DNA from: Alphaproteobacteria bacterium
GTDB lineage: Bacteria; Pseudomonadota; Alphaproteobacteria; Kiloniellales; DSM-21159
Direction of reading: 5' to 3'
DNA: 64,000 bases
Assembly: GCA_030433005.1 (NCBI GenBank)
Contig: JAUILQ010000004.1
Span: 62,001 to 126,000, forward strand
Part shown: one piece after another, positions 1-64,000 of the stretch
How positions within the stretch are numbered: the stretch's first letter is position 1
How the letters are laid out: each line of letters starts with the position of its first letter
Notes under the pieces: model-generated
Seen by the model: the letters and a program-made list of their open reading frames with translations, nothing else
Told to the model about the DNA's origin: nothing
Databases searched by the model: none
Translations under genes and position numbers: made by a program

Positions 1-12
1 TGGCGCATCTGA
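1..12 (+). CDS. 3' end of a truncated upstream gene, possibly ubiE
   Basis: Window opens with tgg cgc atc tga, readable as ...WRI-stop. ubiE commonly precedes ubiB in Alphaproteobacteria. Only 12 nt are visible. Confidence 0.3.
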   Translation, partial: WRI

Positions 13-35
13 GAAGCCGAGCAGGGGGTACCCCG

Positions 36-1724
36 GTGATCTGGCCCGCGATCTGGCCCCGGCTGCGCCGCAGGGCCGCGCTGCCGTTCCGCATGCTGGC
101 GATCGCCCGCGTCCTGGCGCGCCACGACGCCCTTGCCGCGGTCGAGGACCTCGAGGTCTTCCCCGCGCTGGTCGCCTTCCTGCGCCGCCTCGGGCCGAAG
201 GCGAAGCCCGGCCGGCCCGGCGAGAAGCTGGCCCGGGCCCTGGTCGAGCTCGGTCCCTCGTTCATCAAGCTCGGACAGTTCCTGGCGACCCGCGCCGACC
301 TGATCGGCGAGCGCATGGCCGGAGACCTGGCGCAGCTGCACGACCGGCTGCCGGCCTTTCCGGGCGCGCAGGCCCGCGAGGCCATCGAGGACGAGCTCGG
401 CGCGCCGCTGGAGGAGCTGTTCCTGGCGTTCGACGAGACCCCGGTCTCGGCCGCCTCGATCGCCCAGGTGCACTTCGCGGTGACCCGGCCCGACGCGCCG
501 GTCGAGAGCGACACGGCCGGGGCCGAGCCGCCCCTCGGCGGCGGCCCCGCCCCCGAGGCGCCGCCGCAGCGGCCCGGCCCCCCGGTCGAGGGCGTGCCGC
601 CCGACCAGGGCGAGGCCCGCGCGGTCGCGGTCAAGGTGCTGCGCCCGGGCATCGAGCGCGCCTTCGAGCGCGACCTCGACCTCTTCTACTGGCTGGCCCG
701 CCTCGCCGAGCGCACGCAGCCGCGCCTGCGCCGCCTGAAGCCGGTCGAGCTGGTCGACCTCTTCGCCTCGACGGTGCGCTGCGAGATGGACCTGCGCCTG
801 GAGGCCGCCGCCGCCTCCGAGCTCGCCGACAACTTCCAGGGCGACGACAGCTACGTGGTTCCCGCGGTCGACTGGGAGCGCACCGGCCGCCGCGTGCTGA
901 CCATGACCCGGGTCAGCGGCATCCCGCTCGACGATCGCCAGGCGCTGATCGACCAGGGCCACGACATCCCCGGGATCCTGCAGGTCGCGGCGACGATCTT
1001 CTTCAACCAGGTGTTCCGCGACGGCTTCTTCCACGGCGACCAGCACCCGGGCAACATGATGGTCACCGCCGAGGGCGCGATCGCCGCGGTCGACTTCGGC
1101 ATCATGGGCCGGCTCGACCGCGAGACCCGGTACTTCCTCGGCGACATGCTGCTTGCGACGCTGTCGCGCGACTACCGCAAGCTCGCCCAGGTCCACGTCG
1201 ACGCCGGCTTCCTGCCGCCTGGCCAGTCCCAGGAGCTCTTCGCCCAGGCCCTGCGCTCGGTCTGCGAGCCGATCTTCGGCCGGCCCCTGCAGCGCATCTC
1301 CTTCGCCCGCCTGCTCGGCCAGCTGCTGAGCCTGACCGAATCCTTCTCCATGCCGGTGCAGCCGCAGCTGGTGCTGCTGCAGAAGAACATGCTGATGGCC
1401 GAGGGCGTGAGCCGACAGCTCGACCCCAGCCTCAACATCTGGCTGCTCGCCGAGCCGTTGATCGCCGACTGGGTGCGCGCCAACCGCGGGCCCGAGGCCA
1501 GGCTGCGCCACGGCGCCGAGAGCTTCGGGCGCGCGCTCGAGCGTCTGCCCGACCTGCTGCGCCACCTCGAGGTGGTCAGCCGCGGGCTCGCCGAGCAGGG
1601 CGTCCGCCTGCACCCGGAATCCCTGAAGGCGCTGGACCGCCGGCGCAGCACCGCGCGCCTCGCCATGGGCTCCTGCCTGCTCGCCGCCGCGGCGCTCGCG
1701 CTCGCCCTGATCGCTCTCTTCTGA
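36..1724 (+). CDS. ubiB: UbiB-family ABC1 atypical kinase (2-polyprenylphenol 6-hydroxylase accessory protein)
   Basis: ORF with LGPSFIKLGQFLATRADL, SAASIAQVH, VAVKVLRPGIE, FFHGDQHPGNMMV and AAVDFGIMGRL motifs; followed by coaBC. Confidence 0.95.
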   Translation: MIWPAIWPRLRRRAALPFRMLAIARVLARHDALAAVEDLEVFPALVAFLRRLGPKAKPGRPGEKLARALVELGPSFIKLGQFLATRADLIGERMAGDLAQLHDRLPAFPGAQAREAIEDELGAPLEELFLAFDETPVSAASIAQVHFAVTRPDAPVESDTAGAEPPLGGGPAPEAPPQRPGPPVEGVPPDQGEARAVAVKVLRPGIERAFERDLDLFYWLARLAERTQPRLRRLKPVELVDLFASTVRCEMDLRLEAAAASELADNFQGDDSYVVPAVDWERTGRRVLTMTRVSGIPLDDRQALIDQGHDIPGILQVAATIFFNQVFRDGFFHGDQHPGNMMVTAEGAIAAVDFGIMGRLDRETRYFLGDMLLATLSRDYRKLAQVHVDAGFLPPGQSQELFAQALRSVCEPIFGRPLQRISFARLLGQLLSLTESFSMPVQPQLVLLQKNMLMAEGVSRQLDPSLNIWLLAEPLIADWVRANRGPEARLRHGAESFGRALERLPDLLRHLEVVSRGLAEQGVRLHPESLKALDRRRSTARLAMGSCLLAAAALALALIALF

Positions 1725-1827
1725 GCCCGCGGCAACGCGCTTGCGGCCCCGTCGGGGAAGGATTATCTACCGTCTCATGGAGTGAAATGCCGGAGCGCCC
1801 CGGCCGCCGCCGCGCCCCGCCCGTCCG

Positions 1828-3099
1828 ATGCGGAGACCCGAGATGCTCCACGGCAAGCGCATCCTGCTGATCGTCGCCGGCGGCATCGCCGCCTACAAGT
1901 GCCTGGAGCTGGTCCGGCGGCTGCGCGAGCGCGGCGCCGCGGTGCGCTGTATCCTGACCCGCGCCGGCGCCGAGTTCGTGACCCCGCTGTCGCTCTCCGC
2001 CCTGACCGGCGACAAGGTCTACGGCGAGCTCTTCTCGCTGACCGACGAGGCCGAGATGGGACACATACAGCTGAGCCGCGACGCCGACCTGCTGGTCGTC
2101 GCGCCGGCGACGGCGGACATCCTGGCGCGCATGGCCCACGGCCTGTGCGACGACCTGGCGACCACGGCCCTGCTGGCGACCGACAAGCCGGTGCTGGCCG
2201 CCCCGGCGATGAACGTGCGCATGTGGGAGCACCCGGCGACGCGCGACAACCTGGCCCTGCTGCACGCGCGCGGCCTGCGCACGGTCGGCCCCAACGAGGG
2301 CGAGATGGCCTGCAACGAGCGCGGCTACGGGCGCATGGCCGAGCCCGCCGAGATCCTGGCGGCGATCGAGGAGAGCCTGGCCGGGGAACTGCCCGAGGGC
2401 GCGGAGCGCCCGCTGGCCGGCCGGCGCGCCCTGGTCACCAGCGGGCCGACCCGCGAGGCCATCGACCCGGTGCGCTATCTTTCGAACCACTCCTCCGGCA
2501 AGCAGGGCCACGCCATCGCGGCGGCGCTGGCGGCGCTCGGCGCCGAGACCACGCTGGTCTCCGGCCCGGTCGCGCTGCCCGATCCGCCCGGCCTCAAGGT
2601 CGTGCGCGTCGAATCGGCCGAGGAGATGCTGGCCGCCTGCCAGGCGGCGCTGCCGGCCGACGTCGCGGTCTGCGCGGCGGCGGTTGCCGACTGGCGGGTC
2701 GCCGGAGTCGCCGGCCAGAAGATGAAGAAGGACGGCGGCGGCCCGCCGCAGCTGGCGCTCAGCGAGAACCCGGACATCCTGGCCAGCCTGGCCCGCCCGG
2801 GCAACCTGCGCCCGCGCCTGGTCGTCGGCTTCGCCGCCGAGACCGAACGGGTGGTCGAGCAGGCCGTCGCCAAGCGGGCGCGCAAGGGCTGCGACTGGAT
2901 CCTGGCGAACGACGTCTCGGCGTCCACCGGCACCTTCGGCGGCGACCGCAACACGATCCACCTGATCGCCGGGCCGCCGGCCGACGAGGGGAGCGCCCCG
3001 GACCCGCAGGTCGAGTCGTGGCCGCCGCTGAGCAAGACCGAGGTCGCGCGCCGCCTGGCCGGGCGCGTCGCGGCGTTCTTCGCAGGAGAGGCCGCATGA
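1828..3099 (+). CDS. coaBC: Bifunctional phosphopantothenoylcysteine decarboxylase / phosphopantothenate-cysteine ligase
   Basis: [65 protein letters not shown]. Confidence 0.97.
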
Positions 3100-3587
3100 G
3101 CGATGCGCAGTCGGGACCGGTCGGCTCGGTCGAGGTGCCCATCCAGCGCCTGGCGCACGGCGAGGGCCTCGAGCTGCCCGCCTACGCCACGGAGCTGTCG
3201 GCGGGGCTCGACCTGCCGGCCGCCGTCGAGGCGCCGCTGACCCTGGAGCCCGGCGCCTGGACCGCGGTGCCGACCGGCTTCGCCATCGCGCTGCCGCCGG
3301 GCACGGAGGCTCAGGTCCGGCCGCGTTCGGGCCTGGCGCTGCGCCACGCCGTGACCCTGGTCAACAGCCCCGGGACGATCGACGCCGACTACCGGGGCGA
3401 GATCAAGGTGATCCTGATCAATTTGGGACGCGACCCCTTCGTGATAAGGCGCGGGGAGCGTATCGCCCAGCTCGTCGTCGCCCCCTACCTGCAGGCCGCC
3501 TGGCGGCCGACGGCGAGCCTGGCGGAAACGGCGCGCGGCAGCGGCGGCTTCGGCTCGACCGGCGTCGCGGCCAAGAGCGGCTCCTAG
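3096..3587 (+). CDS. dut: dUTP diphosphatase
   Basis: ATGA overlap with the coaBC stop. Motifs [62 protein letters not shown]. Confidence 0.97.
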
Positions 3588-3637
3588 GCCGGCAGGCCGG
3601 CCGGAACCGCGGGTGGAGGGGTAGAGGGAAGGTCGCC

Positions 3638-4084
3638 ATGCTCCGTTTGTCCAAGAAGCTGCTGTTCGCCATCGAGGCCGTGGTCGACATCGCCTACTAC
3701 AGCGACAAGAGCCCGGTACGCTCGTCCGACATCTGCACCCGCCAGGGCATCCCGCGGCGCTACCTGGAGCAGGTGCTGCAGCAACTGGTGCACCACGACG
3801 TGCTGTCGGGCCAGCGAGGCCCGCGCGGCGGCTATCGCCTGGCGCGCGACGGCGCCGCTATCCGCCTGGGCGACATCATCCGCATCGTGCGCGAGCTCGA
3901 GGGCACCCCCGACCCGGTCGGCGAGCCGATCGGCTCGGAGCTCGGCCAGCGCATCGTGCGGCCGATCTGGCGCGACATGCAGCGCGAGATGATGGCCCGC
4001 TTCGACGCCATCACCGTCGCCGACCTCTGCCGGCGCGCCGCCCAGGAAGGCCTCGACGAGCGGCCGGCAGCCGTGGCCCAGTAG
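3638..4084 (+). CDS. Rrf2 family transcriptional regulator
   Basis: Winged-helix Rrf2 signature (IPRRYLEQVLQQLVHHDVLSGQRGPRGGYRLAR). Lacks the IscR-type three-Cys cluster. Confidence 0.85.
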   Translation: MLRLSKKLLFAIEAVVDIAYYSDKSPVRSSDICTRQGIPRRYLEQVLQQLVHHDVLSGQRGPRGGYRLARDGAAIRLGDIIRIVRELEGTPDPVGEPIGSELGQRIVRPIWRDMQREMMARFDAITVADLCRRAAQEGLDERPAAVAQ

Positions 4085-4146
4085 CGGCGGCATTCCCTGC
4101 GATCGGCCCCCTGGCAATCGACCCGACTAAGGGGCACATTGGGTTC

Positions 4147-5025
4147 ATGAGCGAGCGGCCGGCAGACGACGGGCGGGAGGTCGAGGAGCGGGACTTCTCG
4201 GACGAGGAGATCGAGCGCTACGCGCGCCATCTGGTCCTGCCCGAGATCGGCGAGGCCGGCCAGGCGCGCCTGCTCGACAGCCGCGTGCTGGTGATCGGCG
4301 CCGGCGGGCTCGGCTCGCCGCTGCTGCTCTATCTGGCGGCCGCCGGGGTCGGCACCCTGGGCATCGTCGACGACGACACGGTCGACCGCTCCAACCTGCA
4401 GCGCCAGGTGCTCCACGGCGAGGCGGAGATCGGCGTCGACAAGGTGGATTCCGCGGCGCGCCGCCTGGCGCAGCTCAATCCCGGCGTCGCGGTCGAGCCG
4501 CACCGCCTGCGCCTGGGCCCGGACAACGCCGTCGAGCTGGTGTCGCGCTACGACCTGGTGTGCGACGGTTCGGACAACTTCGCGACGCGCTACCTCGCCA
4601 ACGACGCCTGCCACCTCGCCGGCCGGCCGCTGGTGACCGCGGCGATCATGCGCTTCGACGGCCAGCTGACGACGCTGCGCTCGCATCGCGGCCACGGCGA
4701 CGACGGCGCCGAGAACCCCTGCTACCGCTGCCTGTTCGGCGGCCAGCCCGGCGACGGCAAGCAGTCCTGCGCCGACGTCGGCGTGCTCGGCGCGCTGGCC
4801 GGGACGATGGGCGCCCTGCAGGCGGTCGAGGCGGTCAAGGAGCTGCTCGGCATCGGCCGCTCGCTGGCCGGCCGGCTGCTGCTCTACGACGCCCTGGAGG
4901 CCTCGTTCCGAACGATCCGGGCGAAGGCCGATCCGGCCTGCCCGCTGTGCGGCACGGCGCCGAGCATCACGAATCTTTCAGAAATCGCGTATCGACCGGA
5001 TTCCGAGGCCTGCGCGGCCGAATAG
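4147..5025 (+). CDS. HesA/MoeB/ThiF family sulfur-carrier adenylyltransferase
   Basis: [64 protein letters not shown]; CxxC pairs (NPCYRC, CPLC). Confidence 0.92.
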
Positions 5026-5061
5026 AGCGTGTTTTGCCGCCTTTTCGCGGCGAGTCGACGG

Positions 5062-5112
5062 GGGGCAGGCCTTGCCCCTTGCCGGAGCGGCTGCTATTTC
5101 CAGCCGCGCTCC
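5062..5112 (+). promoter_or_regulatory. Structured 5' leader of ahcY: two consecutive hairpins
   Basis: ggggca-ggcct-tgcccc (5062-5078) and ggagcggctg-ctatttc-cagccgcgctcc (5084-5112, 2-nt bulge), just upstream of the ahcY ATG at 5151. Function unproven. Confidence 0.4.
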
Positions 5113-5150
5113 GCAGCCGACAGCAACAGACCACAGGACGGACCCGACGT

Positions 5151-6449
5151 ATGGCCGAGTTCACCGACTACAAGGTCAAGGACATCTCCCTCGCCAACTG
5201 GGGGCGGATGGAGATCGAGATCGCCGAAACCGAGATGCCGGGCCTGATGGCCCTGCGCGAGGAGTTCGGCAAGGAGCAGCCCCTGAAGGGCGCCCGCATC
5301 ACCGGCTGCCTGCACATGACCATCCAGACCGCGGTGCTGATCGAGACGCTGAAGGCGCTCGGCGCCGACATCCGCTGGTCGTCGTGCAACATCTTCTCGA
5401 CCCAGGACCACGCCGCGGCGGCGATCGCCGCCGCCGGCATCCCGGTCTTCGCCTGGAAGGGCATGACCGAGGAGGAATACGAGTGGTGCATCATCCAGAC
5501 CATCGAGGGTCCGGACGGCTGGCGCCCGAACATGATCCTGGACGACGGCGGCGACCTGACCGCGATCATGCATCGCCCCGAGTACGTCGAGCTGATGAAG
5601 GACGTGAAGGGCATCTCCGAGGAGACCACCACCGGCGTCCTGCGCCTCTACGACATGGCGAAGAAGGGCACGCTCGAGTGCCCGGCGATCAACGTCAACG
5701 ACTCCGTCACCAAGTCGAAGTTCGACAACAAGTACGGCTGCCGCGAGTCGCTGGTCGACGGCATCCGCCGCGCCACCGACGTGATGATGGCCGGCAAGAT
5801 CGCCATGGTCGCGGGCTACGGCGACGTCGGCAAGGGCTCGGCGGATTCGCTGCGCCGCGCCGGCTGCCGCGTGATGGTCAGCGAGATCGACCCGATCTGC
5901 GCCCTGCAGGCCGCCATGGAAGGCTTCGAGGTCGTGACCATGGAGAATGCCGCGCCGCGCGCCGACATCTTCGTCACCGCGACCGGCAACAAGGACATCA
6001 TCACGGTCGACCACATGCGCGCCATGAAGGACCGGGCGATCGTCTGCAACATCGGCCACTTCGACAACGAGATCCAGATCGAGGGCCTGCGCAATCTCAA
6101 GTGGACCAACATCAAGCCGCAGGTCGACCAGATCGAGTTCCCGGACGGCAAGAAGATCATCATGCTGTCCGAGGGCCGGCTGGTGAACCTGGGCAACGCG
6201 ATGGGCCACCCGAGCTTCGTGATGAGCGCCTCCTTCACCAACCAGGTGCTGGCGCAGATGGAGCTTTGGAACAACGACCACAAGTACGAGAAGCAGGTCT
6301 ACGTGCTGCCCAAGCACCTGGACGAGAAGGTCGCGCAGCTGCATCTGGCGAAGCTCGGCGCCGAGCTCAGCACGCTGAGCGACGACCAGGCCGAGTACAT
6401 CGGCGTGACCTCCAGCGGGCCGTTCAAGAACGAGCAGTACCGCTACTGA
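5151..6449 (+). CDS. ahcY: Adenosylhomocysteinase
   Basis: ATG at 5151 ([19 protein letters not shown]). Motifs [45 protein letters not shown]; ends KNEQYRY. Confidence 0.98.
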
Positions 6450-6496
6450 TCGCCCGCATGCCGCCCGGCGCCAGCCGCCGGGCGAGGGCCGAGCGC

Positions 6497-6528
6497 AACG
6501 GCCGCCCGCGATGCCGCGGGCGGCCGTT
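6497..6528 (+). terminator. Probable transcription terminator downstream of ahcY
   Basis: Perfect 14-bp stem aacggccgcccgcg / cgcgggcggccgtt with a 4-nt loop. No strong T-tract. Confidence 0.6.
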
Positions 6529-6702
6529 CGCTTGCCGAAACCCCGCGATCTCACTACCGTTCGAGGATCCGCCCAGGCACGCAGGAGCGGTGCAGGCGCA
6601 CCGGGCACGCCGGGGGCAGAGGCGGAACGGGGACGGAGGAACGCTCCGGCGCAGGGCCCGGGCGGCATCACGCCGCCGCGGCGCCGGCCGCCGGCAAGTG
6701 AC

Positions 6703-8820
6703 ATGGAACAGCTGCTCGTGGCAGGTGGGCTCGCGCTGGCGCTCTGCATCGCCGTGGCCGTCCTGCTGATCCTGAAAAGCCGCCTGAACGCCGCCAGGCT
6801 GGAGGCCGAGCGCCTGCAGGACGGCCTCGCCGAGCGCGAGGCGGCGCTGCGCGATCGCGACGACCGCCTGGCCGACCTCGACGGACGGCTGGCCGCCAGC
6901 GAGGCCGAGCGCGCCGCCGCCGCCGCCGAGCGCGGCCGGCTGGCCGACCTGCTCGACAGCCTGCCGCAGCCGGTCTGGCTGCGCGACGGCGAGCTGCGCG
7001 TGGTCTACGCCAACCGCGCCTACCGCGCCGCCGTCGGCAACGAGCGCGACGCCCGCGAGCGCGAGGGCGCTCCTGCCGCCGGCCAGGAGCTCTTCGAGGG
7101 CGGCGACCTGGGCGAGGAGCAGCGGCTGGCACGCCGCGTGCTCGCCGAGCGCGGCAGCGACCGCGCGCGCCTGCACGCCGTGATCGCCGGCGAGCGCCGG
7201 CTGCTCGAGGTCACCAAGTCGCATGTCGAAGGCCAGGGCGTCGCCGGCACCGCCCGCGACCTCACCGACTGGGAGGAAATGAAGGGCGAGCTGGCGCGCC
7301 ACGTCGAGGCCGAGCGCGAGGTGCTCGAGAAGCTCGGCGTGGCCATCGCGATCCTCAGCGGCGACCTGCACGTGCGCTTCTACAACACCGCCTACCTGCG
7401 CCTGTGGAAGCTCGACGAGGGCTTCCTCGCCGGCCAGCCCGAGATGGGCGAGGTCCTGGACCGGCTGCGCGAGCAGCGCCGGCTGCCCGAGCAGGTCGAC
7501 TTCGCCGAGTTCAAGCGCCAGTACCTGCGCCGCTTCCAGACCCTGATCGAGCCCTTCGAGGAGCTCGAGCACCTGCCCGACGGCACCACGGTGCGCGTCT
7601 CCCTGCACCCCCACCCCTTCGGCGGCGTGCTGATCACCTACGAGGACGTCACCGACACCCTGAAGCTGGAGCGCACCTACAACACCCTGCTGGAGGTCCA
7701 GCGCGCGACCCTGGACAATCTCTACGAGGGCGTCGCGGTCTACGGCGCCGACGGCCGCCTCAAGCTGTCGAACCCCGCCTTCCAGCGCATCTGGAACCTG
7801 CCGGAAGCGCTGCTCTCGCGCGAGCCGCACGTGCGCGACCTGGTGGTCGCGGCGCGCGACTTCTACGACGTCGACGACGTCCAGTGGCCGGTCTACCTGG
7901 AGCGCCTGGTCGGCCGCGTCACCGAGCCCGAGCCGCGCACCGGCCGGCGCGAGCGCGCCGACGGCTCGGTCATCGACTTCGCCCAGGTGCCGCTGCCCGA
8001 CGGCGCCTGCCTCTACACCTTCCTCGACGTCACCGACTCGACCATGGTCGAGCGCGCCCTGCGCGACCGCAACGACGCCCTGGAGACCACCGACCGCCTG
8101 AAGAGCGAGTTCCTGGCCAACATCTCCTACGAGCTCAGGACGCCGCTCAACGCCATCGTCGGCTTCGCCGAGATCCTGCAGAAGCAGTACTTCGGCGAGC
8201 TCAACGAGCGGCAGCTCGACTACAGCCAGGCCATCGTCGAGTCCTCGCAGCGCCTGATCGGCCTGATCAACGACATCCTGGACCTCGCGTCGATCGAGGC
8301 CGGCTACCTGCGCCTCGACCGCCAGCCTGTCGACCTGCACGCCCTGCTGGTCGGCGCCCAGAACCTCTGGCGCGAGCGCGCCCGCGCGCGCGGCCTGGAA
8401 CTGGCCCTGGAGTGCGAGGAGGACATCGGCACGCTGGACTGCGACGAGCGGCGCATGACCCAGGCGCTGTTCAACCTGCTGTCCAACGCCTTCAAGTTCA
8501 CCCCCGAGGGCGGCATCATCACGCTCGCCGCCGAGCGCAGCGGCGACTCCATCCGCATCACCGTCAGCGACACCGGCATCGGCATCCCGGCACAGGATCA
8601 GGCGCGGGTCTTCGGCAAGTTCGAGCGGGTCGACTACAGCGGCTCGCGCGGCCGCCAGCCGGGCGCCGGTCTCGGCCTCTCGCTGGTCAAGAGCCTGATC
8701 GAGCTGCACGGCGGCTGGATCGAGATGGAATCGGCCGTCGACCACGGCACCAAGGTGACCTGCCACCTGCCCCTCGCCCCCGGCATCGCGCGCGAGCCGG
8801 AGCGGGTCGCCGAGAAGTAG
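6703..8820 (+). CDS. Membrane-anchored multi-PAS sensor histidine kinase homologue with Tyr at the phosphoacceptor position (DivL-like)
   Basis: N-terminal TM segment (LLVAGGLALALCIAVAVLLIL), coiled coil, PAS regions, DHp box FLANISYELRTPLNAIVGF, intact HATPase motifs NLLSNAFKFTP, DTGIGI, GAGLGLSLVKS. Confidence 0.9.
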   Translation: MEQLLVAGGLALALCIAVAVLLILKSRLNAARLEAERLQDGLAEREAALRDRDDRLADLDGRLAASEAERAAAAAERGRLADLLDSLPQPVWLRDGELRVVYANRAYRAAVGNERDAREREGAPAAGQELFEGGDLGEEQRLARRVLAERGSDRARLHAVIAGERRLLEVTKSHVEGQGVAGTARDLTDWEEMKGELARHVEAEREVLEKLGVAIAILSGDLHVRFYNTAYLRLWKLDEGFLAGQPEMGEVLDRLREQRRLPEQVDFAEFKRQYLRRFQTLIEPFEELEHLPDGTTVRVSLHPHPFGGVLITYEDVTDTLKLERTYNTLLEVQRATLDNLYEGVAVYGADGRLKLSNPAFQRIWNLPEALLSREPHVRDLVVAARDFYDVDDVQWPVYLERLVGRVTEPEPRTGRRERADGSVIDFAQVPLPDGACLYTFLDVTDSTMVERALRDRNDALETTDRLKSEFLANISYELRTPLNAIVGFAEILQKQYFGELNERQLDYSQAIVESSQRLIGLINDILDLASIEAGYLRLDRQPVDLHALLVGAQNLWRERARARGLELALECEEDIGTLDCDERRMTQALFNLLSNAFKFTPEGGIITLAAERSGDSIRITVSDTGIGIPAQDQARVFGKFERVDYSGSRGRQPGAGLGLSLVKSLIELHGGWIEMESAVDHGTKVTCHLPLAPGIAREPERVAEK

Positions 8821-8863
8821 CGGCGGTCTGGCGCGCGGGCGGGTGCCGTCGAGGCCGGCCGCC

Positions 8864-9931
8864 TCAGGCGCCGGGAACCCCCTTGGTGGTCGAGTACTCC
8901 CAGTGCAGCTCCTCGTGCGGGTGCAGCCGGCGGCGGATGGCATGGGCGGCCAGCGCCGCCTCGGAGAAGCCGCAGAGGATCAGCTTCAGCTTGTTCGGGT
9001 AGGTCGCGATGTCGCCGACCGCGTAGATGCCCGGCCGGTCGGTGGCGCCGCTCACCGGGTCGACGACGATCAGGTGCTTGTCCAGGGCGAGGCCCCACTC
9101 GGCGATCGGCCCCAGGTTCATCGACAGCCCGAAAAAGGGCAGCAGCACGTCGGCCTCGAGCTGCCGCCGGCCGCCGTCGAGGTCGCGCACCACCACCGCC
9201 TCCAGCTTGCCGTCCTGGCCCTCCAGCGAATCCAGCTGGTAGGGCACGACCAGCTCCAGGCGCCCGGCCTCGGCGAGGGCGTGCAGCTTGGCCACGGAGT
9301 CGGGTGCGCCCCGGAACCTCTCGCGCCGGTGGATGACGTAGAGCTTGTCGGCCAGCTCGGCCAGCAGGATCGACCAGTCGAGCGCCGAGTCGCCGCCGCC
9401 GGCGATGACGATGCGCTCGCCGCGCAGCGACTCGGGCTTGGCGATGAAGTAGTGCACGCCCTGGCCCTCGCCGCGCCCCTCGTAGGCTTCGATGCCCTGC
9501 AGCGGCGGCCGGTTCGGGCCGAAGGCGCCGACGCCGGCGGCGATGATCACGGCGCCGGCCTCGATGACCGTGCCCTTGGAGGTGACGAGGCGCCAGCCGT
9601 CGACCGGCTCCTCGCCAGGCTTGGCGCCCGGTGGGCTCAGGCGGCAGGGCTCGAGGCGGTCGACCCGCTGGCCGAGGTGGTAGACCGGCCGAAAGGGCGC
9701 GGCCTGCTCGCTCAGGCGCTCGACCAGCTCGGCGGCCTGGATGCGCGGATAGCCGGGGATGTCGAAGATCGGCTTTTCCGGGTAGAGCGCGCTGCACTGG
9801 CCGCCCGGCGCGTCGAGCGCGTCGACGACATGGCAGCCGAGCTGCAGCATGCCGCATTCGAAGACGGCGAAGAGGCCGACGGGGCCGGCGCCGATGATCG
9901 CGACGTCGGTACGGTGGGTGGTCTCGGTCAT
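8864..9931 (-). CDS. TrxB-like ferredoxin--NADP(+) reductase
   Basis: VAIIGAGPVGLFAVFECGMLQL, GGQCSALYPEKPIFDIPGYP, IAGGGDSALDWSILLAELA, GIYAVGDIATYPNKLKLILCGFSEAALAAHAI. No CxxC redox pair. Confidence 0.92.
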   Translation of the reverse strand: MTETTHRTDVAIIGAGPVGLFAVFECGMLQLGCHVVDALDAPGGQCSALYPEKPIFDIPGYPRIQAAELVERLSEQAAPFRPVYHLGQRVDRLEPCRLSPPGAKPGEEPVDGWRLVTSKGTVIEAGAVIIAAGVGAFGPNRPPLQGIEAYEGRGEGQGVHYFIAKPESLRGERIVIAGGGDSALDWSILLAELADKLYVIHRRERFRGAPDSVAKLHALAEAGRLELVVPYQLDSLEGQDGKLEAVVVRDLDGGRRQLEADVLLPFFGLSMNLGPIAEWGLALDKHLIVVDPVSGATDRPGIYAVGDIATYPNKLKLILCGFSEAALAAHAIRRRLHPHEELHWEYSTTKGVPGA

Positions 9932-10032
9932 CGGGCTTCTTGCAGCGAATCAGGGGGGCCGGGCCGGCCGCCGGGAAGGCGTGGCGGCGATGGGCCGGCG
10001 CGCCGCGGGCGGGCAAGGATGCGCGAGGCGGC

Positions 10033-10092
10033 CGGCGCTTGGCAAGCAGGCGGCGCTTGGCAGGCGGCGACTGGCAGGCGGCGACTGGCAGG
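10033..10092. repeat. Short tandem repeat, 14-bp unit CGGCG(A/C)(C/T)TGGCAGG
   Basis: Units at 10051-10064, 10065-10078 and 10079-10092, plus a diverged 18-bp unit at 10033-10050. Confidence 0.85.
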
Positions 10093-10190
10093 CGGACGGC
10101 GCGCCGGAGGCCGGCGTTGCCCTGGCGCGCCCCGCGCGTGTAGAACCGGGCGAGACCCGTCGCCGCCGCGACCAGGAACGCCTGTTTCGG

Positions 10191-10736
10191 ATGCCCGCCT
10201 CCGCCGCCGCCATGCCCGCGCCGCCCGCCGATCCTGCCGTGCCCGACCCCGAGCCGTCGCTGGCGCTGGCCGACGAGGCCGCGACCGCGGCGCTGGCGGC
10301 GCGCCTGGCGCCGGCGCTGCGGGCCGGCGACCTGATCTGCCTGGCCGGCGACCTCGGCGCCGGCAAGACGGCCTTCGCCCGGGCGCTGATCAACGCCCTG
10401 CCGGGCCCGCCGGAAGAGGTTCCCAGCCCGACCTTCACGCTGGTCCAGACCTATCCGCGCGACGGCCTGGAGATCTGGCATTTCGACCTCTACCGGCTGG
10501 AGCGCGCCGACGAGGTCTGGGAGCTCGGCCTCGAGGAGGCTCTGGTCGCCGGCGCCAGCCTGGTCGAGTGGCCGGAGCGGGCCGCCGGCCTGCTCCCGGA
10601 GGAGCGGCTGGTGCTGCGCTTCGAGCATGCCGGGACGGGCCGGCGCGTGACTCCGGAGCCGCACGGCAGCTGGCACAGCCGCCTGGCGCCGCTCGGGCTG
10701 CCCTTGCCCGGCACCGGTCCCGGGAAGACAGCGTGA
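10191..10736 (+). CDS. tsaE: tRNA threonylcarbamoyladenosine biosynthesis ATPase TsaE
   Basis: P-loop GDLGAGKTAFARALINAL, SPTFTLVQTYP, IWHFDLYRLE, LVEWPERA. Start chosen at ATG 10191. Confidence 0.92.
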   Translation: MPASAAAMPAPPADPAVPDPEPSLALADEAATAALAARLAPALRAGDLICLAGDLGAGKTAFARALINALPGPPEEVPSPTFTLVQTYPRDGLEIWHFDLYRLERADEVWELGLEEALVAGASLVEWPERAAGLLPEERLVLRFEHAGTGRRVTPEPHGSWHSRLAPLGLPLPGTGPGKTA

Positions 10737-11740
10737 GCGCGCGCGAGGCCGCCCTCGAGGCCTTCCTCCGGCGCGCCGGCTGGGGTGCCGCCCGGCGCAG
10801 CGTGCTCGCCGCCGACGCCTCCTTCCGGCGCTACGACCGGCTGGTCGGGCCGGCCGGGCCGGCGGTGCTGATGGACGCGCCGCCGGACAAGGAGAAGCCG
10901 GCCAGCTTCGTGCAGGTCGCCCGCCTGCTGCACGACCTCGGCCTCTCGGCGCCGCGCATCCTCGAGGCCGACCTGGAGCAGGGCTTCGTGCTGCTCGAGG
11001 ACCTCGGCGACGAGACCTTCACGCGCGCCCTGGCGAACGGCCGCGACGAGGCCGGGCTCTACCGGCTCGCCGTCGACACCCTGGTGGCGCTGCAGCGGGC
11101 ATGGACGCCGGAGCGCGGCGCCGGCATCGCGCCCTATGACGAGGCCGCCTATCTGGCCGAGGCCGAGCTGCTGACCGAGTGGTACCTGCCCGCCGTCACC
11201 GGCCGGCCGCTCGAGCCGGCGGTGGCCGAGAGCTACCGCGCCGCCTGGCGGGCCGTGCTGCCCCAGGTCGAGCGTCTGCCGCGCAGCCTGGTGCTGCGCG
11301 ACTTCCACGTCGACAACCTGATCGTGCTCGACGACCGCCCGGGCGTCGCCGCCTGCGGCCTGCTCGACTTCCAGGACGCCCTGCTCGGCTCGCCGGCCTA
11401 CGACCTGGTCTCGCTGCTGCGCGATGCCCGGCGCGACGTCGACCAGCACCTGGCCGCCGCGCTGCTCGAGCGCTACCGCGAAGCCCTGCCGCACTACGAC
11501 GGCGCCGCGCTGGAGGCCGCCTACTGGGTGCTCGGCGCGCAGCGCAGCAGCAAGGTCATCGGCATCTTCACCCGGCTCTGCCGGCGCGACGGCAAGCCGC
11601 GCTACCTCGCCCACCTGCCGCGCCTCTGGCGCTGGCTGGAGGAGGAGCTGAGCCACCCCGAGCTGGCGCCGGTCGCCGAGTGGTACGCGCGGCACCTGCC
11701 GCCCGAGCTGCGCCGCGTGCCCGACGCCGAAGCGGCCTGA
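10733..11740 (+). CDS. Aminoglycoside phosphotransferase-family kinase, AmgK-like (anomeric MurNAc/GlcNAc kinase)
   Basis: GTG start overlapping the tsaE stop. LVLRDFHVDNLI and GLLDFQDALLGSPAYDLVSLLRDARRD. Next to a MurU-like nucleotidyltransferase. Confidence 0.85.
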   Translation: MSAREAALEAFLRRAGWGAARRSVLAADASFRRYDRLVGPAGPAVLMDAPPDKEKPASFVQVARLLHDLGLSAPRILEADLEQGFVLLEDLGDETFTRALANGRDEAGLYRLAVDTLVALQRAWTPERGAGIAPYDEAAYLAEAELLTEWYLPAVTGRPLEPAVAESYRAAWRAVLPQVERLPRSLVLRDFHVDNLIVLDDRPGVAACGLLDFQDALLGSPAYDLVSLLRDARRDVDQHLAAALLERYREALPHYDGAALEAAYWVLGAQRSSKVIGIFTRLCRRDGKPRYLAHLPRLWRWLEEELSHPELAPVAEWYARHLPPELRRVPDAEAA

Positions 11741-11797
11741 TCCCGGAGTGGCTGCCCCCGCAGCGCCCTCTCTCGCCACCAGCGACCCGACCGGACC

Positions 11798-12616
11798 ATG
11801 ACCCCTCTCACCTGCACCGCCGCCCCGACCGAGACCGACCCCGCACCGGGAGCGCGGCCGGCCGCCCGGGCGGGCGCTACGATCCGCACCGCGATGGTCC
11901 TGGCCGCCGGCCGCGGCGAGCGCATGCGTCCGCTGACCGAGGAGCGGCCGAAGCCGATGATCCCGGTCAACGGCCAGCCGATGATCGACCAGCTGCTCGA
12001 CCGCCTGGCCGACGCCGGCGTCGAGCAGGCCGTCGTCAACCTGCACTACAAGGGCGACCTGCTGCGCCGCCACCTGGAAGGGCGCGAGCGGCCGCGCATC
12101 GTCTTTTCCGACGAGGAGAGCCTGCTCGACACCGGGGGCGGCATCGCGCGGGCACTGCCGCTGCTCGGCGAGGAGCCTTTCTACGTCGCCAACGGCGACG
12201 TCGTCTGGCTCGACGGGCCGGCACCGGCGCTCGGCCGGCTGGCCGAAGCCTGGGATCCGGAGCGCATGGACGCGCTGCTGCTGCTGCAGCCGGGCAACGG
12301 CGCCTTCGGCTACGACGGCCTGGGCGACTTCCGGATGGATCCCGAGGGACGCCTGACGCGCCGCGACGAGCGCAAGCTGGCGCCCTTCATCTACGCCGGC
12401 CTGCAGGTCCTGCACCCGCGGCTGCTCGAGGGCGCCCCCGAGGGCGCCTTCTCGCTGAATCGCCTGTGGGACCGCGCGGCCGAGGCCGGGCGGCTCTACG
12501 GCCTGCGCCACGAGGGCGCCTGGTACCACGTCGGCACGCCGGCGGCCCTCAAGGCGGTCGAGCGCGAGCTCGCCTTCGAGCTGGGCGGCTGGCGCGACGA
12601 GACCAACGGCGGCTAG
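11798..12616 (+). CDS. MurU-like nucleotidyltransferase (MurNAc-1-phosphate uridylyltransferase)
   Basis: AMVLAAGRGERMRPLTEERPKPMIPVNGQPMIDQLLDRL; position after the AmgK-like gene. Confidence 0.88.
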   Translation: MTPLTCTAAPTETDPAPGARPAARAGATIRTAMVLAAGRGERMRPLTEERPKPMIPVNGQPMIDQLLDRLADAGVEQAVVNLHYKGDLLRRHLEGRERPRIVFSDEESLLDTGGGIARALPLLGEEPFYVANGDVVWLDGPAPALGRLAEAWDPERMDALLLLQPGNGAFGYDGLGDFRMDPEGRLTRRDERKLAPFIYAGLQVLHPRLLEGAPEGAFSLNRLWDRAAEAGRLYGLRHEGAWYHVGTPAALKAVERELAFELGGWRDETNGG

Positions 12617-12632
12617 CGGGACGCCGGCCAGG

Positions 12633-15600
12633 ATGAGCGACGCCCGGCCCCGCGTCTCGACCATCGCGCCGGGGCATTCCTTCGTCGATGCCCTGGCCGC
12701 CGGCCTGCTGGCGCGCTTTCCAGACCCCGAGGCGCTGGCCGACGTCACGGTCCTGCTGCCGACCCGGCGCGCCTGCCGGGCCCTGCAGGAGGCCTTCCTG
12801 CGCGTCGCCGGGGGCCGGGCGCTGCTGCTGCCGAGCCTGCTGCCGCTCGGCGACCTCGACGCCGAGGAGCTGCTGCTGACCGGCGACGAGGGCCTGGCCG
12901 AGGGCTTCGACGCGCTGCCGCCGGTGATGCCGGGCCTGACCCGCCAGCTGCTGCTGACCCGCCTGATCCTGCGCTGGGGCGAGGCCTCCGCGGAAGCCGC
13001 GCCGGGCGCCGGCGCGGGCTTCGCGGTGCCGAGCTTCGACCAGGCGCTGCGCCTCGCCGAGGGCCTGGCCGGCTTCATCGACCAGGTCGAGACCGAGGGC
13101 CTGGAGTTCGCCGAGCTCGGGCGCATCGTGCCCGAGGCCCACGCCGAGCACTGGCAGCGGACCCTGCGCTTCCTGGCCATCGTCGGCGAGACCCTGCCGG
13201 CGCTGCAGGCCGAGCTCGGCAGCGTCGGGCCGGCCGAGCGGCGCCGCCGCCTGCACGCCCTGCAGCTCGAGCGCTGGCGCGGCCGCGCGCCCGAAGGCCC
13301 GGTGATCGCCGCCGGCTCGACCGGCTCGATTCCCTCGACTGCGGCGCTGCTGCACTGCGTCGCCGGGCTGCCGGGCGGCGAGGTCGTGCTGCCCGGCCTC
13401 GATCGCAGCGCCGATCCCGAAGTCTGGGCCCGCATCCGCGAGGAGCCGGCCCACCCGCAGCACAATCTCGCACGGCTGCTCGAGCGCTTCGGCCTCGAGC
13501 GCGAACAGGTCGCCGACTGGTGCGACCCCGAGTCGGCGGAGGCCCGGGCGCCGGCGCTGCGTGCCGAGCTGGCCGAACTGGCGCTGATCCCCTCCGCCGC
13601 CGCCGAGCGCTGGCGCGAGCGCATCGTCGCCATCGACCCGCGGCGCGCCCGCGAGGCCCTGGCCGGAGTCAGCCGCCTCGACCTGCCCGATTCCGGCAGC
13701 GAGGCGACCGTCGTCGCCCTGATCCTGCGCCAGTCGCTGGAGACGCCGGGGCAGCGCGCCGCCCTGGTCACCCCGGATCGCGCCCTGGCCCGGCGCGTCG
13801 CCGCCCAGCTCGGCCGCTGGGGCATCGAGATCGACGACTCGGCCGGCAGACCGCTCGCGGCGACGCCGCCGGCGCAGTTCCTGAGGCTGACCGCGGACCT
13901 CGCCGCCGAGCACTGCGCACCCCTGGCGCTGCTGGCGGCGCTCAAGCACCCGCTGGCGGCCGGCGGCCGGCCGCTCGGCGCGTTCCGGGCCCTGGTCCGC
14001 GAGCTCGAGCGCACGCTGCTGCGGGGGCCGCGGCCGGCCGCCGGTTTCGCCGGCCTGCGCGGCGCTCTCGACGGCTGGCTGGAAGAGGCCCTGGCGCGGG
14101 CCGGAGAAGGGGCCGAGCACCGCGACGCGCTCAGGGCCCGCCACGCCCGCCTCCAGGCCTTCGTGGCCGAGCTGGAGACCGCCGCCGCGCCCTTCCTGGC
14201 CGCGCTGCGGGCCGGCGAGGCCGGCGCCCTGCTCGATGCGCACCTGGCCTTCGCCGAGCGTCTCGCCGCCGACGAGTCCGGGCCCGGCGCGCCGCGGCTC
14301 TGGGCCGGTGAGGCCGGCGAAGCCCTGGCCGGCTTCGTCGCCGAGCTGCGCGAGGCCTTGGCCGGCGGCATCGCCGCGCGCATCGAGCCGGGCCGCTATC
14401 CGGCGCTGCTCGACGCTCTGCTCGCCGGCCGCGCGGTGCGGCCGCGCTGGAACGACCATCCGCGCCTCGCCATCCTGGGGCCGCTCGAGGCGCGGCTCGC
14501 GCATCCCGACGTGCTGGTGCTCGGCGGCCTCAACGAGGGCACCTGGCCGGCCGAGAGCGACCCGGGCCCCTGGCTCAGCCGGCCGATGCGCCAGGAGTTC
14601 GGCCTGCCGCCGCTGGAGCGGCGCATCGGCCTCGCCGCGCACGACCTCGTGCAGTCGCTGGGCGCGCGTCGCGTCTACCTGACCCGCGCCGAACGCGTCG
14701 AAGGCGCGCCGAGCGTCGCCTCGCGCTGGCTGCTGCGCCTCGAGGCGCTGCTCGAGGCGCTCGGGCTGCCGGCCGACCTGCTCGACGACGGGGACCACGA
14801 CTGGGCCGGCTGGGCCGAGGCCCTGGACCGCCCGGAGGGGCCGCCGCGGCCGCTGCCGCCGCCGGCGCCGAAACCGCCGCTGGAGGCCCGGCCGACGCGG
14901 CTGTCGGTGACCCAGGTCGAGACCTGGCTGCGCGACCCCTACGGCCTCTACGCCGACAAGATCCTGCGGCTGCGCCGGCTGGAGCCGATCGACGCCGATC
15001 CCGGCGCCGCCGACCGCGGCATCCTGATCCACGACAGCCTGGAGCGTTTCGCGCGGGACTTCCCGGGCGCGCTGCCGGCCGACCCGCTGGCCGCCCTGAC
15101 GGCGATCGCCGAGCAGGTCTTCGCGCCGCTCGCCGCCCGCCCGGCGGTGCGCGCCTTCTGGTGGCCGCGCTTCGAGCGCATCGCGCGCTGGGTCGTCGAG
15201 ACCGAGCGCTCGCGCCGCCCCGGGCTGGCCGAGCTGCTCGCCGAGCTGGAAGGCGGCCTGGAGGTCGCCGGGAGCGGCTTCCGCCTGACCGCGCGGGCCG
15301 ACCGGGTCGAGCGCCGCCGCGACGGCGGCCTGGTGCTGATCGACTACAAGACCGGCCAGCCGCCGAGCGCCGGCGACATGAAGCGGGGGCGCAAGCCGCA
15401 GCTGCCGCTGGAGGCGGCGCTGCTAGCGCGCGGCGGCTTCGCCGGCCTGCCCGGCGCCCTGCCGGCCGGCCTCGAGGTCTGGCGCCTGACCGGAGGCGAC
15501 CCGGCCGGCGAGATCAAGGCGATCGGCGGCGACCTCGAGAGCCTCGCCGAGGCGGCCTGGGCCGGCCTGGAACGGCTGGTGGCCAGCTTCGCCGACCCGG

Positions 15601-15707
15601 CGACCCCCTACCACGCCCTGCCGCGCAGCGGCTGGCTGCCGCTCTACAGCGACTACCGGCATCTGGCCCGGGTCAAGGAGTGGTCGGCCGGCGAGGAGGG
15701 CGAATGA
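12633..15707 (+). CDS. addB: Double-strand break repair protein AddB
   Basis: About 1024 aa. VLGGLNEGTWPAESDPGPWLSRPMRQEFGL, C-terminal PD-(D/E)XK nuclease VLIDYKTGQPPS; immediately before addA. Confidence 0.95.
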   Translation: MSDARPRVSTIAPGHSFVDALAAGLLARFPDPEALADVTVLLPTRRACRALQEAFLRVAGGRALLLPSLLPLGDLDAEELLLTGDEGLAEGFDALPPVMPGLTRQLLLTRLILRWGEASAEAAPGAGAGFAVPSFDQALRLAEGLAGFIDQVETEGLEFAELGRIVPEAHAEHWQRTLRFLAIVGETLPALQAELGSVGPAERRRRLHALQLERWRGRAPEGPVIAAGSTGSIPSTAALLHCVAGLPGGEVVLPGLDRSADPEVWARIREEPAHPQHNLARLLERFGLEREQVADWCDPESAEARAPALRAELAELALIPSAAAERWRERIVAIDPRRAREALAGVSRLDLPDSGSEATVVALILRQSLETPGQRAALVTPDRALARRVAAQLGRWGIEIDDSAGRPLAATPPAQFLRLTADLAAEHCAPLALLAALKHPLAAGGRPLGAFRALVRELERTLLRGPRPAAGFAGLRGALDGWLEEALARAGEGAEHRDALRARHARLQAFVAELETAAAPFLAALRAGEAGALLDAHLAFAERLAADESGPGAPRLWAGEAGEALAGFVAELREALAGGIAARIEPGRYPALLDALLAGRAVRPRWNDHPRLAILGPLEARLAHPDVLVLGGLNEGTWPAESDPGPWLSRPMRQEFGLPPLERRIGLAAHDLVQSLGARRVYLTRAERVEGAPSVASRWLLRLEALLEALGLPADLLDDGDHDWAGWAEALDRPEGPPRPLPPPAPKPPLEARPTRLSVTQVETWLRDPYGLYADKILRLRRLEPIDADPGAADRGILIHDSLERFARDFPGALPADPLAALTAIAEQVFAPLAARPAVRAFWWPRFERIARWVVETERSRRPGLAELLAELEGGLEVAGSGFRLTARADRVERRRDGGLVLIDYKTGQPPSAGDMKRGRKPQLPLEAALLARGGFAGLPGALPAGLEVWRLTGGDPAGEIKAIGGDLESLAEAAWAGLERLVASFADPATPYHALPRSGWLPLYSDYRHLARVKEWSAGEEGE

Positions 15708-18700
15708 GCGACCCAGCCGCCAGCGCCCCGGGCCCCGACGCCCGCCCCCTGATCGACGCCGCGGCCGCACGCCAGCGCCGCGCCGCCGATCCCGAGGCCT
15801 CGGCCTGGGTGGCGGCTTCGGCCGGCACCGGCAAGACGCGGGTGCTGACCGACCGCGTGCTGCGCCTGCTGCTCGCCGGCGCGCGCCCCGAGCGGCTGCT
15901 CTGCCTGACCTTCACCAAGGCGGCCGCCGCCGAGATGCGCCAGCGCATCGCCGACAGCCTGCGCCACTGGGCGACGCTCGACGACGAGGCCCTCGACGCC
16001 CGGCTGGCGCGGCTGCTCGGGCGGCCGGCCGAGGCCGGCGAGCGCATCCTGGCGCGCCGGCTGTTCGCGCGCGTGCTCGACACGCCAGGCGGCCTGAAGA
16101 TCCAGACGATCCACGCCTTCTGCCAGTCGCTGCTCGCCCGCTTCCCGCTCGAGGCCGGGATCGCGCCGCACTTCCGGGCGCTCGACGAGCGCGGCCAGGC
16201 CGAGCTGCTCGGCGAGGCGGTCGAGGCGACGCTGGCCCGCGCCGGGCTGCCCGGCGAGGCCGAGCGGGCCCTGCTCGACGCCCTGACGGTGGTCACCGGC
16301 CTGGTCAACGAGGAGGATTTCCGGGGCGTCCTCGACGAGCTGATCAAGGAGCGCGGCCGCCTGCAGCAGCTGCTCGCCCGCCACGGCTCGGCCGAGGCCG
16401 TGGGCCGGGCCGTCGCCGGGCGCCTGGGCGTGGCGCCGGGCGAGAGCCACGAGGCGACCCTGGCGGCCGGCTGCCAGGACGCCGCGCTCGACCTGATCGG
16501 CCTGCGCCTGGCTGCCGAGGCGCTGCTCGAGGGCAAGGCCAGCGACCGGCCCAAGGGCCGGGCGATCGCCGACTGGCTGGCCGACCCGAAGGGCCGGGCG
16601 GCCCGCTTCGAGGCCTATCTCGACGCCTTCTTCACCAAGGACCGCAAGGTCGCCGCCCGCTTCGCCACCAAGCAGGTCGAGCAGGCCCTGCCCGGCATCG
16701 CCGAGATCATGGGCGCCGAGGCCGAGCGGCTGCGCCTGCTGCGCGAGCGGCTCAACGCCATCCGCCTGGCCGAGGCGACGACAGCGCTGGTCACCCTGGC
16801 GAGCGCGATCCTGGCGCGCTACCAGCGCCGCAAGGCCGACCACGCCGTGCTCGACTACGAGGACCTGATCCTGCTGACCCGCGACCTGCTGGCGCGCCCC
16901 GGCCTCGCCGCCTGGGTCCTGTTCAAGCTGGACGGCGGCCTCGACCACCTGCTCGTCGACGAGGCGCAGGACACCAACCCCGACCAGTGGGCGGTGGTCG
17001 AGGCGCTGACGAGCGAGTTCTTCGCCGGCCAGGGCGCCTACGAGGCGCGCGGCGAGCGCCTGCCGCGCACGGTTTTCGCGGTCGGCGACGGCAAGCAGTC
17101 GATCTTCGGCTTCCAGCGTGCCGACCCCCGGGAGTTCGCCCGCATGGAGGGCGTCTTCGGCAAGCGCGCCGTCGCCGCCGAGCGGCGCTGGGCACCGGTC
17201 GCGCTGGCGCACTCCTTCCGTTCGGCCGACGCCGTGCTGCAGGCGGTCGACGAGACCTTCCGCCCGGCCGCCGTGCACCGCGGCGTCGCGCTCGCCGGCC
17301 GCTGGCTGCCGCACGAGCCGGTGCGCGTCGGCCAGGCCGGCCTGGTCGAGCTCTGGCCGCCGGCGCCGGCCGAGCAGGCCGACGAGGAGGAGGACTGGTC
17401 GCCGCCGCTGGCGCGCTCGGCCCAGGTTCCGGCCCAGAGCCGGCTGGCCCGGCTGCTCGCCGCGCGCATCGCCGCGTGGCTGGCGCCGGGCGCCGAGCCC
17501 GGCCGGGAGGGCTGGCTCGACAGCAAGGGCCGGGCGGTCGGGCCGGGCGACATCCTGATCCTGGTGCGCCGGCGCAACGCCTTCGTCGAGGAGCTGGTGC
17601 GCGCGCTCAAGCAGCGCGACGTGCCGGTCGCCGGCATCGACCGCATGGTGCTCTCCGAGCAGCTCGCGGTCATGGACCTGATCGCGCTCGGCCGGGTGCT
17701 GCTGCTGCCCGAGGACGACCTGACCCTGGCCTGCCTGCTCAAGAGCCCGCTGGTCGGGCTCGACGAGGAACAGCTCTTCGGCCTCTGCTGGAAGCGGCCC
17801 GGCAGCCTCTGGGACAGCCTGCGCGCGGCAGCGGCGCGCGGCGACGACCCGGCCGTCGTGGAGGCGCTCGCGTTCATCGAGGCCGAGCGGGCGCGCGCCG
17901 ACTTCGTGGCGCCCCACGAGCTCTACGCCGGGCTGCTCGACCGCGGCGGCCGCCGGCGCCTGCTCGCCCGCCTCGGCCAGGAGGCGGCCGACCCGATCGA
18001 GGAATTCCTGGGCCTGGCGCTGGCCTACGAGCGTGACCATACGCCCTCGCTGGAGGGCTTCCTGCACTGGGTCGAGCTCGGCGAGCAGGAGATCAAGCGC
18101 GACCTGGAGCAGGGCCAGGAGCGCGTGCGCGTCATGACCGCGCACGCCGCCAAGGGCCTGCAGGCGCCGATCGTGATCCTGCCCGACACGCTGCAGACCC
18201 CGACGCCGCGCGAGCGGCTGCTCTGGCTGGAGCCACGGGGTGGCGCGACCGCTGCCGCCCCGGGCGAACCGCCGCTGCCGCTCTGGCTGCCGCGCAAGGA
18301 GCTGGCTGAGCCGGAGGCGCTGGAGGCGCGCAACCGCCTGGCCGAGCGCCAGGACGAGGAGCATCGGCGCCTGCTCTACGTCGCCATGACCCGAGCCGAG
18401 GACCGGCTCTACCTCTGCGGCTGGTCGGCGCGTCGCGGCACGCCGTCGGACGACTGCTGGTACCGCCTCGCCGAGGCCGGTCTCGCGGGCTGCGCCGAGC
18501 CGGCGGACTTCGACTTCACCGGGCTCTGCCCCGAGGGCTGGAGCGGGCCCGGCTGGCGCCTGCGCACGGCACAGCGGGCCGAGGCGGAGCAGGCCGGCGC
18601 GCGCCGGCCCGCCTCGCCGGCGCCGGCTGCCGCCCCGCCCGACTGGCTGCGCCGTCCGGCGCCGGCCGAGCCCGTGCCGCCGCAGCCGCTGGCGCCCTCG

Positions 18701-19309
18701 CGCCCGAGCCTGCCGGAGCCGCCCTCGCGCTCGCCGCTCGGCGCCGCACCGGACCTGGAAGGCGGCGCGCCGGCGGCGGAAGGCGGGGCGGGCGGCGTCG
18801 ACCGCTTCCGCCGCGGCCTGCTGATCCACCGCCTGCTGCAGTCGCTGCCCGAGCTGCCCGCAGGCGACCGCGCGACCGCGGCCCGGCGCTTCCTGGCGGC
18901 GCCGGTGCACGGACTGGAGGAGGCGGCGCGCGAGGAGATCCTGGCGGCGACCCTCGGCGCGCTGGAAGAGCCCGGCTTCGCCGCGCTGTTCGGGCCGGGC
19001 AGCCGGGCCGAGGCGCCGGTCATCGGCGTGGTGCCGACCGCGGCGGGCGGCGCCCAGGTGGTCAGCGGGCGGATCGACCGCCTCTGCATCGGCCCGGAAC
19101 AGGTTCTGGTCCTCGACTTCAAGACCCAGCGCCCGGCGCCCGCCGAGGCCTCCGGCGTGCCGCCGGCCTACCTGGCGCAGCTGGCCGCCTACCGTGCGGT
19201 GCTGCGCCGCATCTATCCCGACCGGCCGGTCCGCTGCGCCCTTCTGTGGACCGACGGCCCGCGCCTGATGCCGCTCGACGACGCCTTGCTGGATCGCCAC
19301 GCGCCTTGA
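15704..19309 (+). CDS. addA: Double-strand break repair helicase AddA
   Basis: ATGA overlap with addB. UvrD-type motifs [87 protein letters not shown]; nuclease LVLDFKTQR. Confidence 0.97.
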
Positions 19310-19418
19310 CCTCGGACGGGGGCGCGGACCATATAGCCTCGACCATGCACGAACGCGCACGCCGCCCCGACCCGGGGCGCCGCAGACGCGGAAAAGGTTA
19401 TCTGGAGGAGAGCTGAGA

Positions 19419-19739
19419 ATGGCGATCACGAAGGTCAGCGACGACAGCTTCAAGGCTGACGTGCTCGACGCCGGCAAGCCGGTCGTCGTCGATTTCTGGG
19501 CCGAGTGGTGCGGGCCCTGCAAGATGATCGCACCGGCCCTCGAGGAGATCTCCGAGTCGCTGGGCGACAAGGTCGTCGTCGCCAAGCTGAACATCGACGA
19601 CAACCCCAAGACCCCGGCGACCTACGGCGTGCGCGGCATCCCGACGCTGATGCTGTTCAAGGACGGCCAGGTCGCGGCGACCAAGGTCGGCGCCCTGCCG
19701 AAGAACCAGCTGCAGTCCTGGATCGAGGCCAACGTCTGA
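19419..19739 (+). CDS. trxA: Thioredoxin
   Basis: [23 protein letters not shown]; 106 aa. Confidence 0.97.
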
Positions 19740-19767
19740 GGCCTCGCCGCCTGCTGAAGACGGTTCG

Positions 19768-19801
19768 GAAGCCCCGCCCCTCCCGGCGGGGCTTCTGCTT
19801 T
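19768..19801 (+). terminator. Rho-independent-like terminator of trxA
   Basis: gaagccccgcc-cctccc-ggcggggcttc (11-bp stem) followed by tgcttt. Confidence 0.75.
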
Positions 19802-19804
19802 GAT

Positions 19805-19991
19805 ACCTCTCCCGGCAACGGGAGAGGTCGAAACGCGACAGCGTTTCGGGTGACGGAGCGGGTGAGGCGACTCGGCCTGCGCCCGGCGAGTCCGAGTCGA
19901 GGCCGAAACTTCGCGCCACCGCACGATCGAGACCGGCCCTCACCCGGAACCGCTTGCGCGGTTCCGACCTCTCCCGCACCGCGGGAGAGGT
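19805..19991. repeat. Composite intergenic palindromic repeat
   Basis: Nested palindromes: acctctcccg-gcaa-cgggagaggt (19805-19828), a gaaacgc/gcgtttc palindrome, gggtgagg...ccctcaccc, and terminal acctctcccgc-acc-gcgggagaggt (19967-19991). Confidence 0.75.
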
Positions 19992-19998
19992 AGCTCTC

Positions 19999-21294
19999 CT
20001 ACCCGTTCTCCCGCAGGACGTGGCCGGCGAGGTAGAGCGAGCCGCAGATCAGGATGCGGGCCGGCGGGCCGCCGGCGGCGCGGATCGCGGCGAGGGCCTC
20101 GGCGACCGAGTCGGCCGGCTCGGCAGCGATGCCGCAGGCGCGGGCGTGGACCGTCGCCTCCTCGGCGCTGAGCGTCGCCGGCTCGCCCGGGATGGCGACG
20201 CCCCTGAGGTCGGCGGCGTGGGGTGCCAGCGGCCGCAGGAAGCCTTCGGCGGCCTTGGTGTTGAGCATGCCGTAGACCAGGTGCAGCGGCCGGTCGCCCC
20301 ACTCGGCGAGCGCGGCGGCCAGGGCCTCGCCGGCCGCGGCGTTGTGGCCGCCGTCGAGCCACAGCTCCCAGCCATCCGGAAGCGCCTCGGCGAGCGGGCC
20401 GCGGGTCAGGCGCTGCAGGCGCGCCGGCCAGACCGCCTCGACGAGCCCGCGGCGCTTCGCCGCGCCGGAGGGCGCCAGGCCGCCCAGGCGGTCGGCCAGC
20501 ACCAGCGCCGTCGCGGCGTTGTCGATCTGGTGGGCGCCGCGCAGGGACTGGCGCGGCCAGTCCGAGCGGCCCTCCGGCCCCTCCAGCGTGAAGCCCTCGG
20601 CGCTGCGCTGCCAGCGCCAGCCGCGCTGCAGCAGGCTGAGCGGCGCCCCGACCTCGGCCGCGCGCCGCTCGATCGCCGCCAGCGCCGCCGGCGGCTGCGG
20701 CGCGACCACCGCCGGCACGCCGGGCTTGAGGATGCCGGCCTTCTCGCCGGCGATCGCCTCCAGCGTGTCGCCCAGGTACTGCATGTGGTCGAAGGAGACC
20801 GGGGTGATCGCGGTCGCCAGCGGCCGCTCGACGACGTTGGTCGCGTCGAGCCGGCCGCCGAGCCCGACCTCGAGCAGCACGACGTCGGCGGCCTCGCGGC
20901 TGAAGGCGAGGAAGGCGGCGGCCGTGGTGATCTCGAAGAAGGTGATCGGCGCGCCCCCGTTGACCCGCTCGCACTCCTCGAGCAGCGCGGTCAGCTCGGG
21001 CTCCGGGATCAGCCCGTCGGCCAGGCGGATGCGCTCGTGGAAGCGCGCCAGGTGCGGCGAGGTGTAGACCTGCACGCGCCGGCCGTCGGCCTCCAGCATG
21101 GCGCGCAGGTAGGCCAGAACCGAGCCCTTGCCGTTGGTGCCGGCGACGTGGACGACCGGAGCCAGGCGCCGCTCGGGATGGCCGAGCCGGGCGAGCAGCC
21201 GCTCGATCCGGCCGAGCGACAGGTCGATGACCTTGGGGTGCAGCGCGAGCAGGCGTGCCAGCACCGCGTCGCTGGCGGGGGTGGGATCGTTCAC
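19999..21294 (-). CDS. folC: Bifunctional folylpolyglutamate synthase / dihydrofolate synthase
   Basis: VVHVAGTNGKGSVLAYLRAML, YTSPHLARFHERIRL, LLEVGLGGRLDATNVV, SFDHMQYLGDTLEAIAGEKAGILK. GTG start assumed at 21294. Confidence 0.94.
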   Translation of the reverse strand: MNDPTPASDAVLARLLALHPKVIDLSLGRIERLLARLGHPERRLAPVVHVAGTNGKGSVLAYLRAMLEADGRRVQVYTSPHLARFHERIRLADGLIPEPELTALLEECERVNGGAPITFFEITTAAAFLAFSREAADVVLLEVGLGGRLDATNVVERPLATAITPVSFDHMQYLGDTLEAIAGEKAGILKPGVPAVVAPQPPAALAAIERRAAEVGAPLSLLQRGWRWQRSAEGFTLEGPEGRSDWPRQSLRGAHQIDNAATALVLADRLGGLAPSGAAKRRGLVEAVWPARLQRLTRGPLAEALPDGWELWLDGGHNAAAGEALAAALAEWGDRPLHLVYGMLNTKAAEGFLRPLAPHAADLRGVAIPGEPATLSAEEATVHARACGIAAEPADSVAEALAAIRAAGGPPARILICGSLYLAGHVLRENG

Positions 21295-21341
21295 GGAAGG
21301 GCTCGGGGGGAGTGACTCGGGGGTGCGGGGTGGCGAGGGCG

Positions 21342-22421
21342 CTACTCGGCGGGGCCGCGCTCCGCCTCGCCCTTGGCCGGCGCCGCAGTCTTGGGCTTGG
21401 CCTTGGCGTCCTGCTCGGCCTCGGCCTTGCCGGTCCCCTCGCCCGAGCCTTCGGCCGCCGCCTCGGCGGGCTTCGGCGCCCTGGCCTCGCCCTTCGCGGA
21501 GGCAGCCGGCGCCGGGGCCTCGGCCTTCTTCTCCTCGCCGCCCGGGCGCAGCGGCACGACCTCGGCCTCGGGGTGGCGGCGGGCGAGCAGGCGCAGGATG
21601 CGGCCCAGGGTCTCGGCCAGCTCGGTGCGCGGCACCACCATGTCGACCATGCCGTGCTCGAGCAGGTACTCGGCGCGCTGGAAGCCCTCGGGCAGGGTCT
21701 CGCGGATCGTCTCCTCGATGACCCGGGCGCCGGCGAAGCCGATCACCGAGCCCGGCTCGGCGATGTGGATGTCGCCGAGCATCGCGAAGGAGGCCGTGAC
21801 GCCGCCGGTCGTCGGGTCGGTCAGCAGCACGACGTAGGGCAGGCCCTTCTCCTTGACCATGTCGACGGCGATGGTCGTGCGCGGCATCTGCATGAGCGAG
21901 AGGATGCCCTCCTGCATGCGCGCGCCGCCGGAGGCCGGCACCGCGATCAGCGCCGCCTCCTGGGCGACCGCCAGCTTGGCCGCGGCGAGCAGGCCCTCGC
22001 CGACGGCGATGCCCATCGAGCCGCCCATGAAGGAGAAGTTGAAGGCCGCGACCACCGCCTTCTCGCCGCCGATCGTGCCGTGTGCGACCATCAGCGCGTC
22101 CTGGTGGCCGGTCGCCGAGCGGCTGCGGCGCAGGCGCTCGCTGTAGCGCTCGCGGTCGCGGAAGCGCAGCGGGTCGACGATCGTCTCCGGCAGCTCGATC
22201 AGGCTGTAGCTGCCGTCGTCGAACAGCAGTTCGAGGCGCCGCTTGGCGGCGATGCGCATGTGGTGCCCGCAGCTCGGGCAGACGCGCAGGCTCGCCTCGA
22301 GCTCGCGGTGGAAGATCATCTGGCCGCAGGCCGGGCACTTCTCCCAGAGATTGTCCGGAATGTCGCTGCGGTTGACGAGCGCCCGGATCTTGGGCCGGAC
22401 GTAGTTGGTGATCCAGTTCAT
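21342..22421 (-). CDS. accD: Acetyl-CoA carboxylase carboxyltransferase subunit beta
   Basis: [16 protein letters not shown], zinc motif [46 protein letters not shown]. Confidence 0.96.
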
Positions 22422-23304
22422 CGCTCGGCGGGGTCTCCGTGCTCGGCGGCACCGCGAACGCCGCGGGCCAGCTCGCCGACGAGCGCGTGGACCGCGGCGG
22501 CGAGACCTGGCTTGGCGCGCGCCTCCTCGTCCAGGTTGCGGCGCACGACGTCGACGATCGCCGAGCCGACCACCGCGGCGTCGGCCGAGCGCGCGACCTC
22601 GCCGGCCTGCTCGGCGGTCCTGATGCCGAAGCCGACGGCGATCGGCAGGTCGGTGTGGCGCTTGAGGCGGGCGACCGCGGCCGCGACCTCGTCGCCGCCG
22701 GCCGAGCGGGTGCCGGTGATGCCCAGGATCGAGACGTAGTAGACGAAGCCGCCGGCCTGGGCGAGCACCTTGGGCAGGCGCCGCTCGTCGGTCGTCGGCG
22801 TCGCCAGGCGGATCCAGTCGAGCCCGGCCTCGATCGCCGGCAGGCAGAGCTCGTCGTCCTCCTCGGGCGGCAGGTCGACGACGATCAGGCCGTCGACGCC
22901 GGCGGCCACGGCCTCGGCCAGGAAGCCGTCGACGCCCATCGCGTAGATCGGGTTGTAGTAGCCCATCAGCACGATCGGCGTCTCGGCATCGCCCTCGCGG
23001 AAGCGGCGCACCATGTCGAGCGTCCGGCGCAGCGTCATGCCGGCCTTGAGCGCGCGCTGGCCGGCCGCCTGGATCGCCGGGCCGTCGGCCATGGGGTCGG
23101 AGAAGGGCATGCCGATCTCGATCACGTCGGCGCCGGCAGCCGGCAGGCCCTGCAGGATCTCGAAGGCGGTGTCGGGATCGGGGTCGCCCGCGGTCACGAA
23201 GGTCACCAGGCCGGCGCGGCCCTCCTGCCTGAGCGCGGCGAAGCGGCGGCCGATGCGCGTCTCGACCCGCTGCGCCGGCAGGCCTTCGAGGGGCAGGGTG
23301 GCGC

Positions 23305-23308
<4 letters not shown>
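22418..23308 (-). CDS. trpA: Tryptophan synthase alpha chain
   Basis: [58 protein letters not shown] start at 23308 overlaps the trpB stop. Confidence 0.96.
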
Positions 23309-24525
<1,217 letters not shown>

Positions 24526-24622
24526 GGTCTTCGGGTTCTTTCGCTCAAGCCGCGGCACTCTGCAACAAAGCGCCATCCGGGGCAATGAATGGCGGGGCGG
24601 GCTGAAGATCGGGCGCGGCGCC

Positions 24623-25270
24623 TTAGAGCCGCCGCGCGAGCTCCAGGAACTCGGCGATCAGCGCCGGGTCCTTGGCGCCGGGTCGCCTCTCGACGCCCGA
24701 GGAGACGTCGACCGCGGCGGCGCCGCTGATCGACACCGCCTCCTCCAGGTTCTCCGGCTTCAGGCCGCCCGACAGCATCCAGGGCCGCGGCCAGCGGCGC
24801 CCGGCGAGCAGCGTCCAGTCGAAGGACAGCGCGTTGCCGCCCGGCAGGGCGTGCTTCATGGTCTTCGGCGCCTTGGCGTCGAACAGCAGCCGGTCGACGA
24901 CCGGCGCGTAGGCCTCGACCGCGGCGAAGTCGGCGGCCTCGGCGACCTTGACCGCCTTCATCACCGGCCGGCCGAAGCGCTCGCGGATCTCGGCGACCCG
25001 GCGCGGCGGCTCGCTGCCGTGCAGCTGCAGCAGCTCGAGCGGCACCTGCGCCAGGGTGCGCTCGAGCAGGGCGTCGTCGGGATCGACGAAGAGGCCAACC
25101 CGGCCGAGCCCGGCGGGCGTCTCGGCGGCCAGCGCCGCGGCCTGCTCCAGGCTCACCGAGCGCGGGCTCGGCGGATAGAAGACGAGGCCGATCCAGCGCG
25201 CGCCGCCGCGCGCCGCGGCGGTCACCGCCGCCCGGTCGGACACGCCGCAGATCTTGCTCTCGAGTGCCAT
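24623..25270 (-). CDS. trpF: Phosphoribosylanthranilate isomerase
   Basis: [67 protein letters not shown] start at 25279 is an alternative. Confidence 0.95.
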
Positions 25271-25275
25271 GCCGC

Positions 25276-26145
25276 TCACCTAGCGGCCGCGGCCCCGCTT
25301 GTCCAGCCGATGCGGCGCGCGAAGACCACGGCGAAGCCGGCCTGCAGCACCCCGGTCGCCAGCAGCGCGACCGCCGGCAGGCTGAGCGCGAGCAGCAGGC
25401 GGGTCAGGCCGACATGCTCGAGTCCGCGCGTCACGCCGTTGATCGCGACCAGCGCCAGCAGCACCAGCCCGAGCGCCAGCAGCGCGACGGCCAGGCTCGC
25501 CGGCCAGCTGCCGCCGACGACCCGGCGCCACTGCCGGGAGTGGAAGCCGGGGCCGAGGGCCGCCGCCGGCAGCAGCGGCGCCAGCAGGGCGAGCAGCAGG
25601 CAGCAGGGCAGCGCGACCGCCAGCGTCCAGCCGAGGACGGCGCCCGGGCCGATCACGCCGATGACGAAGAGCAGCGGGCTCCAGTCCGCGAAGGAGACCG
25701 GCAGCAGCAGGGTCAGCAGCAGCGCCAGCGCCAGGATCAGCAGGCCGACGGCGGCCGAGCGCAGCTCGGCCCGGTCGACCCGCGGCAGCAGGCGAGCCGG
25801 TTCCGCGGTCAGCAGCGTACGCGCGACGCCGGTCGCGAAGGTGACCAGCAGCCAAAGCACCAGCAGGTCGACGACATAGAGCAGCAGCGGCGGCAGGAAG
25901 TCGCCGCCGGGGCTGCCGGCGAAGCGTACCAGGCGGTCGCGGAACAGCAGCCAGATGGCGCCGGCGAGATAGGCCGGCAGCGCGGCGAGCGCGAGCCGCG
26001 GCGCGCGGCGCAGCAGCACGCCGAGCGTGGCGAGGAGCGCGCCGAGGGGGGAGACCCGGGCCAGGACGCGGCGCTCCAGGTACCGCTGCCAGTCGAGCTC
26101 AGGCACGCCGCATGCTTCCGACCCGTTTTCCGCCCTCTGCGGCAC
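25276..26145 (-). CDS. Polytopic membrane protein of unknown function (copy A)
   Basis: Several hydrophobic segments; shares PAAALGPGF with the neighbouring 26273-27109 ORF. Confidence 0.7.
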   Translation of the reverse strand: MPQRAENGSEACGVPELDWQRYLERRVLARVSPLGALLATLGVLLRRAPRLALAALPAYLAGAIWLLFRDRLVRFAGSPGGDFLPPLLLYVVDLLVLWLLVTFATGVARTLLTAEPARLLPRVDRAELRSAAVGLLILALALLLTLLLPVSFADWSPLLFVIGVIGPGAVLGWTLAVALPCCLLLALLAPLLPAAALGPGFHSRQWRRVVGGSWPASLAVALLALGLVLLALVAINGVTRGLEHVGLTRLLLALSLPAVALLATGVLQAGFAVVFARRIGWTSGAAAAR

Positions 26146-26224
26146 GCGCTTTGCTGCGGTGCCGGCTTGATCGACTCTTCTAGACCTCTCGAAAGAGTCG
26201 GGTCCAGGGGCCGGCCGCCCGGAT

Positions 26225-26279
26225 GGCGGGGTCAGGTGGGCGGGGTCAGGTGGGCGGGGCGGGTGGGCCGGGTCAGGCC
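26225..26279. repeat. Short G-rich tandem repeat, 14-bp unit GGCGGGGTCAGGTG
   Basis: Two exact units (26225-26238, 26239-26252), then degenerate copies into the 3' end of the minus-strand membrane protein gene. Confidence 0.8.
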
Positions 26280-27109
26280 GTCGCCGCGGGCGGCAACCCG
26301 AGCCGGCGGCGCAGCGCCGCCGCCGCGACCAGGGCGGCGAAGACGCCGAGCGCCAGGTTGATCGCCTGGGCGGCGGCGAGGCCGGGGATCGGCGAGCCGA
26401 TGAGCCGCGAGATCGGCAGCACGACCGCCAGGTTGACGAGGCCGCTGGCCAGCGCCAGGCCGACCAGCGTCAGGATCAGGCCGACCAGGACGCCGCCGCT
26501 GCCGGCGCTGAGCGACCAGGCACGGCGCGGCGTGAAGCCCGGCCCGAGGGCGGCCGCCGGCAGCGTCATCCAGACCCGTGCGAAGGGCACGACGCAGATC
26601 AGCGCCGCGACGACCAGCGCCTGAAGGGCGGCGGCGAGCAGCGTATGCACGTCCTCGGCGCCCGGCGGCGGGCGGCCGATGCCGAGAAACAGGCTGACGA
26701 AGACCGCGACCAGCACGAAGCCGGTCCAGAACAGCACGAGGTAGCCGAAGTAGCGCCAGTGCGGGCGCCGCGGCAGCGGCAGGTAGCCGTCGACCTGGCC
26801 GAAGAAGATCAGCCGGGTCACCGAGACCGCCAGCCAGACGCCGAGGTAGACGGTGACCAGGAAGGCGATCGGGCCGAGGCCGCCGAACACGCTGCCGGCG
26901 CCCTCGGCGGGCGCCGTCATCAGGTTCAGCGTCTGCACGGCGAAGGCGACCAGCAGCGGCGCCAGCAGCAGTCGGCCGATCTCGCCCCGGTGCTCGCCGA
27001 GCAGGGTCACGGCGTCGCGCAGGACCTCGCCGTAGGTCAGCCTGCCGCCGGCGCCGCCCGGCTGCCGGGCGATGGCGCTCCAGTCGAACTCCCTGCCGTT
27101 GCCGGCCAT
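26273..27109 (-). CDS. Polytopic membrane protein of unknown function (copy B)
   Basis: MAGNGREFDWSAIARQ... several TM segments and TLPAAALGPGFTPRRAW. Confidence 0.7.
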   Translation of the reverse strand: MAGNGREFDWSAIARQPGGAGGRLTYGEVLRDAVTLLGEHRGEIGRLLLAPLLVAFAVQTLNLMTAPAEGAGSVFGGLGPIAFLVTVYLGVWLAVSVTRLIFFGQVDGYLPLPRRPHWRYFGYLVLFWTGFVLVAVFVSLFLGIGRPPPGAEDVHTLLAAALQALVVAALICVVPFARVWMTLPAAALGPGFTPRRAWSLSAGSGGVLVGLILTLVGLALASGLVNLAVVLPISRLIGSPIPGLAAAQAINLALGVFAALVAAAALRRRLGLPPAATA

Positions 27110-27260
27110 CGCAGACTCTCCAGAACTCCGACAGTACCTCACCCCGCGGCGGCTGCCGCCGCCGACCGCGCCCCTATGATCTGGCGACGGCGGTGCCACC
27201 GTTCCAGTCCACCGGAGCCACGGCCGCCGCCTCCCGGGCCGTCGCCTCCCGGGCCGTCGC

Positions 27261-28022
27261 TCAGGCCAGCTCCCCGGCGATCCGCCGGGCCGCCGCGGCG
27301 GGATCCTCGGCGCCGGTGATCGGCCGGCCGACGACCAGCAGGTCGGCCCCGGCATCGAGTGCCTCGCGCGGCGTCGTCACCCGCTTCTGGTCGCCGCTGG
27401 CGGACCAGGCCGGGCGGATGCCCGGCACGACCAGCCGGAAGTCCGGCCCGCAGGCCTCGCGCAGCGCCGCGATCTCGCGCGGCGAGCAGACCACGCCGTC
27501 GAGGCCGCAGTCCTGGGCGAGGCGCGCGAGGCGCAGCACCTGGCTTTCGGCGGGCCCCTGCTGGCCGACCGCCGCGAGGTCGTCGTCGTCGAGGCTGGTC
27601 AGCACCGTCACCGCGATCAGCCAGGGCCGCTCGCACTCCAGGTCCTCGGCCGCCTCGCGCACCGCCTCGACGGCCGCCCTCAGCATCGCCGGGCCGCCCG
27701 AGGCATGGACGTTGACGACGCGCGGGCGCAGGTGCAGCGCGGCGCGCAGCGCGGACGCGACGGTGTTGGGGATGTCGTGGAACTTGAGGTCGAGGAACAG
27801 CGGCTCGCCGCCGACCGCGGCGCGCACGCCGTCCGGCCCCTGTGCGGTGAACAGCTCCTTGCCGACCTTGAAGCCGCCGACGCTGCCGCGCAGCGCGCCG
27901 ACCAGCGCACCGGCGCGGGCCATGTCCTGGGTGTCGAGCGCGACGAAGACGCGCTCCTGCGGGGCGGGACCCTCACTGGAAGCGGAGATGGAGGCGGGGG
28001 CGGCGGCGCTGGCGAGGCTCAT
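27261..28022 (-). CDS. pyrF: Orotidine 5'-phosphate decarboxylase
   Basis: VFVALDTQDMARAGALVGAL, FKVGKELFTAQGP, LFLDLKFHDIPNTVASAL, LVVPGIRP, LVVGRPITGAEDP. Confidence 0.96.
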   Translation of the reverse strand: MSLASAAAPASISASSEGPAPQERVFVALDTQDMARAGALVGALRGSVGGFKVGKELFTAQGPDGVRAAVGGEPLFLDLKFHDIPNTVASALRAALHLRPRVVNVHASGGPAMLRAAVEAVREAAEDLECERPWLIAVTVLTSLDDDDLAAVGQQGPAESQVLRLARLAQDCGLDGVVCSPREIAALREACGPDFRLVVPGIRPAWSASGDQKRVTTPREALDAGADLLVVGRPITGAEDPAAAARRIAGELA

Positions 28023-28126
28023 CACGGGTCTCCCGTCGGTTGATTTGCCTGGAACTACACCAGGGCCGCGCGTCGGGCAACGTGCCGGGACCCGCCGTCG
28101 GCCGGAAGGCCCCGGGAACGGCCGGT

Positions 28127-29227
28127 TCAGCCCGCGGTCTCGCCGCGCGCCCAGGCCTCGAAGGCGCGCCCGGACAGCGCGCCGGCGGCGGCCGCGGCCA
28201 GCCGCTCGCCCATCAGCGCCGCGAACTTGAAGAGATGGCCGCCGCAGCCGGCGATGGCGACGACCCCCTCGCCGGCGTAGGGCAGGAAGCGCTCGCCGTC
28301 GGGGCCGAGGGCGTAGCGGCAGGTCCTGCCGCCGAGCAGCCGGTAGTCGCCGCTGTCGACCAGCAGCTCGCCGAAGCGCGCGAACAGCGCCGCGGCCTCG
28401 CCGTCGGCGAGCGGCGCCACGGCGTCCGGGTCGCTCGGCCGGCGCCAGTCGCCGCGGCCGAACTTCAGGCGCGTGCCCTCGAGCGGCGGCGCGCAGTAGG
28501 CCGAGGGCCCGGCTTCCAGGTGGGTCAGCGCCGGCGCCCGGCGCCAAGCCTCGGCGAGGCGCGCCGGCGGCTCGACGTAGGCGACGACCTGGCGCATCGG
28601 CCGCTGGCCGGCCAGCGCCGGCAGCAGCTTGCCGGCCCAGGCACCGGCCGCGACCACGACGGCGTCGACGCTCTCGCGGCGGCCGTCGGCGAGCGTCACG
28701 CCACCGCCCTCGACCGCGGCCACGCCGGTCTCGGGGAACAGCGCCACGCCCTGGCCGGTGAGCCAGCCGGCGAGGCCGGCGACGATGCGCTCGGCGAAGA
28801 GCACCCCGCCGAGCGGCGAGTACAGCGCCCAGACGCCGGGCGGCCAGCGGAAGAAGGGATAGCGCTCGGCCAGCTCGGCGCCCTCCAGGCACTCGACGGG
28901 GATGCCCAGGCGCTCGAGGCTGCCCCGGCTGGCCTCGGCGAAGTCGTCGTCCGGCAGGCCCAGGGCCAGCGCGCCGCTCGGCGCGAAATGGCGCCGGCCG
29001 AGCGACTGCCAGAGCCGCTCCCAGGCCTCCAGGGCGGGCGGCACCAGGGCGGCGTAGCCGTCGAGCGCGCCGTAGTGCGGGCGCAGCAGGCGGTGCTCGT
29101 CGACCGAGGCGCCGGCCGGGTTGGGGATCGGTCCCTGGTCGAAGACCAGGGCCTCGTGGCCCAGCCGCGTCAGGGCCCAGGCCGCCGACAGCCCGACCGC
29201 GCCGGCTCCGACCACGGCGACCTTCAT
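28127..29227 (-). CDS. FAD-dependent oxidoreductase (DAO family)
   Basis: KVAVVGAGAVGLSAAWALTRLGHEALVFDQG dinucleotide-binding motif; C-terminal AIAGCGGHLFKFAALMGERLA. Confidence 0.88.
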   Translation of the reverse strand: MKVAVVGAGAVGLSAAWALTRLGHEALVFDQGPIPNPAGASVDEHRLLRPHYGALDGYAALVPPALEAWERLWQSLGRRHFAPSGALALGLPDDDFAEASRGSLERLGIPVECLEGAELAERYPFFRWPPGVWALYSPLGGVLFAERIVAGLAGWLTGQGVALFPETGVAAVEGGGVTLADGRRESVDAVVVAAGAWAGKLLPALAGQRPMRQVVAYVEPPARLAEAWRRAPALTHLEAGPSAYCAPPLEGTRLKFGRGDWRRPSDPDAVAPLADGEAAALFARFGELLVDSGDYRLLGGRTCRYALGPDGERFLPYAGEGVVAIAGCGGHLFKFAALMGERLAAAAAGALSGRAFEAWARGETAG

Positions 29228-29360
29228 GGACGGGCTCCCCTCGAGGACCTGCCCGTGCGGGCCTGCGCCCGCTCGTCGCAGGCCGCCGGGCCCACGGGTG
29301 GACGCCGAGGCGCAGCCGAATACCTAAGGGGGGTATCGAAGTCGGAGAAGGAGGGCACAG

Positions 29361-29909
29361 GTGGCATCCGAGGAGCGACGCGAAGCGGTCGGCATCTTTA
29401 GCACGGAGGACGACCTGAACAACGCCGTCGCGGCGCTCGAGGCCAGCGGGTTCGACCATGCCGACATCTCGCTGCTGGCCAGCGAGAAGGCAGTCGAGGA
29501 GACGCTCGGCCGGGGCTATCGACGCGTCGAGGAGATGGTCGCGGAGCCGGACGCCCCGCGCCAGGCCTTCGTCGCCCGCGAGGCGGTAAACGAGGGCAAG
29601 GCGGGCGTCATCGGCGGCCTCAGCTACGTCGGCGCCGTGGCCGCCGCCGGCTCGGTGGTCGCCAGCGGCGGCGCCGCGGCTGCCGCGCTGATCCCGGCGC
29701 TGGCGGCGGCCGGCGGCGGCGCCGCGCTCGGCGCCGTGCTGGCGCGCCAGTTCGGGGCGCGGCAGGGCAAGCACCTGGAGGAGCAGTTGGCGCGCGGCGG
29801 CCTGCTGCTGTGGGTGCGCACGACGAGCCGCGAGGCCGAGGAGAAGGCGCTGGGCATCCTGCGCGAGCACGATGCCCGCGAGGTCCACGGCCAGGAGGTG
29901 CCGGAGTAG
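29361..29909 (+). CDS. Small protein with a YflT/DUF1269-like N-terminus and glycine-zipper hydrophobic segment
   Basis: EAVGIFSTEDDLNNAVAALEASGFDHADISLLA, then a Gly/Ala-rich hydrophobic stretch. Confidence 0.6.
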   Translation: MASEERREAVGIFSTEDDLNNAVAALEASGFDHADISLLASEKAVEETLGRGYRRVEEMVAEPDAPRQAFVAREAVNEGKAGVIGGLSYVGAVAAAGSVVASGGAAAAALIPALAAAGGGAALGAVLARQFGARQGKHLEEQLARGGLLLWVRTTSREAEEKALGILREHDAREVHGQEVPE

Positions 29910-30027
29910 CCCTGCACCGGCCTGCGACGGCGGGTCCCTGGCGTCGGCCGCGGCGCTGGTCTAAACCTCACGGCCTGACGGCGGCCGCGAGGGCGGCGCC
30001 GCGCGCGTCCGCCGAGAGGTTCCGATC

Positions 30028-30645
30028 ATGCCCCGCCTCGCCACCTTCCTCTTCGCCCTGCTGGTCGCCGTCGGCGGCCTGGCCTATGCCGGCTGGCGGA
30101 TCTTCGACCTCGGCGGCGGCTTCGGCGACGGCAGCGGCGGCCAGGCCGAGATCGGCGGCCCCTTCACGCTGGTCGACCAGCACGGCGACGAGCGGCAGCG
30201 CAGCGACTTCGAGGGCCAGTACCGGCTCGTCTACTTCGGCTACACCTACTGCCCGGACGTCTGCCCGACGGCGCTCTGGTCGATGAGCCAGGCGCTCGAC
30301 CAGCTGGCCGAGAGCGACCCGGCGGTCGCCGAGCAGGTCACGCCGATCTTCATCACGGTCGATCCCGAGCGCGACACGGTCGAGCACATGGCCGGCTACG
30401 CGCAGAGCTTCCATCCGCGGCTGGTCGCGCTGACCGGCACGCCGGAGCAGATCGCCGAGACCGCCAAGGCCTACCGGGTGTTCTACCGCAAGGTCGAGGA
30501 CGAGGCCTCGAGCGACTACCTGATGGACCACAGCTCCTTCATCTTCCTGATGGGCCCCGAGGGCCGCTACCTGACCCACGCCACCGACCGCGACACGCCG
30601 GACGAGCTGGCCGCGCTGATCCGCGAGACGGTGGCCGGGCAGTAG
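30028..30645 (+). CDS. SCO1/SenC family copper chaperone
   Basis: YFGYTYCPDVCPTALWSMSQAL (CxxxC), TPIFITVDPERDTVEHM, DHSSFIFLMGPEG. Confidence 0.94.
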   Translation: MPRLATFLFALLVAVGGLAYAGWRIFDLGGGFGDGSGGQAEIGGPFTLVDQHGDERQRSDFEGQYRLVYFGYTYCPDVCPTALWSMSQALDQLAESDPAVAEQVTPIFITVDPERDTVEHMAGYAQSFHPRLVALTGTPEQIAETAKAYRVFYRKVEDEASSDYLMDHSSFIFLMGPEGRYLTHATDRDTPDELAALIRETVAGQ

Positions 30646-30651
30646 CGCGGC

Positions 30652-31575
30652 TCAGGCGGCCGGACCGCGGCGCCGGCGGTTGACCAGCCGGAGCCCGCCG
30701 AGCACCAGCAGGGCCGAGAGCAGCAGCCAGGGCGTCGGCCGCTCGCCGAAGATCGCCATGCCCCAGAGCACGCCGGTCACCGTGACGACGTAGCCGACCT
30801 GGCTGAAGAACACCGGCCCGGCCCGGCGCAGCACCTCGAACAGGATGACGTAGGCGATCGAGGAGACCGCGACCTGCAGCAGCATCGCGGTCTCGGCGAC
30901 GCCGAGGCCGCGCGGCACGTAGACCGAGTCGGTGGCGACCATCGCGGCCGCCGAGGTCACCGCGGCGCCGAACAGCATCAGGCGGGCGAGCCGCAGCGAG
31001 CCGAGGCCCGGCGGCATGAAGCGCGCCGAGAACAGGCCCTGGGCGGCGTAGCAGAGCGGCGTCAGGATCGCCAGCAGCACCCATCCGCTCTGGTCGACGC
31101 CCGGCACGGTGGCACCGGGCACCAGCAGGATCAGCGCGCCGGCCAGGCCGCACAGCAGGCCCAGCACGCAGCGCCAGGACAGCCGCTCCATGCCGAGCGC
31201 CAGGGCGCCGACGTAGGTGGCCAGCGGCGACAGCGTGATGATCACCGCCATGGTGCCGGCCTCCAGGTGCTGGATGACCACGGTGAAGTTGACGTTGGGC
31301 ACGGTCAGGCCGAGCGTGCCGGCGGCCAGGCCGAACAGCAGGAAGCGGGCGCGCGGCCGCTCGACCTCGCCGCGCAGCAGCGCCAGCGCCAGCAGCGCCA
31401 GGCCGGCGCCGGCCGACTGGAAGAAGGCGTAGGCGGTCGGCGGAATGCCGTTGATCACCGCGATCTTGCCGATCGAGAAGGTGGCGCCCCACAGCGTGCC
31501 GATGGTCAGCAGCAGGGCGACCGGCAGCCAGCCGGGCCCCGCCGCCGGATCGCGTGAGTCGGACTGGCCGGTCAT
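30652..31575 (-). CDS. DMT superfamily (EamA) transporter
   Basis: Multiple TM segments in two similar halves; TLWGATFSIGKIAV, GVLWGMAIFGERPTPW. Confidence 0.85.
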   Translation of the reverse strand: MTGQSDSRDPAAGPGWLPVALLLTIGTLWGATFSIGKIAVINGIPPTAYAFFQSAGAGLALLALALLRGEVERPRARFLLFGLAAGTLGLTVPNVNFTVVIQHLEAGTMAVIITLSPLATYVGALALGMERLSWRCVLGLLCGLAGALILLVPGATVPGVDQSGWVLLAILTPLCYAAQGLFSARFMPPGLGSLRLARLMLFGAAVTSAAAMVATDSVYVPRGLGVAETAMLLQVAVSSIAYVILFEVLRRAGPVFFSQVGYVVTVTGVLWGMAIFGERPTPWLLLSALLVLGGLRLVNRRRRGPAA

Positions 31576-31680
31576 GCCCCTCTATAGCCCCGCGGGCGGT
31601 GCGCCGGCGAGCGTCGCGGCACCGCGGGCCCGGCGGAGCGGCGCTTGCCGACGCCGAGCCCCGGCTGCTAGAGCCGGCGC

Positions 31681-32583
31681 ATGGTCTCCAACCTGCTGGT
31701 CCTCCTGCTGCTCTCGCTCTGCTGGTCGAGCGGCTACCTGTTCATCGACCGCGCCAACGACGGCCTGCCGCCGCTCACCGGCACCGCGCTGATGTGCAGC
31801 CTGGCGGCGGTCTTCCTGCTGCCCGCCGTGGCGCTGCTCGGCCGGCCGCTGCGCGCGACCCTGCGCAGCCGACCGCTGCTGCTGGTGCTGATGGGCCTCT
31901 CGGCGATCGCCCTGCCGCAGCTCTCGGACGTCGCCGGCCAGACGCGGATCGCCGCCGACGTCGCCGCGCTGGTCGGCACGGCGGTGCCGATCTTCACCTT
32001 CCTGCTGACCGCCTTCGTGCTGCGCAGCCGGCCCTACAGCCACCGCCGCGGCCTCGGCGTCCTGACGGCGCTCGCCGGGCTCGCCGTGTTCCTGCTCTGG
32101 GACGGCCACGACGGCACGCTGGGCACGCTGCTCGGCTCCCTGGTCATGGCCTCGGGCGGCCTGGTCTTCGCGATCAACGGCGTCGTCGCCGAGCGCCTGA
32201 CGCGCAGCCTCGACGCCCTCGCCGTCGGCGCCTGGGCGGTCGGCTTCGGCGCGCTCTGGATGATCGTCCTGGCGCTCGCCGTCGAGGGCCTGCCGGCCGA
32301 GCTGCCGCCGCGGGACGCGCTGCTCGCCGCGCTGGCCGACGGCCTGGTCTCGATCGGCCTCGCCTTCCTGCTCTACTACCTGCTGCTCGGCCGCGCCGGC
32401 GCCGACTTCGCCGCGCTCTACGCCTATCTGGTGCCGCTGTTCGGCGTCGGCCTCGCCATGGCCTTCGAGGCCGCCCCACCGACCCTCGGCCACGGCCTCG
32501 GCCTGCTGCTGGTCATGCTCGGGGTCTGGCTGCTCAGCGGCCGCGGGAACAGGCGGGCGCCCGGGGCGACCCCCGGCGCGTGA
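31681..32583 (+). CDS. DMT superfamily (EamA) transporter
   Basis: Multiple TM segments; LSLCWSSGYLFIDRAN, YLVPLFGVGLAMAFEAAPPTLGHGLGLLLVMLGVWL. Confidence 0.85.
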   Translation: MVSNLLVLLLLSLCWSSGYLFIDRANDGLPPLTGTALMCSLAAVFLLPAVALLGRPLRATLRSRPLLLVLMGLSAIALPQLSDVAGQTRIAADVAALVGTAVPIFTFLLTAFVLRSRPYSHRRGLGVLTALAGLAVFLLWDGHDGTLGTLLGSLVMASGGLVFAINGVVAERLTRSLDALAVGAWAVGFGALWMIVLALAVEGLPAELPPRDALLAALADGLVSIGLAFLLYYLLLGRAGADFAALYAYLVPLFGVGLAMAFEAAPPTLGHGLGLLLVMLGVWLLSGRGNRRAPGATPGA

Positions 32584-32584
32584 C

Positions 32585-33709
<1,125 letters not shown>

Positions 33710-33723
33710 GGCTTCGGCTCTTC

Positions 33724-34572
33724 CTATTTCTCGGTCTCGACCAGGCCCTTGACGAACAGGGACTGCATGGCGACGACGACCGCCACCGGCGGCAGCATGG
33801 CCAGCACCGCGGTCGCCATCACCAGGTGCCACTGCGGCTGGGCGTCGGCGACCGTGACCATGCGCTGGATGCCCATGACGATCGTGTAGAAGGACTCGTC
33901 GGTGGTGACGAGCAGCGGCCAGAGGTACTGGATCCAGCCGTAGATGAAGAGGATGACGAAGAGCGCCGCGATGTTGGTGCGGCTGAGCGGCAGCAGGATG
34001 TCGACGAAGAAGCGGAAGGGGCCCGCGCCGTCGACGCGCGCCGCCTCGGTCAGCTCGTCGGGCACGGTCAGGAAGAACTGCCGGAACAGGAAGGTCGCCG
34101 TCGCGCTGGCGATCAGCGGGATCGACAGGCCGGCGTAGGAGTTCAGCATGCCGAGGTCGGCGACGACCTCGAAGGTCGGCAGGATGCGCACCTCGACCGG
34201 CAGCATCAGGGTCACGAAGATGGTCCAGAAGCAGAGCATCCGGAACGGAAAGCGGAAGTAGACGATGGCGTAGGCCGAGACGATCGAGATGACGATCTTG
34301 CCGACCGCGATCGACAGCGCCATCACCGTCGAGTTCATCATCATCAGGCCGACCGGCACGCCGCCCGAGGCCTTGAGGCCGACGCCGAGGACGGTGGCGT
34401 AGTTCTCGAACAGGCGGTCGCCGGGCAGCAGCGGCATGACGCCGCTCAGCAGGTTCTGGCCCGGGTGCGTCGAGGCGACGAAGGCGACCCACAGCGGGAA
34501 GGCGACCAGCAGCACGCCGCCGAGCAGCACCAGGTGCGTGATCCAGGTCATCCAGGGGCGGTTCTCGACCAT
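33724..34572 (-). CDS. ugpE: sn-glycerol-3-phosphate ABC transporter permease
   Basis: Binding-protein-dependent permease motif [34 protein letters not shown]; operon position. Confidence 0.92.
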
Positions 34573-34587
34573 CGCTCGGCTTCCCCG

Positions 34588-35469
34588 TCAGTACTGGACG
34601 CGCCGCTCGATGAAGCGGAACTGGATCATCGTGAGGGTGATGACGATGGCCATCAGGATCACCGACTGCGCCGCCGAGCTGCCCAGGTCGAGGCCGATGA
34701 AGCCGTCGTTGAAGACCTTGTAGACCAGGATCGTCGTGGCCTGGCCGGGGCCGCCGCTGGTCGTCGCGTGGATCACGCCGAAGGTCTCGAAGAAGGCGTA
34801 GACCATGTTGACCACCAGCAGGAAGAAGGTGGTCGGGCTGAGCAGCGGGAAGACGATGGTCCAGAAGCGCCGCGCCGGCCCGGCGCCGTCGATCGCCGCC
34901 GCCTCGATCAGCGACTTCGGGATCGCCTGCAGCCCGGCCAGGAAGAACAGGAAGTTGTAGGAGACCTGCTTCCAGGTCGCCGCGACGATCACCAGGATCA
35001 GGGCGTCGGTGCCGTCGACCGCATGGTTCCAGTCGTAGCCGATCGAGCGCAGCAGGTAGGCCAGGATGCCGATCGTCGGGTTGAACAGGAACCACCAGAG
35101 CACGCCGGCGATCGCCGGCGCCACCGCATAGGGCCAGATCAGCAGCGTCTTGTAGGTCGCGGCCCCCTTGATGACCCGGTCGGCCATGACCGCGAAGAGC
35201 AGGCCGAAGGCGAGTCCCGAGAAGGTCACGGCCAGCGAGAACACCAGCGTGACCTGGAAGGAGTTCAGATAGAGCGGGTCGCCGAGCAGCCGGGCGAAGT
35301 TCTCCAGTCCGACGAACTGGGTCCTGAGCCCGAAGGCGTCCTGGCGCAGCAGCGACTGGTAGAGCGCCTGGCTGGCCGGCCAGATGAAGAAGATCAGCGT
35401 GATCGCCATCTGCGGCAGCACCAGCAGGTACGGCAGCAGGGGATCCCTGAAGGTCACGCGCTTGTACAT
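34588..35469 (-). CDS. ugpA: sn-glycerol-3-phosphate ABC transporter permease
   Basis: Permease motif [36 protein letters not shown]; operon position. Confidence 0.92.
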
Positions 35470-35529
35470 CGAGGGCGCCGGCGGTCCGGATGCGGGAAAG
35501 GCGGCCGGCCGGGAGCAGGCCCGACGGCG

Positions 35530-35559
35530 GCACCGCCCGCCGCGACGGGCGGGCGGTGC
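35530..35559 (-). terminator. Intercistronic hairpin between ugpB and ugpA
   Basis: Perfect 12-bp inverted repeat gcaccgcccgcc / ggcgggcggtgc with a 6-nt loop in the ugpB-ugpA gap. No T-tract, so stabilisation or partial termination is more likely than a full stop. Confidence 0.65.
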
Positions 35560-35586
35560 GCGCCGGGTCGTCCCGGCCTCAGCCGG

Positions 35587-36909
35587 TCAGGAGTTGTCGG
35601 CCTCGAACTGGCGCAGCAGCTCGTTGCCGCGCTCGACCGCCGCGTCGAGCCCTTCCTGGGCCGTCTTGCTGCCCGACCAGACGTTCTCCAGCTCCTCGTT
35701 GATGATGTCGCGGATCTGGACGAAGTTGCCGAAGCGCAGGCCCTTGGAGTTGGCCGTCGGCTCGTTCAGCGTCATCTGCTTGATCGAGGTGTCGGTGCCG
35801 GGGTTCGCCTCGTAGAAGCCCTGCTCGGCGCTCAGCTCGTAGGCCGCCGTGGTGATCGGCAGGTAGCCGGTGAACTGGTGCCAGTCGGCCTGGACCTCGG
35901 CCGAGGAGAGGTACTTGAAGAACTCGCCGACGCCCTTGTAGTCGGCGTTGTCGTGGCCGGCCAGGACCCACAGGGTGGCGCCGCCGATGATCGAGTTCTG
36001 CGGCGCGCCCTCGACGCCCTCCCAGTAGGGCAGCATCGACACGCCGAAGGGGAACTCGGTGTTGCCCTTGACGCCGGCGTAGGCGGCCGAGGAGTTCATG
36101 TACATGGCGCACTCGCCGGAATAGAACAGCGGCGCCGAGTCGGAGCGGCGGCCGCCGTACTTGAAGACGCCCTCGTCCTGCCAGTCGGCGAGCTGCTGGA
36201 TGTGCTTGACGTGCAGCGGGCTGTTGAACTCGAACTCGGTGCCCAGGCCGCCGAAGCCGTTCGACTCCGTGCCGATCGGCACGTTGTGCCAGGCGCTGAA
36301 GTTCTCGATCTGCACCCAGGACTGCCAGCCGGTGGTGAAGCCGCAGCTGGCCGCGCCGCTGTCGATGATCTTCTTGGCGGCCTCGCCCATCTCCTGCCAG
36401 GTCTTGGGCGCCGCCTCGGGGTCGAGCCCGGCCTCCTCGAAGACCTTCTTGTTGTAGTAGAGCACCGGGGTCGAGGAGTTGAACGGCATCGACAGCATGT
36501 TGCCGTCGGTGTCGGTGTAGTAGCCGACCACGGCCGGCAGGTAGGCGTCGGGGTTCCACTCGACGCCGCTGTCCTCCATCAGCTTGTAGACCGGGTAGAT
36601 GGCGCCCTCGGCGGCCATCATGGTCGCCGTGCCGACCTCGAAGACCTGGACGATCTCGGGCTGCTGGCCGGCCCGGAAGGCGGCGATCGCCGCGGTCATC
36701 GTCTCGGTGTAGTTGCCCTTGTAGACCGCCTTCAGCACGTAGTCGGACTGGCTGGCGTTGAAGTTGGCCGCGATCTCGTTGACCTTCTCGCCGAGCTCGC
36801 CGCCCATGGCGTGCCACCACTCGATTTCGGTCTGGGCCTGCGCCGAAGCGGCGAAGCCGGCCAGCGTGGCCGCGGAAGCCGCGGCCAGCAGCGTGTGTCG
36901 GAGCGACAT
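35587..36909 (-). CDS. ugpB: sn-glycerol-3-phosphate ABC transporter substrate-binding protein
   Basis: Signal peptide MSLRHTLLAAASAATLAGFAASAQA, then TEIEWWHAMGGELGEKVNEIAANFNASQSDY. Confidence 0.95.
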   Translation of the reverse strand: MSLRHTLLAAASAATLAGFAASAQAQTEIEWWHAMGGELGEKVNEIAANFNASQSDYVLKAVYKGNYTETMTAAIAAFRAGQQPEIVQVFEVGTATMMAAEGAIYPVYKLMEDSGVEWNPDAYLPAVVGYYTDTDGNMLSMPFNSSTPVLYYNKKVFEEAGLDPEAAPKTWQEMGEAAKKIIDSGAASCGFTTGWQSWVQIENFSAWHNVPIGTESNGFGGLGTEFEFNSPLHVKHIQQLADWQDEGVFKYGGRRSDSAPLFYSGECAMYMNSSAAYAGVKGNTEFPFGVSMLPYWEGVEGAPQNSIIGGATLWVLAGHDNADYKGVGEFFKYLSSAEVQADWHQFTGYLPITTAAYELSAEQGFYEANPGTDTSIKQMTLNEPTANSKGLRFGNFVQIRDIINEELENVWSGSKTAQEGLDAAVERGNELLRQFEADNS

Positions 36910-37027
36910 TCTCAAGTCTCCCTGTCGTTTCCCCGCGGAATCGGGTCGTGCGGGTGCCCCCGGTCGCCGTACGCGACCGGCCTGCCGCCTCTCTAAGGCC
37001 CGTCCGCAAAGGTCATCTTGCACTTAT

Positions 37028-37045
37028 GTGATGCTTTCGTGACAC
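37028..37045 (-). promoter_or_regulatory. Candidate Pho box upstream of ugpB
   Basis: Minus strand GTGTCAC-GAAA-GCATCAC: two 7-mers with 11-nt phasing, resembling the PhoB direct repeat CTGTCATnnnnCTGTCAT. Confidence 0.45.
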
Positions 37046-37104
37046 CCCCTTTTGCATCCCCGGGAGCGTGCCGTCTGGCCGGTCGCGCAGGCTTTCCGGT
37101 TGCG

Positions 37105-37152
37105 CCCGCGCGCTCGCGCAAGGAACGGCCCGCGCGCTTGCGCAAGGAACGG
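37105..37152. repeat. 24-bp tandem direct repeat upstream of the AraC-OGT gene
   Basis: cccgcgcgctcgcgcaaggaacgg (37105-37128) and cccgcgcgcttgcgcaaggaacgg (37129-37152), one mismatch. Confidence 0.9.
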
Positions 37153-37217
37153 ATAGTCGCAAGGCTGTCGGGCGGGCAGGATCCGCCCCGCAACGGACAA
37201 GGCAGCGGAGACGGACC

Positions 37218-38198
37218 ATGGATGCTGGCGTGCTGACCCCGGAGGCGAGCGGGGACGCGATCGACAAGAGGCCCAGCCGGACCCGGGACGGCGCGCGTCG
37301 CAACGGCGCCGGGCGCACGGACGAGGCCGGAGGCAAGCCCGCCCGGGCGCCGGCGCGCGCCTCGGCGCGCCAGATCGCGGCGGTCGAGGAGGCCAGCCGG
37401 CTGCTCGACGACGCCGAGGGCGAGCGCTTCACCCTGGCCGAGCTGGCCGAGCAGGTGGGCCTGAGCCCCTGGCACCTGCAGCGGCTGTTCAAGAAGCTGC
37501 TCGGCGTCAGCCCGCGCGACTACGCCGAGGCCCGGCGGACGGCGCGCTTCCGCGCCGAGCTGCGCGAGCACGGCCGGGTCGCCGAGGCGACCTACGGCGC
37601 CGGCTACGGCTCCTCCTCGCGGGTCTACGAGGACTGCGCGCGGCGCCTGGGCATGACCCCGGCGACCTACGCCAAGGGCGGCACAGGGGCGCGCATCGTC
37701 TACGCGACGACGCCCTCGCCGCTCGGCCTGCTGCTGGTCGCGGCGACCGACAAGGGGCTCTGCTTCCTGGCGCTGGGCGAGGACGAGGCGGCCCTGGTCG
37801 CCGAGCTCGAGGCCGAGTTCCCCTCGGCCGCCTCGGTCGAGCAGGACGCCCTGGCGATCCAGCCCTCGGTCGAGGCCGTGCTGGCCTTCATCTCGGGCGA
37901 GACGCCGCACCTCGACCTGCCGCTCGACGTGCGCGCCACGGCCTTCCAGCGCCGCGTCTGGAACGAGCTGATCGCGATCCCCTACGGCGAGACCATGACC
38001 TACGCCGAGCTCGCCGAGCGCCTGGGCCTGCCCAAGGGCCAGCGGGCCATCGCCCGGGCCTGCGCCACCAACCCGGTCAGCCTGGTCATCCCCTGCCACC
38101 GCGTGCTGCGCGAGGACGGCGAGCTCGGGGGCTTCCGATGGGGCCTCGACCGCAAGGCCGGCATGCTGACCACCGAGGCCAAGGGCACCAAGGCCTGA
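37218..38198 (+). CDS. AraC-type DNA-binding domain fused to O6-methylguanine-DNA methyltransferase (Ada-like, without N-Ada zinc domain)
   Basis: AraC helix-turn-helix FTLAELAEQVGLSPWHLQRLFKKLLGVSPRDYAEARR; OGT active site NPVSLVIPCHRVLREDGELGGFRWGLDRKAGML. Confidence 0.93.
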   Translation: MDAGVLTPEASGDAIDKRPSRTRDGARRNGAGRTDEAGGKPARAPARASARQIAAVEEASRLLDDAEGERFTLAELAEQVGLSPWHLQRLFKKLLGVSPRDYAEARRTARFRAELREHGRVAEATYGAGYGSSSRVYEDCARRLGMTPATYAKGGTGARIVYATTPSPLGLLLVAATDKGLCFLALGEDEAALVAELEAEFPSAASVEQDALAIQPSVEAVLAFISGETPHLDLPLDVRATAFQRRVWNELIAIPYGETMTYAELAERLGLPKGQRAIARACATNPVSLVIPCHRVLREDGELGGFRWGLDRKAGMLTTEAKGTKA

Positions 38199-38229
38199 GC
38201 CGCGGCGCCGCCGCTACCGCTCGAAGGAA

Positions 38230-38256
38230 GGGCCCCGCCGACCGCCGGCGGGGCCC
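38230..38256 (+). terminator. Probable terminator downstream of the AraC-OGT gene
   Basis: gggccccgccg-accgc-cggcggggccc, 11-bp stem. Confidence 0.6.
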
Positions 38257-38344
38257 AGTTCGTTCGGCGCGGCGGGCGGAAAGGCCGGGCGCGATCGGTC
38301 GGATCTGCCCGCCGCTCGCCCTCCCACGGCTTTCGGCCGCGCGG

Positions 38345-38986
38345 CTATCCCCCCGCCGCAGCCCGGGCAATCGCCGCGGCGTCGGGCAGATCGCCCAGGT
38401 CGACGGCCAGCCGTGACCGCTCGGGCGGCGGCCTGCGCAGGGCACGCCGGGCCGGCAGCGTCAGATGTCCGGCGTCCTGCAGCGCGCCGATCCGCGCGCG
38501 CGGGACCCCCAGTCCGTCGGCGAGCAGGCGATCCAGCCGCAGGCCGACCGGCCGCACGGTCCGCAGCTCGATATCGAGCCGCGTGGCGGCCTCCGGCACG
38601 CCGGCCCGACAGAGACGCCGGATCTCGACCCGATCCAGGATCTCGACCCGCTCGGCGCGCCGGCGCAGGTCGGCCAGGTCGAAGGCCACGGCCCGGGCCG
38701 TGGCCGCGTCGTTGGCGAGCAGCGCCGGCAGGAGGCCGGGGTCGAGGGACGCGACCGGCTGGCGTTCCAGCAGCGGCCGGTTCCAGCTCTTCTCGCAGCG
38801 GCCGCAGCGGTAGACCAGCCAGGCGTCGACGCGGCGACCGTTGGCGTTGACGCGAAACCGGCCACTGCTTCGGAAGGCCGTGACGAGGCCGCAGCGGCCG
38901 CAAGGCAGCCAGGGTCGAGGGGCGAACAGCGGCTCGACGGTCCAGAGGACCGAGAGTGTGTTTGGCACGCCGGACGTCTCCTCCAC
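38345..38986 (-). CDS. DUF1062-like protein
   Basis: LSVLWTVEPLFAPRPWLPCGRCG and LVYRCGRCEKSWNRPLLER: CxxC zinc-ribbon-like N-terminus. Confidence 0.7.
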   Translation of the reverse strand: MEETSGVPNTLSVLWTVEPLFAPRPWLPCGRCGLVTAFRSSGRFRVNANGRRVDAWLVYRCGRCEKSWNRPLLERQPVASLDPGLLPALLANDAATARAVAFDLADLRRRAERVEILDRVEIRRLCRAGVPEAATRLDIELRTVRPVGLRLDRLLADGLGVPRARIGALQDAGHLTLPARRALRRPPPERSRLAVDLGDLPDAAAIARAAAGG

Positions 38987-39211
38987 GGGGGAGGTCCGTC
39001 AGGACGGCGAGACTCCGGGCGGAGGCGCGGCGTGGCGGGAGGCGTGTCGGCGATGGAAGAGACGGCACCGTGAGGCGCGGTCGAGCGGCAGTCCAGCCAG
39101 GCCGGTCCCGACTCGCCACCCCGCGGACGCAGATGCGCTGAGCCCGGCGGCGCAGGCTGCGCGGCCGGGCGGCACGGGTGGACTGACGAGACCGGCTAGT
39201 GCTGAGGCAAG

Positions 39212-39345
39212 ATGCTGCTGCCCGCTATCGACGACGTCGACAGCCTTCTAGGGCAAGCGGCGACCTTTGGGAACCGCCTGTCCCTGGTCATCCCCTGCCA
39301 CCGCGTCCTGAGCGAGGACGGCGAGTTAGGAGACTTCCCATTTCG
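39212..39345 (+). pseudogene. Truncated, degraded fragment of an O6-methylguanine-DNA methyltransferase active-site region
   Basis: LLGQAATFGNRLSLVIPCHRVLSEDGELGDF. 39272-39337 aligns without gaps to 38070-38135 of the AraC-OGT gene (54/66 nt identical by hand count). No preceding OGT sequence; the downstream frame runs into repeat sequence. Confidence 0.75.
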
Positions 39346-39409
39346 TTCGACCGCGGGCCTCGCCCCGGCCGAAAGCGGCGACGGCGCGGTCGCTCGCCAA
39401 GCCCTGCCG

Positions 39410-39580
39410 TTCGACTCCCTCTCCGCCCTCCGGGGGGAGAGGGCCGGGGTGAGGTGGGGCCGTCGGAGCCTTCTTGCGATGGCCTGCGCGGGACGCATCG
39501 CCCCTCACCTCACCCTCCCACGGCGTGACGGCCGCGGGTCCCTCCCTCTCCCCTCCCCTGAGGGGAGCGGAGAGCGCCTG
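39410..39580. repeat. Intergenic inverted-repeat region
   Basis: ccctctcc...ggagagggccggggtgaggtgggg matched in inverse by cccctcacctcaccctccc...ccctctcccctcccctgaggggagcggagagcg; similar motifs to the 19805-19991 repeat. Confidence 0.55.
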
Positions 39581-39605
39581 TTGGAGACGGCAGCCGCCCA
39601 CCCCG

Positions 39606-42539
<2,934 letters not shown>

Positions 42540-42606
42540 GCGGTCCGCCGATCGCCCCGCAGGAGGGGGGCGCCGGCGGCCCCGCGGAATCGCCCTCGCC
42601 GGCCGC

Positions 42607-42984
42607 TCAGCCGAGGCCTTCGACGAAGGACTTGTAGGCCGCCTCGTCCATCAGGCCGGACAGCTCGCCGCTGTCCGAGAGCGTCAGCTTGAAGAACCAG
42701 CCGTCGCCCTGCGGGTCGGCGTTGACCTTGGCCGGGTCGTCGACCAGCGCCTCGTTGACCGCCGTCACCTCGCCGGAGACGCCGGCGTAGACCTCGCTCG
42801 CCGCCTTGACCGATTCGACGACCGCCGCCTGCGCGCCCTTCTCGAGGCTGCTGCCGACCTCGGGCAGCTCGACGAAGACGACGTCGCCCAGCTGCTCCTG
42901 GGCGTAGGCGGTGATGCCGACCGTCGCCTTGTCGCCCTCGACGCTGATCCACTCGTGCTCGTCGGTGAAATAGAGATCCGCCAC
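42607..42984 (-). CDS. gcvH: Glycine cleavage system H protein
   Basis: [47 protein letters not shown]; lipoyl site [21 protein letters not shown] start. Confidence 0.97.
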
Positions 42985-43049
42985 GCTGTCTGCCTCCGCT
43001 GTTCGCTCGTGTTTGGTGGGTCCGGGATGGTTCCGGGATGGGGATGGTC

Positions 43050-44171
43050 TCAGGATCGGTGGTAGCGGCGTTCCACGAAGGGCAGCGCCGCCGTCGTCAC
43101 GGCCACCGAGCGGCCGCGCAGCTCGGCGTTGAGCCCGACGTCGGGGCCGGCCAGGGCGGCCAGCACGTAGCCCATGGCGATCGGCCGCTCGAGGCTCGGC
43201 GAGAAGCCGCCGCTGGTGATGCGCCCGACCTTGTGGCCGGTGCCGTCGGACAGCTCGACGCCCTCGCGCAGCGGCGCGCGCCCCTCGGGCAGCAGCCCGA
43301 CGCGCCGGTGCTCGGGGCCCTCGGCGAGCTGGCGCAGGATCGTCTCGGCCCCGGGAAAGCCGCCCTCGGCGCGGCGCCGCTTGCCGATCGCCCAGGCGAG
43401 CCCCGCCTCGATCGGGCTGGTCGTCTCGTCGATGTCGTGGCCGTAGAGGCAGAGGCCGGCCTCGAGGCGCAGCGAATCGCGCGCGCCCAGGCCGGCTGCC
43501 TCGACCTCGGCCTCGCCGAGCAGCCGCTCGGCCAGCGCCTGGGCCCGGTCGGCCGGCACCGAGATCTCGAAGCCGTCCTCGCCGGTATAGCCGGAGCGCG
43601 AGAGCTGCGCCGGCACGCCGCCGAGGTCGGCCTGCCCGGCCTTCATGAAGCCGAGCTCGGCGACCGAGGGGTCGAGCCGGGCCAGCACCGCCGCCGCCTT
43701 CGGGCCCTGCAGCGCCAGCAGCGCCCGGTCCTCCAGTAGCTCGCACTCGGCGCCGCCCGGCATCGCCTGCTTCAGGCGCGCGAAGTCGGCCTGCTTGCAG
43801 GCGGCGTTGACGACCAGGAACAGGTGGTCGCCGGCGTTGGTCGTCATGAAGTCGTCGAGGATGCCGCCGGACTCGTTGGTGAAGAAGGAATAGCGGATGC
43901 GCCCCTCGGGGAGCCCCTGCGCGTCGAGCGGCGCCAGGCGCTCCAGGGCCTCCGCGGCGCCGGCGCCCGAAATCCGGACCTGGCCCATGTGCGAGACGTC
44001 GAACAGCGCTGCCGAGCGGCGGCACTGCAGGTGCTCCTTGAGGATGCCCGCCTTGTACTGCACCGGCATCTCGTAGCCGGCGAAGGGCACGAGCTTGGCG
44101 CCGAGCGCGCGGTGCAGCTCGTTGAGAGGCGTGCGGAGCAGGTCGGAAGAGCTGTCGGGTGTGCCGGCCAC
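43050..44171 (-). CDS. gcvT: Glycine cleavage system T protein (aminomethyltransferase)
   Basis: [66 protein letters not shown] start at 44171. Confidence 0.97.
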
Positions 44172-44323
44172 AGGGCTCGCTTTCGAACAGAAGGAAGACG
44201 GCGCAGCAGCCCGCTCGCTCGCGGAATGCGACGCGCCCCCTCTGTCCACGGCCCTGAGAGATTTCCCGTCGCCGGCCCGAATCGGCTGACTGGCAGCCGC
44301 CTGGTACTGGGCCGGGGCGGCTT

Positions 44324-44520
44324 GGCGCCACCCCTGGAAACGAACGGATTACCCCCTTCGGTGAGACGGCCCGGCAAGATGCCGGACAGCCCGCTCTCCA
44401 GAGGCGTCCAACCTACGGTCGCGGTCCCTTTTGCCTGAGAGTTTCCGGGGCGGTTGCTCCTTCGGCCCCGGGCGGCGACCCGTCCTTCGGACAGGCCGGC
44501 CCGGTGTCTCCCGCGCACGA
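44324..44520 (-). ncRNA. Glycine riboswitch (gcvT RNA element), tandem with atypical second aptamer
   Basis: Minus strand: GCGGGAGACACC...CCGAAGGAGCAACCGCCCCGGAAACTCTCAGGCAAAAGGGACCGC, linker, then CCTCTGGAGAGCGGGC...CACCGAAGGGGGTAATCC...TTTCCAGGGG; directly upstream of gcvT. Confidence 0.9.
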
Positions 44521-44652
44521 CTCTGGACGCGGCTCAGAGGGTAGCGGTCTCCGCGCTTTTGTCAATTGACGACGCTTCCTGCTACAGCAGCGTGCTCCGG
44601 ATCGACGTCCAGGGGGCGCCATCCGGGCGGCGCAAGCAGAGAAGGGGCAGCG

Positions 44653-46476
<1,824 letters not shown>

Positions 46477-46507
46477 GCGGCGACCTGCGGCCGCGCGTCG
46501 GCCCGGC

Positions 46508-47089
46508 TCAGCGGTTCTGGCGGTTGTACTCCAGCTCGGCGCGGTTCAGCTCGATGCCGACGTAGAGCCGGTAGTCGGTCCCGTCCTCGCCGGGACCGAG
46601 CGGAATCCGCGGGGCGATCTCGTCGGCCAGGGCGATGCGGCTGCGGTTGCCCTCGAAGCTCGCCTCGACGTCGAAGGCCTCGCGGGTCAGGATCCGCGGC
46701 TCGGCCTCGTTGGTGGCGACCGCCACGAAGTAGCTGAAGGCGACGCGGTTCTCGCCGGTGTCGGCGGCCAGGCGCCGCAGCGCCGGGCCGCGCTCGATCT
46801 CGAAGGTGATCAGCAGCTCGCTCTCGATCACCGTGTCCTCGTCCTCGTACTCGCAGACCTGGGTGGCCTCGCGCACGCGGGCCTGGAAGACCACGTCGGT
46901 CAGGTCGCGGCCGCTGCCGTCGAAGCGCGTCAGGGTCGCGGTGTCGCCGGGCAGCAGCGTCGGCGGGCAGGGCGGCGGCGGGGCGTCCTCGCCGAACATC
47001 GAGCAGCCGCCGAGAGTCAGGACCGCCAGCAGCAACGCTGCGGCACGGGTCGCACTCGTCGCCGCCTGCCCAGGTTCGGCTGCCGCCAT
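46508..47089 (-). CDS. Predicted lipoprotein of unknown function
   Basis: Lipobox LLLAVLTLGGCSMFG; no recognised domain. Confidence 0.75.
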   Translation of the reverse strand: MAAAEPGQAATSATRAAALLLAVLTLGGCSMFGEDAPPPPCPPTLLPGDTATLTRFDGSGRDLTDVVFQARVREATQVCEYEDEDTVIESELLITFEIERGPALRRLAADTGENRVAFSYFVAVATNEAEPRILTREAFDVEASFEGNRSRIALADEIAPRIPLGPGEDGTDYRLYVGIELNRAELEYNRQNR

Positions 47090-47260
47090 CTCTCAATTTC
47101 CCTTTACGCGTGACTATATTAGGGTGCGGCGCAGCAGTCGGCGCCGGCGCGGCACTCTAGGAGAGGGCCACCGGGGCCACAAGACCGCAAGGGCCGCGGA
47201 CGGCGGCGGCTCCCGACGGGAGCGGCCGCCGCGGCGCGGCCGGAAAGGCAAGGAATCCTG

Positions 47261-48220
47261 ATGACTCGCGAGCAGATGACGATCGTCGTGGCCAATCCCC
47301 GGGGCTTCTGCGCCGGCGTGGTCCGCGCGATCGACATCGTCGAACGGGCGCTGAAGAAGTTCGGCCCGCCGGTCTACGTCCGCCACGAGATCGTGCACAA
47401 CCGCTTCGTCGTCGAGTCGCTCGAGGCCAAGGGGGCGATCTTCGTCGACGAGCTGGACGAGGTGCCGGACGACGTCCCGGTGATCTTCTCGGCGCACGGC
47501 GTGCCGAAGTCGGTGCCGCAGGAAGCCGAGTCGCGCAAGATGCTCTACGTCGACGCGACCTGCCCGCTGGTCAGCAAGGTGCACCGCGAGGCCGAGCGCC
47601 ACCACAAGGACGGCCTGCAGATCGTCATGATCGGGCACCGCGGCCATCCCGAGGTGATCGGCACGCTGGGCCAGCTGCCGGAGGGCTCGATCCTGCTGGT
47701 CGAGGGACCCGAGGAGGTCGAGACCCTGCAGGTCCGCGATCCCGAGCGCCTGGCCTACGTCACCCAGACGACGCTGTCGGTCGACGAGACCGCCGACGTC
47801 GTCGAGGCGCTGCAGCGGCGCTTCCCGAAGATCCGCACGCCGCGCAAGGAAGACATCTGCTACGCCACGACCAACCGCCAGCAGGCGGTCAAGGACATCG
47901 CCGAGACCTGCGAGGCGCTGCTGGTCGTCGGCGCGCCGAACTCCTCGAACTCGCGGCGCCTGGTCGAGGTCGCGCAGAAGCTCGGCTGCCCCTTCGCGGC
48001 CCTGGTGCAGCGCGCCACCGAGATCCCCTGGGACGCGCTTGAGGGCAAGACCCGGATCGGCCTGACCGCCGGCGCCTCGGCGCCCGAGGTCCTGGTCCAG
48101 GAGGTCATCGACGCCTTCCGCACGCGCTACGACGTGACCATCGAGTACTCGACCACGCCCGACGAGGACGTGACCTTCAAGCTGCCGCGCATCGTCGCCG
48201 ACGTCACCGCGGCGGCCTGA
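47261..48220 (+). CDS. ispH: 4-hydroxy-3-methylbut-2-enyl diphosphate reductase
   Basis: [79 protein letters not shown]. Confidence 0.97.
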
Positions 48221-48326
48221 GGCCGCCCGCTCCCCTCGCCCCGGCTCCTCGCCCCGGCCGGCCGTCGCGGCCTGCCGGGCGCAGCGGCACTTTCTCGGCC
48301 GCGGCATTTCCGCTAAGAGCGGCGCC

Positions 48327-49289
48327 ATGGCCGTCTACACCGACGTTTCCGACAGCGACCTGCGCGCCTTCCTTGCCGGCTACGGGCTGGGCGAGGTGCT
48401 GACCTTCAAGGGCATCGCCGAGGGCGTCGAGAACTCCAACTTCCTGCTCGGCACCAGCTCCGGCAACTACGTGCTGACGCTCTACGAGAAGCGCGTCCAC
48501 CGCGAGGACCTGCCGTTCTTCCTGGGGCTGATGGAGCACCTGGCCAGCCGCGGCATCGCCTGCCCGCTGCCGGTCAAGGCCGCGGACGGCACGGTGCTGC
48601 ACGAGCTCGGCGGCCGGCCGGCCGCGGTCTTCACCTTCCTCGAGGGACTCTGGCCGCGCCGCGTGCATCCCTTCCACTGCCAGGAGCTCGGCGCCCAGCT
48701 GGCGCGCCTGCACCGTGCCGGCAGCGACTTCGCGCTGCGCCGCCCCAACGCCCTGTCGGTCGGCGCCTGGCGGCCGCTCTACGAGGCCTGCGAGGGTCGC
48801 GCCGACGACGTCTGCGCGGGCCTGGCCGCCGGCCTGGAGCGCGAGCTCGACAGCCTGGAGGCGACCTGGCCGCGCGACCTGCCGGAGGGCGTGATCCACG
48901 CCGACCTGTTCCCGGACAACGTCTTCTTCCGCGACGAGCGGCTGACCGGGTTGATCGACTTCTACTTCGCCTGCAACGACTTCCTGGCCTACGACCTGGC
49001 GATCTGCCTGAACGCCTGGTGCTTCGAGCCGGACGGCGCCTTCAACGCGACCAAGGCGCGCCACCTGCTGCAGAGCTACGGCCGCGAGCGCGCGGTCCGG
49101 CCGGAGGAGCTGGAAGCCCTGCCGATCCTGGCCCGCGGCGCCGCGCTGCGCTTCCTGCTGACCCGGCTCTACGACTGGCTGAACTGCCCCGCGGACGCCT
49201 TCGTCACCCCGAAGGATCCGCTGGAGTACTGGCATAAGCTGCGCTTCCACCAGGAGGTGCGGGGCCCCGGCGCCTATGGGCTGACCTGA
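48327..49289 (+). CDS. thrB: Homoserine kinase (ThrB2 / APH-fold type)
   Basis: [81 protein letters not shown]. Confidence 0.95.
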
Positions 49290-49324
49290 GCCGCCCGCTT
49301 CCCGAAACGGAGACCCCGACAGGC

Positions 49325-49801
49325 GTGACCGAGAGTTCCCCGACCCAGACCCGCGCCGGCGACGGCGCGGCGGCCGACCGCATCGAGATCTTCACCGACG
49401 GCGCCTGCAGCGGCAATCCCGGCCCTGGCGGCTGGGGCGCGATCCTGCGCTTCCGGGGCAGCGAGAAGGAGCTGTCCGGAGGCGAGCGCCAGACCACCAA
49501 CAACCGCATGGAGATGATGGCGGCGATCTCGGCGCTCGAGGCGCTGAAGCGGCCGAGCCGGGTCGAGCTGTGGACCGACAGCACCTACCTGCGCGACGGC
49601 ATCACCAAGTGGATCCACGCCTGGCGCCGGCGCGGCTGGAAGACCGCCGACAAGAAGCCGGTGAAGAACCAGGACCTCTGGGAGCGCCTCGACGCCGCGC
49701 TCAAGCCGCACGACGTGGCGATCCACTGGGTGCGCGGCCACGACGGTCATCCGGAGAACGAGCGCGCCGACCGTCTCGCCGTCGACGCCATCCCGCGCTG
49801 A
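49325..49801 (+). CDS. rnhA: Ribonuclease HI
   Basis: [75 protein letters not shown] start. Confidence 0.96.
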
Positions 49802-49832
49802 CCCGGCCCGCCCGCAGCGCTCCGGCCGCGGC

Positions 49833-51308
49833 TCAGTCGGCCGGCTGGTTGCGGGCGCTCAGCCCCAGCGACTCGGCCGTGCGCTCGGGGGTCAGGACGA
49901 GCATGCCGAGCGCGATCAGCGGCACCGGCTGGCCCGGCTGCGCGCGCACCACCAGGCGTCCGGGGTCGGTCAGGAACTCCTGCACCGCGACGCCGAAGTC
50001 CCGCGGCAGCTGGCCCTGGCGCAGCGCCTCGGCGACCCGGAAGGCGGCGACCTGGCGCAGCTGGCGGGCGGTCATGCCCTGGGCGGCGGCCGGCCCTTCG
50101 AGCAGCGTGTCGAGCCCACCCTCGTCGACCAGCGTCAGGCTCGCCGCGCCGAGACGACTGCGCAGCAGGGCCGGCACGACCAGGTCGGGCGCGCCGACGA
50201 GGTCGAGCGGCTTCAGGCCGTCGAGCAGGGCCGTCGCCTCGAGCCAGGCGGCCTCCGGCAGCTCGGCGCGCAGCGTCTCCACCTCGAATTGGCCGGTGCC
50301 GGCGGTCCGGGTCCGCAGCTCGACGCGGAAGCCCGCGGGATAGCCGGCCTCGCGGATCGGCTCCCAGAAGCCGGCGAAGACCGGCTCCGGCAGCTCGAAA
50401 TGCAGGCCCTCCACGGTCAGCTCCTGGCGCAGCTCGCCGGAGTCGGGCCGCACCTCCATGTCCAGGCTGGCGACGCGGACGCGGCGCTCCGGATCGCGCA
50501 GGGAGGCCTCCTCGAGACGCAGCGCCTCCAGCACCACGCGCGCCGGCATCAGGCGGCCGGCCAACCCCGAGGCCAGCAGTGTCAGGTCGAGCCGGCGCAG
50601 CCCGCCGCGCGCGACGTCGCCGGCCAAGCCCTCCGGCCCGGCGAGAGTCAGCCTCTCGAAGCGCAGGCTGTCCAGCAGGCCGCTGTCGAGCGCGTCCAGC
50701 GACAGCTCGGCGACCTCGAGCTTCGGCGCGGCGGCCGCGGCCGCGGCGCCGCCGGCTTCAGCCGGGGCATCGCCGCCGGTGTCGGCGCCGGCGGTTGGCT
50801 CGCCGGCCGGCGGATAGACAGCCGTCGGTTCGTAGGACAGCAGGCCGAACTCGGCCGAGCGCAGCGCGATCCGGCGCGACCAGGCGATCGGCCCGCGCAT
50901 GACGCTGTCGTCGACGACCAGGTCCTCGGCCTCCGCCCGCTCGGCGCGCAGCGTGCCGTAGGGCGTCGCCACGACCAGGCCGCGCGCCGAGGCGTCGTCG
51001 ATGCGGAAGCCGTCGCCGCCTTCCGAGGCGAGCCCGTCCGCGACCAGCTCCTCCACGGTCACGCTGAAGGGCGTCGTGTGGTTCGGGGCCGAGATCGACA
51101 GCCCCTCGACGGTGCCGCTCGAGGTGAAGGCGCCGATCGCGAGCGACCCGTAGGTCACGCTCGCCCCCGGGCCGAGCGCGGCCTGCAGCTGGGCCAGCGA
51201 ATTCGACCAGTTGCTCTCGATCCTGTCGCGCAGCACGAGATAGCCGGCGAGCGCCACGGCGCCGGCGACGAGCGCCGCCACGCCGATGGCCGTCAGCCTT
51301 CTGCGCAT
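49833..51308 (-). CDS. Hypothetical membrane-anchored protein
   Basis: N-terminal TM anchor (AIGVAALVAGAVALAGYLVL), long beta-rich region with an internal Ala-rich linker. No confident family. Confidence 0.65.
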   Translation of the reverse strand: MRRRLTAIGVAALVAGAVALAGYLVLRDRIESNWSNSLAQLQAALGPGASVTYGSLAIGAFTSSGTVEGLSISAPNHTTPFSVTVEELVADGLASEGGDGFRIDDASARGLVVATPYGTLRAERAEAEDLVVDDSVMRGPIAWSRRIALRSAEFGLLSYEPTAVYPPAGEPTAGADTGGDAPAEAGGAAAAAAAPKLEVAELSLDALDSGLLDSLRFERLTLAGPEGLAGDVARGGLRRLDLTLLASGLAGRLMPARVVLEALRLEEASLRDPERRVRVASLDMEVRPDSGELRQELTVEGLHFELPEPVFAGFWEPIREAGYPAGFRVELRTRTAGTGQFEVETLRAELPEAAWLEATALLDGLKPLDLVGAPDLVVPALLRSRLGAASLTLVDEGGLDTLLEGPAAAQGMTARQLRQVAAFRVAEALRQGQLPRDFGVAVQEFLTDPGRLVVRAQPGQPVPLIALGMLVLTPERTAESLGLSARNQPAD

Positions 51309-51465
51309 TCCGGCGCGCCTCCCCGCTACTGCCGATCCCCGCTTGCGGTCACCTTAGAGCAATAGTTGCAGGCCCGAAAGCGAGCGCTCCGCATCGCAGG
51401 ATCCCAAATCCACGCAAATCAAGGGCTTGCAGGCGGTCGGCGGGCAGGCCGGGGCCGCAACGAGA

Positions 51466-51490
51466 GACGGCGGCCGCGAGGGCCGCCGTC
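51466..51490 (-). terminator. Probable terminator of the peroxiredoxin gene
   Basis: gacggcggcc-gcgag-ggccgccgtc, 10-bp stem, just downstream of the stop codon. Confidence 0.6.
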
Positions 51491-51512
51491 GAAACCCGGC
51501 CGGATCGCCGGC

Positions 51513-51995
51513 TCACAGGACGTTGAGGACCGCCTCGGCGCTCGAGACCTCGAAGGCGCCCGGCTGCTCGACGTGCAGGGCCTTCACCTCGCCGTCGTCG
51601 ACGACCATGGCGTAGCGCTGCGAGCGCTTGCCCATGCCGAAGCCCGAGGCGTCGAACGACAGGCCGATGGCATCGCTGAACTCGGCATTGCCGTCGGCGA
51701 GCATCAGCACCTTCTCGCCGGCGCCCTGGTCGCGGCCCCAGGCGTCCATCACGAAGGCGTCGTTGACCGAGACGCAGGCGATGGTGTCGACGCCCTTGGC
51801 GCGGATCTCGTCGGCCTTGTGGATGAAGCCGGGCAGGTGCTTGGCCGAGCAGGTCGGCGTGAAGGCGCCGGGCAGGGCGAAGACCACGACCTTCTTGCCG
51901 CCGAACAGCTCTTCGGTGGTGATCTCCTGGATGCCGTCGCTGGTCTTCATCTTGAGCTTGGCGTTCGGAATCTTGTCGCCGACCTTGATCGTCAT
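51513..51995 (-). CDS. Peroxiredoxin (Prx5 / AhpE-TSA type)
   Basis: MTIKVGDKIPNAKLK, VVVFALPGAFTPTCSAKHLPGFI, IACVSVNDAFVMDAWG. Confidence 0.95.
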   Translation of the reverse strand: MTIKVGDKIPNAKLKMKTSDGIQEITTEELFGGKKVVVFALPGAFTPTCSAKHLPGFIHKADEIRAKGVDTIACVSVNDAFVMDAWGRDQGAGEKVLMLADGNAEFSDAIGLSFDASGFGMGKRSQRYAMVVDDGEVKALHVEQPGAFEVSSAEAVLNVL

Positions 51996-52144
51996 GGTGC
52001 TTCCCCTTCTTCGTTCCGCGCAGTTTCGTCCTGCGCTGCGGTGATCGCTCGCGGCGCGCCGCGATGCGCGCACGCCCGCCAGACACATAAGCCGTCGGCC
52101 GGCCGCAGCCAAGCCGCGCGTGGGGCGAGCGCCCGGGGCGGCAG

Positions 52145-54451
52145 CTAGCTGCCGGCCAGCCGGTGCGGCGGCGGCGCGGCAGCGTCGAGGGCCGAGAGCA
52201 CGCCGTCGACGCTGAGCAGCTCGGGCAGCGCCCTGCCCTCCGGCAGCGCCGGGCCGTAGACCGCGTTGAACGGGATGCCGTAGCGGCCGAAGCTGGCGAG
52301 GTAAGCGGCGATCGCCGGATCCGGCCGCGTCCAGTCGCCGCGCAGGCGCACGACCTCGCTGCCGCCCAGCGCCGCGCGCACCGCCGCGTCGTCGAGCACC
52401 AGGCTCTTGTTGACCTGGCAGGTGATGCACCACTCGGCCGTGACGTCGACGAAGACCACCTTGCCGGCCGCGACCAGGCGCGGGATCGCCGCGGCGTCGA
52501 GCGGCCGCCAGTCGGCGGCATCGGCGCCCGGCGCCGGGCGCAGCGGCGGTGCCAGGGCCGGTGCCAGAGCTTGCGGGGGCGCCGCGACGACCGCCAGCAG
52601 CACCAGGGCGACGGCCGGCGCGCCGAGCCGCGCGAACGGGCGCGGCAGCCGGCGGCGCAGCGCGACCAGCAGGCCGAGCGCGACCAGCAGGCCGCCGGCC
52701 AGCAGGGCCAGCGGCCAGCCGACCTGCGCGGCCAGGACCGACAGCAGCCAGATCGCCGTGCCGGCGAGCGCCAGCCCGAGCAGGCGGCGCAGCGTCACCA
52801 TCCAGGGTCCGGGGCGCGGCAGGCGGGTCGCCAGCGCGGGAGCCGCGGCGACCAGCAGGTAGGGCAGCGCCAGGCCCAGGCCGAGCGCGGCGAAGACCGC
52901 CAGGATCTCGGGCGCGCCGCGTGACAGGGCGAAGCCGACCGCGGTGCCCAGGAAGGGCGCCGAGCAGGGCGTCGCAAGCAGGGTTGCGAAGGCGCCGGTG
53001 GCGAAGTTGCCGAGCAGGCTGTGGCCGCCGTGGGCGTCCGGACGGCCGCCGACGCTGCCCAGGCCGCCGAGCCAGCCGGGCAGCGGGATCTCGAAGAGGC
53101 CGAAGAGATTGAGGGCGAACAGCGTGACGACCAGGGCCATGGCGGCCAGGAACAGCGGCTGCTGGAACTGGATGCCCCAGCCGACCGCGAGGCCCGCGGC
53201 CTTGACCGCGATGGCGAGGCCGGCGAGCACCAGGAACGAGGCCAGGATGCCGGCCGCCGAGGCCAGGAAGGACAGGCGCACCGCGCCGGATTCGCGACCG
53301 CCGTGGCCGACCGCCGAGAGCAGCTTGATCGACAGCACCGGCAGCACGCAGGGCATCAGGTTGAGCACGAGGCCGCCGAGCACGGCGAGCGCCAGGATCG
53401 CCGGCAGCCCGCGCCCGGCGTCGCTCGCGCCGCCTCGGCTCGCGGATCCGGAGCCGGTCTGCGGGCCGCCCGCGGCGGCCGGCGCGGCAAGGCTCGCGGC
53501 GTCGAGCGGCCGCAGGGAGACCCGGGTCTCCAGACCCCGGTTGCCGTCGACCAGCGTCAGGGTGACCGGCGTGCCAGCGAGCGGCCGCTCGCCCTGCGGC
53601 CCGAAGCCGACCGGCAGACGCAGGATCGCCTCGCGGCCCTCGGGGCCGAGCCGGACGTCGGGGGCGCCGAAGCGCAGCCCCGCCGGCCCCTCGACCAGCA
53701 GGTCCGGCCCGGCCAGCGGGATCGCCGAGCGGACCCGGGCGACCAGCGCCGGCCCCTCGCCCGCGCCGCCATCGCCCTCGACCAGGCCGACCGCCTGCAG
53801 CCCCAGGCCGCTGCGCCCGGCATCGTTGCCGGAGTCGCTTCCCGAGTCGCCCGCAACCTCGGGAACGCGCGCCCGGAAGCGGTCGATCAGGAAGGCTTCG
53901 CGGGCCGGTTGCGCGGCGCCGGGCGGCAGCTCCAGGCGCACCGTCTCGCTGTGCGGAACGCAGATCTCCTCGCAGACCAGGTAGTCGACCCGCGCGGCGA
54001 GGCGCAGCGGCTCGCCGGGCTGGCCGGCACGGGCCGCGACCGGGAAGACGACCTCGTCCTCGTAGCCGAAGGTCTCGAGACCGAACAGCGTGAAGCGGTG
54101 CGGTACCGGCCAGAGCATCTCGCTCTCGGCGAGGTTGTCCGAGCCGCTCCAGTCGGTCGTGACCGGGAAGCCGGCGTCGCCGGGCGAGCGCCAGTAGGTC
54201 TTCCAGCCTTCCTCCAGTTCGATCTGCAACCCGAGCCGCAGTTCGCCCGTTTCACCGACCGTGTCGCTCGCCGACACGAGGCGAACCCGGCCCTGCTCGT
54301 TGGCCGCCCAGGGTCCGGCGGCGGCCAGCGCGGCGCTCGGCGCCAGGTTGACGGCGGCGAGGAGGATCAGCGAGGCGAGCAGACGGTACACGCGGCCGGA
54401 AGCCCTTGAAGCTGGAGGATCGGTAACCTTTTTCTGAAGGCCGAGTGGCAT
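52145..54451 (-). CDS. Thiol:disulfide interchange protein, DsbD family with ScsB-like N-terminal domain
   Basis: GWKTYWRSPGDAGFPVTTDW, VLGGLVLNLMPCVLPVLSIKLL, TPCSAPFLGTAVGFAL, C-terminal thioredoxin motif VDVTAEWCITCQVNK. Confidence 0.93.
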   Translation of the reverse strand: MPLGLQKKVTDPPASRASGRVYRLLASLILLAAVNLAPSAALAAAGPWAANEQGRVRLVSASDTVGETGELRLGLQIELEEGWKTYWRSPGDAGFPVTTDWSGSDNLAESEMLWPVPHRFTLFGLETFGYEDEVVFPVAARAGQPGEPLRLAARVDYLVCEEICVPHSETVRLELPPGAAQPAREAFLIDRFRARVPEVAGDSGSDSGNDAGRSGLGLQAVGLVEGDGGAGEGPALVARVRSAIPLAGPDLLVEGPAGLRFGAPDVRLGPEGREAILRLPVGFGPQGERPLAGTPVTLTLVDGNRGLETRVSLRPLDAASLAAPAAAGGPQTGSGSASRGGASDAGRGLPAILALAVLGGLVLNLMPCVLPVLSIKLLSAVGHGGRESGAVRLSFLASAAGILASFLVLAGLAIAVKAAGLAVGWGIQFQQPLFLAAMALVVTLFALNLFGLFEIPLPGWLGGLGSVGGRPDAHGGHSLLGNFATGAFATLLATPCSAPFLGTAVGFALSRGAPEILAVFAALGLGLALPYLLVAAAPALATRLPRPGPWMVTLRRLLGLALAGTAIWLLSVLAAQVGWPLALLAGGLLVALGLLVALRRRLPRPFARLGAPAVALVLLAVVAAPPQALAPALAPPLRPAPGADAADWRPLDAAAIPRLVAAGKVVFVDVTAEWCITCQVNKSLVLDDAAVRAALGGSEVVRLRGDWTRPDPAIAAYLASFGRYGIPFNAVYGPALPEGRALPELLSVDGVLSALDAAAPPPHRLAGS

Positions 54452-54589
54452 ATAGTATCGTTGGACGCGGCCGGATCGTCACGAAGTCGTGGGGACGATG
54501 CGTCCGCAGGCCGCAGCCGGCGCCGGGGCCTCTCCGGGCGCCGTCGCCGCGGCGGGAGAGGTCATGAGCAGGCAGCCCATGAGGAGCCA

Positions 54590-55189
54590 GTGAGCAGCAA
54601 GCAGGACTCCATGTTCGATCGTCTGACCACGTCCGACGGCAACTTCCTGACCGGCAAGCTGCTGATCGCCATGCCGAGCATGCAGGATCCCTGGTTCGAG
54701 CGCTCGGTCGTCTATCTCTGCGCGCACAGCGAGGAGTGGGCGATGGGCCTGGTGCTCAACCGGCTGGTCGACAGCCTCAGCTTTCCCGACCTGCTCGACC
54801 AGCTCGGCATCGAGCACGAGACGCTGCGGCCGATCCAGGTGCATTTCGGCGGGCCGGTCGAGACCGGCCGCGGCTTCGTCCTGCACTCGACCGAGTACCT
54901 GCAGGACTCGAGCCTGCAGATCGACGAGACCGTGGCCCTGACCGCGACGGTCGACATCCTGCGCGACATCGCGCAGGACCGCGGCCCGCGCAACCACCTG
55001 CTTGCGCTCGGCTACGCCGGCTGGGGGCCCGGCCAGCTCGACCAGGAGATCCAGGCCAACGGCTGGCTGATCGTCGACCCCGACGAGACGCTGCTGTTCA
55101 ACACAGACCTCGACGCCAAGTGGCAGCGCGCGGTCGACAAGATCGGCCTCGACATCGGCAAGCTGAGCGGCTTCGCCGGTCACGCCTGA
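54590..55189 (+). CDS. YqgE/AlgH family protein
   Basis: LTGKLLIAMPSMQDPWFERSVVYLCAHSEEWAMGLVLNR, VHFGGPVETGRGFVLH, LALGYAGWGPGQLDQEI. GTG start at 54590 or ATG at 54611. Confidence 0.94.
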   Translation: MSSKQDSMFDRLTTSDGNFLTGKLLIAMPSMQDPWFERSVVYLCAHSEEWAMGLVLNRLVDSLSFPDLLDQLGIEHETLRPIQVHFGGPVETGRGFVLHSTEYLQDSSLQIDETVALTATVDILRDIAQDRGPRNHLLALGYAGWGPGQLDQEIQANGWLIVDPDETLLFNTDLDAKWQRAVDKIGLDIGKLSGFAGHA

Positions 55190-55208
55190 GCGACGCTTCG
55201 GTCGTTCT

Positions 55209-55859
55209 CTACAGGCGTTCGGGGCCGGCGGGCCGGCGGTCGCCCGCCAGCAGCGCGTGCAGCACGTGGTCCTGCCAGCGGCCGTCAATCATGAGGTACT
55301 CGCGGGCCAGGCCCTCCTCCTGGAAGCCGAGCTGCGCCAGCAGCCCGCGGCTCGGCTGGTTCGCCGGCAGGCAGGCCGCCTCGACCCGGTGCAGGCCCAG
55401 ACTGTCGAAGCTCCAGTCGAGCAGCAGCCCGAGCGCATCGCGCATGTAGCCGCAGCGGGCGTGCCGGCGGCCGATCCAGTAGCCCAGGCTGGCGGTCTGC
55501 GAGACGCCGCGGCGCAGGTTGGTCAGCGAGGCGCCGCCGACCAGGTAGTCGGCGCCCGGCCGCTCGCCGGGATGCAGCTCGCCGCGCCGGAAGATCAGGA
55601 AGGCGTAGCCGCTGCCGGCCTCGCGCTCGCGCGCGTACTGCCGGATGCGCCGCCGGAAGGCCGTCACGGTGAGCGCGTCGGCCGGCCAGCTCGGCTCCCA
55701 GGGCGTCAGGAACGAGCGGCTCTCGCGCCTGAGGTCGGCCCAGGCCCGCCAGTCGTCGATCTTCGGGGGCCGCAGGTAGAGGCGCTCGCCGTCCAGGCGC
55801 GGACCGAGCGGGGTGGACCACAGGCCCGGCAGCCCGCGGACCGGCGGCGACCACCTCAT
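55209..55859 (-). CDS. GNAT family N-acetyltransferase (RimJ/RimL-like)
   Basis: LYLRPPKIDDWRAWADLRRES, ASLGYWIGRRHARCGYMRDALGLLLDWSFDSLGLHRVEAAC, LLAQLGFQEEGLARE. Confidence 0.92.
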   Translation of the reverse strand: MRWSPPVRGLPGLWSTPLGPRLDGERLYLRPPKIDDWRAWADLRRESRSFLTPWEPSWPADALTVTAFRRRIRQYAREREAGSGYAFLIFRRGELHPGERPGADYLVGGASLTNLRRGVSQTASLGYWIGRRHARCGYMRDALGLLLDWSFDSLGLHRVEAACLPANQPSRGLLAQLGFQEEGLAREYLMIDGRWQDHVLHALLAGDRRPAGPERL

Positions 55860-57148
55860 GCGCCGGCGGCGGCGATCCGCGGCGCCGGGCCGCCCAGCCT
55901 TTCGAGCAGCCGGTCGTAGCTCTCGACGCCGGCGCCCGGGCCGAGCAGCGTCAGGCTCGGCGGGCTGGCGAGCAGGCGCGAGACGACGCGCGAGATGTCC
56001 TCGGGGCCGACGGCCTCGACCCTGGCCACCGTCTCCTCCGGCGGAATCGGCCGGCCGTGCGCCAGGATGCCGCCGCCCAGGGCCTCGGCGCGGGCCGAGG
56101 TGCGCTCGCGGCTCATCAGGATCGAGGCCTTGAGCTGCGCCTTGGCGCGCGCCAGCTCGGCCTCGCCGACCGGCTGGCCGGCGACCTTGCCGAGCTCGTC
56201 GCAGAAGATCGGCAGCAGCTCGCCGGCCTCGGCCTCGCCGGTGCCGGCGTAGAGACCGAACAGGCCGCTGTCGGTCTGGCCGTTGAGGAACGAGAAGACC
56301 GAGTAGACCAGGCCGCGCTTCTCGCGCACCTCCTGAAACAGCCGCGAGGACATGCCGCCGCCGAACAGCGTCGAGAAGACCTGGCCGGCGTAGTAGTCGG
56401 GATCCTCGATACCGAAGCCCTCGAAGCCGAGCAGCAGGTGGAGCTGCTCCAGGTCGCGCTCGAAGCGCGCCTCGCCGCCGGCGTAGGTCGGCGGCGCCTG
56501 CCCGGCGTCGCTCTCCGCGCGCAGTCCGCCGAAGGCTTCGGCGGCGCGCTCGACGAGGGCGCCGTGCTCGAGCCGGCCGGCCGCCGAGAGCACCATGCGC
56601 CGCGCGCCGTAGCGCGAGCCGAGGTAGTCGAACAGCGCCTGGCGCGGCAAGCCGGCGATGATCTCGGCGCGCCCGAGCACCGGCCAGCCGATCGGCTGGT
56701 CCGGGTAGGCGACCTCCTGGAAGTAGTCGAAGATGATGTCGTCCGGCGTGTCCTCGGCCTGGCCGAGTTCCTGCAGCACGACGGCGCGCTCGCGCTTGAG
56801 CTCCTCCTCCTCGAAGGTCGAGTTCTGCAGGATGTCGGCCAGCAGGTCGAGCGCCAGCGGCAGGTCGTCGGCCAGCACCTTGGCGTAGTAGGCCGTGGTC
56901 TCGCGGCCGGTGTAGGCGTTGAGGTGGCCGCCGACCGCCTCGATCTCCTCGGCGATCGCCTGGGCCGAGCGGCGCGCCGTGCCCTTGAAGGCCATGTGCT
57001 CGAGCAGGTGCGCGACGCCGTTCGCCTCGGCCGGCTCGTGGCGCGTGCCGACGCCGACCCAGACGCCGAGCGACACCGATTCGACCGTGTCCATGCGGTC
57101 GCTGGCGATCGTCAGGCCGTTGGCCAGATGGCTGATCTCGACGCTCAT
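55856..57148 (-). CDS. M16 family zinc metallopeptidase
   Basis: GTRHEPAEANGVAHLLEHMAFKGTARRSA (HxxEH), GGHLNAYTGRETTAYYAKVL. Confidence 0.95.
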   Translation of the reverse strand: MSVEISHLANGLTIASDRMDTVESVSLGVWVGVGTRHEPAEANGVAHLLEHMAFKGTARRSAQAIAEEIEAVGGHLNAYTGRETTAYYAKVLADDLPLALDLLADILQNSTFEEEELKRERAVVLQELGQAEDTPDDIIFDYFQEVAYPDQPIGWPVLGRAEIIAGLPRQALFDYLGSRYGARRMVLSAAGRLEHGALVERAAEAFGGLRAESDAGQAPPTYAGGEARFERDLEQLHLLLGFEGFGIEDPDYYAGQVFSTLFGGGMSSRLFQEVREKRGLVYSVFSFLNGQTDSGLFGLYAGTGEAEAGELLPIFCDELGKVAGQPVGEAELARAKAQLKASILMSRERTSARAEALGGGILAHGRPIPPEETVARVEAVGPEDISRVVSRLLASPPSLTLLGPGAGVESYDRLLERLGGPAPRIAAAGA

Positions 57149-58560
57149 GCCGCGGCTCCCGTCAGCGCCGAGCGCCGGCGGATGTGCGCCTTCAGGGCCT
57201 CGGCCTCGGCCGGCAGGGTCTCATAGCGCTCGGGCCGTTCGTAGAGGTCGGCCAGGCGCTCGGGCAGCGGCGGCCGCTCGCCGGTCGCCCGCTCGACCGC
57301 GTCGGGGAACTTGGCCGGGTGCGCGGTGCCCAGCGCGACCAGCGGCACCGCGCGGTCGAGCCCGCCCTCCAGGTGGCGCGCCGCGGCGGTACCGACCGCC
57401 GAGTGCGGGTCGAGCAGCTCGCCCGATTCGCGCCGGCGCAGGGCCATCTCCTCGAGCGTGCCGGCATCGTCCAGGCGGAAGCCCTGGAAGTCGGCGCGGA
57501 TCGCCTGCCAGAGCTGCCGGCCGGTGTCGATCCGCCGGTCCGCGCGGAAGCGGCCCAGCAGGTCGCGTACCAGCCCGGGATCGCGGTCGGCGGCCTCGAA
57601 CAGCAGGCGCTCGAAGTTGCTGGAGACCTGGATGTCCATCGAGGGCGAGAGGGTCGGCACCACCCCCTCCATGGCCAGCTCGCCGCTCTCGAAGAAGCGC
57701 GCCAGGATGTCGTTGGCGTTCGAGGCGACGATCAGGCGCTCGACCGGCAGGCCCATGCGCTTGGCGGCGTAGCCGGCGAAGACGTTACCGAAGTTGCCGG
57801 TCGGCACGACGAAGGACAGCGGCCGCGTGCCGCCGCCGAGCGCCAGCCCTGCCGCGAAGTAGTAGACGATCTGGGCCATGACCCGCGCCCAGTTGATCGA
57901 GTTGACCGCCGACAGCCGGTACTCGGCGCGGAAGGCGCGGTCGCCGAACAGCGCCTTCACCAGGTCCTGGCAGTCGTCGAAGCTGCCCTCGATCGCGACG
58001 TTGTGGACGTTGTCGGCGGCGACCGTGGTCATCTGCCGACGCTGCACCTCGCTGGTCCGGCCCTTCGGGTGCAGCATGAAGATCTCGACGTTGGCGCGGT
58101 CGCGGCAGGCCTCGATCGCCGCCGAGCCGGTGTCGCCGGAGGTCGCGCCGACGATGGTCAGGCGCTGGCCGCGGGCCGACAGCACGGCGTCGAACAGCAG
58201 CCCGAGCAGCTGCAGCGCGACGTCCTTGAAGGCCAGGGTCGGCCCGTGGAACAGCTCGAGCAGCCAGAGCCGCTGGTCGAGCTGGCGCAGCGGCGTCACC
58301 GCGGCGTGCTCGAAGCCGGCGTAGGCCTCGGCGACGAGCAGCTCGAAGCGCTCCTCGACCGCCGAGCCGACGACGAAGGGGCGCATGATGCGCGCCGCGA
58401 GCTCCGGATAGGGCAGGCCGGCGAGGCCGCGCAGCGTGTCGGGGTCGAAACGCGGCCAAGCCTCGGGCAGGTAGAGCCCGCCGTCCTCTGCGAGGCCGGT
58501 CAGCAGCGTGTCGTCGAAATCGAGGACCGGGGCGTCGCCGCGGGTCGAGCAGTAGCGCAT
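57145..58560 (-). CDS. thrC: Threonine synthase
   Basis: MRYCSTRGDAPVLDFDDTLLTGLAEDGGLYLPE, FHGPTLAFKDVALQLLG, TIVGATSGDTGSAAIEA, VPTGNFGNVFAGYAAKRMGLP. Alternative start 58572. Confidence 0.96.
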   Translation of the reverse strand: MRYCSTRGDAPVLDFDDTLLTGLAEDGGLYLPEAWPRFDPDTLRGLAGLPYPELAARIMRPFVVGSAVEERFELLVAEAYAGFEHAAVTPLRQLDQRLWLLELFHGPTLAFKDVALQLLGLLFDAVLSARGQRLTIVGATSGDTGSAAIEACRDRANVEIFMLHPKGRTSEVQRRQMTTVAADNVHNVAIEGSFDDCQDLVKALFGDRAFRAEYRLSAVNSINWARVMAQIVYYFAAGLALGGGTRPLSFVVPTGNFGNVFAGYAAKRMGLPVERLIVASNANDILARFFESGELAMEGVVPTLSPSMDIQVSSNFERLLFEAADRDPGLVRDLLGRFRADRRIDTGRQLWQAIRADFQGFRLDDAGTLEEMALRRRESGELLDPHSAVGTAAARHLEGGLDRAVPLVALGTAHPAKFPDAVERATGERPPLPERLADLYERPERYETLPAEAEALKAHIRRRSALTGAAA

Positions 58561-58653
58561 GAAGGAGTCCAAAAATTCCGGAGAGGCACTCTAGGGGGCG
58601 GGCCTCGGCTATCGCAAGCCGCAGGCCCGCGGAGACGGCGATGTCGGCGCGCC

Positions 58654-60201
58654 TCAGGAAGCGAGATAGCGCGCTTTCAGGTGGGCCTTGAAGACCTCGG
58701 GATCCAGCGGCCGGCCGGTCGCCCGCTCGACCAGCCCGGCGGTGTCGGTGAGCGAGGCGCGGCCGTGGACCTCCTGGCGCAGCCAGCCGAGCAGCGGCGC
58801 GAAGTCGCCGCGGCCGATGGCCTCGGGGATCTCCGGCCGCGCGCGCCGCGCGGCGTCGAAGAACTGCGCGGCCAGCAGGGCGCCCAGGGTGTAGGTCGGG
58901 AAGTAGCCGAAGCCGCCGGCGAACCAGTGGATGTCCTGCAGGCATCCCAGGCGGTCGTCGGGCGGGCGCATGCCGAACAGCCGATGGAAGCCCTCGTTCC
59001 AGGCCCCGGGCAGGTCGTCGAGCGACAGCTCGCCGGCGACCAGGGCGCGCTCCAGGCGGTAGCGCAGGATGACGTGCAGCGGGTAGGTCACCTCGTCGGC
59101 GTCGACGCGAATGAAACCGGGCTCGACGCGGTGGTAGAGGCGCAGCAGGTTGTCCGGCTCCCACAACGGCCCGCTGGCGCCGAAGGCCTCGCGGGCGAGC
59201 GGCGCCAGGAAGGCGACGAACTCGGGGCTGCGGCAGGCCTGCATCTCGATCAGCAGCGACTGGCTCTCGTGCAGCGCCATGCCGCGCGCGCGGCCGACCG
59301 GCTGCAGCCGCCAGGCCGCCGGCAGGCCGCGCTCGTAGAGCGCGTGGCCGGTCTCGTGCAGCACGCCCATCATCGCGCTGGCATAGTCCTGCTCGTCGTA
59401 GCGCGTCGTGATGCGCACGTCGTCGGGCACGCCGCCGCAGAAGGGGTGGGCCGAGGTGTCGAGGCGGCCGTGATCGAAGTCGAAGCCGACGGCGGCCATC
59501 AGGCGCTCGGCCAGGGCCTTCTGGCGCGCGACCGGAAAGGGACCGGGCGGGAGCTCCCCGGACGGGCGGCTCGCCTGGCGCTCCAGCACCTCGCCCAGGA
59601 ACCCCGGGAGGAAATCGACGAGGTCGCCGAACAGCGTGTCGAGCTGCGAGACCCGCAGGCCGGACTCGTACTCGTCCATCAGCGCCTCGTAGGGCGACAG
59701 GCCGAGCGCTCCCGCCTTGGCCTCGGCCTTGCGGCGGACCAGGACGAGCAGCTCGGCGAGCAGCGGCTTGACGGCGGCGTAGTCGTCCGCCGGGCGGGCG
59801 GCGCGCCAGGCCAGCTCGCAGCGCTGGGTCGCGCGCGACAGCTCCTCGACCAGGGCGCCGTCCAGGGCCGTGGCATGGCGCCAGTCGCGGCGCATCTCGT
59901 GCAGGTTGGCGCGCTGCCAGGCGTCGAGGCCGCCGGCCTCGGCCTCGGCGGCGTCGAGCAGCGCCTCGGTCTCGGGCGCGGCGACCAGCTCGTGGCCGAG
60001 CCGCTCGAGCACCGCCAGCTGCTCCATGCGCGCCTCGGCGCCGCCGCTCGGCATCATCGCCGCCATGTCCCACTGCAGCATGCCGCCGGCCTCCTCGAGA
60101 GCCAGGGTGCGGCGGAACCGCGCCTCCAGGCTGCGATAGGGGTCGGCGGCGGGCGGGCTGGCAGTGTCGCCGGCGGGCTGATTGGCAAGGTCGGCGGTCA
60201 T
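58654..60201 (-). CDS. M32 family carboxypeptidase
   Basis: HETGHALYERGLP, HESQSLLIEMQA, HVILRYRLERALV, GCLQDIHWFAGGFGYFPTYTLGALLAAQFF. Confidence 0.95.
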   Translation of the reverse strand: MTADLANQPAGDTASPPAADPYRSLEARFRRTLALEEAGGMLQWDMAAMMPSGGAEARMEQLAVLERLGHELVAAPETEALLDAAEAEAGGLDAWQRANLHEMRRDWRHATALDGALVEELSRATQRCELAWRAARPADDYAAVKPLLAELLVLVRRKAEAKAGALGLSPYEALMDEYESGLRVSQLDTLFGDLVDFLPGFLGEVLERQASRPSGELPPGPFPVARQKALAERLMAAVGFDFDHGRLDTSAHPFCGGVPDDVRITTRYDEQDYASAMMGVLHETGHALYERGLPAAWRLQPVGRARGMALHESQSLLIEMQACRSPEFVAFLAPLAREAFGASGPLWEPDNLLRLYHRVEPGFIRVDADEVTYPLHVILRYRLERALVAGELSLDDLPGAWNEGFHRLFGMRPPDDRLGCLQDIHWFAGGFGYFPTYTLGALLAAQFFDAARRARPEIPEAIGRGDFAPLLGWLRQEVHGRASLTDTAGLVERATGRPLDPEVFKAHLKARYLAS

Positions 60202-60269
60202 GGGGCTCCCATCGGTTGGCGGTGGCCCTTATAACCTGGGGCGGCGGACGTCAGAACGGGAGGGACGAC

Positions 60270-60821
60270 ATGGCAGGCAAGCTGCCGCAGAGCGACGCAC
60301 GGCGGGCCGGCGGCGGCTATGCCGCGGGCGATCCGGAGACGGAGCAGCCGTCCGGGGAGGCGCTGCACAGCTTCTCGATCGACCGGCCGAAGGCCTGGAT
60401 GCTGCTGGCCACCCACTGCCTGCTGCCCGCCTTCATCCTGTGGCGCGTGCTCGACAGCGGCATGCCGGCCCGCGAGGACTTCTTCGCGCTGGTCATCGTC
60501 CTGGCGGTCTTCGGCTTCGCCGGCTGGAGCGTGCTGCGCGAGCTGCGCACCCGCGGCGTCGCCGTGGTGCTGGAGCGCGAGGGCTTCCGCGACTACCGCC
60601 GCAGCCCGGAGCTCGTGCCCTGGTCGGCGGTCGCCGAGGCCGGCATGAAGCGCGGCATCCTGTCGCGCGGGGTCAAGATCGTGCTGGCCGACGGCAATCG
60701 GGCCGACATCGACACCTCCCTGCTGGCGATCCGGCCGCGCAAGCTGACCGGACTGATCGTCGAGCTGCTGCACGCCCGCCAGAAGCGCGAGGCCGAGGAT
60801 GAGGAAGAGGACGAGAGGTAG
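60270..60821 (+). CDS. Conserved hypothetical membrane protein
   Basis: Two TM segments followed by a YdbT/PH-like segment (GVAVVLEREGFRDYRRSPELVPWSAVAEAGM). Family uncertain. Confidence 0.7.
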   Translation: MAGKLPQSDARRAGGGYAAGDPETEQPSGEALHSFSIDRPKAWMLLATHCLLPAFILWRVLDSGMPAREDFFALVIVLAVFGFAGWSVLRELRTRGVAVVLEREGFRDYRRSPELVPWSAVAEAGMKRGILSRGVKIVLADGNRADIDTSLLAIRPRKLTGLIVELLHARQKREAEDEEEDER

Positions 60822-60836
60822 TCTGGGGAACCGGCC

Positions 60837-61577
60837 TCAGCCGCGCCGGCGGCGCCACAGCAGGAAGACCGCCAGCAGCGCCCCTGCGAGGCCGAACCAA
60901 GTGATCGCGTAGGACAGGTGGTCGTTCTTGAGGGCGACGCGCGTGCGCCCGCCGACCGGCCACTCGCCGGCGTGCTGGCCGGGCAGCGCCGAGAGGTAGA
61001 AGCCGGTGACCGGCCGCTCCAGGCCGGCCGCCTCGGCCATGCGCGGCAGGTCGAGCCAGAGCCACTGGTTGGCCTCGGGCTTGTTGACCGGCCGGAACCA
61101 GCTGCTGCCCTGCCAGCCGCCGCGGCGCAGCAGGCCGGTCTGGACGACGCGGCCCCGCGGCAGGCCCTCGGCCCGGCTGTCCGGGTCGAGATGCGTCTCC
61201 GGCAGCCAGCCGCGGTCGATCAGCAGCGTGCGGCCGTCGTCGAGCCGGAACGGCGTGACGACGTGCTGCCCGACTTCGCCATCGAGGGTGCGCGACAGGA
61301 CGTGCAGCTCGCGGTCGTGGAGGTAGCGGCCCTCGACCGTCACCGGCCGGTACTCGGCGGCCTCGACGCCGGCGGCCAGGGCCTCGTCGAGGCCGAGCGG
61401 CGGCGCCGAGGTGCGCTCCTCGAGGCGGGCGATCAGCCCCTGCTTCCACTCCAGCCGCTGCAGCTGCCAGACGCCGAGGCCGACAAGCAGCGCCAGGGCG
61501 GCGAGCACGGCGAGCCAGGTCCAGGGGCCTGCGCCGCGGCGGCGGTCTGTGGTCGGACGGTCTGGGGAAGCGGTCAC
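60837..61577 (-). CDS. SURF1 family cytochrome oxidase biogenesis protein
   Basis: LLVGLGVWQLQRLEWKQGLIARLEER, YRPVTVEGRYLHDRELHVLSR, LLIDRGWLP, NHLSYAITWFGLAGALLAVFL. Confidence 0.95.
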   Translation of the reverse strand: MTASPDRPTTDRRRGAGPWTWLAVLAALALLVGLGVWQLQRLEWKQGLIARLEERTSAPPLGLDEALAAGVEAAEYRPVTVEGRYLHDRELHVLSRTLDGEVGQHVVTPFRLDDGRTLLIDRGWLPETHLDPDSRAEGLPRGRVVQTGLLRRGGWQGSSWFRPVNKPEANQWLWLDLPRMAEAAGLERPVTGFYLSALPGQHAGEWPVGGRTRVALKNDHLSYAITWFGLAGALLAVFLLWRRRRG

Positions 61578-61617
61578 GGAATCGGCACCGGTCCTCTCAC
61601 GGGTCCTGGGGCGCGGC

Positions 61618-62001
61618 TCAGGCGTCCTCGTCGTAGCCGCGGCTGCCGCTGTCGGAGGCGCGGTGGCGGTACTGCTGGGCGACGAAGTAGGCCTTGAGCG
61701 GCCGGATCGCGAGCAGCGTCGTGCCCAGCACCAGCGGCACCCAGATCGCCATGTGGACCCACTTGGAGGGCGACCAGACGGCGTCGACCCACAGCGCCAG
61801 CGGCACGAAGAGCGCTCCCAGGCCGAGGATCAGGAAGACCGCCGGCCCGTCGCCGCTGTCGGCCTGCCGGAGGTCGAGGCCGCAGTGCTCGCAGCGCTCG
61901 GCGACAGTCAGGTAGCCCTCGTAGAGCCGGCCCTCGCCGCAGCGGGGGCAGCGGCAGCGCAGCCCGGCCGAGACCGGCGAGACCGACCAGGAGCGGCTCA
62001 C
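61618..62001 (-). CDS. DUF983 family protein
   Basis: AGLRCRCPRCGEGRLYEGYLTVAERCEHCGLDL with two TM segments. Confidence 0.93.
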   Translation of the reverse strand: MSRSWSVSPVSAGLRCRCPRCGEGRLYEGYLTVAERCEHCGLDLRQADSGDGPAVFLILGLGALFVPLALWVDAVWSPSKWVHMAIWVPLVLGTTLLAIRPLKAYFVAQQYRHRASDSGSRGYDEDA

Positions 62002-62089
62002 CCTGCCGGGTTCCCTGCCCCTGCGGGCCGGTCGCCCGCGCGTCCGTCGCCCCCGAGTCGGTCGCCCCCGCGTCGGTCGGCGGCTCCGG

Positions 62090-62923
62090 TCAATGGGCCG
62101 CGGGGGTACCGGCGCCCAGCCAGTAGACGCAGGTGAAGAGGAACAGCCAGACGACGTCGACGAAGTGCCAGTACCAGGCAGCGGCCTCGAAGCCGATGTG
62201 CTTCTGCGGCGTGAAGTCGCCGCGCACCGCGCGGAACCAGCAGACGATCAGGAACAGCGTGCCGACGATCACGTGGAAGCCGTGGAAGCCGGTCGCCATG
62301 AAGAAGGTCGAGGTATAGATGTTGTCGCGGAAGCCGAAGGCGGCGTGGCCGTACTCGTAGGCCTGGAAGGCGGTGAACATGACGCCGAGGGCGACGGTCA
62401 GGCCGAGGCCCTGGACCAGACCCTTGCGGTCGCCCTCGCGCAGCGCGTGGTGCGCCCAGGTCACCGTGCAGCCCGAGAGCAGCAGGATCAGGGTGTTGAG
62501 GAACGGCAGCGAGAAGGGGTCGAAGGTGCGGATCGATTCCGGCGGCCAGACGCCGCCGGTCGCGGCGACGCGCAGGAACTGCTTGGCCTCGTCCGGGAAG
62601 AGCGCGGCGTCGAAGTAGGCCCAGAAGAAGGCCGCGAAGAACATCACCTCCGAGGCGATGAACAGCAGCATGCCGTAGCGCAGGCCGATCTGGACGATCG
62701 GCGAGTGATGGCCGACCTTCGACTCGTTGATGACCTGCGCCCACCAGGCGTACATCGTGGTGATGACCATGGCGGCGCCGATCGGCAGCAGCACGAAGGT
62801 GATGTCGTGCATGAACAGCACCATGCCGGTCGCCAGCACGCCGCCCGAGATCGCGCCGATCAGCGGCCACACGCTGGGATCCACGAGGTGGTAGGGATGC
62901 TGCTGGCTGTGCGCCTCGCTCAT
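62090..62923 (-). CDS. ctaE: Cytochrome c oxidase subunit III
   Basis: HPYHLVDPSVWPLIGAISGGVLATGMVLFMH, FIASEVMFFAAFFWAYFDAALFP, GFHGFHVIVGTLFLIVC, AAWYWHFVDVVWLFLFTCVYWLG. Confidence 0.98.
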   Translation of the reverse strand: MSEAHSQQHPYHLVDPSVWPLIGAISGGVLATGMVLFMHDITFVLLPIGAAMVITTMYAWWAQVINESKVGHHSPIVQIGLRYGMLLFIASEVMFFAAFFWAYFDAALFPDEAKQFLRVAATGGVWPPESIRTFDPFSLPFLNTLILLLSGCTVTWAHHALREGDRKGLVQGLGLTVALGVMFTAFQAYEYGHAAFGFRDNIYTSTFFMATGFHGFHVIVGTLFLIVCWFRAVRGDFTPQKHIGFEAAAWYWHFVDVVWLFLFTCVYWLGAGTPAAH

Positions 62924-62979
62924 GATTCTCTTTCCCCTTCGCGACTGCCCTGTCCGGGCAGGCTATAGCTCAATCCTGG

Positions 62980-63609
62980 TCACTTCGGAAGGGCGGCGGT
63001 CTGGCCTTCGCCGCCGCGCGCCTCGCCCTCATCCCCGGGTCCCGGCAGCGCGTCGGGGTCGGAGAAGAAGGTGTAGGACAGCGTGATGGTCCGCACCTCG
63101 GCGGCGTTGAGATCTTCGTCGATCGCCGGATCGACGAAGAAGGACACGCCCATGTCGACCGTCTCGCCGGGCTGCAGGGTCTGCTCGTTGAAGCAGAAGC
63201 ATTGCACCTTGTTGAAGTACTGGCCGATCTTCAGCGGCGTCACGTTGAAGGTGGCGACGCCCGCGGTCGGCCGGTCGGCCAGGTTCTCGGCCTTGAAGAA
63301 GACCAGGCCGGGCTCGCCGACCTTGAGGGTGACCTCGCGCTGCTCGGGCGCGAAGCGCCAGGGCAGCTTGCCGTTGACGAAGCCCTCGAAGCGCACGGTG
63401 ACCGTGCGATCGAGCACCCGGTCCGGCGCCGCCTCGGCGACCTGGGTGGTGCCGCCGTAGCCGGTGACCTGGCAGAACACGCGGTAGAGCGGCACCGCCG
63501 CGAACGACAGCCCGACCATGCCGCAGACCACGAGGCCGAGGGTCAGCGCCAGACGGCCGTTGCCGCGGGCCCTCCGCTCGTCGCCTTTCCGCTCGTCGCG
63601 TCGCGCCAT
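62980..63609 (-). CDS. ctaG: Cytochrome c oxidase assembly protein CtaG/Cox11
   Basis: VPLYRVFCQVTGYGGTTQ, QYFNKVQCFCFNEQTLQPGETVDMGVSFFVDP. Confidence 0.97.
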   Translation of the reverse strand: MARRDERKGDERRARGNGRLALTLGLVVCGMVGLSFAAVPLYRVFCQVTGYGGTTQVAEAAPDRVLDRTVTVRFEGFVNGKLPWRFAPEQREVTLKVGEPGLVFFKAENLADRPTAGVATFNVTPLKIGQYFNKVQCFCFNEQTLQPGETVDMGVSFFVDPAIDEDLNAAEVRTITLSYTFFSDPDALPGPGDEGEARGGEGQTAALPK

Positions 63610-63613
63610 CGCC

Positions 63614-63769
63614 TCAGCCGCCCATGCGCACGAGGGAGACGAGGTAGACCAGCACGATGAAGCCGACGAGCGCGGCCAGCAGCGCCAGGTTCTTGCCGCG
63701 CTTGGCGCGGTAGTAGGCCTTCAGCTCCTCCTCGGAGAGCGGCCGCTGCTGCCGGGGCTCCTGGGCCAT
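63614..63769 (-). CDS. CoxF-like small membrane protein
   Basis: 51-aa ORF absent from the supplied track: MAQEPRQQRPLSEEELKAYYRAKRGKNLALLAALVGFIVLVYLVSLVRMGG, between ctaB and ctaG. Confidence 0.8.
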   Translation of the reverse strand: MAQEPRQQRPLSEEELKAYYRAKRGKNLALLAALVGFIVLVYLVSLVRMGG

Positions 63770-63774
63770 CGCGC

Positions 63775-64000
63775 TCACGCCGCCCAGCCGCCGAGCAGCG
63801 CCAGACCCGGCGCCAGCTCCGGCAGCAGGCCGGGGGCGCGGTCGACGATCAGCGCCGCGAACAGCAGGAAGAGGTAGAGGATCGAGAAGCCGAACATCCG
63901 CTTCGGCGCCTTCGGGTCGCGGTTGCGCAGCACGGCGAGCGCGCAGGCGACGAACAGCAGGCCGAGCAGCAGCGCGACGCCGGCGTAGACCGCCCCGGCG
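63775..64000 (-). CDS. ctaB: Protoheme IX farnesyltransferase (heme O synthase), C-terminal part; gene runs off the window
   Basis: ...NRDPKAPKRMFGFSILYLFLLFAALIVDRAPGLLPELAPGLALLGGWAA-stop, adjacent to ctaG. Confidence 0.85.
   Translation of the reverse strand, partial: AGAVYAGVALLLGLLFVACALAVLRNRDPKAPKRMFGFSILYLFLLFAALIVDRAPGLLPELAPGLALLGGWAA

Follow-up and report, generated by a model that had tools for sequence, protein, structure and literature searches.

The locus examined here raises the question whether a gene that simple annotation would label a generic PAS histidine kinase is an ortholog of DivL, the pseudo-histidine kinase of Caulobacter, and what such a protein would do in its host. 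The gene lies in a 64,000-nucleotide stretch of DNA from an alphaproteobacterium of the Kiloniellales (the window; assembly GCA_030433005.1, contig JAUILQ010000004.1, positions 62,001 to 126,000), and a sequence-only reading of that stretch had singled it out as DivL-like, with tyrosine in place of the phosphoacceptor histidine. The observation was right and its interpretation right in substance, while the function in this organism is what we infer from Caulobacter. DivL is often reported as undetected in lineages near that of the window (27-36% of Rhodospirillales genomes, according to PMC8116508), and the window gene, from a genome in which CckA, ChpT, CtrA and DivK are all present, is a further DivL. 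It is outweighed by the wider survey that accompanies it, with its loci lacking the tyrosine, the loss of that residue together with DivK, and the lineages in which histidine occupies the place.

Domain organization of the protein

The gene runs on the forward strand from an ATG at position 6703 to a stop codon ending at 8820 and encodes a protein of 705 aa with the order PAS-PAS-PAS-HisKA-HATPase. An N-terminal hydrophobic (TM) segment, read from the translation (about residues 5-25, LLVAGGLALALCIAVAVLLIL; 6715-6777), precedes three PAS domains, of which the first (PAS_4/PAS_8; residues 84-189, 6952-7269) and the third (the best PAS_7 stretch; residues 337-448, 7711-8046) were delimited by Pfam, while the limits of the second, one of three PAS_7 stretches, are estimated from alignment (about residues 205-330, 7315-7692). 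Pfam also assigned a HisKA (DHp) domain to residues 467-534 (8101-8304; E-value 2.7e-21) and a HATPase_c (CA) domain to residues 581-692 (8443-8778; E-value 1.4e-29), all on the forward strand. The H box reads FLANISYELRTPLNAIVGF, and the TAC codon at 8128-8130, in frame, puts Tyr476 (equivalent by alignment to Tyr550 of Caulobacter DivL) where an active class I histidine kinase has its phosphoacceptor histidine. The N box (FNLLSNAFKFTP), the G1 box (DTGIGIP, 8569-8589) and the G2 box (GAGLGLSLVK, 8662-8691) are all present in the translation. This is the domain layout of DivL, and the tyrosine codon, membrane anchor, several PAS domains and intact boxes named in the sequence-only reading are all borne out. 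That reading had also expected automatic annotation to call the protein an ordinary kinase; the best-ranked NCBIfam models are indeed those of other kinases, scoring far under their cut-offs, and a DivL model is absent among the matches listed.

Conservation of the tyrosine

The generic PAS histidine kinase layout, and the precedence that automatic models give to generic kinases, would suit an ordinary sensor kinase whose histidine was changed to tyrosine in this strain or by sequencing error. A survey of tyrosine conservation, proposed in the sequence-only reading, found the residue throughout the window's family (12 of 12 genomes, one of them from the same genus and with an 81% identical protein) and at 65 of 79 orthologous loci across the class, so that the tyrosine is neither strain-specific nor an error. 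Histidine stands at four of the other class-wide loci, Phe at two, and Val, Ser, Thr, Gly, Gln, Lys and Leu at one each, with one locus lacking an aligned core; the column is thus not tyrosine in about 18% of the sampled DivL loci, and parsimony on a wider tree placed tyrosine at the root. In the window's genome histidine stands at this place in every other kinase whose H box could be read, 41 in all. A sequencing error or strain-specific change at 8128-8130 was accordingly ruled out by conservation in family and class and, with the window protein also clustering with Caulobacter DivL (see below), an ordinary sensor kinase has next to no likelihood.

Relationship to Caulobacter DivL

When solved structures were searched, the best match was Caulobacter DivL (4q20, E 1.6e-56), 13 orders of magnitude ahead of the runner-up (8.1e-43), which is named only 'Histidine kinase' and has histidine at this place. 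In the alignment with 4q20, with 43% identity over DHp-CA, Tyr476 lies opposite the Caulobacter DivL tyrosine. In the reverse direction, a search limited to the sequences assembled for this comparison gave the window protein as the best match of Caulobacter DivL among the kinases of this genome, at 191 bits versus 132 for the next. Trees were inferred by FastTree and by IQ-TREE -fast with SH-aLRT. In a 48-taxon DHp-CA tree of the window protein, 15 orthologs, Caulobacter DivL (4q20) and, as the only comparison kinases, 31 from the window's own genome, a DivL clade including 4q20 excluded all 31 of these kinases with a support of 93.4 (SH-aLRT, IQ-TREE) or 0.945 (FastTree). Phylogeny, a check that the sequence-only reading had asked for, thus places the window protein beside Caulobacter DivL and apart from canonical kinases; a tree of 110 sequences gave the same grouping, but with low support (0.10) for the basal DivL node. 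One ortholog (L098), 62% identical to Caulobacter DivL (4q20) and joined to it with a support of 100, aligns over nearly the full length of the window protein, so that the link to Caulobacter DivL extends beyond the kinase core.

Nearest among named relatives were proteins of Fodinicurvata fenggangensis (58%) and Rhodovibrio sodomensis (62% in the best segment), found by a scan whose pattern included the tyrosine and whose share of tyrosine, being biased, was not taken as a frequency. The Fodinicurvata protein and one from the window's family group together (support 100). Judged from its sequence, the window gene is an ordinary DivL ortholog of a Fodinicurvata relative. Across a class-wide draw of 144 Alphaproteobacteria genomes, a whole-protein search with a match threshold of E <= 1e-75 found DivL in 79 (about 55%), nearly always as one full-length copy. 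One assembly (G053), listed at 5% contamination, has two distinct full-length DivL-like genes, L060 and L011, both with tyrosine; the pair may reflect contamination or a second copy.

Partners and predicted function

Following the suggestion that the genome be searched for cckA, divK, chpT and ctrA, we found all four. CtrA and DivK are 70% and 75% identical to their Caulobacter counterparts (identities high enough to show that the queries were adequate), and ChpT was recognized by a PF10090 match over the cut-off, a family that Caulobacter alone has among 14 control genomes. The CckA candidate is a PAS-PAS-kinase-receiver protein that matches the structures 5idj (8.7e-70) and 5idm (1.7e-41), the latter a CckA entry. 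It is also matched, at 1e-153 or below, by both CckA models of NCBIfam, although their very high cut-offs are not reached. We take 5idj to be Caulobacter CckA as well, the database entry being labelled only 'Histidine kinase'. Scans of the window for CtrA boxes (TTAA-N7-TTAA) and sigma-70 promoters, little informative at this G+C, gave no motif of either kind.

The intact ATPase boxes are also what a bacterial tyrosine kinase autophosphorylated on Tyr476 would have, and Caulobacter DivL was reportedly first described as a tyrosine kinase, to judge by the title of a 1999 paper from Wu and colleagues. Against such an activity, Caulobacter DivL is described as having neither autokinase nor phosphatase activity, and its essential functions as needing no phosphorylated DHp domain (PMC4211667). 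Its boxes too are intact, yet it binds TNP-ATP weakly (57 µM; Childers et al. 2014, PMC4211667), so that the ATP binding thought probable in the sequence-only reading does not follow from the boxes, and that point has to be dropped. We rejected an active tyrosine kinase, which is highly improbable given the inactivity of Caulobacter DivL and the natural DivL orthologs in which other residues replace the tyrosine.

The window gene very probably encodes a DivL ortholog that would act as a catalytically dead receptor of DivK~P and allosterically lower the kinase activity of CckA. The protein would be a membrane-anchored dimeric pseudo-histidine kinase in which Tyr476 occupies the phosphorylation site, and its DHp-CA core would serve not as a kinase but as a receptor on which the response regulator DivK docks; binding of DivK~P, gated by the PAS domains, would alter the conformation of DivL, the altered DivL would stimulate the hybrid kinase CckA less, and the flow of phosphate via ChpT to CtrA would be reduced. 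To the orthology, the tyrosine, the intact domains and boxes and the four partners observed here, work on Caulobacter, as set out in PMC4211667 and work cited there, adds the want of kinase and phosphatase activity, a DivK~P-specific binding that uses the canonical docking surface and owes its phospho-specificity to the PAS domains, and an effect on CckA thought to be exerted through that binding. The same wiring and outputs in this organism would follow by analogy.

The two proteins share the tyrosine in place of histidine, a PAS array joined to DHp-CA, the N, G1 and G2 boxes and the same partners in the genome. The positions mutated in Caulobacter, R553, T557, Y562, H579 and A601, correspond to R479, N483, F488, Y507 and A529 of the window protein; the first (the Arg at +3) and the last are retained, whereas N483, F488 and Y507 differ. 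The majority of the other DivLs, like the majority of the genome's other kinases, have the same three residues at these positions, and Ala at the A601 position was found in 62 of 77 DivLs versus 5 of 31 other kinases. DivJ likewise has Asn at the docking position, but it and the other kinases of DivK (PleC and PdhS) carry the phosphoacceptor histidine, whereas the window protein has tyrosine and groups with DivL. Four docking mutants of Caulobacter DivL, T557N included, are reported to bind DivK~P 8-15 fold more weakly (PMC4211667), and since the window protein has Asn at this very position, its DivK~P-specific binding is likely but not assured.

The unlike docking residues would also fit a protein that is DivL by descent but in which the PAS sensor part activates CckA directly, the core being a dimerising scaffold and the output mainly motility. 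Some alphaproteobacteria are indeed described as keeping the sensor part of DivL alone (PMC2877005, PMC4426382); in DvlL of Anaplasmataceae and Wolbachia this part is conserved, as it is in the window protein, but the C-terminal catalytic domain, complete in the window protein, is missing (PMC4426382). In Rhodospirillum centenum and Magnetospirillum, which also belong to the early-branching alphaproteobacteria, CtrA is moreover described as dispensable for growth and viability, and a primordial role in motility has been proposed for it (PMC8116508). This dispensability bears equally on the earlier view of the gene as a cell-cycle/polarity hub, of which the DivL orthology stands whereas the hub role would have to be inferred. 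On the other side, a core that is a scaffold agrees poorly with the intact HisKA and HATPase domains of the window protein, with a DivK 75% identical to that of Caulobacter in the same genome, and with the joint loss of the column and DivK described next, and we consider it unlikely.

DivK was searched for in the 79 genomes that have DivL. The column was neither Tyr nor His, or the core was missing, in 6 of the 11 genomes in which DivK was not found versus 4 of the 68 in which it was (Fisher p = 2.7e-4, in a test that ignores phylogeny, several of the cases belonging to one weakly supported clade). A core whose purpose is to read DivK would lead one to expect such an association, which also agrees with earlier reports linking the absence of DivK to DivLs that lack the kinase domain (PMC2877005 and PMC4211667). 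As an observation apart, six loci (L102, L094, L095, L103, L106 and L075) with Gln, Thr, Gly, Lys, Leu or Phe at the column come from genomes of 1.0-2.2 Mb; the DivK search of these six found nothing in five and a weak match only in the sixth.

DivL orthologs with histidine

According to PMC4211667, all DivL homologs retain Tyr550, with Ala in Magnetospirillum magneticum as the exception. We found Ala at the column in a Phaeospirillum MAG and in one other MAG; the presence of histidine in several lineages departs from that statement. In the family of G033, histidine was present in all 24 matching genomes or species (L070, L072, L213-L236), with an H box reading SHELRTPLN and, in most of them, intact N, G1 and G2 boxes. 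Two of these loci, L070 and L072, lie between ahcY and tsaE-amgK, and this gene order identifies them as the DivL of the conserved locus, as opposed to paralogs. The family of G078 holds two further groups, namely two species of one genus (L025, L243) with the N, G1 and G2 boxes largely kept, and ten species of another genus (L244-L253) with the H box THD/ELRSPLG and the three boxes erased; its remaining genera have tyrosine. Histidine was also found in three Azospirillum records (L187, L201, L202) together with G041, and in one single MAG; L107 and L157, like the three Azospirillum loci, are DivL-like proteins with histidine. HATPase_c was detected weakly or not at all in the Azospirillum proteins, and these copies are possibly paralogs, since ahcY and tsaE neighbours are missing from the stretch examined.

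In a tree built without the phosphoacceptor column, the orthologs with histidine fell into at least five groups nested among those with tyrosine, four of them multi-sequence groups and the fifth the single MAG. Support was 79.6 for the G033 family and 100 for the other three multi-sequence groups, and some of the branches separating the groups are well supported (91-98) and others weak (42-75); the exact number of Tyr-to-His changes is thus less certain than their existence. We tentatively suggest, with the balance of probability against it, that the DivL tyrosine may be reversible, histidine having been regained, and that the proteins of the first two groups, with their boxes largely intact, may again be working DivK-linked kinases or phosphatases. 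If so, these reversed DivLs, which are relatives of the window gene and not the gene itself, would wire DivK to CckA otherwise than in Caulobacter. No description of a DivL bearing histidine was found in the literature searched, whose coverage was partial. The lineages concerned are natural Y550H variants for probing the role of the tyrosine, and it is these proteins, more than the window gene, that are worth following.

Gene neighbourhood

The window gene is preceded by ahcY (S-adenosylhomocysteinase; 5151-6449, forward strand) and followed, likewise on the forward strand, by tsaE (10191-10736) and an amgK-like sugar kinase gene (10733-11740), all three conserved neighbours of divL. The sequence-only reading had correctly placed ahcY before the gene and tsaE, amgK, murU, addB and addA after it, but had omitted a gene on the reverse strand between divL and tsaE (8864-9931), which encodes a TrxR/ferredoxin-NADP-reductase-like flavoprotein. 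The order ahcY, divL, divergent flavoprotein reductase gene (where present), tsaE, amgK is common among the class members compared: of 49 loci with up to 4 kb of flanking sequence, 26 have ahcY close to divL and, among 80 named loci, ahcY lies near divL in 49 and tsaE in 47. The TrxR-like gene has the same position and orientation in many relatives.
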